From: Dehalococcoidia bacterium
Lineage (GTDB): Bacteria > Chloroflexota > Dehalococcoidia > Bin125
NCBI GenBank assembly: GCA_022825855.1
Contig: JAJDWB010000019.1
Coordinates: 372,001 to 436,000, forward strand
Direction: 5' to 3'
Length of the DNA: 64,000 nucleotides
Position 1 is the stretch's first letter. Every line of letters starts with the position of its first letter. This document shows positions 1 to 64,000 of the stretch, in pieces. A model generated the notes under the pieces. The model did no database searches. It was given only the letters and a program-made list of their open reading frames with translations, and was not told where the DNA came from. A program made the translations under genes and the position numbers.

Positions 1-1
1 A

Positions 2-916
2 GATGGGCTTCCCCATGGGGCGGGTCCGTAGGGTGCCTGCTTCCAGTTCAGCGACACGCTGCGTTGCAATCTCAACGTACTCTTCGACGATGTCGCATCC
101 TGCGGCGTCTCGTCCGTGCTTGAGTGCGGCGATGAGGGCGGAACCGACGCCCATGTAAGGGTCGAAGACGGCGTCGCCTTCGTTGGTCATCGACAAAACC
201 AAGCGTTCGACGAGTTCGACCGGGAACTGGCAAGGGTGGATGGTCTTCTCGACGTGGTTACTCTTCACGTTCGGGAACTCCCACACATCGCTCGGGTTCT
301 TTCCCATCGGGTTGCCGGAGAGCTTGCCGATGTTGGGGCCCTTGAAGTGGCGCTTGTTGGGGTACTTCGAGGGTACGCGGATTGGGTCCAGGTTCCAGGT
401 GTAGTCGTCCCCAGCGGTCCACCAGTTGATGGTCTCGTAGCGTCCCGAGAGGCGGTTGGTGCAGTGCAGCCCGTGGCCGAAGTGCCAGACGATTCGGTTG
501 CGCAACCTGAGTCCACGCCCTCGGAAGAGGGGATAGAGGAGGGTGTCGAGGGGCACGATCTCGCCGTTGTCGACGAAGTTGCCGACTTGCCAGCAGATGG
601 AGCCTTTGGGGTGCAACAACCGTATGCACTCCTCGATCACCTGGTCCTGTTGTTCGAGATAGGCGTCGAGCTCGGCCTTGCGTTCGTACGGCTTGCCGAG
701 GTTGTAGGGCGGCGAGGTGACGATCAGCTTGAAGCTGCCGTCGGGAATGCTGCGCATGAACTCGAGATTGTCCTGGCATGCCAAGTCGGCTCGCGCCGGG
801 CGAACGGAGAATGGCTCTTCCTGATTCGGCGGTTCGCCCCGCTGCAGTGGTTGTTCGGCCTCGTCCGGCAACAAGGACAGTTGCTGTCGCGAGACTCTGG
901 TGGTGTCGTGCGTCAC
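2..916 (-). CDS. Site-specific DNA methyltransferase (SPPY type), 3' end outside window
   Basis: This gene probably methylates an exocyclic amino group of adenine or cytosine in DNA using S-adenosylmethionine. Translating the minus strand gives the catalytic motif IV TSPPYNLGK near positions 690-720 and, closer to the C-terminus, the AdoMet-binding motif DPYMGVGSAL near 140-165. That order (catalytic before AdoMet motif) fits the beta class of the N6/N4 family. The frame is open from a TAG near 955 to the window edge. The start is taken as GTG at 916 because AGGAGAGG lies about 9 bases upstream. About 305 residues are visible, close to full length for the family. No restriction endonuclease or specificity gene is visible beside it, so it may be an orphan or its partner lies beyond base 1. 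Target sequence unknown. Confidence 0.85.
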   Translation of the reverse strand, partial: MTHDTTRVSRQQLSLLPDEAEQPLQRGEPPNQEEPFSVRPARADLACQDNLEFMRSIPDGSFKLIVTSPPYNLGKPYERKAELDAYLEQQDQVIEECIRLLHPKGSICWQVGNFVDNGEIVPLDTLLYPLFRGRGLRLRNRIVWHFGHGLHCTNRLSGRYETINWWTAGDDYTWNLDPIRVPSKYPNKRHFKGPNIGKLSGNPMGKNPSDVWEFPNVKSNHVEKTIHPCQFPVELVERLVLSMTNEGDAVFDPYMGVGSALIAALKHGRDAAGCDIVEEYVEIATQRVAELEAGTLRTRPMGKPI

Positions 917-1043
917 CAGGACCACCCTCTCCTGCGACTCTGCGCATGCCGACTAGCGCATCCGTTCAGAGAATAGACGAGTACGCGGTGTATGTCGAGT
1001 GCTGGCGAGGGGAGGGCATGTCCTTGGATTGCCTCCGAGGGGG

Positions 1044-1235
1044 CTAGTCCTCCACTGAGATGGCGGCGCGGGGGCAGGTTCGGACGGCTCGGGTGACGTT
1101 GGCTTCCTCTTCGGGGGGGACGGTGTCGACGAGGACGTGGGAGAGGTCGTCGTCGCGGACTTCGAAGACGACTTCGGTGGCTTCCATGCACTTGGCGTGG
1201 CCCTCGCACAGGCTGGTGTCGATCTTCACCTTCAT
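1044..1235 (-). CDS. Small [3Fe-4S] ferredoxin
   Basis: A 63-residue soluble electron carrier. Cysteines 10, 16 and 54 occur as CEGHAKC and TCPRAAI, the three-cysteine pattern of single-cluster [3Fe-4S] ferredoxins that often serve cytochrome P450s or other monooxygenases. The histidine between the first two cysteines is typical of that group. Length matches the family. It lies 80 bases downstream of a luciferase-like monooxygenase gene on the same strand, so co-transcription and a role in the same oxidative pathway are plausible. No P450 gene is in the window, so the redox partner is unknown. Confidence 0.85.
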   Translation of the reverse strand: MKVKIDTSLCEGHAKCMEATEVVFEVRDDDLSHVLVDTVPPEEEANVTRAVRTCPRAAISVED

Positions 1236-1315
1236 CTCGGCCTCCCCATCATGCGCTCTGGATTGCTGCTCTGGATTGTTGGGTCCAGTCTATCGAACCA
1301 CGCCTACCGCCACGT

Positions 1316-2335
1316 TTAGCGGAACTGCGGTATGACTTCGCGGGCGAAGAGCTCGATGCTGCGGCGGGCGAGGTCGCGCGAGGCGCCGGGCGGGACGGGC
1401 GAGGTGATGATGTGGTCGGCGGGAATCCAGTCGAGGGTGCGCTCGATAGCGGCGGCGACGTCGTCGGGGGTGCCGGCAACGAAGCGGGCGCGCAGGTCCT
1501 CGTCGGTCTGGTGCAGGAACTGTCCGAGCGGGTCCTGTTCGCCCAGGTCGGAGGCGTCGCTGTACCACTTGCCGTACGTGTCGCGCAGGTAGCGCTGGTG
1601 CGGCTTGAGTTCTTCCCAGAGCGCGTCGGGATCGTCGGAGACGTAGCCGCCGGCGGAGAGCAGGACCTCGAAGTCAGCGGGGTCGTCGCCCTGTTCTCGG
1701 AGCGCATTAGCCCAGGCGTCGTAGACGGGACGGTCGGCGACGATCATCAGGTTGGCGCGGAATCGGGCGGCGCGGCGGGCGGCGGCCTCGGAGCGGGCGC
1801 CGACCCAGAGCGGGAAGGGCTGCTGGATCGGCGGCGGCATGATCTGGACGTCCTTGACCTGGTAGTGACGTCCGTCGAGCGTGACCGACTCGCCGGCCAG
1901 GGTGCGCGTGATGATCTCGAGCGATTCGTCCATGATTGATGCGCGGTGGCGTCGGTTGACGCCGAAGCCCTCGAACTCCTCGACCTTGTAGCCGAGGCCG
2001 ACGCCGAGATCGAGTCGGCCGTTGGAGAGGATGTCGACCGTGGCGGCGTCCTCGGCCACGCGGATCGCGTTGTGCAGCGGCAGGAGCAGGACCCAGGTGC
2101 CGATGCGAACGCGGGTCGTCAGGCGGGCGATGGCGGCGGCGATCGGCAGGACGGAGGACGTGTAGCCGTCGTCGATGAAGTGATGCTCGGTGATCCAGAT
2201 GTGGTCGTAGCCGAGCTGCTCGGCGTAGACGATCTCGTCGAGAATCTCGTCGTAGAACTGGGCCCAGGGCTTGCGCCACTGGGGCGGATTGCGGAAGTCG
2301 TAGATCAGGCCGAACTTTGGTTGTCCTGTTGGCAT
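1316..2335 (-). CDS. LLM-class flavin-dependent oxidoreductase (luciferase-like monooxygenase)
   Basis: A 339-residue TIM-barrel enzyme of the bacterial luciferase-like family, which uses reduced flavin and oxygen (or F420) to oxidise small organic substrates. Visible family features are an N-terminal strand with FGLIYDF, the segment YDHIWITEHHF around residues 40-50, the RVRIGTWVLLLPLHNAIRVAED region, and LDLGVGLGYKVEEFEGFGV, followed by a C-terminal region on the size expected. The ATG at 2335 overlaps the TGA of the upstream metallo-hydrolase gene by one base (TGATG), which indicates translational coupling; the open frame extends further upstream but only as antisense to that gene. The substrate cannot be deduced. 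Confidence 0.9.
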   Translation of the reverse strand: MPTGQPKFGLIYDFRNPPQWRKPWAQFYDEILDEIVYAEQLGYDHIWITEHHFIDDGYTSSVLPIAAAIARLTTRVRIGTWVLLLPLHNAIRVAEDAATVDILSNGRLDLGVGLGYKVEEFEGFGVNRRHRASIMDESLEIITRTLAGESVTLDGRHYQVKDVQIMPPPIQQPFPLWVGARSEAAARRAARFRANLMIVADRPVYDAWANALREQGDDPADFEVLLSAGGYVSDDPDALWEELKPHQRYLRDTYGKWYSDASDLGEQDPLGQFLHQTDEDLRARFVAGTPDDVAAAIERTLDWIPADHIITSPVPPGASRDLARRSIELFAREVIPQFR

Positions 2336-3255
2336 CAGTAGAGACCAATCCGTCCGCCGAGCGGGATGTCGAGCAGTTCGGAGCGCGGGGCGACGTGGTT
2401 GAGCTCGTTCTTGACCGGCGCGAGCGAGTCGGGTCCGGTCATGTCGTGGGTCATCGGCGGCATCCAGTCGTCGTGGTGTCCGAGCACAATGCGCGGCGCA
2501 CGCAGCATGTCGGACATGCGGCCGACGAACTGGGCGAGCGAGCCCTGGATCGGCTCGCCGTCGATGTTGGGCCGTCCGGCCATGGCGACGATGGCGATGT
2601 CGGGGCGCATGTTCTGGACGACGCCGGTCCAGCAGCCGGACGTGTCGTGGTAGAAGATTGAGCCGTAGGGGGTATCGATCAGGAAGGCGAGCGCGCCGCC
2701 GGTGTCGTTTGAGCCGAGGCACGTGGCGACGTGGTCGATCATCTGGGTCTGGGCCTCAGGGCCGAGATCCTGCGAGCGCTCGCCGAGCGAGCCGCCAATG
2801 TCGATCGAGCCGCGCTGGCCCCAGCGTTCTTCCTCGGTCAGGCCGTACTGGCCGAGGACGACTTTGCCCGGGTCCCAGGAGCCCTTCGTCCAGATGCAGG
2901 AGTGGAGGCTGGGGAAGACCTCGACCGTGATGTCCTTTGAGATGCGGTGGCGCTCGCCGCCCTGCGAGCGGAGCAGGAGATCCTCGGAGATGCCGGCTTC
3001 GAGCAGGACGCGGGCGGATTCGTTGGAGCCGATCACGGGCGCGCCGGTGTTGGCGGCGATGACTTCGGCGCCGGCGATGTGGTCGAAGTGGGAGTGTCCG
3101 ACGAGGACGGCGTCGGCGCGGGAGATGTCGGCGGCGGTGAGGCCGACATCGGGCGCAGAGGGCACCCGGTCGATGTAGGCGTCGAGCATGATCACGGTGT
3201 CGTCGACCTGGAGTCTGAAGGTCGCGCAGCCGAGCCAGTCGAGGGTGACGGTCAT
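2335..3255 (-). CDS. Metallo-beta-lactamase-fold hydrolase
   Basis: A 306-residue cytoplasmic protein of the metallo-beta-lactamase fold, probably a di-zinc hydrolase. The metal-binding motif HSHFDH is present around residues 54-59, with further candidate ligands in LHSC, YHDTSG and LGHHDDW toward the C-terminus. No signal peptide is seen. The start has a GGAGG ribosome-binding site six bases upstream. It is translationally coupled to the downstream luciferase-like monooxygenase, so the two probably act on the same compound, for example hydrolysis of an ester or lactone made or consumed by the monooxygenase. This pathway link is inference from gene order; the family is too broad for a substrate call. 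Confidence 0.85.
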   Translation of the reverse strand: MTVTLDWLGCATFRLQVDDTVIMLDAYIDRVPSAPDVGLTAADISRADAVLVGHSHFDHIAGAEVIAANTGAPVIGSNESARVLLEAGISEDLLLRSQGGERHRISKDITVEVFPSLHSCIWTKGSWDPGKVVLGQYGLTEEERWGQRGSIDIGGSLGERSQDLGPEAQTQMIDHVATCLGSNDTGGALAFLIDTPYGSIFYHDTSGCWTGVVQNMRPDIAIVAMAGRPNIDGEPIQGSLAQFVGRMSDMLRAPRIVLGHHDDWMPPMTHDMTGPDSLAPVKNELNHVAPRSELLDIPLGGRIGLY

Positions 3256-3303
3256 GGGTGGCCTCCGATGGTTGTGGTCGGAGGGTAGTGGGTGGGTTAG
3301 AAC

Positions 3304-3660
3304 TCAATACATGATCATGGCGGCAGGGACCAGTTGCTTCGCACCCGGGTCAACAGCGAGCGCCAATCCCTCAAGTGTGTACGCGCCCAACAGGGCGGGG
3401 CCATTGTCCCTGCCGAAGAAGACGATTGTCATCTCTCGCTCGCCGTCGATCGTCGCCCAAGCACGGCCGTAGTCCATATCCACTCGACTTCCATCTGCGA
3501 GTAGCAGCCGTCGCGTGCCAATCGTCTCTACGCCTAGCTCGCGTAGGAATCTACCGGGCAGCACTGTGTAGGACGCACCCGTGTCGACCAGAGCCTCGAT
3601 CTCCCCGGAATAACGCTCGTCGAGATCAGTGATCTCAACCGGATAGGTGAATGTACCCAT
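3304..3660 (-). CDS. Small retropepsin-like aspartic protease (clan AA)
   Basis: A 118-residue protein with the aspartic protease signature VDTGASYTVLP at about residues 24-34, followed by a leucine-rich segment and LLGAYTLEGL near the C-terminus, which resembles the second conserved region of retropepsin folds. Only one catalytic aspartate motif is present, so an active enzyme would have to dimerise, as retroviral proteases do. There is no signal peptide. Base composition is slightly less GC-rich than its neighbours. It sits between tyrS and the hydrolase gene on the same strand. Proteins of this size are widespread in bacteria but their substrates are mostly unknown. Confidence 0.8.
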   Translation of the reverse strand: MGTFTYPVEITDLDERYSGEIEALVDTGASYTVLPGRFLRELGVETIGTRRLLLADGSRVDMDYGRAWATIDGEREMTIVFFGRDNGPALLGAYTLEGLALAVDPGAKQLVPAAMIMY

Positions 3661-3728
3661 GCCGACAGCTTACCGTGATGGAACAGGACCTCACGCGTGT
3701 CCCTGATGGTGGGGAGGGCTGGGAGTCA

Positions 3729-4991
3729 TCAGGCAGGGACGATGCGGTACCACTTGCGGCGGCCGACGCGGAGGACGGCGCCGGCGACGATCCGGGCGGT
3801 CTGGTCTCTGGCGACTTCGTCGTTGATGCGGACGGCTCCCTGGGAAACGAGGCGCTTGGCTTCGGCTCGGCTGGCGGCGGCGCCAATGTCGTGGAGCAGG
3901 ACGGGGAGGGCGACTTCGAGCGTGTCTGCGCCGGCGAAGTCGATGGGTGCATCGGGGACGTCGTCAGGGATATGGCGCTGGGAGACGGTGCGTGTCCACT
4001 GCTGCTCGGCAGCCAGGGCGTCGTTGTCGCCGTGCCACTCGGAGACGATGGCTCTGGCGAGCTGTTTCTTGGCGTCCATCGGCTTGAGGGTGCCCGATTC
4101 GAGGTCGGCGGCGATCCGGTCGACTTCCTCGTCGGGGATGTTGGTGCCGTCGTCGAAGAAGCGGACGATGACGTCGTCGGGGATCGACATGGTCTTGGCG
4201 TACTGGTCGTTGGGCGGTTCGTCAATGCCGATGTAGTTGCCGGTGCTCTTGGACATGCGCTGTTTGCCATCGGTGCCGACGAGGATGGGGGTGAGCACAG
4301 CGATCTGGGGCCGTTGCTGCTCGCGTTCCTGGAGGGTGCGGCCGCACATGATGTTGAAGGTCTGATCGGTGCCGCCGAGCTGGACATCGGCTTCGAGCGC
4401 CACGGCGTCGTATCCCTGCATGAGGCCGTACATGAACTCGTGGACGTAGACGGGCTGCTCAGCGTCGATGCGGCGTTTGAACGTGTCGCGGGCGGTGAAC
4501 TGCTGGACGGTGAAGTTGGAGGCGAGGTGGACGACGTCGCCGAATGACATCCGGCCAAGCCACTCGCTGTTGCGGCGGACTTCGGTGCGTTCGGGATCGA
4601 GCAGCTTGAAGGCCTGGTCGCGGTAGGTGGCGGCGTTGTGTTCGAGGATCTCGGCGGCCTGCATCGGACGCAGCGAGTCCTTATCCGAGGGGTCGCCGAC
4701 GAGTCCGGTGAAGTCGCCGATCAGGAGGATCGACTGGTGGCCGAGTTGCTGGAAGAGAGCCAGCTTGCGCAGCGTGACGCAGTGGCCGATATGGAGGTCG
4801 GGCGAGGTCGGGTCGACGCCGAGGTACACGCGCAGCGGTCGGTCTTCCAGGAGTGACTCGGTGAGGCGCTCGCGAAGTTCGCGATCCATGACGCGTCGGG
4901 TGCCTTCGTCGCCATAGGTTGTGCCGCGCATGATCAGCGCATGCTGGCGCTCGACCTCGGCGGCGATGTCGGGTGGGATCTGCTGGTTCAT
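3729..4991 (-). CDS. tyrS: Tyrosyl-tRNA synthetase
   Basis: A class Ic aminoacyl-tRNA synthetase that charges tRNA-Tyr with tyrosine in the cytoplasm. The ATP-binding HIGH motif reads HIGHCVTLRK at about residue 67, and the KMSKS-type loop reads RMSKSTGNY near 246. The last 60 residues form an S4-like RNA-binding domain, with AEAKRLVSQGAVRIND. At 420 residues the length is normal, and the TyrZ-like arrangement (HIGH rather than HVGH, long C-terminal part) is visible. It starts 6 bases after the ribF stop, so it is probably the last core gene in a leuS-scpA-ribF-tyrS transcription unit. Confidence 0.97.
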   Translation of the reverse strand: MNQQIPPDIAAEVERQHALIMRGTTYGDEGTRRVMDRELRERLTESLLEDRPLRVYLGVDPTSPDLHIGHCVTLRKLALFQQLGHQSILLIGDFTGLVGDPSDKDSLRPMQAAEILEHNAATYRDQAFKLLDPERTEVRRNSEWLGRMSFGDVVHLASNFTVQQFTARDTFKRRIDAEQPVYVHEFMYGLMQGYDAVALEADVQLGGTDQTFNIMCGRTLQEREQQRPQIAVLTPILVGTDGKQRMSKSTGNYIGIDEPPNDQYAKTMSIPDDVIVRFFDDGTNIPDEEVDRIAADLESGTLKPMDAKKQLARAIVSEWHGDNDALAAEQQWTRTVSQRHIPDDVPDAPIDFAGADTLEVALPVLLHDIGAAASRAEAKRLVSQGAVRINDEVARDQTARIVAGAVLRVGRRKWYRIVPA

Positions 4992-4997
4992 GCTGGT

Positions 4998-5954
4998 CTA
5001 CGCCCGTGTTCCCAGGGACATGCCCGCCAACAGGTCGCGGGCGGCGTCGCGATCCTTGCCGATCTGCTCAACCAGCGCGTCGATGCCATCGAACTTGCGC
5101 TCGCCGCGTAGGCGTTGGACGAACTCAACCCGCAGGTCGGTCCCGTAGATGTCTTCATCGAAGTCGATGATGTGGCACTCGATCGAGAGTCCGCCGCCGT
5201 CGTCGAAGGTCGGGCGCATGCCAATGTTGGTGACTGAGGGAGCGGGGCCGGAGACGAGATGAGCGATGGTGGCGTAGACGCCGGGCGCGGGGATCGAGCG
5301 GTCGTTGCCGATCGCGACGTTGGCGGTGGCGAAGCCAATCGATCGGCCGCGCTCGAATCCGACGACGACGGGGCCGTGCAGCGAATAGCGGCGGCCGAGC
5401 AGGTCGCCGACGAGCTCGACATCGCCGTCGCCGAGAGCTCGGCGGATCTCGGTGGATGAGACCTTGTCAGCCGAGTCCTGTGTGAGGAGTTCGATCACTT
5501 CGACCTCGTAGCCGAGTTGCTGTCCCAGCTCCTTGAGCGTGACGGGATCGCCGCCGCGCTGGCGGCCGAGGGCGAAGTCCTCGCCGATGATCAGCCGGGC
5601 GAGCTGGAACTCGTCGACCAACATGCGGACGAAGTCGCCGGCGTCGGTGAGCGAAAAATCGGAGGTGAAGGAGACGGTGGCGACGGTGTCGAGACCGGTC
5701 TGCATGATCAGCGAGAGCCGGTCTTCGAGCGAGGTGACGTACTCGGTCGGCAGGTCGGGTCGGAGTACCTGCCTGGGGTGAGGATGGAAGGTGATTGCAG
5801 CGGAGCCCAGGTCGTGGGCGCGGGCGCTGTCGACGACGTGGCGGAGCACGGCCTGGTGTCCACGGTGGACGCCGTCGAAGACGCCGATGGTCAGCGCGGT
5901 CGGCCGGCTCAGCGCCGCTCGACGCAGCTCCCAGCGAGCCAACTCAGTGACCAC
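4998..5954 (-). CDS. ribF: Bifunctional riboflavin kinase / FAD synthetase
   Basis: Converts riboflavin to FMN and then to FAD. The N-terminal nucleotidyltransferase half shows IGVFDGVHRGHQ and FHPHPRQVL, with SSTEIRRAL at the end of that domain. The C-terminal kinase half carries GHPVV-like GPVVVGFERGRSIGFATANV and the conserved PAPGVYA segment. The 318-residue length is normal. The start codon is GTG. It sits 66 bases after scpA and 6 bases before tyrS on the same strand. FAD made here would feed several flavoenzymes in this window, including the succinate dehydrogenase. Confidence 0.96.
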   Translation of the reverse strand: MVTELARWELRRAALSRPTALTIGVFDGVHRGHQAVLRHVVDSARAHDLGSAAITFHPHPRQVLRPDLPTEYVTSLEDRLSLIMQTGLDTVATVSFTSDFSLTDAGDFVRMLVDEFQLARLIIGEDFALGRQRGGDPVTLKELGQQLGYEVEVIELLTQDSADKVSSTEIRRALGDGDVELVGDLLGRRYSLHGPVVVGFERGRSIGFATANVAIGNDRSIPAPGVYATIAHLVSGPAPSVTNIGMRPTFDDGGGLSIECHIIDFDEDIYGTDLRVEFVQRLRGERKFDGIDALVEQIGKDRDAARDLLAGMSLGTRA

Positions 5955-6020
5955 AAGGCCCGGCCCTTCACCCTTGCCAACCGAGACGAGGCGGAATCTC
6001 AGCGTACCAGCAGGCGCGGG

Positions 6021-6836
6021 CTACTCAGGATCGCCTTCATCTCCGGCGGTCGACTCGGCGGGCGCCCAGGCCGACTGCGGGGCGTCGGGCAAGGCGGTGA
6101 TCAGGATGTCCTCGAAGTCCGCGTCCTGCTCAATCTCGATGGCGAGCGACTTGTGCAGTTCGAGCACGGCCATGAAAGAGACGATTAGCTCGAGTCTCGA
6201 TTGCGCCTCGGCGATCCACCGGCGGAAGGAGACGGAGTGACCGCTGAGGAGTCGCGCGCGGAGGTCGGCGGCGCGCTGGCGCACGGTGATCCGCTGGCGC
6301 TCGATCGCGGCGTCGTGAGCGATCTCTTCCTGGGCCAGCCGCTCGGCCGCTCGATCAAGCGCCTCCTGCGCGATCCGGGCCAGCATGCCGATGGTGACAT
6401 CGTCCGACATGCCGAGCGGCAAGGGCCGCTCGAGCGGCGGCGCGGCGATTGGCGTGTAGGAGCGCAGCCGGCCGAGGTCGCGGTCGCTGAGCTGGGCGAT
6501 GCCGTCCCGGTAGCGCTTGTAGGCGAGCGCCATGGCGACCAGCTCGCTGGCTTCGTGTTCGGCCTCGTCGGCGGCCAACGGATCGTCGGTGGGAGGCAAT
6601 AGCTGGCGCGCTTTGATCAGCACAAGTCGGCCGCCGATGCTGATGAACGCGGCCAGCGCGTCGGCCTGCTCCGGGCTGAGCGCCTGATCCGTGGTCGTCA
6701 TCGCGGCGACCTGGGCGAGGTATTGGTCGGCGACCTGTGCCAGCGAGAGCTCGGAGATGTCAAGCTGATGCGACTCGATCAGTTCGAGCAGGAGGTCCAG
6801 TGGACCTTCGTATGCCGGCAGTCGAAGTTGGACCAT
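6021..6836 (-). CDS. scpA: Segregation and condensation protein A
   Basis: The kleisin subunit that bridges the SMC dimer in bacterial condensin and helps chromosome compaction and segregation. The N-terminus has the family hallmark YEGPLDLLLELIESHQLDI, a SMC-neck-binding helix, followed by EQADALAAFISIGGRLVLIKARQLLP. The C-terminal winged-helix part ends near residue 250. Length of 271 residues is normal. The usual partner scpB is not adjacent. It follows leuS by 115 bases on the same strand. Confidence 0.93.
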   Translation of the reverse strand: MVQLRLPAYEGPLDLLLELIESHQLDISELSLAQVADQYLAQVAAMTTTDQALSPEQADALAAFISIGGRLVLIKARQLLPPTDDPLAADEAEHEASELVAMALAYKRYRDGIAQLSDRDLGRLRSYTPIAAPPLERPLPLGMSDDVTIGMLARIAQEALDRAAERLAQEEIAHDAAIERQRITVRQRAADLRARLLSGHSVSFRRWIAEAQSRLELIVSFMAVLELHKSLAIEIEQDADFEDILITALPDAPQSAWAPAESTAGDEGDPE

Positions 6837-6909
6837 GATCTCGCCGCAATCCCGCTCCAGTTCCGTCCTTGCCGTGATCCGTACAGGCGTCGGTGCTCGA
6901 ATCGGCGAG

Positions 6910-6932
6910 ATTCCCGCGGCAAGCGCGGGAAT
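6910..6932. repeat. Short palindrome between leuS and scpA
   Basis: Nine-base arms ATTCCCGCG and CGCGGGAAT flank a GCAAG loop. The design resembles the TCCCCGCA-TCAAG-TGCGGGGA hairpin at 19216-19236, so it may be a dispersed REP-like element. It could also modulate read-through from leuS into scpA. No T-run follows either arm. Confidence 0.6.
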
Positions 6933-6951
6933 GACAGTACGCGTCTCGTAC

Positions 6952-9414
6952 TCAGTTGGCGACGAAGTTGAGCAGCTTGTCCGGCACCCAGATCACGCGG
7001 CGCAGGGTCTTGCCGTCGAGCTGGTCGGCGACTCGTGACGAGGCGCGCGCGGCGGACTCGGCGTCCTCCTGGGAGGCTCCCGGCGCGAGCGCCAGCTTGT
7101 CGCGCAGCTTGCCGTTGACCTGGACGACGACGGTGATCGTTTCGGCCTGGGCCAGGGCTTCGTCGTACCTGGGCCAGCGCTGATTGTGGATCGAGCCGCT
7201 GCCGCCGGTTCGCTGCCAGAGTTCCTCGGTGATGTGCGGCGCGGACGGAGCAAGGCAGAGCAAGAGCGACTGGATTGCTTCCCGCCAGGCGTCGGCGTCG
7301 ACCGGTCCCAGGTCGCGGATGGCCTGCAGTTCGTTGGTGAACTCCATCATCGCGGCGATCATCGTGTTGAAGCGGAAGCGCTGGATGTCGTCGGTGACCT
7401 TGCCGATCATTGCGTGCGTAGCGCGGCGGATGGCATCGGCGGAGTTGCCGCCGCTGTCGATCTCGCCGAGGACGAGATTCCAGACGCGGTTGAGCCAGCG
7501 CCATTGGCCGGAAATGCCGCTGTCGTCCCAGTCGCCGCCGGCTTCCCAGGGACCGAGGAACATCAGGTAGAGACGGACGGTGTCGGTGCCATAGCGCTCG
7601 ACCCATTCGTCCGGATTGACCACGTTGCCCCGCGACTTCGACATCTTCTGGCCGCCCTTGATGATTGTGCCCTGGTTGAACAACCGGGCGAACGGCTCGT
7701 CGATCTCAAGGATGCCCATGTCGCGCGCGGCTTTGGCGAAGAAGCGGGCGTAGAAGAGATGCATGACCGCATGCTCGGCGCCGCCCGTGTAAGTGTCGAT
7801 CGGCAGCCACTTGCGGGCGAGCTCAGGGTCGATCGGCGCGTCGTGATTGTGCGGGTCAACGTAGCGGTACATGTACCAGTTGGAGCACATGAACGTGTCC
7901 ATCGTGTCGGTCTCGCGCCGGGCTGTCTCGTCACAGGTGGGACAGTCGGTATTGACAAAGCCCTCGTGCCGCTCCAACGGCGACGCCCCGGTGGGCAGGA
8001 ACTCGGCGTCGTCGGGCAGCAGCACCGGCAAGTCGGACTCGGGCACGGGGACGATGCCGCAAGACTCGCAATAGACCATCGGAATCGGCGCGCCCCAGTA
8101 GCGCTGGCGCGAGATCAGCCAGTCGCGCAGCCGGTAGGAGACCGTGCGTCCACCCAGACCCATCTCATCGAGCGCGTCGGCGACCGCCAGCTTGCCCGCC
8201 TCCCAGTCGGTGCCGTCGAAGCGGCCGGAGTTGACCATCACGCCGGGGCCGGTGTATGCCTCGTCGAGCTCGCTGCCGTCCCAGTCGGGCGGGGCGATCA
8301 CGACCGGGATCGAGATGCCGCGCTCGGAGGCGAAGGCGAAATCGCGCTCGTCGTGAGCGGGCACGCCCATGACGGCGCCGGTGCCGTAGCTGAGCAGGAC
8401 GTAGTCGGCGATCCAGATCTGGATCTCATCGCCGGTGAAGGGATGCTTTGCGTATGCGCCGGTGAAGACGCCGGTCTTCTCGCGCGTCGTCGACTGGCGC
8501 TCGATCTCGTTCTGACGCCGGGCCTGCTCGATGTAGGCATCGACCTCGGCGCGGTGTTCGGCAGTGGTCAGCTCGGCGACTAGCGGATGCTCCGGCGCGA
8601 GCACCATGAAGGTGCAGCCGAAGAGCGTGTCGGGACGGGTTGTGAACACGGTGATCCGGTCCTCGCCCGCCACCTCGCGGCCCAGCGGGAAGGAGATCTC
8701 CGCGCCCTCGGAGCGGCCGATCCAGTTGCGCTGCATCAGCTTGATTGGCTCGGGCCAGTCCAGGCCGTCGAACTCCAGCAACTCCTCCGCATAGTTGGTC
8801 GTGCGGAACATCCACTGTTCCATCTGCTTGGCTTCAACAATCGAATCGCACCGCTCGCAGACGCCCATGCCTTCGTCGTTGCGGTTGACTTGCTCATTGG
8901 CCAGAATCGTGGCGCAGCCGGGACAGTAGTTGCAGTCGGCCAGGGCGCGATAGGCCAGGCCGTGTTCGTACAGCTTCAGGAACCACCACTGCGTCCAGCG
9001 GTAGTACTCGGGGTCCGAGGTGGAGAACTCCCGATTCCAGTCGAACGACGCGCCCATCGTCTTGAACTGACGGGTCATGGCTTCGATGTTGGCGTAGGTC
9101 CACTGCTTGGGATGCGTGTTGTTATTGATCGCCGCGTTCTCGGCCGGCAGGCCGAACGCGTCGAAGCCGAGCGGGAAGAGGACGTTCTTGCCCTGCATGC
9201 GGTGCCAACGCGCGGCGGCGTCGGAGGGCGATATTGCGTACCAGTGGCCGACGTGCAGGTCGCCGCTGGTGTAGGGCAGCATGGTGAGGAAGAAGTAGGG
9301 CGGGCGGGGATCGTTGTTGTCGACCCGGTAGAGACCGTCAATGTCCCAGCGTTCGCGCCAACGCGGTTCAATCTCGGCGGGATCGTAGTCGGGCAGCGAT
9401 GTCGTGGTCGTCAT
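6952..9414 (-). CDS. leuS: Leucyl-tRNA synthetase
   Basis: A class Ia synthetase that attaches leucine to tRNA-Leu. The HIGH motif appears as HVGHWYA at about residues 56-62 after PYTSGDL, and the KMSKS loop as KMSKSRGNVVN near residue 595. Between them lie a zinc-binding segment with CNYCPGC and CERCDS and the CP1 editing domain containing TTRPDTLFGCTF. The anticodon-binding and C-terminal domains follow. The 820-residue length is typical of bacterial LeuRS. It is divergent from purE, with 83 bases between the two starts that must hold both promoters, and it heads the minus-strand run toward scpA. Confidence 0.97.
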   Translation of the reverse strand: MTTTTSLPDYDPAEIEPRWRERWDIDGLYRVDNNDPRPPYFFLTMLPYTSGDLHVGHWYAISPSDAAARWHRMQGKNVLFPLGFDAFGLPAENAAINNNTHPKQWTYANIEAMTRQFKTMGASFDWNREFSTSDPEYYRWTQWWFLKLYEHGLAYRALADCNYCPGCATILANEQVNRNDEGMGVCERCDSIVEAKQMEQWMFRTTNYAEELLEFDGLDWPEPIKLMQRNWIGRSEGAEISFPLGREVAGEDRITVFTTRPDTLFGCTFMVLAPEHPLVAELTTAEHRAEVDAYIEQARRQNEIERQSTTREKTGVFTGAYAKHPFTGDEIQIWIADYVLLSYGTGAVMGVPAHDERDFAFASERGISIPVVIAPPDWDGSELDEAYTGPGVMVNSGRFDGTDWEAGKLAVADALDEMGLGGRTVSYRLRDWLISRQRYWGAPIPMVYCESCGIVPVPESDLPVLLPDDAEFLPTGASPLERHEGFVNTDCPTCDETARRETDTMDTFMCSNWYMYRYVDPHNHDAPIDPELARKWLPIDTYTGGAEHAVMHLFYARFFAKAARDMGILEIDEPFARLFNQGTIIKGGQKMSKSRGNVVNPDEWVERYGTDTVRLYLMFLGPWEAGGDWDDSGISGQWRWLNRVWNLVLGEIDSGGNSADAIRRATHAMIGKVTDDIQRFRFNTMIAAMMEFTNELQAIRDLGPVDADAWREAIQSLLLCLAPSAPHITEELWQRTGGSGSIHNQRWPRYDEALAQAETITVVVQVNGKLRDKLALAPGASQEDAESAARASSRVADQLDGKTLRRVIWVPDKLLNFVAN

Positions 9415-9497
9415 AGGCGCAGATTACACGGGAGTATCGTGTGCAGAGACCTGCTCAATTGCACGAGTTCGACGATGACGGAAGGGATGACAAGCGT

Positions 9498-9995
9498 ATG
9501 ACGGACGGACCGCTGGTCGGCATCATGATGGGCTCCCACTCCGACTGGGAGACGGTCAAGAACGCGGCGTCGACGCTCGAGTCGCTGGGCATTACCTGGG
9601 AGGCGCGGGTGCTGTCGGCGCACCGCACGCCTGACGAGACGGCCGAATACGCGGCAGAGGCGCAGGGACGCGGCGTCAAGGTGATCATCGCGGCGGCCGG
9701 CGGCGCGGCGGCGCTGCCCGGAGCGGTCGCGGCCAAGACGCCGATTCCGGTGATCGGCATCCCGGTCAAGGGCTGGGCGACGGACGGGCTCGATTCTCTC
9801 TTGTCGATGGCGCAGATGCCCCGGGGCGTCCCGGTCGCGACGGTGGCGATCGGCCGCACCGGCGCGGTCAATGCGGCGCTGCTGGCTGGGCGGATCCTGG
9901 CGCTCTCGGATCCCGAGATCGCGGCTGCCGTGGATCGGGATCGCGAGCAACGGGCGGCCGAGCAGCTGAGTCAACCGCATCCGACGCTGGACTGA
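9498..9995 (+). CDS. purE: N5-carboxyaminoimidazole ribonucleotide mutase
   Basis: Rearranges N5-CAIR to CAIR in de novo purine synthesis. The class I signature GSHSDWE lies about ten residues from the start, with [12 protein letters not shown] and the glycine/alanine-rich [11 protein letters not shown] loop further on. At 165 residues the length is normal. The ATG at 9498 is preferred over upstream in-frame codons because GGAAGGGA lies just upstream and the family starts a few residues before the first beta strand. The usual partner purK is not adjacent; the next gene is def, 11 bases downstream. Confidence 0.95.
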
Positions 9996-10006
9996 GTTCG
10001 AGTCCG

Positions 10007-10531
10007 ATGGCCGTCCGGCGGATCACCACGCTGCCCCGCGACGCCGGTGTCCTGCGCGCGCCGGCCAAGCGCGTGCGCCATTTCGATGGTTCCCTGCGGG
10101 CGCTGGTTGCGGACATGATCGACTCGATGAACGCGGCTCACGGGGTCGGCATCGCAGCGCCGCAGATCGGCATCGGGCTGCGGGTGGTGGTGATCGGAAT
10201 GCCCGGCGAGCGGCCCTTCGTGATGGTCAATCCAGAGGTGGTCAAGCGCAGCGGCGAGCGCGAGTTGTTGGAGGGCTGTCTGAGTGTGCCTGGATATCGC
10301 GGCAAGGTCGTCCGCTCGACGCGGGTGCTGGCCAAGGCGCAGGACATCTCAGGCCGCGAAATTCGAGTGCGGGCCGAAGACGACCTGCTGGCCCAGTGCC
10401 TGGAGCACGAGATCGACCACATCAACGGGCGCGTGTACATCGATCACGTGCCCTCGATCGACCAGCTCTGGACGCTCGAAGAGATGACGCCGGATGAGCA
10501 GGACGATGACCAGGACCATGACGGGGAGTGA
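10007..10531 (+). CDS. def: Peptide deformylase
   Basis: Removes the formyl group from the N-terminal methionine of new proteins. All three family motifs are present: GVGIAAPQIG (about residues 46-55), EGCLSVPG with the metal-binding cysteine, and HEIDHINGRVYIDH, in which the HExxH zinc/iron site appears as HEIDH. At 174 residues the length is normal. It follows purE by 11 bases, and the next gene starts inside its 3' end, which implies coupled translation. Confidence 0.96.
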   Translation: MAVRRITTLPRDAGVLRAPAKRVRHFDGSLRALVADMIDSMNAAHGVGIAAPQIGIGLRVVVIGMPGERPFVMVNPEVVKRSGERELLEGCLSVPGYRGKVVRSTRVLAKAQDISGREIRVRAEDDLLAQCLEHEIDHINGRVYIDHVPSIDQLWTLEEMTPDEQDDDQDHDGE

Positions 10532-11972
10532 GGCGGCCTCGCGGCTCGCCGGTCTCGAGGCTGACGGCGTCTGGGTCGTCGGTGGAGCGGTGCGCGATGC
10601 GCTGGCCGGGATCGAGCCCGAGCGGTTCGATCTTGACCTCGCCGTGGTCGGGGCGGAGTCGTGGGCGCGGTCGGCGGGTAACCTGCTGGGCGCGCCGGCG
10701 GCGAGGATCAGCGCCCGTTTCGATATCTGGCGGATTGTCCTTGCCGACGGACAGTTCGACGTCTGGGAGCTGCCGGACGGCGACATCGAGCGCGACCTGC
10801 GGCGCCGCGACTTCACGGTCAACGCGATGGCGGTCCCGCTGGACCGGTTCCGGCACGGAGAGTTCGATGCGTCGCTGAATGATCCGCTCGGCGGCCGCTC
10901 GGACGTGGGACCGCGCAGGCTGCGGCTGGTCTCGGACGGGGTCCTGCGCGAGGATCCGCTGCGCTTGCTGCGGGCGGTCCGACTGGAGGCGGAGGGCGGC
11001 TGGCGGCCTGACGCGGAGTTGCGCGAGGCGATGCGGCGTGATGCGAGTTTGATTGAGCGCGCCGCGGCCGAGAGGCAGTGGGACGAGCTTCGCCGCATTG
11101 TTCTCAGCGAACGGTTGCCCTGGGCGCTGCGACGGATGGAGCGGAGCGGTCTGCTCGATATCGTCGTTCCGGAGCTTGGGCGCTGCCGGGGCGTCGAGCA
11201 GCGGCCGGTTCATCGCCGGGACGTGTTCTGGCATCAGATCGACGCGGTGCGCTGGCTGTCCCGGCTGACCGCGTCGCAGCCGCCGCGCGGTCTGAGCGCG
11301 GCGACGATCTGGGGGGAGCTTGCCCCATTGCTGGAGCAGGACGAGGTGCGCGGTCCGCTTGAGGACTGGCGGCTGGCGCTGCGCCTGGCTACTCTGCTGC
11401 ACGACATCGGCAAGCCCGAGACCCGGACTGTGGATGAAGACGGTTCGACGCACTTCTTCGGTCACTCGGAACTCGGCGCCGAGCTCGCTGCAGAGCGACT
11501 TCGTTCGCTGCGCGTGCCGACGCAGACGATCGGGCAGGTCGGGTTGCTGATCGAGCAGCATCTGCGGCCCGGACAGGTGAACTCGCCGGGCCAGCCACCG
11601 ACCGGTCGGGCCTTGCATCGATTCCACCGGGCGTTGGGCGAGGCGGCGGTGCCGCTGTGCTGGCTGTTCCTGGCGGACTCGCTGGCGACCGCGGGGTCGG
11701 AGGCGTTGCTGCCGCGCTGGCCGGCGTATGCCGGGCACGTGGCGCGGATCGTCGGCTGGCGGCCGCAGGATCGAGGACGCGGCGGGGTGATGCTCGACGG
11801 TCACGCGATCATGGCGGCGACCGGACTGGAGCCGGGACCGCTGGTGGGCGAGATCCGTGCGAAGATTGACGAGGCCGCGGCGGTCGGTGAGGTCGCCGGC
11901 ATCGATGAGGCGCGCGAGCTGGCTCGGCGGCTTGCGGACGAGTCGCGAGTTCTGACCAAGACCCAGGAGTAG
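10494..11972 (+). CDS. CCA-adding enzyme / poly(A) polymerase family nucleotidyltransferase with HD domain
   Basis: Class II nucleotidyltransferase that adds or repairs the CCA end of tRNAs, or adds poly(A) tails. The N-terminal head has GGAVRDAL followed by RFDLDLAVV (metal-binding aspartates) and RRDFTVNAMA. The middle holds the RNA-binding core with EDPLRLLRAVR. The C-terminal half contains an HD phosphohydrolase motif, LLHDIGKPET, and a later H-rich helix. At 492 residues this is the longer CCA/PcnB arrangement with HD domain. Sequence alone cannot separate CCA addition from polyadenylation. The start overlaps def; ATG at 10494 has GAAGAG ten bases upstream, but 10506 and 10518 are also possible. 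Confidence 0.9.
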   Translation: MSRTMTRTMTGSEAASRLAGLEADGVWVVGGAVRDALAGIEPERFDLDLAVVGAESWARSAGNLLGAPAARISARFDIWRIVLADGQFDVWELPDGDIERDLRRRDFTVNAMAVPLDRFRHGEFDASLNDPLGGRSDVGPRRLRLVSDGVLREDPLRLLRAVRLEAEGGWRPDAELREAMRRDASLIERAAAERQWDELRRIVLSERLPWALRRMERSGLLDIVVPELGRCRGVEQRPVHRRDVFWHQIDAVRWLSRLTASQPPRGLSAATIWGELAPLLEQDEVRGPLEDWRLALRLATLLHDIGKPETRTVDEDGSTHFFGHSELGAELAAERLRSLRVPTQTIGQVGLLIEQHLRPGQVNSPGQPPTGRALHRFHRALGEAAVPLCWLFLADSLATAGSEALLPRWPAYAGHVARIVGWRPQDRGRGGVMLDGHAIMAATGLEPGPLVGEIRAKIDEAAAVGEVAGIDEARELARRLADESRVLTKTQE

Positions 11973-11978
11973 TCCGAC

Positions 11979-12287
11979 ATGACGGAAGTCATCCTGATCA
12001 CGCTGCTCGTGGTCGCGCTGTTCTACCTGTTCTTCATCCGCCCGGCTCGGTCGGAGGAACGACGGAGGCAGCGGGACCTGAACGAGCTGCGAGTCGGCGA
12101 CACAGTGCTGACGCGGGGCGGGTTGATCGCCGAGATCGAAGGCGTGGAGACGCCCGAGGACGGGCCGATGGTAGTGCTGCTGCGGCTCTCGGAGAACGTG
12201 GTCGTGCGGGCCCGGACGGCGGCGGTGGAGGAGCGGATCAGCGCCGCGGACTGGGACGATGAAGAGGCGGACGAGCCGGAAGCGTGA
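11979..12287 (+). CDS. yajC: Preprotein translocase subunit YajC
   Basis: A 102-residue single-pass membrane protein that associates with SecDF in protein export. It has one N-terminal membrane helix (LITLLVVALFYLFFI) followed by the conserved RPARSEERRRQ stretch and the LRVGDTVLTRGGL segment that typify the family. It starts 6 bases after the polymerase gene and is followed by secD and secF, the conserved order. Confidence 0.95.
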   Translation: MTEVILITLLVVALFYLFFIRPARSEERRRQRDLNELRVGDTVLTRGGLIAEIEGVETPEDGPMVVLLRLSENVVVRARTAAVEERISAADWDDEEADEPEA

Positions 12288-12343
12288 GCGTAAGTCGCGA
12301 CGACGGCGGATTGGCTGTGTCCGAGTGGCTGAACACAAGGGCG

Positions 12344-12370
12344 TTGCTCCGTATGCTGTTCGGACATAAT
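12344..12370 (+). promoter_or_regulatory. Possible promoter for secDF
   Basis: TTGCTC (12344-12349) and CATAAT (12365-12370) are separated by 15 bases in the 149-base gap between yajC and secD. An imperfect inverted repeat around AATCGAT/ATCGATT follows and may fold in the 5' leader. The spacing is short for a sigma-70 promoter, so this is tentative. Confidence 0.35.
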
Positions 12371-12436
12371 CGATTGATCCTCCGTGGAGCGATCGATTCA
12401 AGACGCCTCGGCAGGTGACGGGCAGCGCGAGAGTCC

Positions 12437-14185
12437 ATGGGCTTCATCCGACGCTTCAAGTTCCGCGATGCCTACATCTTCGCGCTGATCCTGATCCTGA
12501 CCGCCTTCGCGATCGCGGCCTCCTGGCCGGGCAATCCCGATCGCTATCTGCCCAGTTTCATTCCCTGGCCCGAGGGCGGCGGCGTATCGGTCGGCGACTG
12601 GACGCGCGACGAATTCCGGCTCGGCCTCGACCTGGCGGGCGGCGTCTCGATCACGCTCGAAGTCGCGGGCGAGGCCGCGCCGGTGCGTCGCGGCGAGTCG
12701 CTTAACCAGTTCCTCGCCCGCGAAGGGGTCGAGCTGGATCAGATCATCAGCCTGAATCCCGAACTGTCCGACCTCGACCCGGCCGAGTACGATTTGCCGC
12801 TGCCGGCGAACGTCGGGGAGATTGTGCTGCCGCTCGACGTGGACGATGCGTCGCTCGAAGAGGCGGTCGAGGAATCGCGGCGAGTGATCGAGGAGCGAGT
12901 CAACGGCTTCGGCATCTCCGAGGCCGAGGTGACCGTGGTCGGAACCGACCGGATCAACGCGCAGATTCCCGGCGTTGACGCCGACGAGGCCTCGGACCTG
13001 GTGGGATCGACGGCGCTGCTGGAGTTCCGTTCGATCGATCCGGCGCAGCCGCAACCGCCCGGGGAACTGGACCGGCTGCAGGTCGGCGCGGCGATCGACG
13101 ATGTCTGGGACTCGACCCTGCCGCACAACGACGACCGCTTCGTGCGGCGCGCCGAACCCTATTTCATCTCTCCCGACGACGAGGACGTGATCATCAGTGA
13201 TATTGACGGCAGGAGGCTGCGCTGGCTGCCCGCGACCGGCATCAACGTCATGGGCGCGACCGTCCAACTGACCGGCCGCCATCTGATCGCCGATTCGATC
13301 TCGCGGACGATTGACCAGGGCGGGTCGCCGGCGCTGACCTTCGAGTTTGACGATGAGGGCGCGCGGCTGATGGAGCAGATCACGCGGCGCCTGTTCGAGT
13401 CGAGCGGTCTGCTGGGCATCTTTGTCGACGGCCGGCGGATCTCCGCTCCGTCCGTCAACGCGGTGATCTCTGACAGCGGGATCATCAACGGCCTCTCTGA
13501 AGAGGACGCGATCACACTGCGGCGGCAGCTTCGGGCCGGCGCACTGCCGATCAACCTGCGCGTGCTGCAGAGCACCGAGGTCGCGGCGACGCTGGGCGAG
13601 GACTCGGTGATCGATACCGTGCGCGCGGGCGTGGCCGCGTTCGTGGCGATCATCGTGTTCATGATGATCTACTACCGCGTGCCGGGAGTCGTGGCGGCGC
13701 TCGCGCTGATCGTCTATGCGGCCGGAGTGATGGCGACGTTCAAACTGGTGCCGATCACGTTGACGCTGGCCGGAGTGGCCGGCCTGGTGCTGTCGATCGG
13801 ATTCGCGGTCGACGGCAACGTGCTGATCTTCGAGCGGCTCAAGGAGGAGCTGCGGCTGGGACGCAGTCTGTCCGGCGCGGTCGAGACCGCCTGGGCCCGC
13901 GCCTGGCCTGCGATCCGCGACGGCAACATCTCGACACTGATCACCGTGATCATCCTCTGGCTGTTCGCCGACGCGCTCAATCAGAATCTAATCAAGTCCT
14001 TCGCGCTAGCGCTATTGGTCGGTACCGGCTTCAGCTTTGTCACCGTGATCTTTGTCACCCGCAACTTCATGAACATGGCGGTAAGCACCGGCTGGATCAC
14101 CGGACTGCGGCCGTTCGGCGTGCGCCGGATGAGCGTGCAACCTCGGGCGTCGCGCGCCTCGGGTGAAGGAGGCGGCGCGAGATGA
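12437..14185 (+). CDS. secD: Protein-export membrane protein SecD, with LysM-like insert
   Basis: With SecF, uses the proton gradient to help pull exported proteins through SecYEG. TM1 is at about residues 12-30, followed by the family motif GLDLAGGVSITLEV near 63-76. The large extracytoplasmic P1 region follows, then five C-terminal membrane helices beginning near residue 395 with AGVAAFVAIIVFMMIYYR and the FAVDGNVLIFERLKEE signature. Unusually, residues about 81-133 read like a LysM repeat: RRGESLNQFL, an ISLNPEL segment and a terminal GEIVLPL. That insert lies between the DLxGG motif and the P1 helices. At 582 residues the protein is longer than a short SecD partly because of it. It overlaps secF by 4 bases. 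Confidence 0.95.
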   Translation: MGFIRRFKFRDAYIFALILILTAFAIAASWPGNPDRYLPSFIPWPEGGGVSVGDWTRDEFRLGLDLAGGVSITLEVAGEAAPVRRGESLNQFLAREGVELDQIISLNPELSDLDPAEYDLPLPANVGEIVLPLDVDDASLEEAVEESRRVIEERVNGFGISEAEVTVVGTDRINAQIPGVDADEASDLVGSTALLEFRSIDPAQPQPPGELDRLQVGAAIDDVWDSTLPHNDDRFVRRAEPYFISPDDEDVIISDIDGRRLRWLPATGINVMGATVQLTGRHLIADSISRTIDQGGSPALTFEFDDEGARLMEQITRRLFESSGLLGIFVDGRRISAPSVNAVISDSGIINGLSEEDAITLRRQLRAGALPINLRVLQSTEVAATLGEDSVIDTVRAGVAAFVAIIVFMMIYYRVPGVVAALALIVYAAGVMATFKLVPITLTLAGVAGLVLSIGFAVDGNVLIFERLKEELRLGRSLSGAVETAWARAWPAIRDGNISTLITVIILWLFADALNQNLIKSFALALLVGTGFSFVTVIFVTRNFMNMAVSTGWITGLRPFGVRRMSVQPRASRASGEGGGAR

Positions 14186-15393
14186 TCGACTTTGTCGGCC
14201 GCCGCCGGGCCTACGCCGTGTTCTCCCTGCTGATGATCGTGCCGTCGCTGATCGGGCTGGCGCTGTGGCAGTTCGAGGCCGGGCTCGACTTCGCCGGCGG
14301 CCTGGAGACCGAGGTCCGCTTCCTTGGCGATACGGACGTGTCCGATGTCGAAGCGGCCGTCGCGGGCATCGCCGATGCTGAGGACGTGTCGGCGGGCGTT
14401 GAACTGTCCGTGTTTGAGGCCGAGGACGGGGCGATTGCGGTGGAGGGGACGCTGGCGGGAGCTTCGCTGGACGACGCACTCGCGCTGTCCGATCGGGTCG
14501 GACAGGCGGTTGAGGCGTCGCTGCCGGCGAGCGAAAGCCTGGCGGTTGATGTCGACGAGTCCGAGTTCCGGACCGAGTTCTGGTTCCCGGGCGAGGTCTC
14601 GCAGGACGACGTGCGATCGGCGCTGGAAACGATCGGGCTGGGCGGGGCGAGAATCCAGGCCACCGCGGACTCCGCCTTCCGGATGCGGGTCGAGCAGCCG
14701 GCGGACGGCGATCTGGAGCGGCTGCGGCAACGGATCAACGAGGCCTTGCGTACGGAGATTGGCCCGATCGTCGTATTGCAGAGTTCGGCCGTTTCGGGCA
14801 CGCTTTCGGTCGAGATTGCGCGCGACGCGGGGATTGCCCTGGCGGTGGCGGCGGTGGCGATCCTGATCTACATCTCGCTGGCATTCCGGCGACTGCCCAA
14901 TCCGGTGTTGTACGGCTCGGCCGCGATTGTGGCGCTGTTGCACGACGTGACGATCGTTGCCGGCGCGTTTGCGATTGGCGGACAGGTCGCCGGGCTGGAA
15001 GTGAACGCGATGTTCGTGACGGCCCTGCTGGCGATCATCGGCTACAGCGTCAACGACACGATCGTCGTCTTCGACCGGATTCGCGAGAACCTGTTGCTCG
15101 ATCCGCGCGAGGACTTCCGGCGAGTGGTCAACGCGGCGATCACGCAGTCGCTGGGACGCTCGCTGAACACTTCGATCACCGTCGTGCTGGCGCTGCTGGC
15201 GCTGTTGCTGATCGGCGGCGTGACGATCCGTCCGTTCGTCGTTGTGCTGTTCATTGGCACCGTGGCGGGCACCTACTCGTCGATCGCGGTGGCGAGCCAG
15301 ATCGTCTACCTGTGGCAGGACGGGACGCTGCCTCGGCTGTTGCGCATGGACCGCGAGCGCCGGGTCGTGCGCCGAGTCGAGCGCCGAGCCTAG
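14182..15393 (+). CDS. secF: Protein-export membrane protein SecF
   Basis: Partner of SecD in the RND-type secretion motor. TM1 spans about residues 12-28 and is followed by LDFAGGLETEV, the SecF counterpart of the DLxGG motif. A periplasmic P4 domain runs to about residue 205, then five membrane helices including ALLAIIGYSVNDTIVVFDRIREN, the conserved TM4-TM5 signature. At 403 residues it is somewhat long, the extra length being in the periplasmic domain. ATG overlaps the secD TGA (ATGA). Confidence 0.95.
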   Translation: MIDFVGRRRAYAVFSLLMIVPSLIGLALWQFEAGLDFAGGLETEVRFLGDTDVSDVEAAVAGIADAEDVSAGVELSVFEAEDGAIAVEGTLAGASLDDALALSDRVGQAVEASLPASESLAVDVDESEFRTEFWFPGEVSQDDVRSALETIGLGGARIQATADSAFRMRVEQPADGDLERLRQRINEALRTEIGPIVVLQSSAVSGTLSVEIARDAGIALAVAAVAILIYISLAFRRLPNPVLYGSAAIVALLHDVTIVAGAFAIGGQVAGLEVNAMFVTALLAIIGYSVNDTIVVFDRIRENLLLDPREDFRRVVNAAITQSLGRSLNTSITVVLALLALLLIGGVTIRPFVVVLFIGTVAGTYSSIAVASQIVYLWQDGTLPRLLRMDRERRVVRRVERRA

Positions 15394-15409
15394 CACCTGA
15401 TCCGTTGGA

Positions 15410-17278
15410 CTAGCCCAATCGCAGGACGCGCGCGTCGCCGACACGGCGGGTGACGCGGATCGTGTCGAGGTGCTCGAGGAATGCCTGGGCGACCTTGCGG
15501 CTGGTGCCCAGGCGGTCGCGGACGTCGGCGAGCGTGGCCCGCTCCTGCTCCTCCAGCAGCAGCCTGGTCTCGGCGACCATGCCCTCGTAGATCGCGTAGT
15601 CCAGCGTGACGCCGCCCTTGAGCCGGACGACCTGGCGCTGGGCTTCGAGGTATTCGAGCAGTTCCGGGTCGACGCTGGCGTCCGCCTCGGGTCGGACGCC
15701 CTGTGCTTGGAGGCGTGCCAGCAGGCGTTCGACCTGGTGCGTCTGGTCGGCGCTGAGCGCCACCGCGCGGCCGGGGATGTCGAGCGCGCCGGCGTTGAGC
15801 GTAAGCGCGCCGGACTCGACGAGTTGCTGCTGGACGAAGGCGAAGGCTCGTTGGGGGAGCTTGAGCCGGCTGCGCAAGTCCTCGCGGGGGAGTCCAGCCC
15901 GAAGCGGGAATTCGTCGACATAATCGGCGACGTGATGTTGGGCGGCTGCGGTCATCGCGCCGAGTCCGGTGTCGGTGATCAGCACGGCCGAGTCGGCCAG
16001 GCCGGATTCGTCAAGCACGACGATCGCGCCGTCGTCGATCTGGCGGCGGCAGGCGGCGAGCGCGTCGTCGCGGGCGAGCTCGCTGCGGGCCAGCAGATCT
16101 TCCCAGCGGGCGGGTTCCATGCGTTGCAGGACGGTGAGCAGGGTGTCGTCGGGCGAACCGTCGAGCAGGCGCTGGAGCGCGTTCAGGGTCGAGGCGTCGT
16201 TGCGGTGGTGTCGGCGCGGGCGGGTGTCGACGATTCGTCCGCCGGCGACGGTGGCGTCGGCGGAGCGCAAGACGAAGTGGTCGCCGCGGGCCGCGGCCAG
16301 CGGGCGCTCCAGCCGGAGCTGGGCCCAAGTCGACCGGCCCGGGGCGAGCGAGTCGCCTTCGAGCAGGCGGACGCGGGCCTGGACCTCGTCGGCGCCGACG
16401 TGCAGCGTGCGAGTCGCGTTGTGGGGCAGCGCGCGGGCGGAGCGATTGACGGCGCGCAGGCGCACGTCGACGGCCGTGGTCGGTTCGAGCCAGCCGGGCG
16501 AGGTGAGCACCATGCCGCGCTCGACGTCGCTGGCCGAGACGCCGCTGAGGTTGACCGCCGTGCGCGCGCCGGGCGGCGCGGTCTGCATCGATTGCTCGTG
16601 CGACTGCAGTCCGCGCACGCGGCACTCGATACGGCCCGGTTCGATGATCACGGCGTCGCCGACCGAGAGCTCGCCGTCGAGCAGGGTGCCGGTGACGACG
16701 GCGCCGAAGCCGGAGATTGAGAATGAGCGGTCGATCGGCATGCGCGGGCGGCCGTGGTTGGAAATCGGCGGCAGGTCGTCGATGGCGGCGTCGATCAGGC
16801 TTCGCAGTTCGTCGATGCCCTGACCGCTGAGCGCGGAGGCGGGCGCGATCCGCGAGCCGGCGAGCGTGGTGTCGTCGAGCAGTTCGGCGATTTCCTCTTC
16901 GACCAGCGCCAGCCACTCTTCGTCGACGAGGTCGACCTTGGTCAGGGCGACCAGGCCGCGGTCGATGTCGAGCAGGTCGAGGATGTCGAGGTGCTCGCGG
17001 GTCTGGGGCATGACGCCCTCGTCGGCGGCGATCACGAGCAGGGCGAGGTTGATCCGGCCTACGCCGGCCAGCATGTTCTTGATGAAGCGTTCGTGGCCGG
17101 GGACGTCGACGATGCTGACGGCGCGTCCGGAGGGCAGTTCGCACCAGGCGAAGCCGAGGTCGATGGTCAGTCCGCGCGCCTTCTCCTCGGCCCAGCGGTC
17201 GGGATCGATGCCCGAGAGCGCCTGGACGAGGGCGCTCTTGCCGTGATCGACGTGTCCTGCGGTGCCGATGACGTACAC
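15410..17278 (-). CDS. selB: Selenocysteine-specific elongation factor
   Basis: A GTPase that delivers selenocysteinyl-tRNA to UGA codons marked by a SECIS hairpin. G1 is GHVDHGKSALVQAL near residue 8, the switch region reads GLTIDLGFAW, which is diagnostic of SelB versus EF-Tu, and DVPGHERF and TKVDLVDE are G3 and G4. EF-Tu-like domains 2 and 3 follow, and the C-terminal third contains winged-helix repeats, e.g. LREDLRSRLKLPQRAF. GTG start. The 622-residue length is normal. selA, selD and tRNA-Sec are not in this window, and it is convergent with secF, so its function depends on genes elsewhere. Confidence 0.93.
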   Translation of the reverse strand: MYVIGTAGHVDHGKSALVQALSGIDPDRWAEEKARGLTIDLGFAWCELPSGRAVSIVDVPGHERFIKNMLAGVGRINLALLVIAADEGVMPQTREHLDILDLLDIDRGLVALTKVDLVDEEWLALVEEEIAELLDDTTLAGSRIAPASALSGQGIDELRSLIDAAIDDLPPISNHGRPRMPIDRSFSISGFGAVVTGTLLDGELSVGDAVIIEPGRIECRVRGLQSHEQSMQTAPPGARTAVNLSGVSASDVERGMVLTSPGWLEPTTAVDVRLRAVNRSARALPHNATRTLHVGADEVQARVRLLEGDSLAPGRSTWAQLRLERPLAAARGDHFVLRSADATVAGGRIVDTRPRRHHRNDASTLNALQRLLDGSPDDTLLTVLQRMEPARWEDLLARSELARDDALAACRRQIDDGAIVVLDESGLADSAVLITDTGLGAMTAAAQHHVADYVDEFPLRAGLPREDLRSRLKLPQRAFAFVQQQLVESGALTLNAGALDIPGRAVALSADQTHQVERLLARLQAQGVRPEADASVDPELLEYLEAQRQVVRLKGGVTLDYAIYEGMVAETRLLLEEQERATLADVRDRLGTSRKVAQAFLEHLDTIRVTRRVGDARVLRLG

Positions 17279-17327
17279 GCGACTACCCTGACCTGTAGCT
17301 ACCCGACTTCACCTGAGGATATGTGCG

Positions 17328-18320
17328 ATGAGAGCGATTGTTGTTGAGGCGCCGGGGAAGACTGCGGACTCGCTGCGGCTGGCGGAGGTTGCGGATCCGC
17401 GGCCCGGGGACGAGGAGGTGCTGATTCGCGTGCATGCGACGGCGCTGAACCGGGCCGACATGATGCAGCGGATGGGCAACTACCCGGCGCAGCACGGGGC
17501 GTCGGAGATCCTGGGGCTGGAGCTGGCGGGCGAAGTGATCGAGGCCGGGTCGCGGGTGCGCGAGCTGTCGGTGGGCGACCGCGTCTACGGGCTGTCGGGC
17601 GGGGGCGGATACGCGGAGCTGGCGACGCTGCACGAGTCGCTGGCGATGCCGATTCCGGACGAACTGACCTATCACGAGGCGGCGTCGATCCCGGAGGTGT
17701 TCTTCACGGCCAACACGGCGGTGCGGACGCTGGGCGAGACGCTGCCCGGTGAGCGGATTCTGATTCACGCGGGCGGCAGCGGGGTCGGGATCGCGGCGAT
17801 CCAGATTGCGCGGCTGATCGGGGCGGAGGTCTGGATCACGGCGGGCTCGGAGGAGAAGTGCGAGCGGGCGCGGGAGCTGGGCGCGGACCTGACGATCAAC
17901 TACCGCGAACAGGACTTCGCGGATGTGGTCGCCGAACAGACCGGCGGGCGGGGCGTGAACGTGATTCTCGACGTGATCGGCCGCGACTACTGGGAGGCGA
18001 ACCTGCGCTCGCTGGCCACGGCCGGACGGCTGGTGCTGGTCGGTCTGATGGGCGGAGCGGTGGCGGAGACGAACCTGGGCATGTTGATGCAGAAGCGGCT
18101 GCGGGTGCACGGGACCGTGATGCGCTCGCGACCCTTGCTGGATCGCGCCGAGATTACCCGCGACTACCAGTTGCACCTGGAGCCGGCGATCGTGAGCGGG
18201 GAGATGAAGCCGGTGATCGACTCGGTGTTCCCGCTGAGCCGGGCGGCGGAGGCTCACCAGTACATGGCGGAGAATCGGAACTTCGGCAAGATCCTGCTGG
18301 ATTGCATCGAGGTTGAGTAG
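17328..18320 (+). CDS. NAD(P)H:quinone oxidoreductase, zinc-free MDR family
   Basis: A 330-residue medium-chain reductase of the quinone oxidoreductase/PIG3 type that would reduce quinones or enones with NADPH. The N-terminal GroES-like domain contains ATALNRADMMQRMGNYP, characteristic of this group, and lacks the structural-zinc cysteines of alcohol dehydrogenases. The Rossmann domain carries IHAGGSGVGIAAIQ near residue 147, the AxxGxGxxA-type NADPH loop. It is divergent from selB, with about 50 bases between starts, and stands as a single gene followed by a GC-rich hairpin. Confidence 0.9.
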   Translation: MRAIVVEAPGKTADSLRLAEVADPRPGDEEVLIRVHATALNRADMMQRMGNYPAQHGASEILGLELAGEVIEAGSRVRELSVGDRVYGLSGGGGYAELATLHESLAMPIPDELTYHEAASIPEVFFTANTAVRTLGETLPGERILIHAGGSGVGIAAIQIARLIGAEVWITAGSEEKCERARELGADLTINYREQDFADVVAEQTGGRGVNVILDVIGRDYWEANLRSLATAGRLVLVGLMGGAVAETNLGMLMQKRLRVHGTVMRSRPLLDRAEITRDYQLHLEPAIVSGEMKPVIDSVFPLSRAAEAHQYMAENRNFGKILLDCIEVE

Positions 18321-18354
18321 TTGGGGAGGGTCGTCCCCCACCGGAGGGCGCGCG

Positions 18355-18374
18355 GCCCCCGCCTTCGCGGGGGC
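18355..18374. repeat. GC-rich REP-like hairpin, copy 1
   Basis: Arms GCCCCCGC and GCGGGGGC enclose CTTC and are followed by GAC. The same arm and loop design recurs at 19322-19341, 19366-19385, 19521-19540 and 19673-19688. It lies between the convergent ends of the quinone oxidoreductase and the helix-turn-helix gene, where it could also terminate transcription. Confidence 0.8.
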
Positions 18375-18403
18375 GACTTCTTTGGATAGAGAGGGAGCCA
18401 GGG

Positions 18404-19099
18404 TCAGCCGGCGGCTTCGGCGTAGATTTCGGTTGGATACTCCGAATCCGGGGCTTCGGGGTTGGTGATCCGGTCGAGGAACTGGACGATCTGGTCGGGG
18501 GATTTGCCTTTCAGGTGGGGGAAATGCTGGACGGCTTCCTCGACCAGGGCGTCGAGATCGGGGTCGGCGGGGACTTTTTCTGTTTTGGGCTGATCCGCCG
18601 CGATTTCCTGCTCTGGACTGGAGATCGTGAGATCGGGGGGATCAATTTGTGCTGATTCCGGGGTGGTTTCTGCAGGTTCTGCGAGGTCCTGCGCATCCTC
18701 CTCGTAGAGCTCGGGCTGGTCGGGACGCTGTGCGGCGCGGCGCTGGACTTCCTGGGCGGTGCGGCGGATTTCGCGGGCGAGGGTGTTGAGCTGGTTCTCC
18801 TGGGCGTCGCGGGCGCGGAGGAACTCGACCGACGTGAGACGGCTGATCTGGTTGGCGACGTCGTCGTTCTTGATCGCAAGGGAGAGCCGGATTTGGAGCA
18901 GGTGGAGCGATTCCAGGAGCAGATCGTCGGCGGCGGCTGAGGCGATGCTGGACCAGTGGGTCTCGACCAATTGCAGGTCGGCGCGGACGGTGGCCTTGGA
19001 AACGTTGAGCTGCGCGGCAATGTCTTTCTGCGTGCCGGCGCGCTGGGTGAGGTAATGGACGCGCATGGCTCGGCGTCGGCGCTTGGGGGTGATGTGCAT
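18404..19099 (-). CDS. Helix-turn-helix protein of unknown role
   Basis: A 231-residue protein. Residues about 10-38 contain an arginine-rich start and a clear helix-turn-helix (TQKDIAAQLNVSKATVRADL), like those of DNA-binding small terminase subunits or sigma-factor-like regulators. A long helical, charged middle part follows (residues 60-130), then an acidic proline/glutamate-rich linker and a final helical motif, LDALVEEAVQHFPHLKGKSP. ATG at 19099 is chosen because AAGGGAAG lies just upstream; ATG further upstream is also in frame. It is flanked on both sides by GC-rich hairpin repeats and has no obvious operon partner, which suggests a mobile or phage-derived origin. I do not recognise a specific family. 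Confidence 0.65.
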   Translation of the reverse strand: MHITPKRRRRAMRVHYLTQRAGTQKDIAAQLNVSKATVRADLQLVETHWSSIASAAADDLLLESLHLLQIRLSLAIKNDDVANQISRLTSVEFLRARDAQENQLNTLAREIRRTAQEVQRRAAQRPDQPELYEEDAQDLAEPAETTPESAQIDPPDLTISSPEQEIAADQPKTEKVPADPDLDALVEEAVQHFPHLKGKSPDQIVQFLDRITNPEAPDSEYPTEIYAEAAG

Positions 19100-19215
19100 G
19101 GCTGGGCTTCCCTTCTTGGTCAGACAGATGTTCTTGTCACTGTACATGAATGTGTGTTCGGTGTTGTGTCGTGGTTTGCGGAGGGGACCGGAACCCCCTC
19201 TGTCACTCCGTGACA

Positions 19216-19692
19216 TCCCCGCATCAAGTGCGGGGAAGGCTCCCCCCTGGAAGGGGGGAGAGAGTGGGGCGCCTATGGCGCCGCGGTGAGGCGCGGGGCC
19301 ACGGAGGGGCCAATTGAAGTCGCCCCCGCCTACGCGGGGGCGCCGCGGCCTGATAGGCGCTGCATGGCCCCGCCTGCGCGGGGCCGACGATGTTTGGGTG
19401 ACCGTAGATCTCCTCTGCGAGATTACCGGGCCTGTTCGGTTGTTTACGAAGGGTTGGCGCGGGGCGACGAGGAGGTTTCGCCTCCCGTCCCCTGTTCAAG
19501 CTGGTCGTAGTGGGGGTGCGGCCCCCGCCTTCGCGGGGGCGACTTTGATTGGGATGTGCGTAACTCCGCTGGGGGTGAGGGCTTTCCGTTGCCCCGCGCC
19601 CCCTGTTCAAGCCAGGGACAGGCGGGGCGCGGGGCGACGGAAAGGGCCTAGTCGGTCCGCGGAGGGCCCTCACCCCGCCTGCGCGGGGGCGA
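19216..19692. repeat. Intergenic island of GC-rich hairpins
   Basis: The 605-base gap between the helix-turn-helix gene and hemW holds no convincing gene. It contains at least six short perfect hairpins: TCCCCGCA-TCAAG-TGCGGGGA (19216-19236), CTCCCCCC-TGGAA-GGGGGGAG (19240-19260), three GCCCCCGC- or GGCCCCGC-type copies with four-base CTNC loops (19322-19341, 19366-19385, 19521-19540), and CCCCGC-CTGC-GCGGGG (19673-19688). Most of the C/G copies are followed by CGAC. The phrase CCCCTGTTCAAGC is also repeated directly (near 19490 and 19601). This looks like a REP/MITE-type cluster. Confidence 0.75.
19572..19676. repeat. Large nested inverted repeat
   Basis: Inner arms 19582-19602 and 19624-19644 match at 20 of 21 positions (CTTTCCGT/CCCCGCGCCCC against its complement). 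Outer arms GGGGTGAGGGC (19572-19582) and GCCCTCACCCC (19666-19676) are perfect, with 21 extra bases on the right side. The central loop includes CTGTTCAAGCCAGGGACAG. It could fold into a long stem if transcribed. Confidence 0.75.
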
Positions 19693-19704
19693 CGCGGGTT
19701 GGGT

Positions 19705-20883
19705 CTATTCGGGGACGGACTCAAGGAGGCGGACGAAGATTTCGTTGGCGACTTCGTGGCCTCGTCTGGTGAGGCTGAGGCGGGCGCTTTGGCGCTGGGC
19801 GAGGTTGTTGGCGACGGCCCAGTCGATGGTGGGGCGGAGCTGGTCGTAGGCCGGGGGGAGGCCGGACTCGTCGACGCCCTCGATCAGGCGCAGGCCCGAG
19901 GTGAGGGTGTCGATCAGGTCTTCGAGTTCGCCGACTTGCTCGGCGTCGGCGATGGCGGGGGAGGGGAGCGCTGCGGCTGCCGGCGGGTTGGGGTCGCCGT
20001 GCAGCAGGCGGTCGATGTAGGCCCTGGGTCGGCGGACGACGTGGTAGCGGAGGCCGTCGACGTAGCCGTGCGCGCCGGGGCCGAGCGCGAGGTACTCCTG
20101 GTTGCGCCAGTAGATCAGGTTGTGGCGGCACTGGAGGCCGCGGCGGGCGTAGTTGCTGGTCTCGTACCGGCGGAAGCCGGCCTGGGCGAGGCGCGCGGCG
20201 GTCCAGTCGGCGAGTTCGGCGACGAAGTCGGGGTCGGCCTCGAGGACGCGTCCGGCGGAGACGCGGGCGGCGAGCGGGGTGCCCTCTTCGACGGTGAGCG
20301 CGTAGCAGGAGAGGTGGTCGGGTCCGCCGTCCCAGCTCAAGACCTGCTCGACGGTGTACTGCCAGGTCTGGAGGGTCTGACCGGGCAGGCCGTAGATCAG
20401 ATCGAGGTTCACGTTGTCGAAGCCGGCCTCGCGGATCTCGCGGAAGGCCTGGGCGGCGCGGTCCGCGCCGTGGATGCGGTCGAGGAAGACGAGTTCGGCG
20501 GCGTCGAGCGACTGGACGCCCATCGAGATGCGGTTGACGCCGGCGTCGCGGTAGGCGGCGAGGCGATCGGGCCGGACGCTCTCGGGATTGGCCTCCAGCG
20601 TGATCTCGGCGTCGGGCGCGAGGCGGAGTTGTCGGCGGACGGCGTCGAGCAGGCGGCGGATTGCATCGCCGGAGAGCAGGCTCGGGGTGCCGCCGCCGAT
20701 GAAGACTGTGGAGAACTCGCGCTCGGCCAGTCGCGGAGCCCAGAGCGCGAGTTCGGCGAGGGCGGCGTCGAGCCAGGCGTCCTGCAGGTCGTCGATGCCG
20801 GCGTAGGAGTTGAAGTCGCAGTACGAGCACTTGACCGTGCAGAAGGGGACGTGCACGTAGAGTCCGATGGGAGCGTGTGTCAC
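19705..20883 (-). CDS. hemW: Radical SAM protein HemW (heme chaperone; HemN-like)
   Basis: A 392-residue radical-SAM protein. The [4Fe-4S] motif CTVKCSYCDF is at about residues 15-24 after YVHVPF, followed by IGGGTPSLL and the MGVQSLD segment. It lacks the N-terminal extension typical of true coproporphyrinogen oxidase HemN, so the HemW heme-chaperone assignment is favoured. The C-terminal HemN domain is present (CRHNLIYWRNQEYLALGPGAHGY). GTG start. It is divergent from aspS. Confidence 0.9.
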   Translation of the reverse strand: MTHAPIGLYVHVPFCTVKCSYCDFNSYAGIDDLQDAWLDAALAELALWAPRLAEREFSTVFIGGGTPSLLSGDAIRRLLDAVRRQLRLAPDAEITLEANPESVRPDRLAAYRDAGVNRISMGVQSLDAAELVFLDRIHGADRAAQAFREIREAGFDNVNLDLIYGLPGQTLQTWQYTVEQVLSWDGGPDHLSCYALTVEEGTPLAARVSAGRVLEADPDFVAELADWTAARLAQAGFRRYETSNYARRGLQCRHNLIYWRNQEYLALGPGAHGYVDGLRYHVVRRPRAYIDRLLHGDPNPPAAAALPSPAIADAEQVGELEDLIDTLTSGLRLIEGVDESGLPPAYDQLRPTIDWAVANNLAQRQSARLSLTRRGHEVANEIFVRLLESVPE

Positions 20884-21013
20884 GTGTCGAGTCTATGCCT
20901 CGGCGGAGGCGCGCGAGTGTCCGCTTGAGTGACTGGGCTGAGAGTGTCTGGGCTGATTGCCCGCGGGACGACGTAATGACACACTCGAAGCGGTTCAAGG
21001 CTTGGAGGCCGCG

Positions 21014-22807
21014 GTGCTGAAGACACATGGTTGCGGGACGCTGCGTGCGGAGCATGCGGGCGGATCGGTGACGCTGGCGGGCTGGGTGCATCGGCGTCGC
21101 GATCACGGGCAGTTGATCTTCATCGATTTGCGCGATCGCGACGGGCTGGTGCAGGTCGTGGTGCGGCCGGACGATCATGCCGAGGCGTACGCGGCGGCCA
21201 ACGACGTGCGGGGCGAGTACGTGCTGCGGATCGAGGGCGAGGTGGTCGAGCGGTCGGAGGCGACGCGGAATCCGAACCTGGCGACGGGCGACGTGGAGGT
21301 GATCGCGAGTTCGGTGGAGGTGTTGAACGAGGCGAAGACGCCGCCGTTCTCGGTGGTCGAGGACGACGAGGTGAACGAGTTGGTGCGGATGCAGTACCGC
21401 TACATCGACCTGCGCCGCTCGTCGATGCTGGAGGCGCTGGAGCTGCGGCATCGGCTGAACCAGTACATCCGCGATTTCATGACGGGCAAGCAATTTCTCG
21501 AGGTGGAGACGCCGATCCTGGTCGCGGCGACGCCGGAGGGCGCGCGCGACTACGTGGTGCCAAGCCGGCTGACGCCGGGCGCGTTCTACGCGCTGCCGCA
21601 GGCGCCGCAGCAGTTCAAGCAGTTGTTGATGGTGGCGGGAGTGGAGCGGTACTTCCAGATTGCGCGCTGTTTCCGCGACGAGGACCTGCGCGCCGACCGC
21701 CAGCCGGAATTCGTGCAGCTCGACCTGGAATGGTCGTTCTGCGAGGAAGAGGACATTCTCGACTTGCTGGAGGAATTGTTTGCCGGCGCGGCGGCGGCGT
21801 TGCGGCCGGATCTGACCGTGCCGCGTCCGTTCCCGCGGTTGACGTGGCACGAGGCGATGGAGCGCTACGGGTCGGACAAGCCGGACCTGCGTTACGGCTT
21901 GGAGCTGTCGGACTGCTCGGATATCGCCGAGACGTCGGGCTTCGGCGTGTTCTCGTCGGCGGTCGCGAACGGCGGACGGGTGCGCGGGATCGTGATGCCG
22001 GGCGGCGCGTCGCTGTCGCGGCGGGAGGTGGACGCGTTCACGAACCTGGCCAAGACGATGGGCGCGCCGGGGCTGGTCTCGCTGCAGTTCAGCGCGGAGC
22101 CGGGCTCGGCGGGCGAGGACGACGTCCGTTCGCCGGTGCTGCGGCATGTGGGGATCGAGGACGCGCGACGGATCGGCGAGCGTTGCGGCGCGTCGGCGGG
22201 CGACCTGGTCTTGCTGGCGGCTGGCGAGTCGGGGATGGTCTCGACGGTGCTGGACGGGATCCGGCGCGAGCTGGCGCGTCGGCTGGAGCTGGTCGACGAT
22301 TCGATCCTGCAGTTCGGGTTCGTGACCGATTTCCCGCTGGTCGAGTGGGACGAGGCGGGTCAGCGCTGGGACGCGCTGCATCACCCGTTTACGGCGCCGC
22401 AGGACGAGGACGCGGGCTTGCTGGACCGCGATCCGGGGCAGGTCCGGGCCCGGGCCTACGACGCGATCTGCAACGGGTTCGAGCTGGGTTCGGGATCGAT
22501 CCGGATTCACGAGCGCGAGTTGCAGATGCGGGTGTTCGAGCTGCTGGGCGTGGGGGCGGAGGAGGCACAGCAGCGATTCGGTCACATGCTCAACGCCTTC
22601 GAGTACGGCGCGCCGCCGCACGGCGGGTTTGCCTTTGGGATCGACCGCGTGGCGATGCTGTTGGCGGGCACGGAGAACATCCGCGAGGTGATTGCGTTTC
22701 CGAAGACGATGTCGGCGTCGGACCCGATGACGGGCGCGCCGATGGCGATCACGGATGAGCAACTGGAGGAGCTGCACCTGCGCGTGGATGCGCCGTCCGA
22801 ATCCTGA
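21014..22807 (+). CDS. aspS: Aspartyl-tRNA synthetase
   Basis: A class IIb synthetase that charges tRNA-Asp. The OB-fold anticodon domain begins at GSVTLAGWVHRRRDHG. Class II motif 2 appears as RCFRDEDLRADRQPEFVQLD and motif 3 as GFAFGIDRVAMLL near the C-terminus. The bacterial GAD insertion lies between them. With GTG at 21014 the protein has 597 residues, normal for bacteria. That start is chosen over an in-frame ATG at 20957 because GGAGG sits five bases upstream and the family begins just before the RTHxCG-like segment (KTHGCG). Whether it also charges tRNA-Asn is not decidable here. Confidence 0.96.
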   Translation: MLKTHGCGTLRAEHAGGSVTLAGWVHRRRDHGQLIFIDLRDRDGLVQVVVRPDDHAEAYAAANDVRGEYVLRIEGEVVERSEATRNPNLATGDVEVIASSVEVLNEAKTPPFSVVEDDEVNELVRMQYRYIDLRRSSMLEALELRHRLNQYIRDFMTGKQFLEVETPILVAATPEGARDYVVPSRLTPGAFYALPQAPQQFKQLLMVAGVERYFQIARCFRDEDLRADRQPEFVQLDLEWSFCEEEDILDLLEELFAGAAAALRPDLTVPRPFPRLTWHEAMERYGSDKPDLRYGLELSDCSDIAETSGFGVFSSAVANGGRVRGIVMPGGASLSRREVDAFTNLAKTMGAPGLVSLQFSAEPGSAGEDDVRSPVLRHVGIEDARRIGERCGASAGDLVLLAAGESGMVSTVLDGIRRELARRLELVDDSILQFGFVTDFPLVEWDEAGQRWDALHHPFTAPQDEDAGLLDRDPGQVRARAYDAICNGFELGSGSIRIHERELQMRVFELLGVGAEEAQQRFGHMLNAFEYGAPPHGGFAFGIDRVAMLLAGTENIREVIAFPKTMSASDPMTGAPMAITDEQLEELHLRVDAPSES

Positions 22808-22880
22808 TTGCGGTGGTAATCTTCGATAGATATGGGGCGGCGGGCGAACAGGGCGATACACACACTCGGAGGGTCCCAAC

Positions 22881-24677
22881 GTGCGAGCGTTTCAGGTGAT
22901 GAACTCGACGGGATCGCAGGGAGTGCGGGTGATCCTGCTCGCTGCGCTGGTGTTGCTGTTGGCGGCGCTGCTGGCGGCTTGCAGCGGCGAAGAGGCGCCG
23001 GCGCAAGCTGAGCAGCAGCAACAAGAGGCGGCGGCCAGAGGCGAGCGGCAGGAGTCGCAGGCCGACGAGCAGGCGCAGGATCGGCAAGAGCGTCAGGCGA
23101 CGATCGAGCAGCAGCAGGAACAACAGCGGCAACCGCAGCAGCAGGACGCGCAGGTCCGGCCGGTGCTGCCGCGCGAGGCGGGCGAGTTTCGGATCGCGCG
23201 CTCGGAGCCGATCAACCTCGATCCGGCGCAGATCACTGACGTCAGCTCGGCGGTGATCGCGGTTGAGGTGTTCGGCGGGCTGCTGGTGCTGGATCGCAAC
23301 CTGCGGATCGCGCCCGACCTGGCGGAGTCGGTGCCCGGTGCGCAGGTCAACGACGACGGCACGGTGACGTATCGCTTCACGATCCGCGACAACGCGCGCT
23401 TCCACGACGGCAAGCGGATTACGGCCGAGGACTTCAAGTGGAGTTTCGAGCGCAACCTGCATCCGGAGACGCTGTCGCCGACCGCGCCCGATTTCCTGGG
23501 CGACATCGTGGGAGCGGCGGAGTTCCTGCGCAACCGCACGGATGAAGTGGTCGGGATCCAGGTGATCGACGATGTGACGCTGGATATCACGATCCTGCAG
23601 CCGACCCCGGTGTTTCTCTACAAGCTGACCTATCCGACCGCGTTCGTGCTGGATCGGGACCAGGTCGAGGCGGATCCGGAGCGCTGGGCGCTGGCGCCGA
23701 ACGGCAGCGGTCCGTTCCGCTTGACCGAGTGGCAACTGGGCGAGGGTCTGACGCTGGAGCGGTTCGACGACTACCATCTCGAGCCGGCCAAGGTGCGCAA
23801 GGTCACGGTGCGGTTCGCCGGCGGTTCGGTGGAGCAGTTCGAGAACGACGAGCTCGACCAGGCCTTTATCGGGCTGAACGATATCGAGCGGGTCCGCGAC
23901 CCGGCGTCGGAGCTGAATCCGCTCTACGTCTCGCGCTCGGAGCTGTCGGTCTTCTACCTCGCGTTTAACGTGACCCAGCCGCCGTTCGACGACCCAAACG
24001 TGCGGCTGGCGTTGGCGCACTCGATCGACAAGACGACGATTGTCGAGGATGTGCTCGACGACCTGCTGGTCGCGGCGCACCAGATCGTGCCGCCGGGGCT
24101 GGTGGCGCACGACCCGGAGTACCGCGGGATCGTGTTCGATCCGGAGCTGGCGCAGGAGCTGCTGGCCGAGTCGCAGTACGCGGGGACGACGTTCATCGAC
24201 GAGATCCGGCTGACGATCCCCGGCGCAGGCGCGACTCCGGGTTCCGTCTTCGAGGCGATCCAGGACATGTGGCGGCAGCACCTGGGGCTGGAGATCGAGA
24301 TCCAGCAGGTGGAGTTCGCGACCTTCATCTCGGAGGTTGACCGCGGGCTGTACGGCTTCTTCTCACTGGGTTGGAGCCTCGACTATCCGGACCCGCACAA
24401 CGTGCTGGACTACAAGTTCCACAGCGCCTCGCTGGGCAACGACACGCAGCTCAACAGCGACGAGATCGATTCGTTGCTGGAGCAGGCGCGCTACTCGCTC
24501 GACAACGAGCTGCGCACGGGCATCTACCAGGAGGTCGACCGCAGCCTGGTCGAGGACGCGATCTGGATCCCGCTCTACTACTCGGTCGCGCACGAGGTGG
24601 TGAAGCCCTACGTCCAGGATTACGAGCCGACGCGCATGGTGATTCCGCATCTGCGCTTCGTCAGCATCGACGAGTAG
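22881..24677 (+). CDS. Peptide ABC transporter substrate-binding lipoprotein
   Basis: A 598-residue family 5 solute-binding protein. GTG at 22881 has GGAGGG seven bases upstream. A hydrophobic signal (VILLAALVLLLAALL) is followed by the lipobox LLAACS, so the cysteine near residue 34 would be lipid-anchored. Residues about 36-95 form a low-complexity linker rich in Gln, Glu and Ala. The binding domain starts near 105 and shows FTIRDNARFHDGKRITAEDFKWS, typical of DppA/OppA proteins. Two permease genes follow directly; no ATPase gene is adjacent. The ligand is probably a peptide or similar, but cannot be fixed from sequence. Confidence 0.92.
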   Translation: MRAFQVMNSTGSQGVRVILLAALVLLLAALLAACSGEEAPAQAEQQQQEAAARGERQESQADEQAQDRQERQATIEQQQEQQRQPQQQDAQVRPVLPREAGEFRIARSEPINLDPAQITDVSSAVIAVEVFGGLLVLDRNLRIAPDLAESVPGAQVNDDGTVTYRFTIRDNARFHDGKRITAEDFKWSFERNLHPETLSPTAPDFLGDIVGAAEFLRNRTDEVVGIQVIDDVTLDITILQPTPVFLYKLTYPTAFVLDRDQVEADPERWALAPNGSGPFRLTEWQLGEGLTLERFDDYHLEPAKVRKVTVRFAGGSVEQFENDELDQAFIGLNDIERVRDPASELNPLYVSRSELSVFYLAFNVTQPPFDDPNVRLALAHSIDKTTIVEDVLDDLLVAAHQIVPPGLVAHDPEYRGIVFDPELAQELLAESQYAGTTFIDEIRLTIPGAGATPGSVFEAIQDMWRQHLGLEIEIQQVEFATFISEVDRGLYGFFSLGWSLDYPDPHNVLDYKFHSASLGNDTQLNSDEIDSLLEQARYSLDNELRTGIYQEVDRSLVEDAIWIPLYYSVAHEVVKPYVQDYEPTRMVIPHLRFVSIDE

Positions 24678-24735
24678 GCGTCACCGGGTGCGAGGCTGAG
24701 TCGCGTGCCTGGGATGGATAGTCAGGAGGCGTCTC

Positions 24736-25722
24736 GTGCGAAGCGGCGTTCTCCCATTCCTCACTCGCCGCATCCTGCTTGTGCCCCTCATGGTGTTTGC
24801 GGTCATCGCGATGACCTATGCCTTGACGCATCATGCGCCTGGCGACGCCGTGCGAATCATCGCCGGCGCACGCGAGATTGAACCGGAGAGAGCCGAACTC
24901 ATCCGAGAGGCCTATGGCCTCAAGGGGAACTACTTTGAGCGATTCGGCAACTACGTATGGGGTTTGGTGAGCCGCGGCGATCTGGGACCGTCGTACTTCT
25001 ATCGGTCGCCGCAACGATCGGTTCAGGAGCTGCTCGGAGAGCGGATCGGGGTGTCCGCGCAGATCAACGGAATCGTCCTGATCCTTACTTTTGGACTCGG
25101 AATCCCCTTAGGCATCTATGCCGCCCTACGGGTGGGCAAATGGCAAGATCCCGCGGTCATCGCCTTCTTCAAGATCTTCGACGCGATCCCGTCGCCGATC
25201 ATGGTCGTCGTCCTTGTCTATTTCTTCGTGGAGACGTTAGGGCCACTCTTCCGGTTCTTCGGCTTCAATGTGCCCGTTGTTTGGACGCCCGGTGACCCGG
25301 CGTCGTTCATTGTGCCCGTGCTGTCACTGACCCTGCCTGTGTGGGGCGGGATGGCCAGATTCGTTCGCGCCAGCATGTTGACCACGGTTCAGGAAGATTA
25401 CGTGAGAACTGCCCGCGCGAAGGGTCTCAGCGAGCGGCGGATCATCTGGGGTCACGAGTTTCGCAACGCCATGCTTCCCCTCGCGACGACCATTGGATTC
25501 TCGATCATTGGCGTAGTCGGCGGATCCATCATCGTAGAAACCCGTTACGCAGTGCCGGGTGTGGGCGCGTTCATATTCGAATCGATCAATCAGCGTGACT
25601 TCAATGTGGTGCTCGGCTTCACGATTCTCACGGCAACCCTGCTGATCATCGCCAATGCCCTGATAGATGTGGCATACGTCTTCATCGATCCACGGATCAC
25701 GTATGAGGAGCGCCACATATGA
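24736..25722 (+). CDS. Peptide ABC transporter permease (DppB type)
   Basis: A 328-residue inner-membrane permease of the DppB/OppB family. The first helix begins at TRRILLVPLMVF, and a large extracytoplasmic loop is followed by five more helices. The cytoplasmic EAA loop that contacts the ATPase reads EDYVRTARAKGLSERRI around residues 220-236. The start is GTG with GGAGG upstream. It overlaps the next permease gene by 4 bases. Codon use is less uniformly G/C-ending than in aspS or tig, which may reflect different ancestry. Confidence 0.93.
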   Translation: MRSGVLPFLTRRILLVPLMVFAVIAMTYALTHHAPGDAVRIIAGAREIEPERAELIREAYGLKGNYFERFGNYVWGLVSRGDLGPSYFYRSPQRSVQELLGERIGVSAQINGIVLILTFGLGIPLGIYAALRVGKWQDPAVIAFFKIFDAIPSPIMVVVLVYFFVETLGPLFRFFGFNVPVVWTPGDPASFIVPVLSLTLPVWGGMARFVRASMLTTVQEDYVRTARAKGLSERRIIWGHEFRNAMLPLATTIGFSIIGVVGGSIIVETRYAVPGVGAFIFESINQRDFNVVLGFTILTATLLIIANALIDVAYVFIDPRITYEERHI

Positions 25723-26888
25723 CGGCGCAAGTTGACGAGAACATTGCTTGGGAGCGGCCGCCTCGCGCAGAGTCGCCCTTCCTGCGTGCTGTTCGGGCCA
25801 TCTTGCGCAAGCGAATCGCAGTTATCTGCATCATCACCATCATCGTGCTCTATGGGGCCGGCGCGTACACGCTGTTAGACGCCTTCGGAGTCGACATCGG
25901 TCTACAGGACCCGAACGCGACCAATCTCAGCGAGCGTCGCTCGACACGCGAAGCAGACGGCGGTGGAGGAGAAACGCTCGGCACATTCGTAGATCGGGTT
26001 GACGCCGATGTCTCTCGGCTGAACGACCTCAATCCAGAAGTGGTCGAACAGTTCGGACCCCTCACACGCGATACAGTCTTACCGCCTTTCACGGAGCTAA
26101 CCCTGACGCCCGACGAGACGAAACAAGGACCGTCGTCCAGGCACTGGTTCGGCACCGACCGTAATGGCCGCGATCTGTTCGCCAGAGCCATGTTCTCCTT
26201 GAGAACCACCATGATCATCAGTGTTCTCTCGGTCGTCTTTGGCAACCTCTTTCTGGGACTCGGCGTTGGGCTCCTGGCGGGTTACAAGGGGGGTCGCACT
26301 GACAGTGTGATCATGAGGATCAGTGAAGTGATCATGGCGCTGCCGAACCTCGTGTTCCTAATCGTTCTCGTGGCTGTGTTTCGGGATCGTTGGGAGGGGT
26401 GGTTCCGAGAGATCGAGATCTTCCTCGGTGCAGACTGGCTCATTGAACAAGGCGTTGACGACTACATCTTGATCATCTTTGCCTTGTCCTTTATCGGCTG
26501 GGCCGGTGCCGCACGCTTCTACAGGGCCCAGGTGCTTGCGCTCCGAGAGTCGGACTACATCCTGGCTGCGGAGACTATTGGAGCGCGCACTCCGCGAGTC
26601 CTGATCCGTCATCTGTTCCCCGGTGTCTTGCCCTGGTTCGTCCTTGGTCTCAGCGCTTCCCTGGGCGAGATTGTTGGGCTGGAGGTCGGACTCACGTTCA
26701 TCGGAGTGGGGATCACCCCACCAACCCCTTCGTTTGGTGTCATGGTCGCCTCGGCCGGCCACTACAAGACGCTGATTGCCGAACCCCAACTCCTCCTCGT
26801 GCCAATGCTGTTCATTCTCCCGCTGATGCTGGCCTTCAATCTCCTTGGCGATGCGATCAATGACGTGCTGAATCCGCGCGGGAGATAG
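25719..26888 (+). CDS. Peptide ABC transporter permease (DppC type) with LysM-like loop
   Basis: Second membrane subunit of the transporter, 389 residues, longer than the usual 290-310. The family features are the N-terminal helix near residues 33-55, HWFGTDRNGRDLF near 142-154, and the EAA loop SDYILAAETIGARTPRVLIRH. The extra length lies in the first extracytoplasmic loop, residues about 60-135. This contains GGGGETLGTFVDRV, LNDLNPEV and FTELTLTP, resembling a LysM domain. It follows the DppB-type gene with an ATGA overlap. No ATPase genes follow; the next gene is tig. Confidence 0.92.
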   Translation: MTAQVDENIAWERPPRAESPFLRAVRAILRKRIAVICIITIIVLYGAGAYTLLDAFGVDIGLQDPNATNLSERRSTREADGGGGETLGTFVDRVDADVSRLNDLNPEVVEQFGPLTRDTVLPPFTELTLTPDETKQGPSSRHWFGTDRNGRDLFARAMFSLRTTMIISVLSVVFGNLFLGLGVGLLAGYKGGRTDSVIMRISEVIMALPNLVFLIVLVAVFRDRWEGWFREIEIFLGADWLIEQGVDDYILIIFALSFIGWAGAARFYRAQVLALRESDYILAAETIGARTPRVLIRHLFPGVLPWFVLGLSASLGEIVGLEVGLTFIGVGITPPTPSFGVMVASAGHYKTLIAEPQLLLVPMLFILPLMLAFNLLGDAINDVLNPRGR

Positions 26889-26936
26889 TCCGATCCGCTG
26901 GTATCGTGGGCGGAGCCATGCCGTGAAGGTAGATCC

Positions 26937-28358
26937 ATGAAAATCACTGCTGAACGCATCCCCGAAGCGCAGATGCGGCTGGAAGTCGAGCTCGACGACG
27001 CGCGCGTCAAGAAGTCGCTCGACCAGGCCGCGCGACGCCTGTCGCAGCGCTTTCGCATTCCCGGATTCCGCCAGGGCAAGGCGCCGCGGCGCGTGGTCGA
27101 GAGCGCGCTGGGCGCCGACGCCGTGTTCGAGGAAGCCGCCGATCGCCTGATCCCGCAGGCGCTAACCGAGGCGCTGGAGCAGGAGGGCCTCGACCCAGTC
27201 GCCCCGCCGAGCGTCGAGATCACGGAGCGCGAGCCGGTCACCTTTACCGCCACTGTGCCGCTGACGCCGGTGGTCGAGCTGGGCGATTACCAGGGCATCT
27301 CGGTCGCCAGGACCGAGAGCGCGTACTCGGAGGAGATGCTGGAGGAGCAGTTGCTCGAACTGCGCCGTCAGCACGCGATGCTCGAGCCGGTCGATCGGTC
27401 GCCCGACCTCAACGACCGGGTGACCGCCGACGTCAAGGCGGAGGTCGACGGCGAAACTATCCTCGACCAGCCGGGCGCGGAGTTTCACCTGCGCGAGGGC
27501 GCGGTGATCGGCGTGCCCGGGCTGTGCGAGCAACTGGTGGGCGTCGCCGTGGGCGAGGAGCACGCGATCCCGATCGATGTGGACGAGGACTGGGACGACG
27601 AGGAGGTGGCGGGCAAGACGGTTACGTTCACGGTCACGATCCATGACGTGAAGGCTGAGGAGCTGCCCGAGGCCGACGACGACTTTGCGATGGAGGTCTC
27701 GGAGGAGTTCGAGACCTACGACGCGCTGCGCGAGCGGGTGGAGTCGGGCCTGCGCGAACAGACGGAGCAGCAGGCCGAACAGGAGTTCAGCCAGGCGGTG
27801 ATGCAGGCCGCGGTCGAACGCGCCACGCTGGAGTATCCGCCGGCATTGGTCGAGCACGAAGTCGAGCACATGCGCCAGGAGTTCGCCCGCCAGATGGGCC
27901 AGGATCCGAGCACGTTCCTGCGCGACGACAGCGAGTCGGGCGAGCAACTGATGGCCAGCTTCCGCTCGCAGGCCAACGAGCGCGTGATCAACACGCTCGT
28001 GCTGCAGCACATCAGCGAGGCGGAGCAGATCGAGGTGCTGGACGAAGAGGTCAGCGCCGACATCGACAAGATGATCGAGGGCATTCCTGCGATGCCGCCC
28101 GAGCAGGCCGAGGAGACGCGCAACGACGAGACGTTCCGCGCCACGGTCCAATCCCGCCTGATCCGCGAGCGGACGGTCGAGCGGTTGCAGCAGATCGCGC
28201 TGAGCAATCACGCCTCCGGCGTTTCGGACGATGACTCTGACGAATCAGACGAGTCGGACGACCTGGACGATGCGGAAGCCGACGACTCTGCAGACGACGC
28301 ACCCGTGTCGGAGGCCGACGCCGAGGACTCGACCGAGGCCGAAGAGAACGACGAGTAG
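26937..28358 (+). CDS. tig: Trigger factor with acidic tail
   Basis: A ribosome-bound chaperone and peptidyl-prolyl isomerase. The N-terminal ribosome-binding domain carries FRIPGFRQGKAPRRVVE (GFRxGxxP signature), followed by the FKBP-type domain (about 150-240) and the helical C-terminal arms. At 473 residues it is slightly long because residues 430-473 form a low-complexity Asp/Glu/Ser tail that the core family lacks. The order tig-clpP-clpX is conserved in many bacteria and links folding of new chains to proteolysis. Confidence 0.95.
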   Translation: MKITAERIPEAQMRLEVELDDARVKKSLDQAARRLSQRFRIPGFRQGKAPRRVVESALGADAVFEEAADRLIPQALTEALEQEGLDPVAPPSVEITEREPVTFTATVPLTPVVELGDYQGISVARTESAYSEEMLEEQLLELRRQHAMLEPVDRSPDLNDRVTADVKAEVDGETILDQPGAEFHLREGAVIGVPGLCEQLVGVAVGEEHAIPIDVDEDWDDEEVAGKTVTFTVTIHDVKAEELPEADDDFAMEVSEEFETYDALRERVESGLREQTEQQAEQEFSQAVMQAAVERATLEYPPALVEHEVEHMRQEFARQMGQDPSTFLRDDSESGEQLMASFRSQANERVINTLVLQHISEAEQIEVLDEEVSADIDKMIEGIPAMPPEQAEETRNDETFRATVQSRLIRERTVERLQQIALSNHASGVSDDDSDESDESDDLDDAEADDSADDAPVSEADAEDSTEAEENDE

Positions 28359-28402
28359 CCGCCGATATGCCAGCGCGTTCTGTCAGTTGGTGTCTGCTGC
28401 GT

Positions 28403-28414
28403 AATCGCGCGATT
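28403..28414. promoter_or_regulatory. 12-base perfect palindrome upstream of clpP
   Basis: AATCGCGCGATT is a perfect palindrome in the tig-clpP gap, about 50 bases before the clpP start. It could be an operator for a stress regulator. It does not match the CIRCE or LexA consensus. Confidence 0.35.
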
Positions 28415-28462
28415 GCCAAACGCGCCTACACTTGATCCGCGTAACCCGCGAAGGAGGGCTCC

Positions 28463-29119
28463 ATGACCCTGAGCCACCACATCAACCGAGACCTGACCCG
28501 ACCCAGTGACATCATTCCGATGGTGGTCGAGACGACCAACCGCGGAGAACGCGCCTACGACATCTACTCGCTGCTGCTGCGCGAACGGATCATCTTCCTG
28601 GGCACGCCGATTGACGACCAGATTGCCAACGTAATCGTCGCCCAATTGCTCTACCTCGACCGCGAGGATCCGGACCGCGACATTCAGCTCTACGTCAACT
28701 CGCCCGGCGGCGTGATCACCGCCGGTCTGGCGATCTACGACACGATGCAGCTAATCAAGGCTGACGTCTCGACGATCTGCGTCGGCATGTCCGCCTCGAT
28801 GGGCACGGTGCTGCTCTCGGCCGGCGCGTCGGGCAAGCGCTTTGCGCTGCCGCACGCGACGATTCACATGCACCAGGCGCTGGGCGGCGCGCGCGGTCAG
28901 GCGTCGGACATCGAGATCGCCGCTCGCGAGATCCTGCGCAACAACGAGACGATTCGCAACATCCTCGCCCGGCACACGGGACAACCGCTGGACCGGATCG
29001 CGGCGGACACCGATCGCGACTTCTACCTCGACGCCGAGCAAGCGCAGGAGTACGGTCTGGTCGACTCGGTGCTGTCCAGCGAAGTGGCCGGGGATGCAGT
29101 CGCGGCCGCCGGCGCATAG
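28463..29119 (+). CDS. clpP: ATP-dependent Clp protease proteolytic subunit
   Basis: Forms the 14-subunit proteolytic chamber that degrades proteins fed by ClpX or ClpA/C. The catalytic serine lies in [11 protein letters not shown], the histidine in ATIHMHQ, and the aspartate in [13 protein letters not shown]. The [17 protein letters not shown] segment is also present. At 218 residues it includes a short N-terminal propeptide-like region. A GGAGGG site precedes the ATG. It lies between tig and clpX. Confidence 0.97.
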
Positions 29120-29130
29120 CATCTAGGCAA

Positions 29131-29185
29131 CCCTGCCCCGGCCGGCCGGCAGGGCCGTCCACAACGTCCCACCGTCGGGACGTTG
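29131..29185 (+). terminator. Two hairpins between clpP and clpX
   Basis: CCCTGCC/GGCAGGG (29131-29154) and the perfect nine-base stem CAACGTCCC/GGGACGTTG with ACCGTC loop (29162-29185). Neither is followed by a T-run, so they may attenuate rather than end transcription, tuning the ClpP:ClpX ratio. Confidence 0.5.
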
Positions 29186-29210
29186 ACAGGCAGCAGAGAG
29201 GCAGTGGCTG

Positions 29211-30541
<1,331 letters not shown>

Positions 30542-30542
<1 letters not shown>

Positions 30543-31294
30543 TGCCCGCAACCCGCTCGGCCGCATCCGCTCGTCGAGCGCGGCTCGACCAACTCCTCGT
30601 ACAACGCGGCGACGCTCCGGACCTGGCGACCGCCCGTGCGTTGATCCTGGCCGGCCGAGTGCACGGTGACGATCGGCGCTACACCCAGGCCGGCCAGCAG
30701 GTTGACTGCGAGACGGCGCTGAACGTTCGCGGCGCTCGACCGTACGCGTCGCGCGGCGGAGAGAAGCTCGCGGCGGCGCTGGAAACCTGGTCGGTCGCGC
30801 TTGCGGGCTCCGTCTGCCTCGATGTGGGGGCGTCGACCGGTGGATTCACCGACGTATTGCTGCGGCGCGGCGCCGAGCGTGTGTACGCCGTGGATGTCGG
30901 CTACGGGCAACTCGCCGAGACGCTGAGGCGCGACCCCCGGGTCATCTCAATGGAACGCACTCATATCTGCAAGCTCGACGCTTTGCCCCTGAGTCCCACG
31001 ATCACCAGCATCGATGTGTCCTTCATCGGATTGCGCACGGTGCTGCCCTGCGTGCAGCGTCTGGCTGCCCCGGGCTCGGATGTACTGGCGCTGGTCAAAC
31101 CGCAGTTCGAGGGGCCGCCTGAGGATGTCGACGAGCGCGGCGTGGTCCGCGAGCGTTTGGCTCAGGGACGCGCCGTCGGCGGCGTGATTGCCTGGGCGCT
31201 CGAGCAAGACTGGCGGGTCGGCGGGGTGCTGAAGTCGCCGCTCCCCGGTCCGGCCGGCAACCGCGAGTGGTTCATCTGGTTGCGGACACCGTGA
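30542..31294 (+). CDS. tlyA: TlyA-family rRNA 2'-O-methyltransferase
   Basis: Predicted AdoMet-dependent methyltransferase of 16S/23S rRNA 2'-hydroxyls. The N-terminus is an S4 RNA-binding domain (RLDQLLVQRGDAPDLATARALI). The FtsJ-like domain has the AdoMet motif LDVGASTGGFTDVLL and ALVKPQFEG, which carries a catalytic lysine. At 250 residues with ATG at 30542 the length is normal. The one-base overlap with clpX suggests coupled translation. Some TlyA homologs have been called hemolysins; the methyltransferase role is better supported. Confidence 0.92.
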
Positions 31295-31299
31295 ACGAC

Positions 31300-32208
31300 A
31301 TGACCGAGATCCAGTGCGTCGGCATCTACTATCACCCGCGTCTCGACGAGGCCCGCGACGCCGCCGACGAGCTGGCCGAGCGTCTGCACGGTCTGGGCTG
31401 CGATGCCTGGACCTCGATGCCCTGGGATCCCGAGCGCTCGGTCGAGCGTTTGCCCGACACCGACCTGCTGATCTGCCTGGGCGGCGACGGCACGATCCTT
31501 CGCGCCGCGAGGGCCAGCGCAGGACACGGGTGCCTGATCCTCGGCGTCGATCTCGGCCGCCAGGCCTTCCTCACGGAACTCGTCCCCGAGCAGCTGGATG
31601 CACACATTCCCCGCTTGCTGCAGGGTGACTTCAGCGTCGAGGATCGCTCGATGCTCGAAGCGACGCCGATCGGCGTCGCGGGTGAAGCGCCGGGCACGCT
31701 TTCGGCGCTGAACGACGTGATGATCGGCCGGGGTAGCCTGGGACAGCCCGCCTACATCGCGGTCTGGGTCAACGACGACCTGGTCGGGGTCGTGCGCGCC
31801 GACGCGGTCGTGGTCGCCTCGGCGACGGGCAGCACCGGCTACTCGCTCTCGGCCGGCGGACCGATTCTGCATCCCCGGGCCCGCAGCGTCGTGCTGACGC
31901 CGGTCGCGCCGCACCTGGCCCAGGCCGCGCCGATGGTGTTGCCTTCCGACGCGCAGATCGAGTTGCGCCTGGGCCGCGAGCATCCCGGATCGCTGTCGGT
32001 CGACGGTCAGCGGCCCTTCCCGCTGCAGCCTGGCGGCGGCGCGGTGATCCACCTCAGCGAGTCGCTCGCGCGTCTGGTGCGATTTGGCGAGCGCTCGTTC
32101 TTCGCCCAGCTCGGACGGCGACTGGCCTGGCTGGACGAGCGGCGCATGGAGGCCGTCTCGCGCACCGGCGTCGAGGCCTTTGACGCCACCAACGCCGACC
32201 CGTCATAG
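31300..32208 (+). CDS. nadK: NAD kinase
   Basis: Phosphorylates NAD to NADP. The conserved GGDGTILRAA loop is at about residue 65 and the substrate-binding GSTGYSLSAGGPIL segment near 180. At 302 residues it is normal. ATG at 31300, 6 bases after the tlyA stop, is preferred; a GTG at 31291 is also in frame. The tlyA-nadK-recN order is common in bacteria. Confidence 0.95.
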   Translation: MTEIQCVGIYYHPRLDEARDAADELAERLHGLGCDAWTSMPWDPERSVERLPDTDLLICLGGDGTILRAARASAGHGCLILGVDLGRQAFLTELVPEQLDAHIPRLLQGDFSVEDRSMLEATPIGVAGEAPGTLSALNDVMIGRGSLGQPAYIAVWVNDDLVGVVRADAVVVASATGSTGYSLSAGGPILHPRARSVVLTPVAPHLAQAAPMVLPSDAQIELRLGREHPGSLSVDGQRPFPLQPGGGAVIHLSESLARLVRFGERSFFAQLGRRLAWLDERRMEAVSRTGVEAFDATNADPS

Positions 32209-32244
32209 TTCCTGAGCATGGACGCCCGGTTGACTGCGCTCGGG

Positions 32245-32273
32245 CTGACTGTACGCTTCTGTGGCGCTAATAT
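32245..32273 (+). promoter_or_regulatory. Probable sigma-70 type promoter for recN
   Basis: CTGACT (32245-32250) and TAATAT (32268-32273) are separated by exactly 17 bases in the gap between nadK and recN. The -10 box directly abuts a LexA-like site. Confidence 0.6.
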
Positions 32274-32286
32274 GAACATACGCTCG
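32273..32286 (+). promoter_or_regulatory. LexA/DinR-like SOS box before recN
   Basis: TGAACATACGCTCG matches the Gram-positive type LexA consensus CGAACRNRYGTTYG at 12 of 14 positions. It overlaps the end of the predicted -10 box, where a repressor would block transcription. recN is a classic SOS gene, which supports the call. Confidence 0.6.
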
Positions 32287-32333
32287 AAGTGCAAGCCCGC
32301 CGCGAGCGATCGCGACAGGACTGAAGGAGTTGG

Positions 32334-34052
32334 ATGGTGTTGACCGGATTGCGGCTGCGCGACTTCGCATTGGCCGAACGGGTCGAGCTCGAACTCGGCG
32401 GCGGCTTCACCGTGATCACGGGCGAGACCGGCGCCGGCAAGAGCGTGCTGATCTCTGCGCTCGCCTTTGCGCTCGGCGCGCCGGCCGATGCGGAGCTGAT
32501 CCGCCCCGGCGCCGAATCGGCCGAAGTTGAGGCGATCTTCGACCTCGCGGACAGCGTCGCGCGTCACGGCGTCGGGCGAGTGCTCGACGATGCCGGCATC
32601 CCGTTCGAGGCCGAACTGATCGTCCGGCGCAGCGTCAGCCGGCCGCAACCGGGCGGCCAGCGGCTGGGCGGCCGGCTGCGAGTCAACGACCGCGCTGCGA
32701 CGACGTCGCTTCTGCGCGAGTTGTCGCCGATCCTGGCCGACATTCATGGCCAGCGTGAGCATCTGTCGCTGCTGCGTCCGCAGGAGCAACTGGCCCTGCT
32801 GGATCGCTATGCCGGCGTCGAGCACCAACGCGACGCCGTCTCCGCGATGGTGCGCAAACTCAGGATCCTCGATCAACGAGTCGCCGACCTGAGCCTGCAG
32901 GGTCGCGAGCGCGCCCGGCGCATTGCATTGCTGCGCCACGAGTCCGAGGAGATCGCCGCAGCGCAACTCGCGCCGGGCGAGGATGCGGAGCTGCAGGCTC
33001 AACACCGACGCCTGGTCAATGCGCAGGCCCTCGCCGCCGACGCGCAGATCGCCCGCGACGCGCTTGAGGGCGACGCGCTCAGCGATGCCGTGGACGCCGT
33101 CCGCCGGCTGGCCGCCATCGACGAGTCGGCCGCGCCAATCGCCGACTCGGTTGAGCAGGCCGCCGAACAGGTGGCGGAAGCGATCCGTTCGCTGCGTTCG
33201 TACGGCGATGAGATCGAACTCGACCCCGCCAGCCTCGAGACCGTGGAGTCGCGGATCGCGCTGGTCGCCGAGATGAAGCGTCGCTGGGGAGACACGATCG
33301 AGGACGTGATCGCCTACGGTGAGCGGGCCGAATCGGAAGCGAGTCGGCTGGAACAGGAGACGGCCGACGGCGACACACTGGCGGCTGAGGCGGCGCAACT
33401 CGCCGCCGACCTCGGCGACGCCGCCGGCGAGCTGAGCAATCAGCGCCGCGCCGCCGCAGAGCGCCTGGAGGCAGCGGTTTCCGCCGAGTGCGAGCTGCTG
33501 CGTCTGCCCGATGCGAGGATTGCATTCGAGATTGCTCAGATTCCGCCTCCGACGGAGGGCAGAACGCTGCGAATCGACGGCGCAGGCGTAGGATTTGATC
33601 AGACGGGCATCGACCGGGTCCAACTCATGGTCTCATTCAATCCCGACTCGCCCCTGCGTCCGATGCAGCGAGTCGCATCGGGCGGAGAGACGGCGAGACT
33701 GACACTGGCAATCAAGGCCGTTCTGGGCGACAGTGATGTGGTTCCGCTGATGGTCTTTGACGAAGTCGATGTCGGACTCGGTGGACGCAGCGGCGGCATG
33801 ATTGGCGAGCGCCTGGCTCGCCTGGGAAGGCACCGGCAGGTCGTGTGTATCACTCATCTGCCCCAGGTTGCGGCGCACGCGCAGCGGCATGTCACGGTCG
33901 CCAAGTCGTCCGAGGCGGGCCGGACCAGCGTTGATGTCCGGCTGTTGTCCGAGAGTGGGCGCGTGTTCGAACTGGCCGACATGCTCGGCGGCGTCAGCGA
34001 CGCCAATCGGGCCAGCGCCACGGACCTGCTCCATGCGGCGGTCGGCTCATGA
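32334..34052 (+). CDS. recN: DNA repair protein RecN
   Basis: SMC-like ATPase that acts early in double-strand break repair. Walker A is GETGAGKSVLI near residue 30; DIHGQREHLSLL follows near 138. Residues about 160-400 are helical coiled-coil arms. The C-terminal head has the signature RVASGGETARLTLAIK and Walker B VPLMVFDEVDVGLGG. Length of 572 residues is normal. GAAGGAG precedes the ATG. A predicted SOS box lies upstream, and the stop overlaps the next gene by 4 bases. Confidence 0.96.
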   Translation: MVLTGLRLRDFALAERVELELGGGFTVITGETGAGKSVLISALAFALGAPADAELIRPGAESAEVEAIFDLADSVARHGVGRVLDDAGIPFEAELIVRRSVSRPQPGGQRLGGRLRVNDRAATTSLLRELSPILADIHGQREHLSLLRPQEQLALLDRYAGVEHQRDAVSAMVRKLRILDQRVADLSLQGRERARRIALLRHESEEIAAAQLAPGEDAELQAQHRRLVNAQALAADAQIARDALEGDALSDAVDAVRRLAAIDESAAPIADSVEQAAEQVAEAIRSLRSYGDEIELDPASLETVESRIALVAEMKRRWGDTIEDVIAYGERAESEASRLEQETADGDTLAAEAAQLAADLGDAAGELSNQRRAAAERLEAAVSAECELLRLPDARIAFEIAQIPPPTEGRTLRIDGAGVGFDQTGIDRVQLMVSFNPDSPLRPMQRVASGGETARLTLAIKAVLGDSDVVPLMVFDEVDVGLGGRSGGMIGERLARLGRHRQVVCITHLPQVAAHAQRHVTVAKSSEAGRTSVDVRLLSESGRVFELADMLGGVSDANRASATDLLHAAVGS

Positions 34053-34642
34053 CCTCTGAGACCATCGGCCCATCGCCGGCCGCAACCATCCGCCAGCGGG
34101 CCTCCGAACTCCATGCGCTCGAAGAGCGCAAGCAAAGTGATGACGTCGCCGCGGCCGAGCCACTGGTCGCCGACAAGGCGGTGATCTCGGATGCGCCGGA
34201 GATTCACCGGCTGATCCAGTACTGGTTCGAGGCGACCGGCGACGTGCTGCCGCGCACCGAGGGCGAGATTTATGAGACGATCCGCGACTTCGTCGTGGTC
34301 AGAGAACCGAACGGGCGCAAGCTGCTCGCCGCGGGCGCGCTGCACGTCGAGTGGCGCGATCTGGCCGAGATCAAGTCGCTGGTCGTCGATCCCGGCACGC
34401 AGGGACGGGGGCTGGGCCGGATCGTCGTGGACGCCTGCCTCGACGAGGCGGTGGATATGGGCTTGAAGACGGTCTTCGCCCTGACCACGACGCCGGCCTT
34501 TTTCGAGCGCCTGGGCTTCCGCATCTCGGGAGTCTCGGCCTTCCCTCGCAAGGTCTGGAACGAGTGCTTCCGCTGCCCCAAGTACAACGCCTGCGACGAG
34601 ATCGCGGTCACGATCGATCTGCGCGACAGGCTCGACGGATGA
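34049..34642 (+). CDS. GNAT acetyltransferase, N-acetylglutamate synthase-like
   Basis: A 197-residue acetyl-CoA-dependent acetyltransferase. The acetyl-CoA loop reads VDPGTQGRGLGRIVVD near residue 112-127. The C-terminal FFERLGFRISGVSAFPRKVWNECFRCPK strongly resembles stand-alone short N-acetylglutamate synthases of the arginine pathway. Residues 1-45 form an extra, probably disordered N-terminus. It overlaps recN and the downstream Nudix gene by 4 bases each. No other arginine genes are near, so the substrate is inferred from similarity only. Confidence 0.85.
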   Translation: MTSETIGPSPAATIRQRASELHALEERKQSDDVAAAEPLVADKAVISDAPEIHRLIQYWFEATGDVLPRTEGEIYETIRDFVVVREPNGRKLLAAGALHVEWRDLAEIKSLVVDPGTQGRGLGRIVVDACLDEAVDMGLKTVFALTTTPAFFERLGFRISGVSAFPRKVWNECFRCPKYNACDEIAVTIDLRDRLDG

Positions 34643-35244
34643 GCGAGCCGGCCCCGGAGTCGACTGCGCCGCTGGTCGAGACCGTGCTGCGGTCGGAGCG
34701 TGTCTTCGAGGGCCGGCGGATCAGCGTTCGCGTGGACGAGGTATCGATGGCAGACGGCCGCCGAGCGCGTCGCGAAGTGGTCGAGCATCCCGACGCCGTC
34801 GTCGTGCTTGCGATCCGCGACGACGGCCTGATCGCGTTCGTCCGCCAATGGAGGCATCCGACTGGTCGGCCGCTGTTGGAACTGCCCGCCGGACGCATCG
34901 ATCCGGGCGAGACCCCCGAGCAGACCGCCCGGCGCGAACTGCGCGAAGAAGTCGGACTCGATCCCGGGCGGCTGGAACTTGCGCGCGGCTTCTTCGTCGC
35001 TCCCGGCTCTTTGGACGAATTTCTGCACGGCTACATTGCGCGCGACTGCGTCGAGGCCCCGCTGGAAGCGGACGAAGACGAGGAACTGATCGTCGAGTGG
35101 AAGCCGCTGGGCGAGGCGATCGATCTGGTCGAAGCGGGAGAGATCATCGATGCCAAGTCCGTGATCCTGATTCAACATCTTGCGCTCGAGGCGGTCGGTC
35201 CGCTGGGCCGCAAGATCGTGCGTCACTATCGCGGCCAGGAGTGA
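34639..35244 (+). CDS. Nudix hydrolase, ADP-ribose pyrophosphatase-like
   Basis: A 201-residue hydrolase of nucleoside diphosphate derivatives, probably ADP-ribose. The Nudix box is GRIDPGETPEQTARRELREEVG-type and matches GX5EX7REUXEEXGU (about residues 91-113). ELPAGRID precedes it, as in ADP-ribose pyrophosphatases, and ARGFFVAPGSLDEFLH follows. ATG at 34639 overlaps the acetyltransferase stop (ATGA). Confidence 0.9.
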   Translation: MSEPAPESTAPLVETVLRSERVFEGRRISVRVDEVSMADGRRARREVVEHPDAVVVLAIRDDGLIAFVRQWRHPTGRPLLELPAGRIDPGETPEQTARRELREEVGLDPGRLELARGFFVAPGSLDEFLHGYIARDCVEAPLEADEDEELIVEWKPLGEAIDLVEAGEIIDAKSVILIQHLALEAVGPLGRKIVRHYRGQE

Positions 35245-35322
35245 GGTTGCTACACATGTGACTACCGCCCAATGGCGTTTGGTGCGAAACTGGGTAACGC
35301 AGCCATAGCGGGGGACAGCACG

Positions 35323-37062
35323 ATGTTGCAGCATGACGTACTGATTGTCGGCTCGGGACTGGCGGGCATGCGCGCCGCCCTGGAGGTCTCCAACGACCCC
35401 ACGCTTGACGTGGCGATCCTCTCCAAGGTGCATCCGCTGCGCTCGCACTCGGGCGCGGCGCAGGGCGGGATCGCCGCCTCGCTTGGCAACTCGGCAGAGG
35501 ACTCCTGGGACTTGCACATGTTCGACACCGTCAAAGGCGGCGACTACCTCGTCGACCAGGACGCCGCCGAGGTGCTGACCCGCGAGGGCCCGGAGAACAT
35601 CTTCGAACTCGAGCACATGGGCTGCGCCTTCTCGCGCGACGACGAGGGCCGCGTCGCCCAGCGGCGTTTCGGCGGACACACGGCGCCGCGCGCCTGTTAC
35701 GCCGCCGACCGCACCGGGCACGCCGTGCTGACCGTGCTCTTCGAGCAGCTACTGCGGCGCGGGGTCAAGGTCTACTCCGAGTGGTACGCGCTCGACCTCG
35801 TGGTCAAGGACAACGTCTGCCACGGCCTCGTCGCCTACGACATCCTCTCCGGCCAGATCGAGGCGATCTCGGCCAAGGCGGTGATGTTCGGCACGGGCGG
35901 CTACGGCCGCGCCTTCCGTGTCACGACCAATGCCTTCGCCTCCACCGGCGACGGCGTGGTCATGGCCTACCGCGCCGGTATCCCATTGGAGGACATGGAG
36001 TTCGTACAGTTCCATCCGACGGGGCTGCAGGGCTCCGGCATCCTGCTCTCGGAGGCTGCCCGCGGCGAGGGCGCGCATATCGTCAACTCCGACGGCTTCC
36101 GCTTCATGGAGAACTACGCGCCCGGACGGATGGAACTCGCGCCGCGCGACATCGTTGCGCGGGCCGAGCAGTCTGAGATCGAAGCCGGACGCGGGGTGAC
36201 CGAGCTACGCGACTCGGTGTTCATGGATCTGCGACCGATCGGCGAGGAGCGGATTCGCTACGCGCTGCCGTCGGTGCTGCATCTGGCCCGTGATTTCGCC
36301 GGCATCGACCCGCTTGACGCGCCGGTGCCGATTCAGCCGACCGCGCACTACTCGATGGGCGGCATTCCCTGCGACATCAACGGCCAGGTGCGGATCAAGG
36401 ATCAGGACGGCGCGCCCGAGATCACCGGTTTCTTCGCCGCCGGCGAAGCGTCCTGCGTCTCCGTCCACGGCGCCAATCGACTGGGTACCAACTCGCTGCT
36501 CGAAGCCGTCGTCATGGGCCGCCGCGCCGGACGCGGCATTCTCGACGTCGTGCACGACCTCGAACCGACCAGCATCGACGAGGGCGACATGGCCAACGCG
36601 ATCGGCGAGGTCGATCGCTTCCTCACGGCCTCGGGGTCGGAGAAGGTCGGTCAGATCCGCGCCGAGCTGCGCGACACGATGATGGACAAGTGCGGAGTCT
36701 TCCGCGACGACGCTGAACTCAAAGAGTGCCTCTCGGAAGTCAAGGACTACCAGGAGCGCTTCAGACAGGTCTCGATCGACGACCACGGTTCGACCTTCAA
36801 CACCGATCTGCTCGACGCGATCGAACTCGGGCACATGCTCGAGTACTCAGAGGTGATTACGACCGGCGCCATCGCGAGACAGGAATCTCGCGGCGGACAC
36901 GCGCGGCGCGACTTCCCCAACCGCGACGACGAGAACTGGCACCGCCACACGCTGGCCTACCGGCCGCAGGAGGGCGAGGACGGTCCGCGCCTCGAGTACT
37001 GCGAGGTCAACATGGAGCCCAAGTTCCGCGAGCCATTCCCGCTGCAGGAGCGGACCTACTAA
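35323..37062 (+). CDS. sdhA: Succinate dehydrogenase / fumarate reductase flavoprotein subunit
   Basis: FAD-containing catalytic subunit that interconverts succinate and fumarate. The dinucleotide-binding motif is [15 protein letters not shown] and the flavin-attachment region [13 protein letters not shown]. The active-site segments [12 protein letters not shown] and the C-terminal [10 protein letters not shown] are present. ATG at 35323 has a GGGGGA site upstream and gives 579 residues, normal for the family; an ATG at 35272 lacks such a site. It is followed by sdhB and a SdhE-like subunit. Confidence 0.95.
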
Positions 37063-37108
37063 CAACTTCCCGCCGCGCGCATCCAGAGCAACGAACAGGC
37101 GCACACTC

Positions 37109-38164
37109 ATGGCCCAGCAGGAATTCATCATCCAGCGCTACAACCCCGACACGGACGAGTCCTACGAGGAGTCGTTCAACGTCGATGTCCAGCCAGGTCA
37201 GACGGTGCTCGACTCGCTCAATGCGATCAAGTGGGAACAGGACGGCACACTTTCTTTCCGCATGTCCTGCCGCCACGCGATCTGCGGCTCCTGCGCGATG
37301 AAGGTCAATGGACAGTCGATGCTCTCCTGCCAGACCCAGGTCGACGCCGCCGCCGAGCGCGGCGACCCGATCCGGGTCGGACCGCAGGGCAACCAGAACG
37401 TGGTCAAAGACCTGGTCGTCGACGTGTCCAAGTTCCTCGACCAGTTCGAGCGCGCTGAAACGTGGCTCGAACCGCACGAAGACCAGGCACCGCCGGAGAA
37501 GGAGTACCGCCAGCAAGTCGAGGAGTTCGACCACTGGTCGCACGCTTCGACCTGCATCCACTGCGGCGCCTGCTACTCGGACTGCACCGTGGCGGCGGTC
37601 GACGAGAACTTCCTCGGACCGGCGGCGCTGGCCAAGGCCTATCGCTTCGTTATGGACAGCCGCGACTCCAGGCGCGAAGAACGGCTCCAGTTCCTGTCCG
37701 AAGAGCAAGGCGGCATCTGGGACTGCACCCGTTGCTACATGTGCGTCCAGGCGTGCCCCAAGGATGTATTGCCGATGGACGCGATCATGGAGCTGCGCAC
37801 GATGGCGATCGAGGCCGGCTTCACCAACAACCACGGCAGCCGACACCACAAGGGCTTTACCTCGGGCGTGCGCAAGCGCGGCCGCCTGGACGAGATGATG
37901 CTGCCGGTCCAGTCGGTCGGCATCGGACGCCTGCTGACCGGCAACATCGGCGCGCACAAGGAGATGATGGACTACACGCCAGGAGCAATCCGGCTGCTGA
38001 AGTCCCGCAAGCTCCTGACCATCGCCCAGCGGCACGGCGCCAACGCCGAGGGCCGCGAGCAGATCGAGCGCATCTTCGAAGAGGTCGAGGCTGAGAAGCA
38101 TCACCACGATGTCGACTCCGAGGCGTTCGGCGCGGAGTTCGAGACGGCGCTGGGCGGTCACTAG
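37109..38164 (+). CDS. sdhB: Succinate dehydrogenase iron-sulfur subunit
   Basis: Electron-transfer subunit. Cysteines 54, 59, 62 and 74 bind the [2Fe-2S] cluster (SCRHAICGSC). CIHCGACYSDC (149-159) and CTRCYMCVQACPKD (206-219) hold the other two clusters. At 351 residues it is longer than the roughly 240-residue classical subunit; the extra ~110 C-terminal residues resemble the longer SdhB/HdrC-type subunits that pair with CCG-domain proteins. It lies 46 bases downstream of sdhA. Confidence 0.94.
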   Translation: MAQQEFIIQRYNPDTDESYEESFNVDVQPGQTVLDSLNAIKWEQDGTLSFRMSCRHAICGSCAMKVNGQSMLSCQTQVDAAAERGDPIRVGPQGNQNVVKDLVVDVSKFLDQFERAETWLEPHEDQAPPEKEYRQQVEEFDHWSHASTCIHCGACYSDCTVAAVDENFLGPAALAKAYRFVMDSRDSRREERLQFLSEEQGGIWDCTRCYMCVQACPKDVLPMDAIMELRTMAIEAGFTNNHGSRHHKGFTSGVRKRGRLDEMMLPVQSVGIGRLLTGNIGAHKEMMDYTPGAIRLLKSRKLLTIAQRHGANAEGREQIERIFEEVEAEKHHHDVDSEAFGAEFETALGGH

Positions 38165-38212
38165 GGGTTCAGGTCAGCAATCACGGCACGGCAGAGCGGG
38201 GGATTCGGAACC

Positions 38213-39091
38213 ATGAGCAAGTACGCATTCTGGCCGGGCTGCGTGGCGCGAGGCGCGGCGCCCGAACTCTACACCTCGACGCTGGCCGTGGCCGAGCACC
38301 TGGGCATGGACCTGGTCGAGCTCGAAGCCGCTGCCTGCACTGGCGCCGGGATCATCTCCGACGGCGAGCCGTACCTCCAGGATGTGCTCAACGCCCGCAC
38401 GATGGCGATGTCGGAGCAGATGGACTTGCCGCTGATGGACATCTGCTCGACCTGCGTCGGCGTGCATCGACTGGCCGCGGAGAAGTTCCGCGATGTCGAC
38501 TACCGCATCCGCATCAACCACCACCTGGCTCCCGAGGGTCTGGAGTATCGAGGCACCGCCGACCCTCGTCATCTGCTCTGGATCATGCTTGAGGACGTTG
38601 GCATCGACCGGATCAACTCGCTGGTCAAGAAGCCGTTGGAGGAACTCAGCCTCGGCCCGTTCTACGGCTGCTACATCATCCGGCCCGAGCGGACGCTCGA
38701 CTTCGACGAGCATCCCACGCGACGCAACAGCCTCGAGCAGTTGATCGAGATCCTCGGCGCAACCACGGTCACGTATGACGGCATGACCAAGTGCTGCGGC
38801 TTCCCGATTCTGACGATGAACAAGAAGAACTCGTTGACGATGGCCGGCACTCACCTCGACGAGGCGCAGTCCAAGGGCGCCGACGCGCTGGTCACGCCCT
38901 GTCCACTCTGCCACCTCAATCTCGATGCTCAGCAGCCCGATGCGGCCAAGGTGATCGACCGCAATCTCAACCTGCCGATCCTCCACGTGCCCCAGCTCCT
39001 CGGCCTGGCCATGGGGATTGAACCGGAGAAGCTGGGTCTGACCCGCCACGTCGTGGACACCAACCGCTTGCTCAACAAGATCGGCGCGTAG
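38213..39091 (+). CDS. CCG-domain protein, SdhE/HdrB-like subunit of succinate dehydrogenase
   Basis: A 292-residue cysteine-rich protein that replaces the usual SdhC/SdhD membrane anchors in so-called E-type succinate:quinone reductases, and resembles subunit B of heterodisulfide reductase. The second CCG motif is complete: C153, CC at 194-195 (KCCGFP), and C230/C233 (CPLC). The first has C10, C42, C78 and C81, but position 41 is alanine rather than the expected second cysteine of the pair. No membrane helix is evident. A strong terminator-like hairpin follows. Confidence 0.88.
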   Translation: MSKYAFWPGCVARGAAPELYTSTLAVAEHLGMDLVELEAAACTGAGIISDGEPYLQDVLNARTMAMSEQMDLPLMDICSTCVGVHRLAAEKFRDVDYRIRINHHLAPEGLEYRGTADPRHLLWIMLEDVGIDRINSLVKKPLEELSLGPFYGCYIIRPERTLDFDEHPTRRNSLEQLIEILGATTVTYDGMTKCCGFPILTMNKKNSLTMAGTHLDEAQSKGADALVTPCPLCHLNLDAQQPDAAKVIDRNLNLPILHVPQLLGLAMGIEPEKLGLTRHVVDTNRLLNKIGA

Positions 39092-39115
39092 CCACAAGTT
39101 TGGCCAGGACAGGAG

Positions 39116-39145
39116 CGCCCCCGACCGGCGGACCGGTCGGGGGCG
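39116..39145 (+). terminator. Strong hairpin after the sdh genes
   Basis: Thirteen-base perfect stem: CGCCCCCGACCGG and its complement around a CGGA loop. It begins 25 bases after the SdhE-like stop. No T-run follows. The GGGGGCGAC end resembles the REP-like hairpins near 18.4-19.7 kb. Confidence 0.7.
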
Positions 39146-39181
39146 ACACAGGCAACTGGAGGGTGGCCAGTCGGAGAGGTG

Positions 39182-39208
39182 ACCGATGTCTCCCATGCGG
39201 ACATCGGT
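39182..39208. terminator. Inverted repeat between sdh genes and peptide permease
   Basis: Nine-base arms ACCGATGTC/GACATCGGT with a nine-base loop, in the convergent gap upstream of the permease stop at 39319. It may help terminate either transcript. Confidence 0.45.
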
Positions 39209-39318
39209 GGGCGGGCGGGGTGACAGTTCTACCGTCTGACCTCACTGACCCTCCGCCATACAAGACGACGGCAGGGGTCGAAAGGTTCCCGAGCGGTCGA
39301 GAAATGTCGAATGTAGGG

Positions 39319-40275
39319 TCAGGCTCCGGCGCCGGTGCCGCGCAGGCGCGGGTCAAGTACGTCGCGCAGGGCGTCCCCGAGCAGGTTGAAGGCCAGCACG
39401 ATCAGCGTGATCGCCGCGCCCGGGGTCAGGGCCAGCCAGGGCCAGCGGTCGAGATTGCCGCGCTGGGTCGCCTCGAACAGAATGAAGCCCCAGGTCGGAT
39501 TCTCCGCCGAGTTCGCGCCCAGTCCCAGGAACGACAGTGCCGCCTCGGCGAGAATGGTGCCGCCGATCGTGACTGATGCGATCACCAGGATCGGCGCCAT
39601 GATGTTGGGCAGAATGTGGCGGGTGATGATCCGGCCCGGTCCCGCGCCAATCGTGCGCGCGGCTTCGATGTACGTGTTCTCCAGCGTGGAGAACACGGTC
39701 CCGCGCACGACACGCTGAGTCCCGGGTATCAGGAAGATGACAATCACCAGGATCACCGTGGTCATACTCGGAGTCAGCACTGTGACCAGCGTCATCATCA
39801 GCAGCAGCGGCGGCAGCGCCTGGAAGGCATCGGAGATGCGCTGCAACAACAGGTCGGTCACGCCGCCTGCGTAAGCCGAGATCATGCCGATGACCATTCC
39901 GCCGAGGATGCCCAGGCCGGTCGCAACAATGCCGATCACGATTGCCGGCCGCGCGCCGTAGATAATCCGGCTGAAGAGGTCGCGGCCGAGCGAGTCGGTG
40001 CCCGCGATATGTTCGGGGAACGTGGGGGCGGCCAGCTTGTTGATGATGTTGGTCTCGCTGGCTGGATGCGGCGAGAAGCCGGGAATGATCGTGCTCCCGC
40101 CGATGTTGATGTCTTGCCCGAAGATCGCGGCGACGATCAGGACGAAGATGAAGGCCGCACCGATTGCGCCGAGCGGCTTGTTGCGCGCGTGGCGACGCCA
40201 GGTGACCCACCAGCGCGGACTGTCGCCACGCAGGTCGAGTGCGATTGGATCTGCGGCTTCGGTTGCGGTTGACAT
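39319..40275 (-). CDS. Peptide ABC transporter permease (DppC type)
   Basis: A 318-residue inner-membrane permease. It shows the first helix near residues 38-55 and FPEHIAGTDSLGRDLFSRIIYG typical of DppC. The EAA loop reads NTYIEAARTIGAGPGRIITRH. It lacks the LysM-like loop of the other DppC-type gene in the window (25719-26888). It is last in the operon, 30 bases after the DppB-type gene. No ATPase gene is adjacent. Confidence 0.93.
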   Translation of the reverse strand: MSTATEAADPIALDLRGDSPRWWVTWRRHARNKPLGAIGAAFIFVLIVAAIFGQDINIGGSTIIPGFSPHPASETNIINKLAAPTFPEHIAGTDSLGRDLFSRIIYGARPAIVIGIVATGLGILGGMVIGMISAYAGGVTDLLLQRISDAFQALPPLLLMMTLVTVLTPSMTTVILVIVIFLIPGTQRVVRGTVFSTLENTYIEAARTIGAGPGRIITRHILPNIMAPILVIASVTIGGTILAEAALSFLGLGANSAENPTWGFILFEATQRGNLDRWPWLALTPGAAITLIVLAFNLLGDALRDVLDPRLRGTGAGA

Positions 40276-40305
40276 CTCAGTTTCGCTCCATTGACCAACA
40301 GGGAC

Positions 40306-41268
40306 CTAGGAGTACCGGATCCGCGGATCGAGCCATGCGTAGCTCAGGTCGACGAGGATGTTGATGAACACCACGCCAAAGCCGACCACGAGCGAAATGC
40401 CCAGCACCAGGGTGAAGTCCACCTGGCGGATGGCGCGGACCGCGAGCGCACCGATGCCGTCGATGCGGAAGATGAACTCGACGATCACGGCGCCCGAGAT
40501 CAGGAAGGCGAACTGGTTGGCGAAGATCGTGATCACCGGAATCAGCGAGTTGCGGATCACGTGCCGCATGATGATCGCACGTTCCGCCAGCCCTTTGGCG
40601 CGAGCCGTGCGTACGTAGTCCTCGTTGACCACTTCAAGCACCGTCGAGCGCTGCATGCGCATCACGGTCGCCATCAGCGACGCGGACAACACGAGTGAGG
40701 GCGCAATCAGCCCTTCGAGGTTGTGCGCGACTCCATCCCAGATGTAGGGAGGATCAATGGTCGAGAGCGACACGTTGAGCCAGGCCGCCGCAAAGGTCAC
40801 CACCAGTACGGCGAGGAAGAAGTTGGGCACGGCGAGCCCGAGGATCGCGAAGATCCTGGAGATGTAGTCGCCCGCTCCGCCCTGCCGGATGGCAGAGAAC
40901 ACTCCAATCGGTACCGCCAACAGCGATGAAATCAGCGTCGCCATGATCACGAGCTGGATGCTGCGCGGCAGGCGGTCCTGGATCTCGCCCCAGACAGGCA
41001 GGCTGGTGGCGAACGACTTGCCGAGGTCGCCGTTGACGGCGTCCCAGAGCCAGTTGCCGTAACGCTCGAGCACCGGCTTGTCGAGACCGAGATCGATCTC
41101 GTACTGCTCGATCTGCGCCGGAGTCAGGTTTACACCCTGCGGGCTTTGATTGAGTATCCGAGTCAGCGTATTCCCCGGAACCGCGTTCACCAACATGAAC
41201 ACTATGAACGACAACATCAGGAGCACAAAAAGTGCGCCGACGATTCGCCTGATGATGTAACCAGTCAC
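40306..41268 (-). CDS. Peptide ABC transporter permease (DppB type)
   Basis: A permease of about 320 residues. It starts with TGYIIRRIVGALFVLL, as DppB proteins do, and carries NEDYVRTARAKGLAERAIIMRHV as its EAA loop. GTG at 41268 is preferred because the family starts with the helix; an in-frame TTG at 41304 adds 12 residues but overlaps the base of a hairpin. It is read after the binding protein and the small cysteine-rich protein genes. Confidence 0.9.
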   Translation of the reverse strand: MTGYIIRRIVGALFVLLMLSFIVFMLVNAVPGNTLTRILNQSPQGVNLTPAQIEQYEIDLGLDKPVLERYGNWLWDAVNGDLGKSFATSLPVWGEIQDRLPRSIQLVIMATLISSLLAVPIGVFSAIRQGGAGDYISRIFAILGLAVPNFFLAVLVVTFAAAWLNVSLSTIDPPYIWDGVAHNLEGLIAPSLVLSASLMATVMRMQRSTVLEVVNEDYVRTARAKGLAERAIIMRHVIRNSLIPVITIFANQFAFLISGAVIVEFIFRIDGIGALAVRAIRQVDFTLVLGISLVVGFGVVFINILVDLSYAWLDPRIRYS

Positions 41269-41307
41269 ACTTGTTCTCGGTTCAGTTGGCCGTAAGGTAC
41301 GCAAGTG

Positions 41308-41346
41308 GCGGTGAGGTAGCCACCAAGCGGGCGGCTACCTCACCGC
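41308..41346 (-). terminator. Perfect 14-base inverted repeat inside the transport operon
   Basis: GCGGTGAGGTAGCC (41308-41321) and its complement (41333-41346) around an 11-base loop. It lies 22 bases after the small cysteine-rich gene and just before the DppB-type gene. It could terminate or attenuate transcription, or protect the upstream mRNA so that binding protein and small protein are made in excess. Confidence 0.65.
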
Positions 41347-41368
41347 TGGATAGAGCGGCTGTGGGAGT

Positions 41369-41707
41369 TCAGCCAAAGCAGACTCTCCCCACGTACCAAC
41401 AGAACTGCCAGCAGCCTCCTGGGTTGCATGCGATATGGCAGGCATAGACGTCCACGCAGTTCTCCTGTTTGGGCTGGATGTCATTCCAGACACCTGACCC
41501 GCCGGCGTGGCCGAACTCAGCGGCTATCCCAGTTGTACCGCAGTAGTCTTGCTGGAATATGACGGCGCTTGGCCCGGCAATTTCGATGCCTGGGTCCGCT
41601 GTCGTGACATCTGCCGCGAGTGCGCCAGAAGTGTCGATGCTGATGGAAACCAATGCAACTGCGACAGTTGCCACGGCGATAAGCAACCACGTCTGTAGCC
41701 GTTTCAT
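41369..41707 (-). CDS. Small secreted cysteine-rich protein
   Basis: A 112-residue protein that I do not recognise. Residues 1-32 form a clear signal peptide (KR then WLLIAVATVAVALV, with GALAA before the likely cut). The mature ~80 residues contain seven cysteines, C56, C84, C90, C94, C99, C103 and C110, six of them packed in the last 27 residues with aromatic residues (CWQFCWYVGRVC). Such a pattern suggests a disulfide-stabilised secreted mini-protein. AAGGGTGATGAC precedes the ATG. It lies between a peptide-binding protein gene and its permeases on the same strand. Its composition is less GC-biased than the neighbours. Confidence 0.75.
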   Translation of the reverse strand: MKRLQTWLLIAVATVAVALVSISIDTSGALAADVTTADPGIEIAGPSAVIFQQDYCGTTGIAAEFGHAGGSGVWNDIQPKQENCVDVYACHIACNPGGCWQFCWYVGRVCFG

Positions 41708-41761
41708 GTCATCACCCTTCGTTTGAGCTGTGATGTGCGTGTGTGTGGGGGGGTGAGATGC

Positions 41762-43729
41762 TTAGGTGTTCTTCCAGATCCTCTCCGTGTTGGTGGCGCC
41801 CCAACCGGGGTTCCAGGCGTTGTAGGTGTCCATCTGGCCGAACAGGTACTCGCGTCGCGCGGCCATGCGGTACGGGTTGACGCAGAAGATGCGCCACATG
41901 TTCTCGAGTTCGCGGACGCGGATCTTCTCGAGAATCTCGGAGCGCTTCTCGACATCCAGCTCCTGGCGCTGCTCGACCGCCCACTGGTCGACATCCGGGT
42001 CGTTGATCCCGTAAATGTTGCCGGGGCTCTCGGAGTGCATGCGGCCGTAGGCGAGACCGTCGGCGTCCATCTCACTGCCGACCAGCCAGGTGAACAGCGT
42101 GTCGCTGTATTCCTTGTCGAAGAGGAGACCGAGCCACGATTCCCACTCGATCTGTTCATGTTCGACTTTCGCGCCGAGGTTGCGGTTCCACTGGTCAATG
42201 ACCAGCAGGAAGTGGTCGAGGTAGAAGCCAGGCACGGTGTGGAACGCAGCCTGGAAGGAGAGCGGATTGTCGTCGTTGTATCCGGCGGCATCGAGGAGGC
42301 GTCGGCCTTCTTCGGCGTTGAAGATATGGAAGTCCCCCAGTTCTTCGAACGTCCAGGGCCACTCGCGGAAGCCCCAGGGCGATGTCTCGTCCTTGAAAAA
42401 GGTCCAGTTCTGGCCGTACCCGCCGGCGGCGAGGCCGTAGTAGACGCCGGCCGCCTGCTCGTCGCGGTCCATGCCCAGCGACAGCGCCTGACGCACACGC
42501 GGGTCGTTGAACGGCTCGGCGGTCAGGTCCTTGAAGGTCATGTGCGGCTGCCAGCCCGGAGGCGGCGCCGTGACCTGGACGACCATGTCCGGGTGCTGCT
42601 CGATCGCGCGGTCGTACTCGGTGATGTCCTGCAGCCGGATCCAGTCGGTCTCGCCGGTTTCCCAGGCGGCCCACTCGGACTCGCGCTGGCCGACGAAGTC
42701 GAGCCCGTGGATGTTGTCGATGTAGGGCAACTGCATGCCGGTCCGCGGATCGAGCTTGTGGTACTCGGGGTGCCGGCTGCCGCGCCACTCCGAACCGGTG
42801 GTCGCGCTGTCGAGCTGGAAGGGCCCCGTGCCGACCGTGTTCTCGGCCAGGTCGAGCAGGCTCGGCTCCTCGACGAACTCCGGCGCCACGACCGTGTGGA
42901 ACGGGTTCATCATGTTGTTGAGCAGGTACGCTGCCGGCTCCGCAAGGTTGAAGCGGACGTTGTTGCTCGCGTTGTCGTAGTCGATGCTGTTGACCGCGGT
43001 GTAGGAGGACGCCTGCACGCGGCCTTCCTCGCGCAGCGCGTCGTAGGCGATCTTGACGTCCTCGGCGGTCATCGCGCGACCGTTGACCGGCGGCTTGTCC
43101 TGCCAGGTGATGCCGTCCTGGAGTTGGAAGACGACGGTCGTCGGCTCGGGGACTTCCCATCCGGCTGCCAGGTCGCCCTCGTTGACGTAATAGTGAGCGT
43201 TCGAGAAATCGTCCATCGGGAAGACGATGAGCTGGCTATAGAACATGGGCGCGAAGGCGGCCATGAGGCTCGCGTTCGTACCTAGCACATTCCAGTTCGC
43301 CGGGGCCGCGTGCGCCAGACGCCAGGTGCCGCCGTGCTTGGGGCCGTCGGCCTGGCCGGGCAGGTTCTGCAGCTTCGACCAGTGATAGCGCAGCCGCCAC
43401 TCTTGCTCGGCGGTCAGCGACATCGCCTCTTCCTCGGCGGTCAACTGACCGGGGAGCAGCGCGACGGCCTGCTCTTCGGCGGCCTCCTGCTGGGTTGCGG
43501 CCTGCTGGGTTGCGGCCTGCTGCGCATCCTGCTGCGCTTGCACCTGCTCCTGATCGGGCTGCGGCTGGGCCTGGGCCTGCGCGGCTGCCTGCTGATCGTC
43601 ATCGTCATCGCCACATCCGACCAGGGCGAGGCCGGCCGCGCCGACGCCGGCCCGGGCGGACGCCGAGATCAGCGAACGGCGGCTCAGGCGCTTGCGCTGC
43701 ATCCTCTTCCAGTAGTTGCGTTCTGACAT
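41762..43729 (-). CDS. Peptide ABC transporter substrate-binding lipoprotein with Tat signal
   Basis: A 655-residue family 5 solute-binding protein. The N-terminus has a twin-arginine motif (SRRSLISAS) and then a lipobox-like ALVGCG, so it is probably exported folded and lipid-anchored. A long Gln/Ala/Glu linker (about residues 40-95) precedes the binding domain, which starts around HGGTWRLAHAAP. Regions such as WEVPEPTTVVFQLQDGITW and NGRAMTAEDVKIAYDAL match OppA/DppA proteins. AAGGAG lies 10 bases before ATG at 43729. The C-terminus ends in TERIWKNT. It heads the minus-strand transport operon. Confidence 0.92.
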   Translation of the reverse strand: MSERNYWKRMQRKRLSRRSLISASARAGVGAAGLALVGCGDDDDDQQAAAQAQAQPQPDQEQVQAQQDAQQAATQQAATQQEAAEEQAVALLPGQLTAEEEAMSLTAEQEWRLRYHWSKLQNLPGQADGPKHGGTWRLAHAAPANWNVLGTNASLMAAFAPMFYSQLIVFPMDDFSNAHYYVNEGDLAAGWEVPEPTTVVFQLQDGITWQDKPPVNGRAMTAEDVKIAYDALREEGRVQASSYTAVNSIDYDNASNNVRFNLAEPAAYLLNNMMNPFHTVVAPEFVEEPSLLDLAENTVGTGPFQLDSATTGSEWRGSRHPEYHKLDPRTGMQLPYIDNIHGLDFVGQRESEWAAWETGETDWIRLQDITEYDRAIEQHPDMVVQVTAPPPGWQPHMTFKDLTAEPFNDPRVRQALSLGMDRDEQAAGVYYGLAAGGYGQNWTFFKDETSPWGFREWPWTFEELGDFHIFNAEEGRRLLDAAGYNDDNPLSFQAAFHTVPGFYLDHFLLVIDQWNRNLGAKVEHEQIEWESWLGLLFDKEYSDTLFTWLVGSEMDADGLAYGRMHSESPGNIYGINDPDVDQWAVEQRQELDVEKRSEILEKIRVRELENMWRIFCVNPYRMAARREYLFGQMDTYNAWNPGWGATNTERIWKNT

Positions 43730-43846
43730 CTTCTCGCTCCTTGCGCTCTGTTCCCTGGCTCGTACGCAGGCCGGCGCCCGCGTCGTGGCTGGTACGGGTT
43801 CGCGTAATATAACGCCTTGCGGAGCGACTTGCACTGGAGTCATCAA

Positions 43847-44338
43847 GTGGAGACGGCAGAAGCGATCGAAGCCCGTGTGCGCGCCTTCCTGACGGAGCTG
43901 GAGATTCCCTACGAAACCATCGCCTGCCGGCCCGATCAGGCGGATACGGCGGTCTTCTGCGAGGTGTTCGGCATCGCCCCGGAGGCGTCGGTCAACACGA
44001 TCATCGTCGCCTCGAAGAAGGAGCCCAAGCAGTACGCCGCCTGTCTGGCGCTGGCTCACACGAGGCTTGACGTGAATCGTGTCGTGCGCAAGGAGATGGG
44101 CGTGCGCAAGTGCTCGTTCGCCTCGTTCGAGGAGACCGAAGCCGTGACCGGCATGCTCTCAGGCGGGGTCACGCCGTTCGACCTGCCCGAGGCGATCCCG
44201 ATCTTGATCGACGCACGGATCGTCGGCGACCACTTGATGTGGCTTGGCGGCGGCAGCCGCTCCCTGAAGATCGGCGTCAGGGCCGACGACCTTGCGCGTC
44301 TGCCCAACGCCCGGGTGATAGAAGGTCTGGCCGGCTGA
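43847..44338 (+). CDS. YbaK/EbsC-family aminoacyl-tRNA deacylase
   Basis: A 163-residue protein of the YbaK/ProX editing family that hydrolyses mischarged aminoacyl-tRNAs. The signature GGVTPFDLPEAIPILID is near residues 104-120, and VNTIIVASKKEPKQYAACLA is earlier. GTG at 43847 is chosen because GGAGT lies about seven bases upstream; upstream in-frame codons have no such site. It is divergent from the binding-protein gene and convergent with the PanE-like gene, 15 bases away. Confidence 0.88.
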   Translation: METAEAIEARVRAFLTELEIPYETIACRPDQADTAVFCEVFGIAPEASVNTIIVASKKEPKQYAACLALAHTRLDVNRVVRKEMGVRKCSFASFEETEAVTGMLSGGVTPFDLPEAIPILIDARIVGDHLMWLGGGSRSLKIGVRADDLARLPNARVIEGLAG

Positions 44339-44353
44339 TCGACAGTGCGCCTA

Positions 44354-45352
44354 TCAGGCGCGGCTGAGATCCGACTCCAACGCCAGGATCTCGTCAAGCG
44401 GCACGGCTCCGTCGCGCAACCCGGCACGGAGCGCCCGCTTGGCCATCAGTTGCAGGGCTCGATTCGCCGGTGTCGGCACGCCGTGCTCCAGTCCGATCAA
44501 CACAATCTCACCATTGAGCCAGTCGGTCTCGATGCCCGGACGTCCGCGGCGGAACGACTGCCAGGTGGAACTGCCGCCTCGCTCTGCGCCGGGAATCTCC
44601 CCGGCGGTGAAGGTCGCCACCCGGCGTTCGCCAATCTCTCGCCGAGAGGCGTAATCGATGCCGGCCGCCTCATAGCAGGCGACCGCCTCATCGCGCATGC
44701 GGCGCATGAAGGCGCGCACCTCGTCGCCGCCCGAGCGCAAAGCCGCCTCGCCGCAGAGCGCGCCGACGGCGTTGCCCAGATTGTCCAGCAGCTTGCCGTA
44801 CTTCAACCGCATCACATCTGAATGTGGCTCGGCGTTGAAGCCTGCTGTCGACAGGTCGGCGCAGAGTTGGGTCACCGTGGGGTCGACGCCGTGAGGGAAG
44901 CGCCCGCTGTCGAGCAGACCGGGTTTGGGGTCGCCGAACAGCGCGATTTCGCCTGGCACGAGAAAGGTGGCCGGCATGACGACCAGCATGCCGTAGACGT
45001 TGAGGAAGCGTCGCGCGACGCTGCGCTCGTTGCCGACGCCGTTCTGTCCGCAGACGACCGGAATCTCCGGTCCGGCGGCGCGTTCCAGATCGTCGAGCGC
45101 GTTTGAGGTGTCCTGCCCCTTCATCGTCAGGACGACCACGTCATCGTCGCGGAACTCGATCTCGCCCGGGTGGGATGCGGTCTGCACCTGGATGGTCTCG
45201 CTGCGTCCGGGCTGCCTCACCAGCAGGCCGCGATCGCGCATCGCGGCGAGGTGGTCGCCGCGAGCGACCAGAACGACCTCAGAGCCGCTGCGGGCGAGCA
45301 GCGCCCCGATGCCGCCGCCGATGCCTCCGGCCCCGTAGATGATGTAGCGCAT
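44354..45352 (-). CDS. Ketopantoate reductase-family (PanE/ApbA) dehydrogenase
   Basis: A 332-residue NADPH-dependent 2-ketoacid reductase of the PanE/ApbA family. The N-terminal Rossmann motif is IYGAGGIGGGIGALLA. VLTMKGQDTSNAL and VCGQNGVGNE are typical of the domain, and KYGKLLDNLGNAVGALCGE holds the conserved catalytic lysine region. Ketopantoate itself is only one possible substrate; no other pantothenate genes are near. Confidence 0.88.
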   Translation of the reverse strand: MRYIIYGAGGIGGGIGALLARSGSEVVLVARGDHLAAMRDRGLLVRQPGRSETIQVQTASHPGEIEFRDDDVVVLTMKGQDTSNALDDLERAAGPEIPVVCGQNGVGNERSVARRFLNVYGMLVVMPATFLVPGEIALFGDPKPGLLDSGRFPHGVDPTVTQLCADLSTAGFNAEPHSDVMRLKYGKLLDNLGNAVGALCGEAALRSGGDEVRAFMRRMRDEAVACYEAAGIDYASRREIGERRVATFTAGEIPGAERGGSSTWQSFRRGRPGIETDWLNGEIVLIGLEHGVPTPANRALQLMAKRALRAGLRDGAVPLDEILALESDLSRA

Positions 45353-45410
45353 GGCGGGGTGCTCCCAAAGCTCCGGGTCGGCGGGCGATTGGTACCAGTC
45401 TCAAACGCGA

Positions 45411-45441
45411 CGCGCGGCTTATCAAGCTGATCAGCCGCGCG
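45411..45441 (-). terminator. Hairpin after the first orphan binding-protein gene
   Basis: Arms CGCGCGGCTTATCA and TGATCAGCCGCGCG pair at 13 of 14 positions around an AGC loop. It lies 38 bases beyond the stop at 45479 on the minus strand. Confidence 0.6.
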
Positions 45442-45478
45442 CCATAGGAGTCGTCGTCGGCCTGAGTAGTCCTGGAGG

Positions 45479-46705
45479 CTATGGTCCGGTGTCTTCCGAA
45501 TCCTCGGCTTCACCGCGCAGGCGCTCGGCAAAGCGGAACATCGACTGCAATTCGGCCGCGCGCTCCTGGTCGGCGAGCGTCGGCTCGATCAGGATCTTGG
45601 CGCCGTTGAGGAAGACCTCAGAGTTGAGCTGGCTGATCTCCAGCGTGAAGGCCATGGCCATGGCAGAGACCGCCAGGTAACCCTGGATCACCGGGTGGTC
45701 CCAGACCAGGAACAGCATGTCGCCATTGCGGACGGCTTCGGCGAGGCCGTCGCTGAAGCCGAAGCTGGCCAGGGCGATCTCGGCCTCGCTGTCCTCGGCT
45801 GCCGCCAACGCGGCCATGCCGGTGTCGTGGTTGAGCGTGACGATGCCGCCGACGCCGCCGGCCGCGATCCGCTCGGCGAGGTGACCCTGCACTGCGGCGA
45901 ACTCGGTGGGCCCGAGCAGGTCGACGAACATCTCCTCGACGCTGCCTGCGTAGCCGTCTTCGAGTCCCTCGCAGCGCTGACGCAGCCCGATGTTGTCCGT
46001 CTCGTGAATCACACAGAGCACCGTGCCGGTCACGCCGGCCTCGTTGAGTTCGGCGCCGGCCTGGACGCCGCCGGTGTAGTCGTCGAGTCCGATGTGCAGC
46101 AGCGAGTTGACGCTGTCGGCGTCGTCCGCGCCGGAGTTGAAGGTGACCACGAGGATGCCCGCCTCGCGCGCTTCGGCCAGCGGTTCGGCCAGCGCTTCCG
46201 CGTAGGGCAGGGATGTTGCGATCGCGACCGGCTCGTTGGCGATGCAGTCCCGCAGATCGGCGGCGTGCTCCTCGCTGTCGCGCGCTCCATAGAGGCGCAT
46301 GTCGATGCCGTACTGAATGCCGGCGACACGCGAGGAAGCGAGCGTCCACTGCCAGAACCGGTCGTCAACGGGGTAGGCGTGTCCGAGCACGCACATGATC
46401 GGAGGATCGCGCACGATCTCTTCCTCGACCACCGCCGTGACCGAGATCTGGTTGCTGTGGCGCCACTCGCCGACCGTGGCGTTGGGCGGCAGGAAACGGC
46501 TTGACGGAGCCTCGAGGTCGGCCCACGAGCCGTCTTCCTGCAGTTGCTGCAATCCGACCTCGACGCGGCCGTCGTCCAGAAGTCGCGCGCCGACTCGCAC
46601 TTCGCTGGTTGCACTCGTGGCGGCCTCAACGACTCCCAGCGCGATCGCGCCGAGAATCATGCCAATGGCCAACATCAGTAGGTGGGATTTGGACAGGCGT
46701 CTCAT
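45479..46705 (-). CDS. Membrane-anchored periplasmic-binding-protein-like protein, paralog A
   Basis: A 408-residue exported protein. A signal or anchor helix (LLMLAIGMILGAIALGVVEA) is followed by a ~60-residue domain containing DDGRVEVGLQQ, RFLPPN and GEWRHSNQISV. That domain recurs in the genes at 54671 and 56038. After it comes a sugar-type binding fold with two-lobe features: TFNSGADDADSVNSLLHIGLDDYTGG and VLCVIHETDNIGLRQRCEGLEDGYAG, as in ribose/AI-2-type proteins. There are no transporter genes next to it. The start is ATG at 46705 with AAAGGAAC upstream. It could be an orphan sensor or binding protein; the ligand is unknown. Confidence 0.8.
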   Translation of the reverse strand: MRRLSKSHLLMLAIGMILGAIALGVVEAATSATSEVRVGARLLDDGRVEVGLQQLQEDGSWADLEAPSSRFLPPNATVGEWRHSNQISVTAVVEEEIVRDPPIMCVLGHAYPVDDRFWQWTLASSRVAGIQYGIDMRLYGARDSEEHAADLRDCIANEPVAIATSLPYAEALAEPLAEAREAGILVVTFNSGADDADSVNSLLHIGLDDYTGGVQAGAELNEAGVTGTVLCVIHETDNIGLRQRCEGLEDGYAGSVEEMFVDLLGPTEFAAVQGHLAERIAAGGVGGIVTLNHDTGMAALAAAEDSEAEIALASFGFSDGLAEAVRNGDMLFLVWDHPVIQGYLAVSAMAMAFTLEISQLNSEVFLNGAKILIEPTLADQERAAELQSMFRFAERLRGEAEDSEDTGP

Positions 46706-46958
46706 CAATTGTTCCTTTCGGCGGGGACGTTGATGCACATTGCAGCCGATCATATCCGCTAAACCGATACGCAACATAATGCTCGCCACGTTGTTCCAGC
46801 TTGGGCACGGAGTGATGCCACGCGGCAGGAACCTGGAGCCTCCGCATGGAATTCAGGGGGCAAAGCGCGCATCCGTCCGGTCCCGCGGTCGAGCCGTCGG
46901 TCTACCATGCCGAAGGCGTAGTTGGACCGTCACGAGGCGGCATAAGGGAGCGCGAACG

Positions 46959-49217
46959 ATGGCAGATCAATCAACCTTGCACCAGATTGACGGAGAGCTC
47001 GCAGTGGACGGGCTCGACGCGCCGGTGAGAATCGTCTGGGACCGCTGGGGCGTGCCGCATGCGCAGACCGGCTCGGCCCGTGACGCGTTCTTTGCCCTGG
47101 GCTACTGCATGGGTCAGGAGCGCGGCTGGCAGATCGAGCTCTACCGGCACATGGCTCACGGCCGCGCGGCGGCGCTGCTGAACAAAGGCCTGTTGCGGAT
47201 CGATCGGATGAATCGCACGCTCGGATTCGGACGCGACGCCGCCCGTGAGTGGGAGGACCAGTCCGACGACGCACGGATGATCCTGCAGGCCTACGCCGAC
47301 GGCATCAATGCCGCGATCGCGGTGGGGCCTGCGCCGGTCGAGTTCGGGTTGCTCGATCACGAGATGCTGCCCTGGTCGCCGGTCGACTCGCTGGCAATCC
47401 TGAAGATGGTTTCCGCCAATCTGCACTGGTCGACCAAGATTGGCAATGCTGAGGTCGCGGCGCGGCTCGGCGTGGATGCGCTGCAGGCGCTCATCCCCGA
47501 TGTCCCGGCCGACGGAGCATTGATCGCCCCAGCCGGCGCCTCCTGGACGAATGGCAGGCATGCCTTTGCCGAGGCGCTCGCCGATCTCGAAGCAGAGCCG
47601 GGCACCCGGCGCGGCAGTCTGGACGGTTCCAACTGCTGGGTGATCGACGGCGATCACACCGCCAGCGGCAAGCCTATGGTGGTCGGCGATCCGCATCTTG
47701 CCTTCAGTGTGCCGCCGCAGTGGTATCTGATGCACATGCAGTGCCCGGAGTTTGTGGTCGCCGGTCCCGTCAATCCCGGATACCCAGGGCCCGTCTACTA
47801 CGGACACAACACGCAGATTGCCTGGACGATGACCCACGCCCAGGGCGATCGCTGGGATGTCTACCGTGAGCGGATCGTGCGCAACGGGACCGGACCGTCC
47901 GCCAGGTGGCTGGATGGCGAGGAGCCGCTGCAGCGGCGCGAGGAGGTAATCGAGATTCGCGGCGAAGATCCGGTCACGCAGGTGGTCTGGTCGACGCGGC
48001 ACGGTCCGGTCGTCCAGGGCGATCCGGAGACCGACGACGAGGTGCTGACGGCCCGCTTCGGACTCTCCGATCCGTGTCACGACTTCGACGGCATGTTGCC
48101 GATCTTCACTTCCGACAACATTCACGACGCGCGCGCGGGATTCCAGCGCTACGACTCAATCTCGGGCAACTACTGTTTCGCCGATCAGCGGGGCGAGATC
48201 GGCTACCAGTACACCGGACGCGTACCCAGGCGCGAAGCGAAGCTGACGCCGGTCAGCGGTTGGGACGGCGCACACGAGTGGGACGGCGACGTTCCCGCCG
48301 ACGAACTGCCGCAGGAGCTGAACCCCGACTCCGGCGTGATCATCACGGCCAACAACCGCACGACGACGCCCGACTATCCCTACTACCTCACCTTCAGCCA
48401 GACACCGTATCGGGCCGACCGGCTACGCGAGTTGCTGCGCGGCCGCGACGACTGGTCGCCCGAGGACATGCCGCAGATCCAGTCTGACCAGACCAGCATC
48501 CACGCCCGCTTCATGGCGGGGCGGGTTGCGGCGGCCGAACTCAACGGAGCGACCTCGGATCTGCAGGCGATGCTCGGAAGGTGGGACGGGCGTCTGGCGA
48601 TCGACTCTGCGCCCGGTCTGCTCTACCAGGAGCTGTGCCAGCAGATGATCGACCGGACCGTGCGGTCCTACTTCAGCGCGCCGTCGCGCGTGGTTGAGGG
48701 TTCGGCCGACGAACTGCGCATCCTGCACGAGCAGCTTCGCGCGGACAGTGCGCTGACGCTGCCCGAGGGACGGTCGTGGGACGACGTGATCGGCGAGTCG
48801 CTGGCCGCCGCCGGCGTCGCGCTCGCAGAGCGGTACGGTTCCGATCGAGCCGCGTGGCGCTACGGCGACGCCCACTCGGTGACCTGGCGGCACAATCTCG
48901 GCCGCGACCCGGAGCGGGCAGCGCGATTCAATGTCGGCGACTTCCCCAAGGGCGGCGACGGACACACGCCGAACAACGCGACCGGCCTGGTCAATCAGCC
49001 CGCCGATCATGGGGTGAGTTACCGTCAGATCTTCGATCTCTCGAATCTCAACGGCGCGCGGATCGTGCTGCCGCCGGGCAACTCGGGACGCCCCGATTCC
49101 GCCCATTACCAGGACCACATGGAGAAGTGGCTGAACATGGAGTACTTCCCGCTCTACATCGAGTGGGCGGACATCGAAGCCAACCGCGAGGGCGTGCTGA
49201 CCCTGACGCCGGCCTGA
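46959..49217 (+). CDS. Penicillin acylase-family (Ntn-hydrolase) amidase
   Basis: A 752-residue N-terminal nucleophile hydrolase precursor. It follows the penicillin/cephalosporin acylase layout: an alpha chain with WDRWGVPHAQTGSARDAFFALGY, then a processing site and GSNCWVI, where the serine would become the catalytic N-terminus of the beta chain. Later segments YYGHNTQIAWTMTHAQGD and NNRTTTPDYPYYL match the family. ATG at 46959 has AGGGAG upstream. No obvious signal peptide is seen, unlike many secreted acylases. Natural substrates are probably acyl amides or acyl-homoserine lactones rather than penicillin. Confidence 0.9.
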   Translation: MADQSTLHQIDGELAVDGLDAPVRIVWDRWGVPHAQTGSARDAFFALGYCMGQERGWQIELYRHMAHGRAAALLNKGLLRIDRMNRTLGFGRDAAREWEDQSDDARMILQAYADGINAAIAVGPAPVEFGLLDHEMLPWSPVDSLAILKMVSANLHWSTKIGNAEVAARLGVDALQALIPDVPADGALIAPAGASWTNGRHAFAEALADLEAEPGTRRGSLDGSNCWVIDGDHTASGKPMVVGDPHLAFSVPPQWYLMHMQCPEFVVAGPVNPGYPGPVYYGHNTQIAWTMTHAQGDRWDVYRERIVRNGTGPSARWLDGEEPLQRREEVIEIRGEDPVTQVVWSTRHGPVVQGDPETDDEVLTARFGLSDPCHDFDGMLPIFTSDNIHDARAGFQRYDSISGNYCFADQRGEIGYQYTGRVPRREAKLTPVSGWDGAHEWDGDVPADELPQELNPDSGVIITANNRTTTPDYPYYLTFSQTPYRADRLRELLRGRDDWSPEDMPQIQSDQTSIHARFMAGRVAAAELNGATSDLQAMLGRWDGRLAIDSAPGLLYQELCQQMIDRTVRSYFSAPSRVVEGSADELRILHEQLRADSALTLPEGRSWDDVIGESLAAAGVALAERYGSDRAAWRYGDAHSVTWRHNLGRDPERAARFNVGDFPKGGDGHTPNNATGLVNQPADHGVSYRQIFDLSNLNGARIVLPPGNSGRPDSAHYQDHMEKWLNMEYFPLYIEWADIEANREGVLTLTPA

Positions 49218-49220
49218 GCC

Positions 49221-50492
49221 CTAAGGCGCGACCGCGGCGACCGATTGGCGCAGGATCGCCAGGCCGCGCTCCAGGTCGGTGTCGTCGATCGTGAGCGGCG
49301 GCATCAGCTTGATCACGTCCGAGGCGGCGCCGCCCGAGGTCTCCAGCAGCAGGCCGCGCTCGAAGGCCGCCCGGGAGACCTGCGAGGCCAGACCGTCGAG
49401 CGGCGAGTGCAGGCCGATTAAGAGTCCTCGTCCGCGAACCGTGGCTCGCATCGACTCGTGTTCGGAGGCGATGGCTTCCAACTCTGTTCGCACGATGTCG
49501 GACTTGCGCCGCACCTCACGGGCCAACCGGTCATCCTGCCAGAAGTCGAGCGCTTCGGCGGCGGTGACGAAGGCGGCGTTGTTGCCGCGGAAGGTGCCAT
49601 TGTGCTCGCCGGGACCCCAGACGTCCAGATCGGGCCGGATCAGGGTGAGCGCCATCGGCAGGCCGCTGCCTGAGATCGACTTGGACAGGCAGACGATGTC
49701 TGGCTCGATTCCGGCCGGTTCGAATGAGAAATATGAGCCTGAGCGTCCGCAGCCGGCCTGGATGTCATCGATGATCAGCAGGACCCCGTGCCGTTGACAG
49801 CACTCGGATAGTCTCCGCAGCCAGTCGAAGCTCGCTGCGTGGAGTCCGCCCTCGCCCTGGATCGTCTCGACGATCACGGCGGCGGCGGAGACGTCGCCGT
49901 CGGTCAGCATGGCGTCGAGCACGGAGATTGTGTCGATGTCCGGCCCGAGGTCGCCGTCGAACGGGGCAGTGGCGTGGTATTCGAGCGGCACGCCGGCCGA
50001 CTCGCGCTTGACCACGTTGCCGCTCAGCGCCAGTGATCCGAGGGTCATGCCGTGGAAGGCGTTGGTGAAGGAGACGATGTCCTGCCGGCCGGTGACCTTG
50101 CGGGCAAGCTTGAGCGAGGCTTCGACGGCGTTTGTGCCGGTCGGTCCGGGGAACTGGACACGGTAGGACATCCCCCGGGGTTGCAGGATGACTTCGTTGA
50201 AGCGTTCGAGAAAGTCGCGCTTGGCGGTCGTCGCCATGTCGAGCGAGTGCAGCACGCCCTGTGAGCGCAGGTAGCGCACGAGAGCGTCGATCATCGCCTC
50301 GTGGTTGTGTCCGTAGTTGAGACCGCCGGCGCCGGAGAAGAAGTCGAGGTACTCGCGGCCGTCCTCGTCCCAGAGCTTCGCGCCGTGAGCGCGTTCGAAC
50401 ACGGTCGGCCAGGAACGGACGTAGGAGCGGACGCCCGACTCGAGCTGCTCGAAGGCATCGAGTCCACTCATGGCAGAGACACCGGTGACCAT
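49221..50492 (-). CDS. EctB-like diaminobutyrate/2-oxoglutarate class-III aminotransferase
   Basis: A 423-residue PLP-dependent aminotransferase. The N-terminal ESGVRSYVRSWPTVF, the DMATTAKRDFLERF segment and PGPTGTNAVEASLKLARK are close to EctB, which makes diaminobutyrate from aspartate semialdehyde. The PLP lysine lies in CLSKSISGSGLPMA. ATG at 50492 has GAGGGT upstream, with an alternative Met eight codons in. The ectoine genes ectA and ectC are not next to it, so it may serve polyamine or siderophore chemistry. It is tail-to-tail with the acylase gene, 3 bases apart. Confidence 0.85.
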   Translation of the reverse strand: MVTGVSAMSGLDAFEQLESGVRSYVRSWPTVFERAHGAKLWDEDGREYLDFFSGAGGLNYGHNHEAMIDALVRYLRSQGVLHSLDMATTAKRDFLERFNEVILQPRGMSYRVQFPGPTGTNAVEASLKLARKVTGRQDIVSFTNAFHGMTLGSLALSGNVVKRESAGVPLEYHATAPFDGDLGPDIDTISVLDAMLTDGDVSAAAVIVETIQGEGGLHAASFDWLRRLSECCQRHGVLLIIDDIQAGCGRSGSYFSFEPAGIEPDIVCLSKSISGSGLPMALTLIRPDLDVWGPGEHNGTFRGNNAAFVTAAEALDFWQDDRLAREVRRKSDIVRTELEAIASEHESMRATVRGRGLLIGLHSPLDGLASQVSRAAFERGLLLETSGGAASDVIKLMPPLTIDDTDLERGLAILRQSVAAVAP

Positions 50493-50578
50493 CCACGACC
50501 CTCACAATCAGGCGCCCCGCCCGAGGCTTGTGCTTTCACTATGCCTGATTTCCGGGTCCGTGTCGCGGGCTGGGAGTC

Positions 50579-52564
50579 CTAGCTGTGGCCGTTGTGGGCG
50601 GTGTGGTCGGCGTGGTCGTGGGTGTCGTGGCTTTCGTGGGCGCACTGATCGGCCTCGGGCAGGTCGAGGGCGGGGTTGTGGCTGAAGAACCCTGAGGGGC
50701 GCAGTTTGAAACCGCTGCGGTGAACCGGCGCGACGGGCCAATCCTCGGGCACGACGATGTGGTTCATGCCGACCGTGTACCAGAGCACGAGATCCTCATC
50801 GGCGATCTCGCGGTCGGCCGCGACCCAGGCGGGGATGCCCTGGCCGGGCTGACTCTGGTTGGGATAGTCGCCGGCGGGGTAGAACTGCGAGTCGTCGTAG
50901 GGGGTGACCCAGAGCTGCCGGTGGGTGAAGCCGGCGCGGCCGCGGACGGCGGCGTCGGGGCCGGCCATCAGCGAGACGGTCTCGCCGGGCACCAGCAGGT
51001 AAGCCGGCGCGTGACCGACCTGGTTGACCTTGTTGGTGTTGGCGATCCGCCAGTGACGGGCAGAGGCGGCGTTGACCACGCCCTCGCCGTCGGTCTCGCT
51101 GATCAGCGGTTTGGCGACGGCGGTGAAGGCGTTGTCGTAGGGGTTGTCGGGACCGGCCGGCAGCGGCACGGTGTCGACCTCGTAGACCGTGTTGGTCCCG
51201 CCGTCGACTTCCATGTCCATGCGGAAGCAGAGGAAGTGCTGGTGGATCGGCGCGGCGAGGCCGGGGGCGATCATGTGGCGGGTGATCTGCGGGTCGTCGG
51301 GGTCGGCGGCGATCGTCTGGACGATGCCGGTCGCCTTGACCTCCTGCTCCCACGATCCGTCCGGGTAGAACATCCAGTAGAAGCCGTAGTCGTAGTTGCC
51401 GACGGTGGCGATCGCGGAGACGACGAGGCGACGGGTGCGGCGCACCTCGGAGACGGGCACGTCCTGCTCGACGCGGGTGTGCTTCCAGTTGATGCCGAAG
51501 TCTTCTTCGTGGATGCAGACGGCGTTCTTGATCGTGCGTGAGCCGCCGAACTCGTTGGTGACCTCAGCGTCCATGTAGACGATCTCGCCGAGGCAGTCGC
51601 AGCCGAGTTCGAGCGAGTTGGTCAGACGGCCGAGCCCGCCGACCTCGCCGGAGTCGAAGGCGTTCTTGAAGTACTGCGTGGGCGAGGGGTCGCCGTAGGG
51701 CACAACCATCTCGACCATCGAGGCGCGGTAGCAGATCGGGCGCAGCTCGCCGTCGTCGTTGTAGGCGATCTGGTGCAGGACCAGGCCCTCGCGCGGATGC
51801 AGCGAGACGCGCATCTGCCACTTCTGCCAGCTGAGCAGGTGCCCGTCGAGCGTGAAGGAGACGCCGTCGGGCTGGACGATGTCCAGGGTGCGCAGGTCCT
51901 CGCGCGGGGCGATGTCGTTGTAGCGGTAGTCGAGGGCGGTGTCGGGTGCGGGCGGGCCGGTTTCGTCGACCACGTCGACGACCTTGTTCTCGACCAGGTC
52001 GACGACGGCCATGACGTGCTCGATCGGTCGCCCGTAGCCGTTGGACTCCTCGGAGTCGCGCAGGTAGGAGATGGCCTTGAGCGCACGGTGGTCGTTTTCC
52101 CAGGCCGTGCCGAAGTTGCCGCCCGGCCAGGGGTCGACCTGGATCAGCTCGATCTGCTCGTCGGAGTAGCCGCGCTTCTTCATCGCCGCGAGCCAGCGCG
52201 AGTCCGACTTGACCGCCTCGATGGCGCGGCCGAACTCTTCCATCAGCGGGAACGGCTGGTGACCGACCAGCGGCGTCCAGCGGGCCACCGATTCGGAAGT
52301 CAAGTCGACAACGCACTCCACGGCGTCGCCCGAGTTGACGTCGAGCAGCATGACGAAGGCCTGCCGCGTTATCGGATCGCCGTCGGAGAAGGAGCGGACA
52401 ACCTCCTTGGCGGGCTCGTCGAGCGCGACCAGTGGAAATCGCCAGCCCTCGCGCGGGTCGTGAGAGGCGGCGATGCGGGAGGCCGCCGAGATTTCGTCGG
52501 CGGTCAGCGGGTCCAGCGGATGGGTGACGCCCACCGGCGTCGCGGGTCGTGTCTCGGTGACCAT
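50579..52564 (-). CDS. Copper-containing primary amine oxidase with His-rich tail
   Basis: A 661-residue oxidase that converts primary amines to aldehydes, ammonia and hydrogen peroxide. The topaquinone site is TVGNYDYGFYW, with Tyr391 in N-Y-D-Y as the cofactor precursor. Copper ligands include HQH (441-443) and a C-terminal histidine around HRSGFKL. The D304 region (AFDSGEVGGLG) may supply the catalytic base. The length and domain order match bacterial tyramine-oxidase-like enzymes. No signal peptide is apparent. The last ~24 residues contain seven histidines, unusual for the family and suited to copper binding. It is divergent from an unknown gene. Confidence 0.92.
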   Translation of the reverse strand: MVTETRPATPVGVTHPLDPLTADEISAASRIAASHDPREGWRFPLVALDEPAKEVVRSFSDGDPITRQAFVMLLDVNSGDAVECVVDLTSESVARWTPLVGHQPFPLMEEFGRAIEAVKSDSRWLAAMKKRGYSDEQIELIQVDPWPGGNFGTAWENDHRALKAISYLRDSEESNGYGRPIEHVMAVVDLVENKVVDVVDETGPPAPDTALDYRYNDIAPREDLRTLDIVQPDGVSFTLDGHLLSWQKWQMRVSLHPREGLVLHQIAYNDDGELRPICYRASMVEMVVPYGDPSPTQYFKNAFDSGEVGGLGRLTNSLELGCDCLGEIVYMDAEVTNEFGGSRTIKNAVCIHEEDFGINWKHTRVEQDVPVSEVRRTRRLVVSAIATVGNYDYGFYWMFYPDGSWEQEVKATGIVQTIAADPDDPQITRHMIAPGLAAPIHQHFLCFRMDMEVDGGTNTVYEVDTVPLPAGPDNPYDNAFTAVAKPLISETDGEGVVNAASARHWRIANTNKVNQVGHAPAYLLVPGETVSLMAGPDAAVRGRAGFTHRQLWVTPYDDSQFYPAGDYPNQSQPGQGIPAWVAADREIADEDLVLWYTVGMNHIVVPEDWPVAPVHRSGFKLRPSGFFSHNPALDLPEADQCAHESHDTHDHADHTAHNGHS

Positions 52565-52655
52565 GTGGGAACCTCAAGTTCAATGTGGTGTGGGTGACCA
52601 TAGGATAGGTACTCACCGCGTTTGCTGCCCACGCACGAGAAAGACCGGCGAGTAG

Positions 52656-53288
52656 ATGGATTACCGGCTCGAATTCGCTGAAGATTCTGTCAACGTTAGC
52701 GTCCAACACCTGCGGGAAGTCAATGAGATTGTCCGGATACGCGAACTCGAGGTTGCTGAGGGAGCCGACGGCATGGCGGAGAACATCGATCTGTCAGATA
52801 GTACGAGGGAGGGTTTGCGCTCAGGTGCAGAGCGACTACGCAACCGAAGTCCTGAGTTCCTCGAGAAGCTGGAGGAGTTGGAGGCGGACCTGCGCACCGC
52901 CGTCGCTGTAGGTCGCACAACGGAGCCGGAAGCGCGGACAGCAAGCTGGCGCGGCGCCGATCGGTTGATCACCAGAGTGGCCCGACTCGGCGAGAATCTG
53001 TTCCAGCGTTGGATGCACATGGATCGAATGGAGCGGCTCATCCTGCAACTCATGGGAGAGCAAGACCTCAAGTCGATCGGAGTGACGGAGTTTCCGTGGC
53101 CCGAGCGGCACAAGTCACGGACCAAGTCACGGATAGCTGGGAGCAAGGGAACTGAGGACCAACCGCGCCGATGGTGGCCATTCGGAAGAGGCCGAACACG
53201 AGTGGATGCGGATGCTGCCTTGGAAGAGGCGGTCAGAATTCTTGACGACGCCTCGGATCAAGTGCGCGACGAAGATGCATCGAATTGA
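52656..53288 (+). CDS. Hypothetical protein, helical
   Basis: A 210-residue protein that I do not recognise. It is mostly charged and likely helical, with two stretches that could form coiled coils (RLRNRSPEFLEKLEELEADL and a second near residue 110). Residues 150-175 are basic (ERHKSRTKSRIAG, RRWWPFGRGR), followed by an acidic, helical C-terminus. No signal peptide or membrane segment. Codon use is less G/C-ending than its neighbours. It is next to an HNH nuclease gene, which suggests acquired DNA. Confidence 0.6.
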   Translation: MDYRLEFAEDSVNVSVQHLREVNEIVRIRELEVAEGADGMAENIDLSDSTREGLRSGAERLRNRSPEFLEKLEELEADLRTAVAVGRTTEPEARTASWRGADRLITRVARLGENLFQRWMHMDRMERLILQLMGEQDLKSIGVTEFPWPERHKSRTKSRIAGSKGTEDQPRRWWPFGRGRTRVDADAALEEAVRILDDASDQVRDEDASN

Positions 53289-53312
53289 TCGCGAAGCCAA
53301 CCAGGTGCTCAA

Positions 53313-54065
53313 CTAGCGAATAAAGATCTGTTCCCTGTGACAAGCGAGCGCAGCTGGGTCAGGTGCGAACTTTTCCGGCAGGCGTAGTGCATTTCCGCTC
53401 AAGTCCAAGAAGCTCATGTGAACGAATGGGTTGTTGGTCTCCTCGAGTGCAGGCGAGACACACAGTCGCAACTGCTCGTCGAATGTGATCAAACCCCGGT
53501 CGAACGCACGATCGTGTAACGCGGACAGGCACAGACCGTTGCGGGGATTCAGGCGATTGGCCGGGTCAGCGCGCCACGGCACAATGTGTGAGGCATTCAA
53601 TAGGCGGGAGTCCGACAGTCCAGTGATGCAGCATCGACCTTGGTAGGCGCTTAGCACTGCCGCGCGAAACAGATCTTGCCCGCGACGGGTCTTTCTCTCG
53701 ACCAGTACGTCCTCACCGCCAGCTGGCGAGGCAGAGACCTCGTCGTCTGTAGGTGTTCCCTCGCCCACCCGCGCAGTTGCCTCGACAATCGCGTCGGCCG
53801 TCGCCGGCCAATCCGCTTGCAACTCGGCCCACACCTCGCGGTCCGCGCTTGAGGCGTTGCTTAGTCCTGATCGGTCGAGCGACTCGTCGAGGCTCGCGAG
53901 ATTCGTCAGCTTCATCGCCAGCGCAGAGGGCGTCCGATCCAATAGGGCAGCATGCTGGACAATCTCAGGATTGCCGCGATGGAGCCTTCCAAACGGCAAT
54001 CGTAGGTAGAGGCCGAGCGCGACCAGCAGTTCTTCACGAGTCCATGGACGCCGCGTCGTTGCCAC
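53313..54065 (-). CDS. HNH endonuclease (HNH_2 type)
   Basis: A 250-residue putative nuclease. The C-terminal HNH motif reads ASHIVPWRADPANRLNPRNGLCLSALHDRAFD, with H, N and H residues spaced as in restriction-associated HNH_2 domains, after CCITGLSDSRLL. The N-terminal region, TREELLVALGLYLRLPFGRLH and DRTPSALAMKLTNLASLD, is a helical domain common in this subfamily. GTG at 54065 is chosen because AAGGACAG precedes it; an upstream TTG at 54095 is possible. It is divergent from another unknown gene. A role in defence is inferred from family and context only. Confidence 0.82.
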   Translation of the reverse strand: MATTRRPWTREELLVALGLYLRLPFGRLHRGNPEIVQHAALLDRTPSALAMKLTNLASLDESLDRSGLSNASSADREVWAELQADWPATADAIVEATARVGEGTPTDDEVSASPAGGEDVLVERKTRRGQDLFRAAVLSAYQGRCCITGLSDSRLLNASHIVPWRADPANRLNPRNGLCLSALHDRAFDRGLITFDEQLRLCVSPALEETNNPFVHMSFLDLSGNALRLPEKFAPDPAALACHREQIFIR

Positions 54066-54127
54066 AACCTGTCCTTGCTTGCGTTGAGCTTCCAACCAGG
54101 CCAGGCTACCGCGAGGAGGTGACGGCT

Positions 54128-54613
54128 ATGGCGACTGAAGCGGAACTGACGGAAGCGATTGAGGAACTCTGGCTACGATCGGACATCGTCTGGTTGGCGA
54201 CGCGGCTGCGGTCAGATGCGAGAGACGAAGAAGGACGGTGGCCGCATCGGATCAACATCCACATCAAGTTCTTCCGGGCGCTCAAGGAGGCGGGCTGCGG
54301 TGATGGCGTTGAGGTTGAGCTTGTGTCTCACGGCAAATCGGGTAGGGCCGTGCCAAGGTACGCGAGGGGCCGTGTCTTTCTCGAATGGGACGTGCAAGCC
54401 GAGTCGGCCGGCGCTGACGGTGTTTGGTCTGCGTTCACCATTCTCGCGCTCATCCCTGACGAAGAAGGACCAAGGCTGTGGTGTTGGATTTGCGACTCCG
54501 CCGAGGAGGAGGAACACGCGGAAGCCGTCTTTGCTTGGTGGGAGCCGCAGTCGTTCGCGTTTGCCAAGGGCTTTCCATTGTTTCCTGAGCGAATCAGCCT
54601 ATCCGAGACGTAG
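54128..54613 (+). CDS. Hypothetical protein
   Basis: A 161-residue protein that I do not recognise. It is a compact alpha/beta sequence with many Trp and acidic residues (e.g. WCWICDSAEEEEHAEAVFAWWEPQ). No signal or membrane helix. ATG at 54128 has a GAGGAGG site 8 bases upstream. It is divergent from the HNH nuclease gene, with about 60 bases between the two starts. A strong terminator hairpin follows its stop directly. Base composition is a little less GC-rich than core genes. Confidence 0.6.
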   Translation: MATEAELTEAIEELWLRSDIVWLATRLRSDARDEEGRWPHRINIHIKFFRALKEAGCGDGVEVELVSHGKSGRAVPRYARGRVFLEWDVQAESAGADGVWSAFTILALIPDEEGPRLWCWICDSAEEEEHAEAVFAWWEPQSFAFAKGFPLFPERISLSET

Positions 54614-54615
54614 TG

Positions 54616-54643
54616 AGAGGGCGGGCCGATTGGCCCGCCCTCT
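54616..54643. terminator. Bidirectional terminator hairpin
   Basis: Perfect twelve-base stem AGAGGGCGGGCC/GGCCCGCCCTCT around GATT, between two convergent stops at 54613 and 54671. Little or no T-run. Confidence 0.8.
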
Positions 54644-54670
54644 GGGTGGTTGGCTTGACGTGGTGGGGGA

Positions 54671-56002
54671 TTAGTCTCCGGGTTCGAAGCAGGGGCTTGG
54701 GTCGGTGCCGCTGGCGGTGGCATCGGTGACGCAGCGGATGATGTCCTCCCAGCCGGGGACCACGCCGTCGAAGTAGGCCTTGTCGATCACCGAGGGGACG
54801 AGCAGCAGGACCGACGTGGTGTTGACGTTGACCGGGTTCGCGCCCACGGTCAGCGAGAGCAGGCCGCGGGTGAACGGGCTCTGGTCGATCATGACGAAGC
54901 TCTGCACGACCTGCGCGCCCTGGGTGACGTCGCCGTCGTCGATCTGGAAGAGCAGGTCGCCGTCGGCGATCAGTTGCGGCGCGTCGAGCAGGCGGCCGAT
55001 GGAGCCGACCAGCGCGTCGCCGTCGCCAACGGCGGCGATGCCCGGCCGGATCAGGCCGGCATTGAGGACTAGCACGGCGCCGGCCTGGTGTTCGGCGATG
55101 GCGGCGCTGATCTCGCCCTCGGATGCGTCGGCGTCGCCGAGGATGCCCTCGGTCAGGTTGATTCGCTCGACCTCGCCTTCGTAGGTCGCCTCGAGACCGT
55201 CGCAGCGGTCATCGAGGCCTCTGTTGGCCGATTCATGAACGATGCAGAGGACCGGGCCGGCGGCGTCGGCGGCGTTGAATCGCTCGCCGGCTCGTTCCCC
55301 GGCGGCGCGGTCGTCGAGACCAAGATGGACGGCGGAGCCGACTCGTGAGGCGAACTCTGCGCCGGAGTTGAAGGTGAGGACGAAGGCGCCGCTGGATCGC
55401 GCCTCGGACAACGGGCCTTCCAGCATGTCGATGCTGGGCAAGGTGGAGGCGATGCCCAGTGCGCCGCGATCGACGCAGTCGCTGATCGCGGCCGCCTGAT
55501 CGGCGACATCCGGCTCGGAGTGAATCTCGAGGTTGGTCAGGCCGACATCGTTGGCTGTGGCGACCAAGTAGCGATCGAAGGTCAGCCAGAAGAGGTCGTC
55601 GTCGTGTCCGTGGTGGACGACGCAGTAGAGCGGCGACTCGACCGGTTCGGCGATTGGCTCGGGCGCAGGCGGATCGGACATTGCCTCGGGCTCGGACATG
55701 ACGTCGTCGCTCATCGCGTCGTCGTCATGCGCGTGTTCGGTGACGACGCTGATCGGCGAGGAGTTGCGCCACTCGCCGACGGCGTCGGGTGGGAGGAAGC
55801 GGTACTGGGGCAGGCTGCGCTCGCCCCATTCGCCGTCGTCGCCGCGCTGCTGGAGTCCGACTTCGACGCGGCCGTCGTCGTGGCGGAAGGTGTTGATCCT
55901 GACTTCGGCGTCGCCGTGGCTCATGGCGAAGACGGCGCCGGCCATGATGCCGATCACACCGAGCAAGGCGAAGCTGATCAGTCGCCATCGGTTGTGGAAC
56001 AT
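54671..56002 (-). CDS. Membrane-anchored periplasmic-binding-protein-like protein, paralog B
   Basis: A 443-residue exported protein. A signal/anchor helix (ISFALLGVIGIMAGAVFA) is followed by the shared N-terminal domain: DDGRVEVGLQQRGDDGEWGERSLP, RFLPP and GEWRNSSPISV. A His/Asp-rich and then Pro/Glu-rich linker (EHAHDDD, MSDDVMSEP) leads to a binding-protein fold with TFNSGAEFASRVGSAVHLGLDD and VLCIVHESANRGLDDRCDGLEATY. AAGGAG lies upstream of the ATG. It is the second gene of a tandem pair with paralog C, 35 bases apart. No permease or ATPase genes accompany the pair. Ligand unknown. Confidence 0.8.
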   Translation of the reverse strand: MFHNRWRLISFALLGVIGIMAGAVFAMSHGDAEVRINTFRHDDGRVEVGLQQRGDDGEWGERSLPQYRFLPPDAVGEWRNSSPISVVTEHAHDDDAMSDDVMSEPEAMSDPPAPEPIAEPVESPLYCVVHHGHDDDLFWLTFDRYLVATANDVGLTNLEIHSEPDVADQAAAISDCVDRGALGIASTLPSIDMLEGPLSEARSSGAFVLTFNSGAEFASRVGSAVHLGLDDRAAGERAGERFNAADAAGPVLCIVHESANRGLDDRCDGLEATYEGEVERINLTEGILGDADASEGEISAAIAEHQAGAVLVLNAGLIRPGIAAVGDGDALVGSIGRLLDAPQLIADGDLLFQIDDGDVTQGAQVVQSFVMIDQSPFTRGLLSLTVGANPVNVNTTSVLLLVPSVIDKAYFDGVVPGWEDIIRCVTDATASGTDPSPCFEPGD

Positions 56003-56037
56003 GCTCGTGCTCCTTTGCGTGGATCGTTAGCGGTTGG

Positions 56038-57321
56038 CTACTGCGTGCAGAAGGACGGCGCCTGGTCGGGGGCGATTTGCAGGGCGATCGCGCAGACCTG
56101 ATCCATCCAGGTGGGTGGCAGGTTGTCGATGTAGGCGCGGTCGAGCGCGAACGGACGAATCAGCATCGTCGTCGTGTCGCCACCCTGGCTGGCGGTCAAC
56201 GCGAGCATGGCACGCGCACTGGGACTGGAGTCGACGTTCTTGATGGCCAGCATGACGTGTGTGGCCTGAGTCAGCGCGCCGTCGTCAATGGCGAACAACA
56301 GATGACCTTCGTAGACCAGTACGAGCGCTGCATCGGACTGACCGATCGCGCCGACCATGGCGTCGCTTCCTAGGAACTGCACTGCGCCGATTGCCCCATT
56401 GATCAGCTCGCCGTTGAGGACGACCACGCCTGCGGCCTGGTGTTCAACGATGGCTCCGCCGATTGCGGTGCCGGAGGCGACGGGATCGGTCAGGGTGCCG
56501 ACCGGAATCGGGACACGGACGACCTCGCCTGAGTAGACAGACTCGAGCCCGTCGCAGCGGTCTTCGAGACCGATGTTGACCGGCTCGTGAACAACGCAGA
56601 GAACCGTGCCTGCTGCGCCGGCGTCGTTAAATTCGCGTCCCGCGAGCTGGCCGGCGCCATGGTCGTCCAGTCCGTAGTGAACCGTGGAGCCGACCTGACC
56701 GGCGAAGTCGGCGCCGGAGTTGAACGTGATCAGGACCGCGCCGCTGGTTCGTGCACCGGTAAGGGCGGCCTGCAGACCGTCGAAGTCGGGGATGGTTGAG
56801 GCAATGCTGACAGCGCCGCGATCGACGCAGTCGGTGATGGCGGCGGCCTGGTCGGCGATATCGGGTTCGCCAATGACGTCCACGTTGGGGAGGTCAAGTT
56901 CGGCGGCGCTGTGTCGCGCGAGCAGTTCGAAGCTGTTCCAGAATGGGTCGGTGTCGGAGCCGTGGTGGATGACACAGTAGAGCGCGGCCGGCTCGGGCGG
57001 GGCGACGGGCTCGGACATGACGTCGTCGCTCATAGCGTCGTCATCATCATCGTGAGCGACGTGCACCGGGATTGGCGAGGAGTGCAGCCACTCACCGGTC
57101 ACGCCGGGCCGGAGGAAGCGGTTCTGGGCCAAAGAGCGCTCGCCCCAGCTACCGTCGGCGGCGCGCTGCTGGAGTCCGACTTCTACGCGTCCGTCGTCGT
57201 GGCGATACGCGCTGACGCGGACTTCCGTGTCGCCGTGGCCGGCGGCAAAGACTGCGCCGGCGACGATGCCGATGATGGCCAGAAGGGCGAGACTGAGCAG
57301 CCGCCATTGTTTGCTGAGCAT
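56038..57321 (-). CDS. Membrane-anchored periplasmic-binding-protein-like protein, paralog C
   Basis: A 427-residue paralog of the gene at 54671. The anchor reads LLSLALLAIIGIVAGAVFAA, then DDGRVEVGLQQRAADGSWGERSL, RFLRPG and GEWLHSSPIPV. The linker again has DDDDDAMSDDVMSEP. The binding domain includes TFNSGADFAGQVGSTVHYGLDDHGAG and VLCVVHEPVNIGLEDRCDGLESVYSG. ATG at 57321 has GGAGGA upstream. Tandem position and shared linker indicate duplication. Confidence 0.8.
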   Translation of the reverse strand: MLSKQWRLLSLALLAIIGIVAGAVFAAGHGDTEVRVSAYRHDDGRVEVGLQQRAADGSWGERSLAQNRFLRPGVTGEWLHSSPIPVHVAHDDDDDAMSDDVMSEPVAPPEPAALYCVIHHGSDTDPFWNSFELLARHSAAELDLPNVDVIGEPDIADQAAAITDCVDRGAVSIASTIPDFDGLQAALTGARTSGAVLITFNSGADFAGQVGSTVHYGLDDHGAGQLAGREFNDAGAAGTVLCVVHEPVNIGLEDRCDGLESVYSGEVVRVPIPVGTLTDPVASGTAIGGAIVEHQAAGVVVLNGELINGAIGAVQFLGSDAMVGAIGQSDAALVLVYEGHLLFAIDDGALTQATHVMLAIKNVDSSPSARAMLALTASQGGDTTTMLIRPFALDRAYIDNLPPTWMDQVCAIALQIAPDQAPSFCTQ

Positions 57322-57404
57322 TGTGGGTCCTCCACTCGGTATCGCTGGTGATCTGGGTTCTCTCGCAGGCACAGGCTAGATGCACCGCATCGATGATAGA
57401 AGCG

Positions 57405-57438
57405 CGACAGGGCACGGGACTGTGCCCGTGCCCTGTCG
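57405..57438 (-). terminator. Terminator-like hairpin after the thiolase gene
   Basis: Perfect fourteen-base stem CGACAGGGCACGGG/CCCGTGCCCTGTCG around ACTGTG, about 60 bases beyond the thiolase stop on the minus strand and upstream of paralog C. No T-run. Confidence 0.75.
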
Positions 57439-57497
57439 TGGTGTGTCGGCGAATCGGCCGATTCGCCTACTGGCCGATGGCGGTCAACGGAGCCGGG

Positions 57498-58802
57498 TTA
57501 GACGGCCTCGATGATCGTCGAAATGCCCATGCCGGCGCCGATGCATTGGGTGGCCAGGCCGTACTGGCTGCCGGAGCGCTTGAGCTCGCGGGCCACCGTG
57601 GTGACGAGGCGGGTGCCGGTCGCGCCGAGCGGGTGACCGATGGCCAGGGAACCGCCGTTGACGTTGACCTTGTCCATGCCGATACCGAGCTCCTTGACGG
57701 AGGGGATGACCTGGGCGGCGAAGGCTTCGTTGAACTCGACGCGGTCGATCTCGGAGGCGTCGACGCCCGCGTGGGCCAGGGCCTTGCGGGTCGCCGGGAT
57801 CGGGCCGAGGCCCATGACCTGCGGCTTGACGCCGCCGACGCCGAAGCCGGCGATGCGGGCGAGCGGCTCGAGGCCGAGTTCGTCGGCCTTGCGCTCGCTC
57901 ATCAGCAGGGCGGCGGTGAAGCCGTCGTTGGTGGGGCAGGAGTTGCCAGCGGTGATGCGGATCTCGCTCTGGGTGTGCGAGACGGTGCCGCGCACGGTGC
58001 GCAGTCCGCTGAGGCCCTCGAAGTTCGTGCCGGGGCGGTAACCCTCGTCAACGGAGACGACGGCGCGCTCGCCGCGCTCGTCAAGCAGCAGGTTGCCTTC
58101 CTCGTCGAAGACAGGTCGCTCGACCTCGATCGGCACGATTTCGCCGTCGTAGAAACCGTTGGCCAGCGCTTCGCCGTACTTGCGGTGCGACTCGACCGCG
58201 AACTCGTCCAGGGTCTCGCGGGAGATGTCGTACATCTCGGCCACGTTCTGGGCGGTTTGCAGCATGGAGCAGACGGGCGAGGAGTCGAGGATCTCGTCGG
58301 GGATCGGCACGGAGAAGTCGAGGCCGTGGTCGGGCGCGAGGTTGCGCTGGGCCTCGGTCATCTGGTGGCGTTCCTGGTTGAACTCGGTGATCCGGTTCGG
58401 TTCTGCGCCGCCGCCGCCGCCAAGCTGACGGCCCATGCGCTCGACGCCGAGCGCGATGCCGACGTCAATCGCGCCGACCATGATCTCCTGCGCGACGCGG
58501 TGCATGGTCTCCATGGAGGAGCCGCACTGCCGGTTGGAGTCGAAGGTGCAGACGGACTCGGGCAGTCCGGCCAGGCGCACGATGTGGTTGGCGCCGATGC
58601 CGGCGAGTTCGGCCACGCCGCCGACGCAACCCATGCCGACATCCTCAATGTCATGCGGGGAGAGTTGCGGGTAGCGGCTGAGCAGTTCCTGCAGCACCTG
58701 GACGCCGACGGTGTCCATCCGGGTCGCCGTGAAAGCGCCGCGTCCGCCGCGAGTGAAGGCGGAACGAGCGCCGTCAACGATGACGACATTCTGCATTTCC
58801 AT
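57498..58802 (-). CDS. Thiolase (acetyl-CoA acyltransferase)
   Basis: A 434-residue thiolase that joins or cleaves acyl-CoAs. The acylated cysteine is in FDSNRQCGSSMETMHR, and the C-terminal active sites appear as NEAFAAQVIP, GHPLGATGTRL and CIGAGMGISTIIE. It is longer than the common 390-residue PhaA and nearer to FadI-type proteins, with an insertion around residues 215-260. ATG at 58802 has GAGGAA eight bases upstream. It stands alone with terminators on both sides. Whether it acts in beta-oxidation or synthesis is not clear. Confidence 0.92.
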   Translation of the reverse strand: MEMQNVVIVDGARSAFTRGGRGAFTATRMDTVGVQVLQELLSRYPQLSPHDIEDVGMGCVGGVAELAGIGANHIVRLAGLPESVCTFDSNRQCGSSMETMHRVAQEIMVGAIDVGIALGVERMGRQLGGGGGAEPNRITEFNQERHQMTEAQRNLAPDHGLDFSVPIPDEILDSSPVCSMLQTAQNVAEMYDISRETLDEFAVESHRKYGEALANGFYDGEIVPIEVERPVFDEEGNLLLDERGERAVVSVDEGYRPGTNFEGLSGLRTVRGTVSHTQSEIRITAGNSCPTNDGFTAALLMSERKADELGLEPLARIAGFGVGGVKPQVMGLGPIPATRKALAHAGVDASEIDRVEFNEAFAAQVIPSVKELGIGMDKVNVNGGSLAIGHPLGATGTRLVTTVARELKRSGSQYGLATQCIGAGMGISTIIEAV

Positions 58803-58894
58803 CGTTCGAATTCCTCTCTGTGAGGCGCACACGCGCCCGGTATCTGAATGTCAATCGGCAGTGTAGCGAATGGCGCAGTGAGGCCTGAAGAGCA

Positions 58895-58928
58895 GCCGCG
58901 CCGGACTCCCTGAGAAGCCCGGCGCGGC
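58895..58928 (-). terminator. Hairpin after the amidohydrolase gene
   Basis: Perfect ten-base stem GCCGCGCCGG/CCGGCGCGGC with a 14-base loop, 27 bases beyond the stop at 58956 on the minus strand. Confidence 0.65.
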
Positions 58929-58955
58929 GGTTGTTCTTCCGGATTGCCTTGGAAA

Positions 58956-60137
58956 CTACACCTCGAAGTTGTAGACCTTGGCGGCGTTGCGCTGGAGGAC
59001 GTTGAGCAGGTCTTCCTCGGGCAGAACGCTGAGGACTTCCTCGACGTGCTGCTTGGGGTTGCGGGCGATGCTGTTCGGTCCCGGCGACATCGAGGTCGGG
59101 TGCGGGAAGTCGGTTTCGAAGAGGAAGTTCTCGGAGCCGAACTGCTCGATTGCCTTGAGCACCGAGTCCTCTTCGAACCAGAAGCATCCATAGCACTGGC
59201 GGCGGAAGTACTCGGAGGGCAGCAGGTCCATTTCGGGGTGCTCTTCGATGCAGCCAGAGTTCTTCCACTGCCAGTCCATCGCCTCGAGCAGATACGGGAT
59301 CCAGCCAACGCCGGACTCGACGGAGACGAACTTGAGCTCCGGGAATCGGTGGCACATGCCCGAGAGGATGATGTCAAGGATCGCATTGGAGTTGTCGAGG
59401 AAGAGCTTGACGGTGATCTTGGCGTAGGCCGCCTGGCGTCCGTTGTCCACGTTGGCATTTCGGACCTCGGTGAGGTCGCCGGAGCCGATGTGGAAGTTGA
59501 TCGACAGACCCATGTCCTGGGCCTGGTTCCAGAGCGGATCCCAGTGCCGGTCGGTGATCCGGGGCAGACCAAAGGTGTCGGGCTGGTTGGTCATCAGCAC
59601 GCCCCGGTGGCCGCGGTCATAGGCGCGCTGCATCTCGTCGACGCAGGCCTGCACGTCCCAGAATGGCATGGCCATGATCGGGATGAAGCGCGACGGCTCG
59701 ACGGAGGTCCACTCGACGAGGAAGTCGTTGTAGGCGCGAACGCAGTCGAGGCGCAGCTCGTCGTCGGTCATCTGCAGGAAGTTGCCGGAGCCGAAGCCGC
59801 CGACGTTGGGGTAGACGACCTGGGCGTACATGCCGTATTCGTCCATGCGCTGCAGGCGCTCGCGGATTTCCCAGGAGCCGTGGTCGGCCTCCTTGAGGCT
59901 GGGCGGGTGATCGGGCGGCGGCGACTTCCAGCCGGCCATGGCGGCGCCGGCGGTGGGCATGAACTTCTTGCCGCCCATGACCCAGCGGTCCTCGTTGATC
60001 TCGGGGTCGAAGATCACGTGGGGGACGAGGTCGCCCCACTTCCTGGTCGAGATGCGGTCCGTCCACAGGGTCTCCGGTTCAGAGACATGGGTGTCGGAGT
60101 CGATCACCTTGATTCGGTCGCAGATCATCTCAGCCAT
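58956..60137 (-). CDS. Amidohydrolase-2 family metal-dependent hydrolase/decarboxylase
   Basis: A 393-residue TIM-barrel protein of the amidohydrolase-2 (ACMSD-like) family. The N-terminal metal motif is VIDSDTHVSEPETLW with DxH-type ligand. Further family segments are NFHIGSG, FVSVESGVGWIPYLLEAMDW and ENFLFETDFPHPTS, the last of which contains a metal-binding aspartate. Members hydrolyse or decarboxylate aromatic and heterocyclic acids. ATG at 60137 has AAGGGACG upstream. The nearby MFS exporter is divergent, so a shared pathway is only a guess. Confidence 0.88.
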   Translation of the reverse strand: MAEMICDRIKVIDSDTHVSEPETLWTDRISTRKWGDLVPHVIFDPEINEDRWVMGGKKFMPTAGAAMAGWKSPPPDHPPSLKEADHGSWEIRERLQRMDEYGMYAQVVYPNVGGFGSGNFLQMTDDELRLDCVRAYNDFLVEWTSVEPSRFIPIMAMPFWDVQACVDEMQRAYDRGHRGVLMTNQPDTFGLPRITDRHWDPLWNQAQDMGLSINFHIGSGDLTEVRNANVDNGRQAAYAKITVKLFLDNSNAILDIILSGMCHRFPELKFVSVESGVGWIPYLLEAMDWQWKNSGCIEEHPEMDLLPSEYFRRQCYGCFWFEEDSVLKAIEQFGSENFLFETDFPHPTSMSPGPNSIARNPKQHVEEVLSVLPEEDLLNVLQRNAAKVYNFEV

Positions 60138-60270
60138 CGGTGCACGTCCCTTCGCTGGCGAGATCGGAAGTGTGGTCAGGTTAGCACTGGCAGGCGCGGG
60201 CATGGAGCGTTGATTGAGGCTGGGAGCCTGCGTAGGCTGCGGTTAGTTCGCAGGCTCGAAACATCTCTCC

Positions 60271-62193
60271 ATGGCCGTTCAGGGTTCCCGTTCCGACGCT
60301 GAGGCTTCTTCGCAGTCCATGCCGGACGAGCAGCGGCCGCTGGGTATCGACCTGCCGGTCCGGACCAAGCGGCTGATCATCGTCGGGGCGATGCTGGGCA
60401 TGTTCATGGCCGCGCTCGAGCAGAGCGTAGTCAGCCCGGCGATGCCGCAGATCGTCTCGGATCTGGGCGGCCTCGAGTTGTACCCGTGGCTGGTGCAGTC
60501 GTTCATCATGGCGCAGGTCGTGACGATCCCGATCGCGGGAACGCTGAGCGACAACTTCGGGCGCAAGCCGGTGCTGCTGACCGGCATGACGGTGTTCCTG
60601 ATTGGTTCGGCGCTGTGCGGGTTTGCGCCGGGCATCTATGAGTTGATCGCGTTCCGGGCGGTTCAGGGCGTGGGCGCCGCGATCCTGATGACGGCGACCT
60701 TCTCGGTGGTCGGCGACCTCTATGCGCCGGCCGAGCGGGGACGCTTCATCGGTCTGTTCGGAGGCGTCTTCGCGCTCAGCAGCCTGATTGGCGCGCCGTT
60801 GGGCGGCGTGCTGACCGAGGCGCTGCACTGGCGCTGGGTCTTCTGGATCATGTTGTTGCTGGGACCGCTGGTGCTGGCGGTGGTGGCCTTCAAGATGCCC
60901 TGGTTGCGCCCGCCCAAGCGCAAGTTCCGGGTCGACGCGGCGGGCGTGCTGACGCTGTCCGTCACGCTGATCCCGGCGATGATCGCGCTCAGCCTGGCGT
61001 CGCAGTGGGGTTGGCTGGCGCCGCAGACGCTGGTTCTGTTCGTGGTCTCGGCCGTCGGATTGGTCGTCTTCATCCGCGTCGAGCAGCGGGCCGAGCAGCC
61101 GATCGTGCCGCTGCAACTGTTCCGGATTCAGACGATCGCGACGGCGGCGGTGGTCAACTTCTTCATCGGCGTGGGAATGATGGGCGTGTTCGTTTACCTG
61201 CAGTTCTACCTGCAGGTCGGGATCGGCGTCGACGCGGCCACGGCAGGGTTGGTGATGGGGCCGATGATCCTGGTCTCAGTGACAGGATCGATCGTCTCGG
61301 GGCAGATCATGTCGCGGACCGGCCGCTACAAGCTCCTGGCGGTGACCGGCTCGCTGATGATGTTCGCCTCGATGCTGATGCTGTCGACGATGACCAAGGA
61401 CACGACGATTCCGGGCGTGCTGGGGCGGATGTTCCTGTTCGGGATCGGCATGGGCTTGATGATGCCGGTGATGTCGATTGCGTCGCAGAACGCCGCGCCG
61501 CAGCGCTACCTGGGGATCGTCTCCGCCTTCAGTCAGTTCTTCCAGCAAGTTGGCGGCGTGATTGGGATCGGCGTCGTGGGCGCGCTGTTCAATGCGCGGT
61601 TGGCGAACGGGTTGATGGAGCGGCTGAGCGCGGACCTGGTCGAGGTGATCAAGCCGGAGAAACTGGTCGATCCGCTGTTCCGCGACTCGCTGGTTGCGGA
61701 CCTCGGGGCGGAGGTCTGGTCGGTAGCGGAGCCGCAGGTGCAGACGGCGGTGGCGACGGCGATCACCGACAACTTCCTGCTGGCGGCGGCGATTGTGTTC
61801 ATCTCGGTGCTGGCGATCCTGCGGATGCGGGAGATTCCCCTGCGCAGCGCGGCGTTGCCCTCGGGCGTGGAAGTCGAGCGGCCCGAACCGGCGCCGGAGG
61901 CGGAGTCATTGCAGCGGCAAGACTCGCACCGGACGCGAGTACTTGAGTTTCCGATCCTGGAGCCGAAACCCAAGCTGCAGCACAACGGCGGTGTGCACGC
62001 GCCGATGCTGGACGGACTCGACGACCTCCAGTTGCGCGGACAGTTCGAGTCTCCGCGAGATGCGCCGTCGCCCGGAGGCAACGGCGTTGGCAGGGCGCCC
62101 AGCCTGAAGCGGGTGATGGTGGCGAGCGCGATCCTCGGCGCGGGCGTGGGTCTGGCGATCTCGCTGGTCTCGGGTCGCGACGGATCGCGCTAG
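60271..62193 (+). CDS. MFS efflux transporter, DHA2 (14-TM) type, with C-terminal extension
   Basis: A 640-residue drug:proton antiporter-like protein of the EmrB/QacA group. The MFS signature GTLSDNFGRKPVLLTG sits after TM2, and the 14-helix layout runs to about residue 520. Beyond it, about 100 hydrophilic residues lead to a final hydrophobic helix (ASAILGAGVGLAISLVS), an extension not typical of EmrB. ATG at 60271 lacks a clear ribosome-binding site; ATG at 60319 is an alternative. It shares 4 bases with the convergent aminotransferase stop. Confidence 0.9.
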   Translation: MAVQGSRSDAEASSQSMPDEQRPLGIDLPVRTKRLIIVGAMLGMFMAALEQSVVSPAMPQIVSDLGGLELYPWLVQSFIMAQVVTIPIAGTLSDNFGRKPVLLTGMTVFLIGSALCGFAPGIYELIAFRAVQGVGAAILMTATFSVVGDLYAPAERGRFIGLFGGVFALSSLIGAPLGGVLTEALHWRWVFWIMLLLGPLVLAVVAFKMPWLRPPKRKFRVDAAGVLTLSVTLIPAMIALSLASQWGWLAPQTLVLFVVSAVGLVVFIRVEQRAEQPIVPLQLFRIQTIATAAVVNFFIGVGMMGVFVYLQFYLQVGIGVDAATAGLVMGPMILVSVTGSIVSGQIMSRTGRYKLLAVTGSLMMFASMLMLSTMTKDTTIPGVLGRMFLFGIGMGLMMPVMSIASQNAAPQRYLGIVSAFSQFFQQVGGVIGIGVVGALFNARLANGLMERLSADLVEVIKPEKLVDPLFRDSLVADLGAEVWSVAEPQVQTAVATAITDNFLLAAAIVFISVLAILRMREIPLRSAALPSGVEVERPEPAPEAESLQRQDSHRTRVLEFPILEPKPKLQHNGGVHAPMLDGLDDLQLRGQFESPRDAPSPGGNGVGRAPSLKRVMVASAILGAGVGLAISLVSGRDGSR

Positions 62194-63431
62194 TCGGAGA
62201 ACTCCTCGGCGATGACCGCGAAGGCCTCGTCGGAGGCCTCGATCGTGTGGGCGATGTCCTCGTCGCTGATGGCGGTGGAGAGAAATCCGTTGTGCACGGG
62301 GTGCAGATAGACGCCGCGCTCGGCGAGTTCCGCGGAGAAGCGGTAGGCGCGGGGCACGTCGCGGGTGCTGAAGTCGTCGCCGTCGAAGAGCATCAGCGGG
62401 ATCGTCACCGGTCCGGTCTGGCGGATGCCGACGCCGTGGGCGTCGGCGGCCTGCTGCCAACCGGCGCGCAGGGCGTTGCCGATGCCTTCCAGCCTTGCGA
62501 TGCCGTCGGTTTCCTGCATCGTCGTGATCGTGGTCTGGGCGGCGGCCATGGGCGCGCTCGTGAACCAGTAGGAGCCGGTGGCGAAGGTCGCGGCGACCGC
62601 CTCGGAGAGGTGATCGCGTCCCAACAGCGCCGAAATCGGGTGGCCGTTGCCGATCGCCTTGCAGTAGATGCTCAGGTCGGGATCGACGCCGAGCGGGGCC
62701 CAACTGCCGGCCATGTCGATGCGGAAGCCGCCGCGCACGTCGTCGAGGATCAGCACGATCCCGTTCGCGTCGCAGAGGTCGCGGACGCCCTGGGCGAACT
62801 CAACCGTGGGCAGCTCCTGGTCGTAGCCGACATCGTGGCGGAAGGCGGAGACGATCACGGCGGCGGCGTCGCCCTCGGCGGCGTCGAGCGCGGCGCGGAC
62901 CGAGGCGAGGTCGTTGAAGGTGTACTCGACGGTGCCGTCGGCCGAATCCTCGGGACCGCCCGCCATCCAGGTCGGCGATGCACCGTGATATGCGCCGCGG
63001 GCGCGCAGGATTGCGTTCCGGCCGGTCGCGGTGCGCGCGACGGAGGCGGCGTAGACGGTGGCGTCGGTGCCGTTCTTGGCGAACCAGGCCCAGTCCGCCC
63101 AGGGGGTGATGTCGACGAGCAGCTCGGCCAGCTCGACCATCTTCTCGGAGGGCCCGTTCATGCAGTCGCCGGCGTCCTGGACCTCGGCGACCGCGCGGTC
63201 GACGCCGGGATGGCGGTAGCCGAGCAGGATCGGACCGTATGAGCACATCAAGTCGATGTAATCGTTGCCGTCGACATCCCACAGGTGAGACCCCTCCCCG
63301 CGAGCAAAGAACTGCGGGAAGTTGGGGGGCAGGTGCACGGCGTCCTGGTGTCCGTACATGCCGTTGGGAATGACGGCGCGGGCCCGCTCGCGCAGGGCCA
63401 TGTCGTTCTCACGCGGGAGCTCAGTGGTCAT
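62190..63431 (-). CDS. Class-III aminotransferase, glutamate-1-semialdehyde aminomutase-like
   Basis: A 413-residue PLP-dependent enzyme similar in layout to HemL. It shows LWDVDGNDYIDLMCSYGPILLGY, WAWFAKNGTDATVYAASVAR and LILDDVRGGFRID. The PLP lysine lies in SIYCKAIGNGHPISAL. Although HemL-like, it may act on another amino acid, because the usual HemL active-site context is altered. ATG at 63431 is chosen over an in-frame TTG upstream. The stop overlaps that of the MFS gene. Confidence 0.85.
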   Translation of the reverse strand: MTTELPRENDMALRERARAVIPNGMYGHQDAVHLPPNFPQFFARGEGSHLWDVDGNDYIDLMCSYGPILLGYRHPGVDRAVAEVQDAGDCMNGPSEKMVELAELLVDITPWADWAWFAKNGTDATVYAASVARTATGRNAILRARGAYHGASPTWMAGGPEDSADGTVEYTFNDLASVRAALDAAEGDAAAVIVSAFRHDVGYDQELPTVEFAQGVRDLCDANGIVLILDDVRGGFRIDMAGSWAPLGVDPDLSIYCKAIGNGHPISALLGRDHLSEAVAATFATGSYWFTSAPMAAAQTTITTMQETDGIARLEGIGNALRAGWQQAADAHGVGIRQTGPVTIPLMLFDGDDFSTRDVPRAYRFSAELAERGVYLHPVHNGFLSTAISDEDIAHTIEASDEAFAVIAEEFSD

Positions 63432-63897
63432 CGGGGAATCCAATCGAGGGGACGCTGGTGTTGCGGCGCAGTCTAGGCGCGAGACTCCAGGGCCCGTTCA
63501 GCACTGGCTCGTCTCTCGATTCGCTGCTGGCAACCGAGCGGCGATCACACCGGCAGGGGCCAAATTTCCGTGCGCTGCGGCGAAAAAGAACAAATTTCGT
63601 GCTGTCGGCGGGCGATTCTTGCTGCACGATGTCAGATTTGGTCAGATTCGGTCAGATTTTGTCTGACTGAGGTCAGATCCGGGTGAGCTATGTCGGCCCA
63701 GGTCGGGTGATGCTGAGTGATGTTGGGTGGGTTGTTGTGGTTCATGAGGCGCTCCCTGTTCGCTCTCGCCGGTCGGGTCTAGCGATTGTATCCGAACGGA
63801 CATTCGTATGGACGACTGCGGTGTATCGAAGGCAACGGCGGCAGCCTGGGGAGGGCATCCGGGTTCAGCAGGCGTGAACAGGCCCTAGCCTGCATCC
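63432..63897. other. Gene-free region with repeats
   Basis: This 466-base gap between divergent genes holds no ORF that looks real. It contains the GTCAGATT array at 63631-63680 and lower-GC sequence than the flanks (e.g. around 63580-63660). Regulatory elements for both flanking genes must lie here. Confidence 0.6.
63631..63680 (+). promoter_or_regulatory. Helically phased GTCAGATT repeat array
   Basis: GTCAGATT starts at 63631, 63641 and 63651, exactly 10 bases apart, and GTCAGATC starts at 63672, 21 bases on. The inverted copy TCTGAC at 63662-63667 makes GTCAGATTTTGTCTGAC an imperfect palindrome. All direct copies lie on about the same face of the helix, as expected for a cooperative operator. 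Confidence 0.6.
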
Positions 63898-64000
63898 ATG
63901 TCCGACCTGTCTGATTCGGCCGACCGGGCCGACCCGGTGCACCCGTTTGCGGCATACGAGGAGCACTCGCTGGTGCGCGCGGCGCGGGAGCTGCAACCGG
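63898..64000 (+). CDS. Start of an unknown gene, cut by window end
   Basis: ATG at 63898 opens a frame with no stop through base 64000: 34 codons that begin MSDLSDSADRADP and continue HPFAAYEEHSLVRAARELQP. G/C-ending codons match the genome style. Too short to assign. Confidence 0.6.
   Translation, partial: MSDLSDSADRADPVHPFAAYEEHSLVRAARELQP

Follow-up and report, generated by a model that had tools for sequence, protein, structure and literature searches.

The window, by which we mean the whole stretch of 64,000 nucleotides analysed here, appears to come from a genome of the Dehalococcoidia and holds on its minus strand a peptide-type uptake operon in which the gene of a family-5 substrate-binding lipoprotein (SBP) is followed by a mini-gene, and then by two permease genes of the DppB/NikB and DppC/NikC types (Table 1). 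The placement of the mini-gene between the lipoprotein gene and the permeases, all on the same strand, had been described in an earlier note on this DNA and was confirmed with the Pfam models SBP_bac_5 and BPD_transp_1. The SBP N-terminus (SRRSLIS...LVGCG), judged by eye, fits a twin-arginine/lipoprotein signal, and the GTG start of the first permease was inferred by alignment with the ATG of its relatives. Among NCBIfam models, the SBP and the permeases are nearest to Opp/Dpp/Nik and miss every curated cut-off, so that the substrate of the transporter is not nameable. As read from the list of open reading frames, the transport genes of the operon are the SBP and the two permeases only; no ABC ATPase gene was recognised just past dppC (window 38174-39319), and the operon showed neither a regulator nor a processing gene.

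Table 1. Features of the operon around the mini-gene, in the order of transcription (positions in the window)
Feature	Position	Strand	Evidence
Family-5 substrate-binding lipoprotein (SBP)	41762..43729	-	PF00496 (SBP_bac_5) E=1e-40; start ATG
AAGGG, Shine-Dalgarno-like	41715..41719	-	read from sequence; ~8 nt upstream of the mini-gene ATG
Exported Cys-rich protein, 112 aa, 7 Cys	41369..41707	-	exact bounds of the open reading frame, start ATG; G013 homologue at the same junction (L003:1480-1836, minus)
N-terminal export signal, extent approximate; hydrophobic stretch LLIAVATVAVALVSI	41624..41707	-	hydropathy, AF2 helix
C-terminal core NCVDVYACHIACNPGGCWQFCWYVGRVCFG, conserved; predicted beta-hairpin, NPGG turn, three potential cross-strand cystines	41372..41461	-	core alignment, shuffles z = 8, AF2 strands
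SBP-permease junction hairpin, after the mini-gene	41308..41346	-	arms 41308-41324 / 41330-41346, 17 nt, 94% complementary
DppB/NikB-type permease	40306..41268	-	PF00528 (BPD_transp_1); NCBIfam Opp2B 290 bits, below its cut-off
DppC/NikC-type permease	39319..40275	-	PF00528 (BPD_transp_1); NCBIfam Opp4C 238 bits, below its cut-off

The mini-gene starts 54 nt past the SBP stop codon and encodes the protein MKRLQTWLLIAVATVAVALVSISIDTSGALAADV...NCVDVYACHIACNPGGCWQFCWYVGRVCFG, with cysteines at positions 56, 84, 90, 94, 99, 103 and 110. Its length, its seven cysteines and its export-type N-terminus were all as previously described, the six clustered cysteines occupying residues 84-110 (27 residues), after which FG ends the chain. 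The export stretch has a hydropathy of 2.86 across 15 aa and is modelled as a helix by AF2. Stops are present in the matching frame of the opposite strand, and no promoter-like site was found within the SBP-permease junction.

Among the genomes of the genus (15) and of the family (20), the sole homologue was found in the genome G013, at the orthologous junction, thus extending the conservation of the cysteines and of the operon position to one other genome. It is 118 aa long, with an export helix, seven cysteines and a C-x3-CNPGGCW-x2-C core, and it is 32% identical to the mini-protein, with all seven cysteines kept and the CNPGGCW motif common to both. In shuffle tests the pair reached z = 14 over the whole protein, 8 (8.1) in the core and 0.6 in the linker, and the Cys cores outscored 500 of 500 shuffles; judged by these scores, the Cys core is conserved and the linker fast-evolving. 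The codons of CNPGGCW differ between the two genomes at four nucleotides, all of them third positions, as under protein-level selection, while the junction DNA has no real similarity except a 10-base match at the core. A scan of the genome contigs with a CNPGGCW DNA pattern likewise returned only the G013 contig (RKRS01000222.1). Since a homologue with the same cysteine pattern occupies the orthologous junction and the core outperforms shuffled sequences, the mini-gene is more than chance; it is real but rare. The GC3 of the two mini-genes (0.655 and 0.546) is lower than that of their SBPs (0.89 and 0.78). In regard to the origin of the second genome, Papua New Guinea sponge metagenomes have been described, in which the C. 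singaporensis microbiome includes Chloroflexi (PMC6742649); judging from its isolate name, PNGco_C_binSS7, which matches these metagenomes, G013 probably comes from a sponge.

No further relatives were found in ~700 genomes of the phylum or in a scan of species-representative genomes, and none in viral contigs (searched with the CNPGGCW DNA pattern and the protein), phages or plasmids. The earlier note recognised no family, which was borne out across Pfam, NCBIfam, PHROGs, PADLOC and PDB, where matches were weak and mutually inconsistent; its idea of a protease inhibitor may still hold, but no inhibitor family matches the mini-protein. Several candidates were rejected. The other hits of a class-wide search with a profile of the two-member alignment were weak, fell almost all in the N-terminal export region or the linker, and in several cases lay inside much longer reading frames. 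The remaining matches of a core-only profile in the class and phylum were chance frames, and one match (L002 in G055, E=3e-4) crosses a stop in an unrelated region. A DNA pattern of the cysteine spacing, applied to the family genomes, mostly hit the opposite strand of Q-rich linkers in SBP paralogues, and these matches drowned any others. The TGC/TGT-rich antisense matches (e.g., in G009:C1 and G010:C36) look like such linkers, placed past the lipobox in many SBP paralogues, and would make them a striking genus-wide feature. At the other SBP junctions of the window genome, no second Cys-rich mini-gene of the same type was found. A 133-aa open reading frame does lie ~266-665 nt past the stop of another SBP gene (L070, G000:C16); it has a secretion-like N-terminus, a proline-rich run and four cysteines in a pattern unlike that of the mini-protein.

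All 15 genomes of the genus have the SBP orthologue, as does G017 from a sister genus; elsewhere in the class sample nothing scores comparably. Fifteen junctions were readable, G014 being left out (L031, G014:C18), where the contig stops just past the SBP stop codon. Twelve of the fifteen are without the gene and measure 80-106 bp from the SBP stop to the GY codon of dppB; the junctions holding the mini-gene extend over 499 bp in the window genome (G000) and 546 bp in G013. The gene-less junctions include relatives whose SBP is 94-96% identical. Close relatives match the SBP DNA adjoining the junction at ~90-95% identity, but no alignment is obtained across the junction itself (G008, out of register, was excluded from this comparison). 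The idea that the gene arrived with a mobile element was rejected, the junction having no flanking direct repeats and the hairpin as its sole inverted repeat. In the twelve operons without the gene, the SBP and permease stay intact, which does not support the functional tie to the transporter implied in the earlier note: because most transporter orthologues run without it, the mini-protein is not a required transporter subunit, nor is it a partner that the importer needs or a substrate that it takes up in general. The SBP tree places G000 and G013 in separate clades, both with good support, so the mini-gene is either ancestral with repeated loss, or entered the same position on more than one occasion.

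A third secreted reading frame occurs in G017 (L030:1189-1449, minus strand), where an 86-aa product with an export helix, one cysteine (QCG) and no cysteine cluster is encoded at the same SBP-dppB junction, its stop overlapping the dppB start (GTGA). In the shuffle test its mature part has no significant similarity to the G000 or G013 proteins, and it may therefore be a truncated relative, or unrelated. If it were a truncated remnant, all three could descend from an ancestral secreted protein of this junction that decays through repeated loss and retains little function. Secreted frames at one junction in three genomes of separate lineages would fit such a history, as would the low GC3 of the mini-genes and a G017 frame that lacks the cysteine cluster and runs into dppB. 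However, the Cys core and CNPGGCW survive the large divergence between G000 and G013, and the dissimilar mature part in G017 leaves the remnant without a recognisable link, so this scenario appears unlikely.

In regard to the hairpin past the mini-gene, which has a perfect core of 14 bp, no intrinsic terminator is listed at its position, and as it has no T-run it is not a rho-independent terminator. Rfam returned a sub-threshold microRNA match only, which is attributed to chance. The gene-less junctions of the relatives also have predicted structures of low energy compared with shuffles (z of -2.5 to -4.8 in 11 of 12, G010 being the exception with -1.1), and their hairpin sequences differ widely. 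In G000 (z -3.9) and G013 (z -2.9) the hairpin stands 3' of the mini-gene, with none in the short stretch on its 5' side. The earlier note was right about a perfect 14-base hairpin just after the gene. Yet since relatives without the gene carry one too, the hairpin belongs to the SBP-permease junction rather than to the mini-gene. In the window genome, 8 of the 15 SBP genes (L059-L073, all SBP_bac_5 genes) have a stem of 12-17 bp (G-U allowed) at most 120 nt past the stop, all different in sequence. Through stems of the malE-malF kind, SBP mRNA is maintained at a higher level than permease mRNA. By this analogy, the expression of the mini-gene, which the hairpin separates from the permeases and not from the SBP, is probably SBP-like.

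Structure modelling, to which the earlier note had pointed, was more confident for the C-terminal part than for the protein as a whole. AF2 gave a poor model of the complete mini-protein (pLDDT 49.5), and for the 58-residue C-terminal part it predicted strands at 84-95 and 98-110 with pLDDT 73-81, based on a two-row alignment of the only two clear members. With the turn taken to be centred on P96-G97, C94 would lie exactly across the strands from C99, and C90 from C103, while the C84/C110 pair would be out by one position. The corresponding position sums are 193/193/194 in the mini-protein and 209/209/207 in the G013 homologue; as random placement would give such symmetry with a chance of 3% and 8%, the arrangement of cysteines about the NPGG turn is suggestive only. 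A Foldseek search with the hairpin model had no match at E <= 0.001. The net charge of the C-terminal part is 0 in one homologue and -2 in the other, so that it is not cationic. DSBA-like matches were partial, and a VKOR homologue was looked for and not found.

Taken as a whole, the best reading, to which we assign a probability of about 0.4, is that of a rare lineage-specific cargo gene whose product is exported, evolves fast and acts outside the cell as a beta-hairpin peptide with a ladder of disulfides. The gene is lodged inside the peptide-type ABC uptake operon, past the SBP stop codon and ahead of the junction hairpin, and would be co-transcribed with the SBP, sharing its high mRNA level by its position upstream of the hairpin. 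The exported C-terminus would form a beta-hairpin of two strands with NPGG at the turn, stabilised by a ladder of the cystines C94-C99, C90-C103 and C84-C110, and C56 would be free to make another bond or to join two molecules in a dimer. Outside the cell, the protein could act as a rapidly evolving bioactive peptide, in antagonism or in interaction with a host or neighbours. In any case, the mini-protein is probably an optional exported peptide and not a part of the transporter.

Two other explanations keep the peptide closer to its operon. It could be an exported signal or scavenger that binds to the SBP, either as the mature peptide or as a fragment, and returns to the cell via the adjacent transporter, according to a Phr/cCF10-like logic. 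The mini-gene shares operon and strand with the importer, standing between the SBP and the permeases, and the SBP is of the peptide/nickel family. However, the peptide is not co-conserved with the importer, an oligopeptide importer would not ordinarily be expected to take up a disulfide-laddered hairpin of ~26 residues, and the operon has no visible regulator or processing gene, all of which makes this explanation improbable. We give equally little credit to an envelope accessory, a small metal- or haem-binding or redox-active protein that aids the SBP in a NikA-like function rather than acting as an effector. The CxxxC...CxxxC pattern and the nickel/oligopeptide models nearest to the SBP and permeases are consistent with it, but the SBP scores far below all equivalog cut-offs, the two homologues have no metal-site pattern in common beyond the cysteines, and most operons do without the gene. 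Finally, a spurious frame or an assembly artefact, which a small, GC-poor gene missing in close relatives might suggest, is scarcely credible, being already contradicted by the homologue at the same junction in the independent assembly G013.

Returning to the exported cargo peptide, the mini-protein and its G013 homologue define a new protein family of two members with a testable fold, and the lodging between an SBP gene and the junction hairpin suggests a route to high expression for a secreted-peptide gene. The impact is modest for now. A more specific picture is speculative and quite unlikely to hold as such: a bacterial family of exported beta-hairpin peptides with cystine ladders, so far known from two Dehalococcoidia-type genomes, one of them probably from a sponge, kept at one uptake-operon junction with SBP-level expression and serving as effectors on neighbouring microbes or a host.

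Several known systems resemble parts of this arrangement. The REP-type junction hairpins of malE-malF and hisJ-hisQ also place a strong stem without a T-run past the SBP cistron, but here the sequence varies widely among relatives, and two genomes lodge a gene before the hairpin. Likewise, in the pheromones of the Phr and cCF10/PrgZ type with Opp/SBP uptake a secreted peptide gene adjoins a peptide-type SBP, whereas here the transporter persists where the peptide is missing, the peptide is large and Cys-rich, and no regulator was recognised in the operon. Beta-hairpin antimicrobial peptides and theta-defensins (reviewed in PMC13001179) are similar in the predicted single beta-hairpin with a tight turn and possible nested cross-strand cystines; in contrast to these cationic peptides, the present protein is bacterial, has a longer precursor with a linker, a neutral to slightly acidic core and predicted disulfides, and shows no sequence relation to them. 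Lineage-restricted small secreted cysteine-rich proteins have in common with it the export signal, the Cys-rich mature core, the fast linker and the patchy distribution, the difference being that the gene described here is lodged in a solute-uptake operon, between the SBP and the permease.
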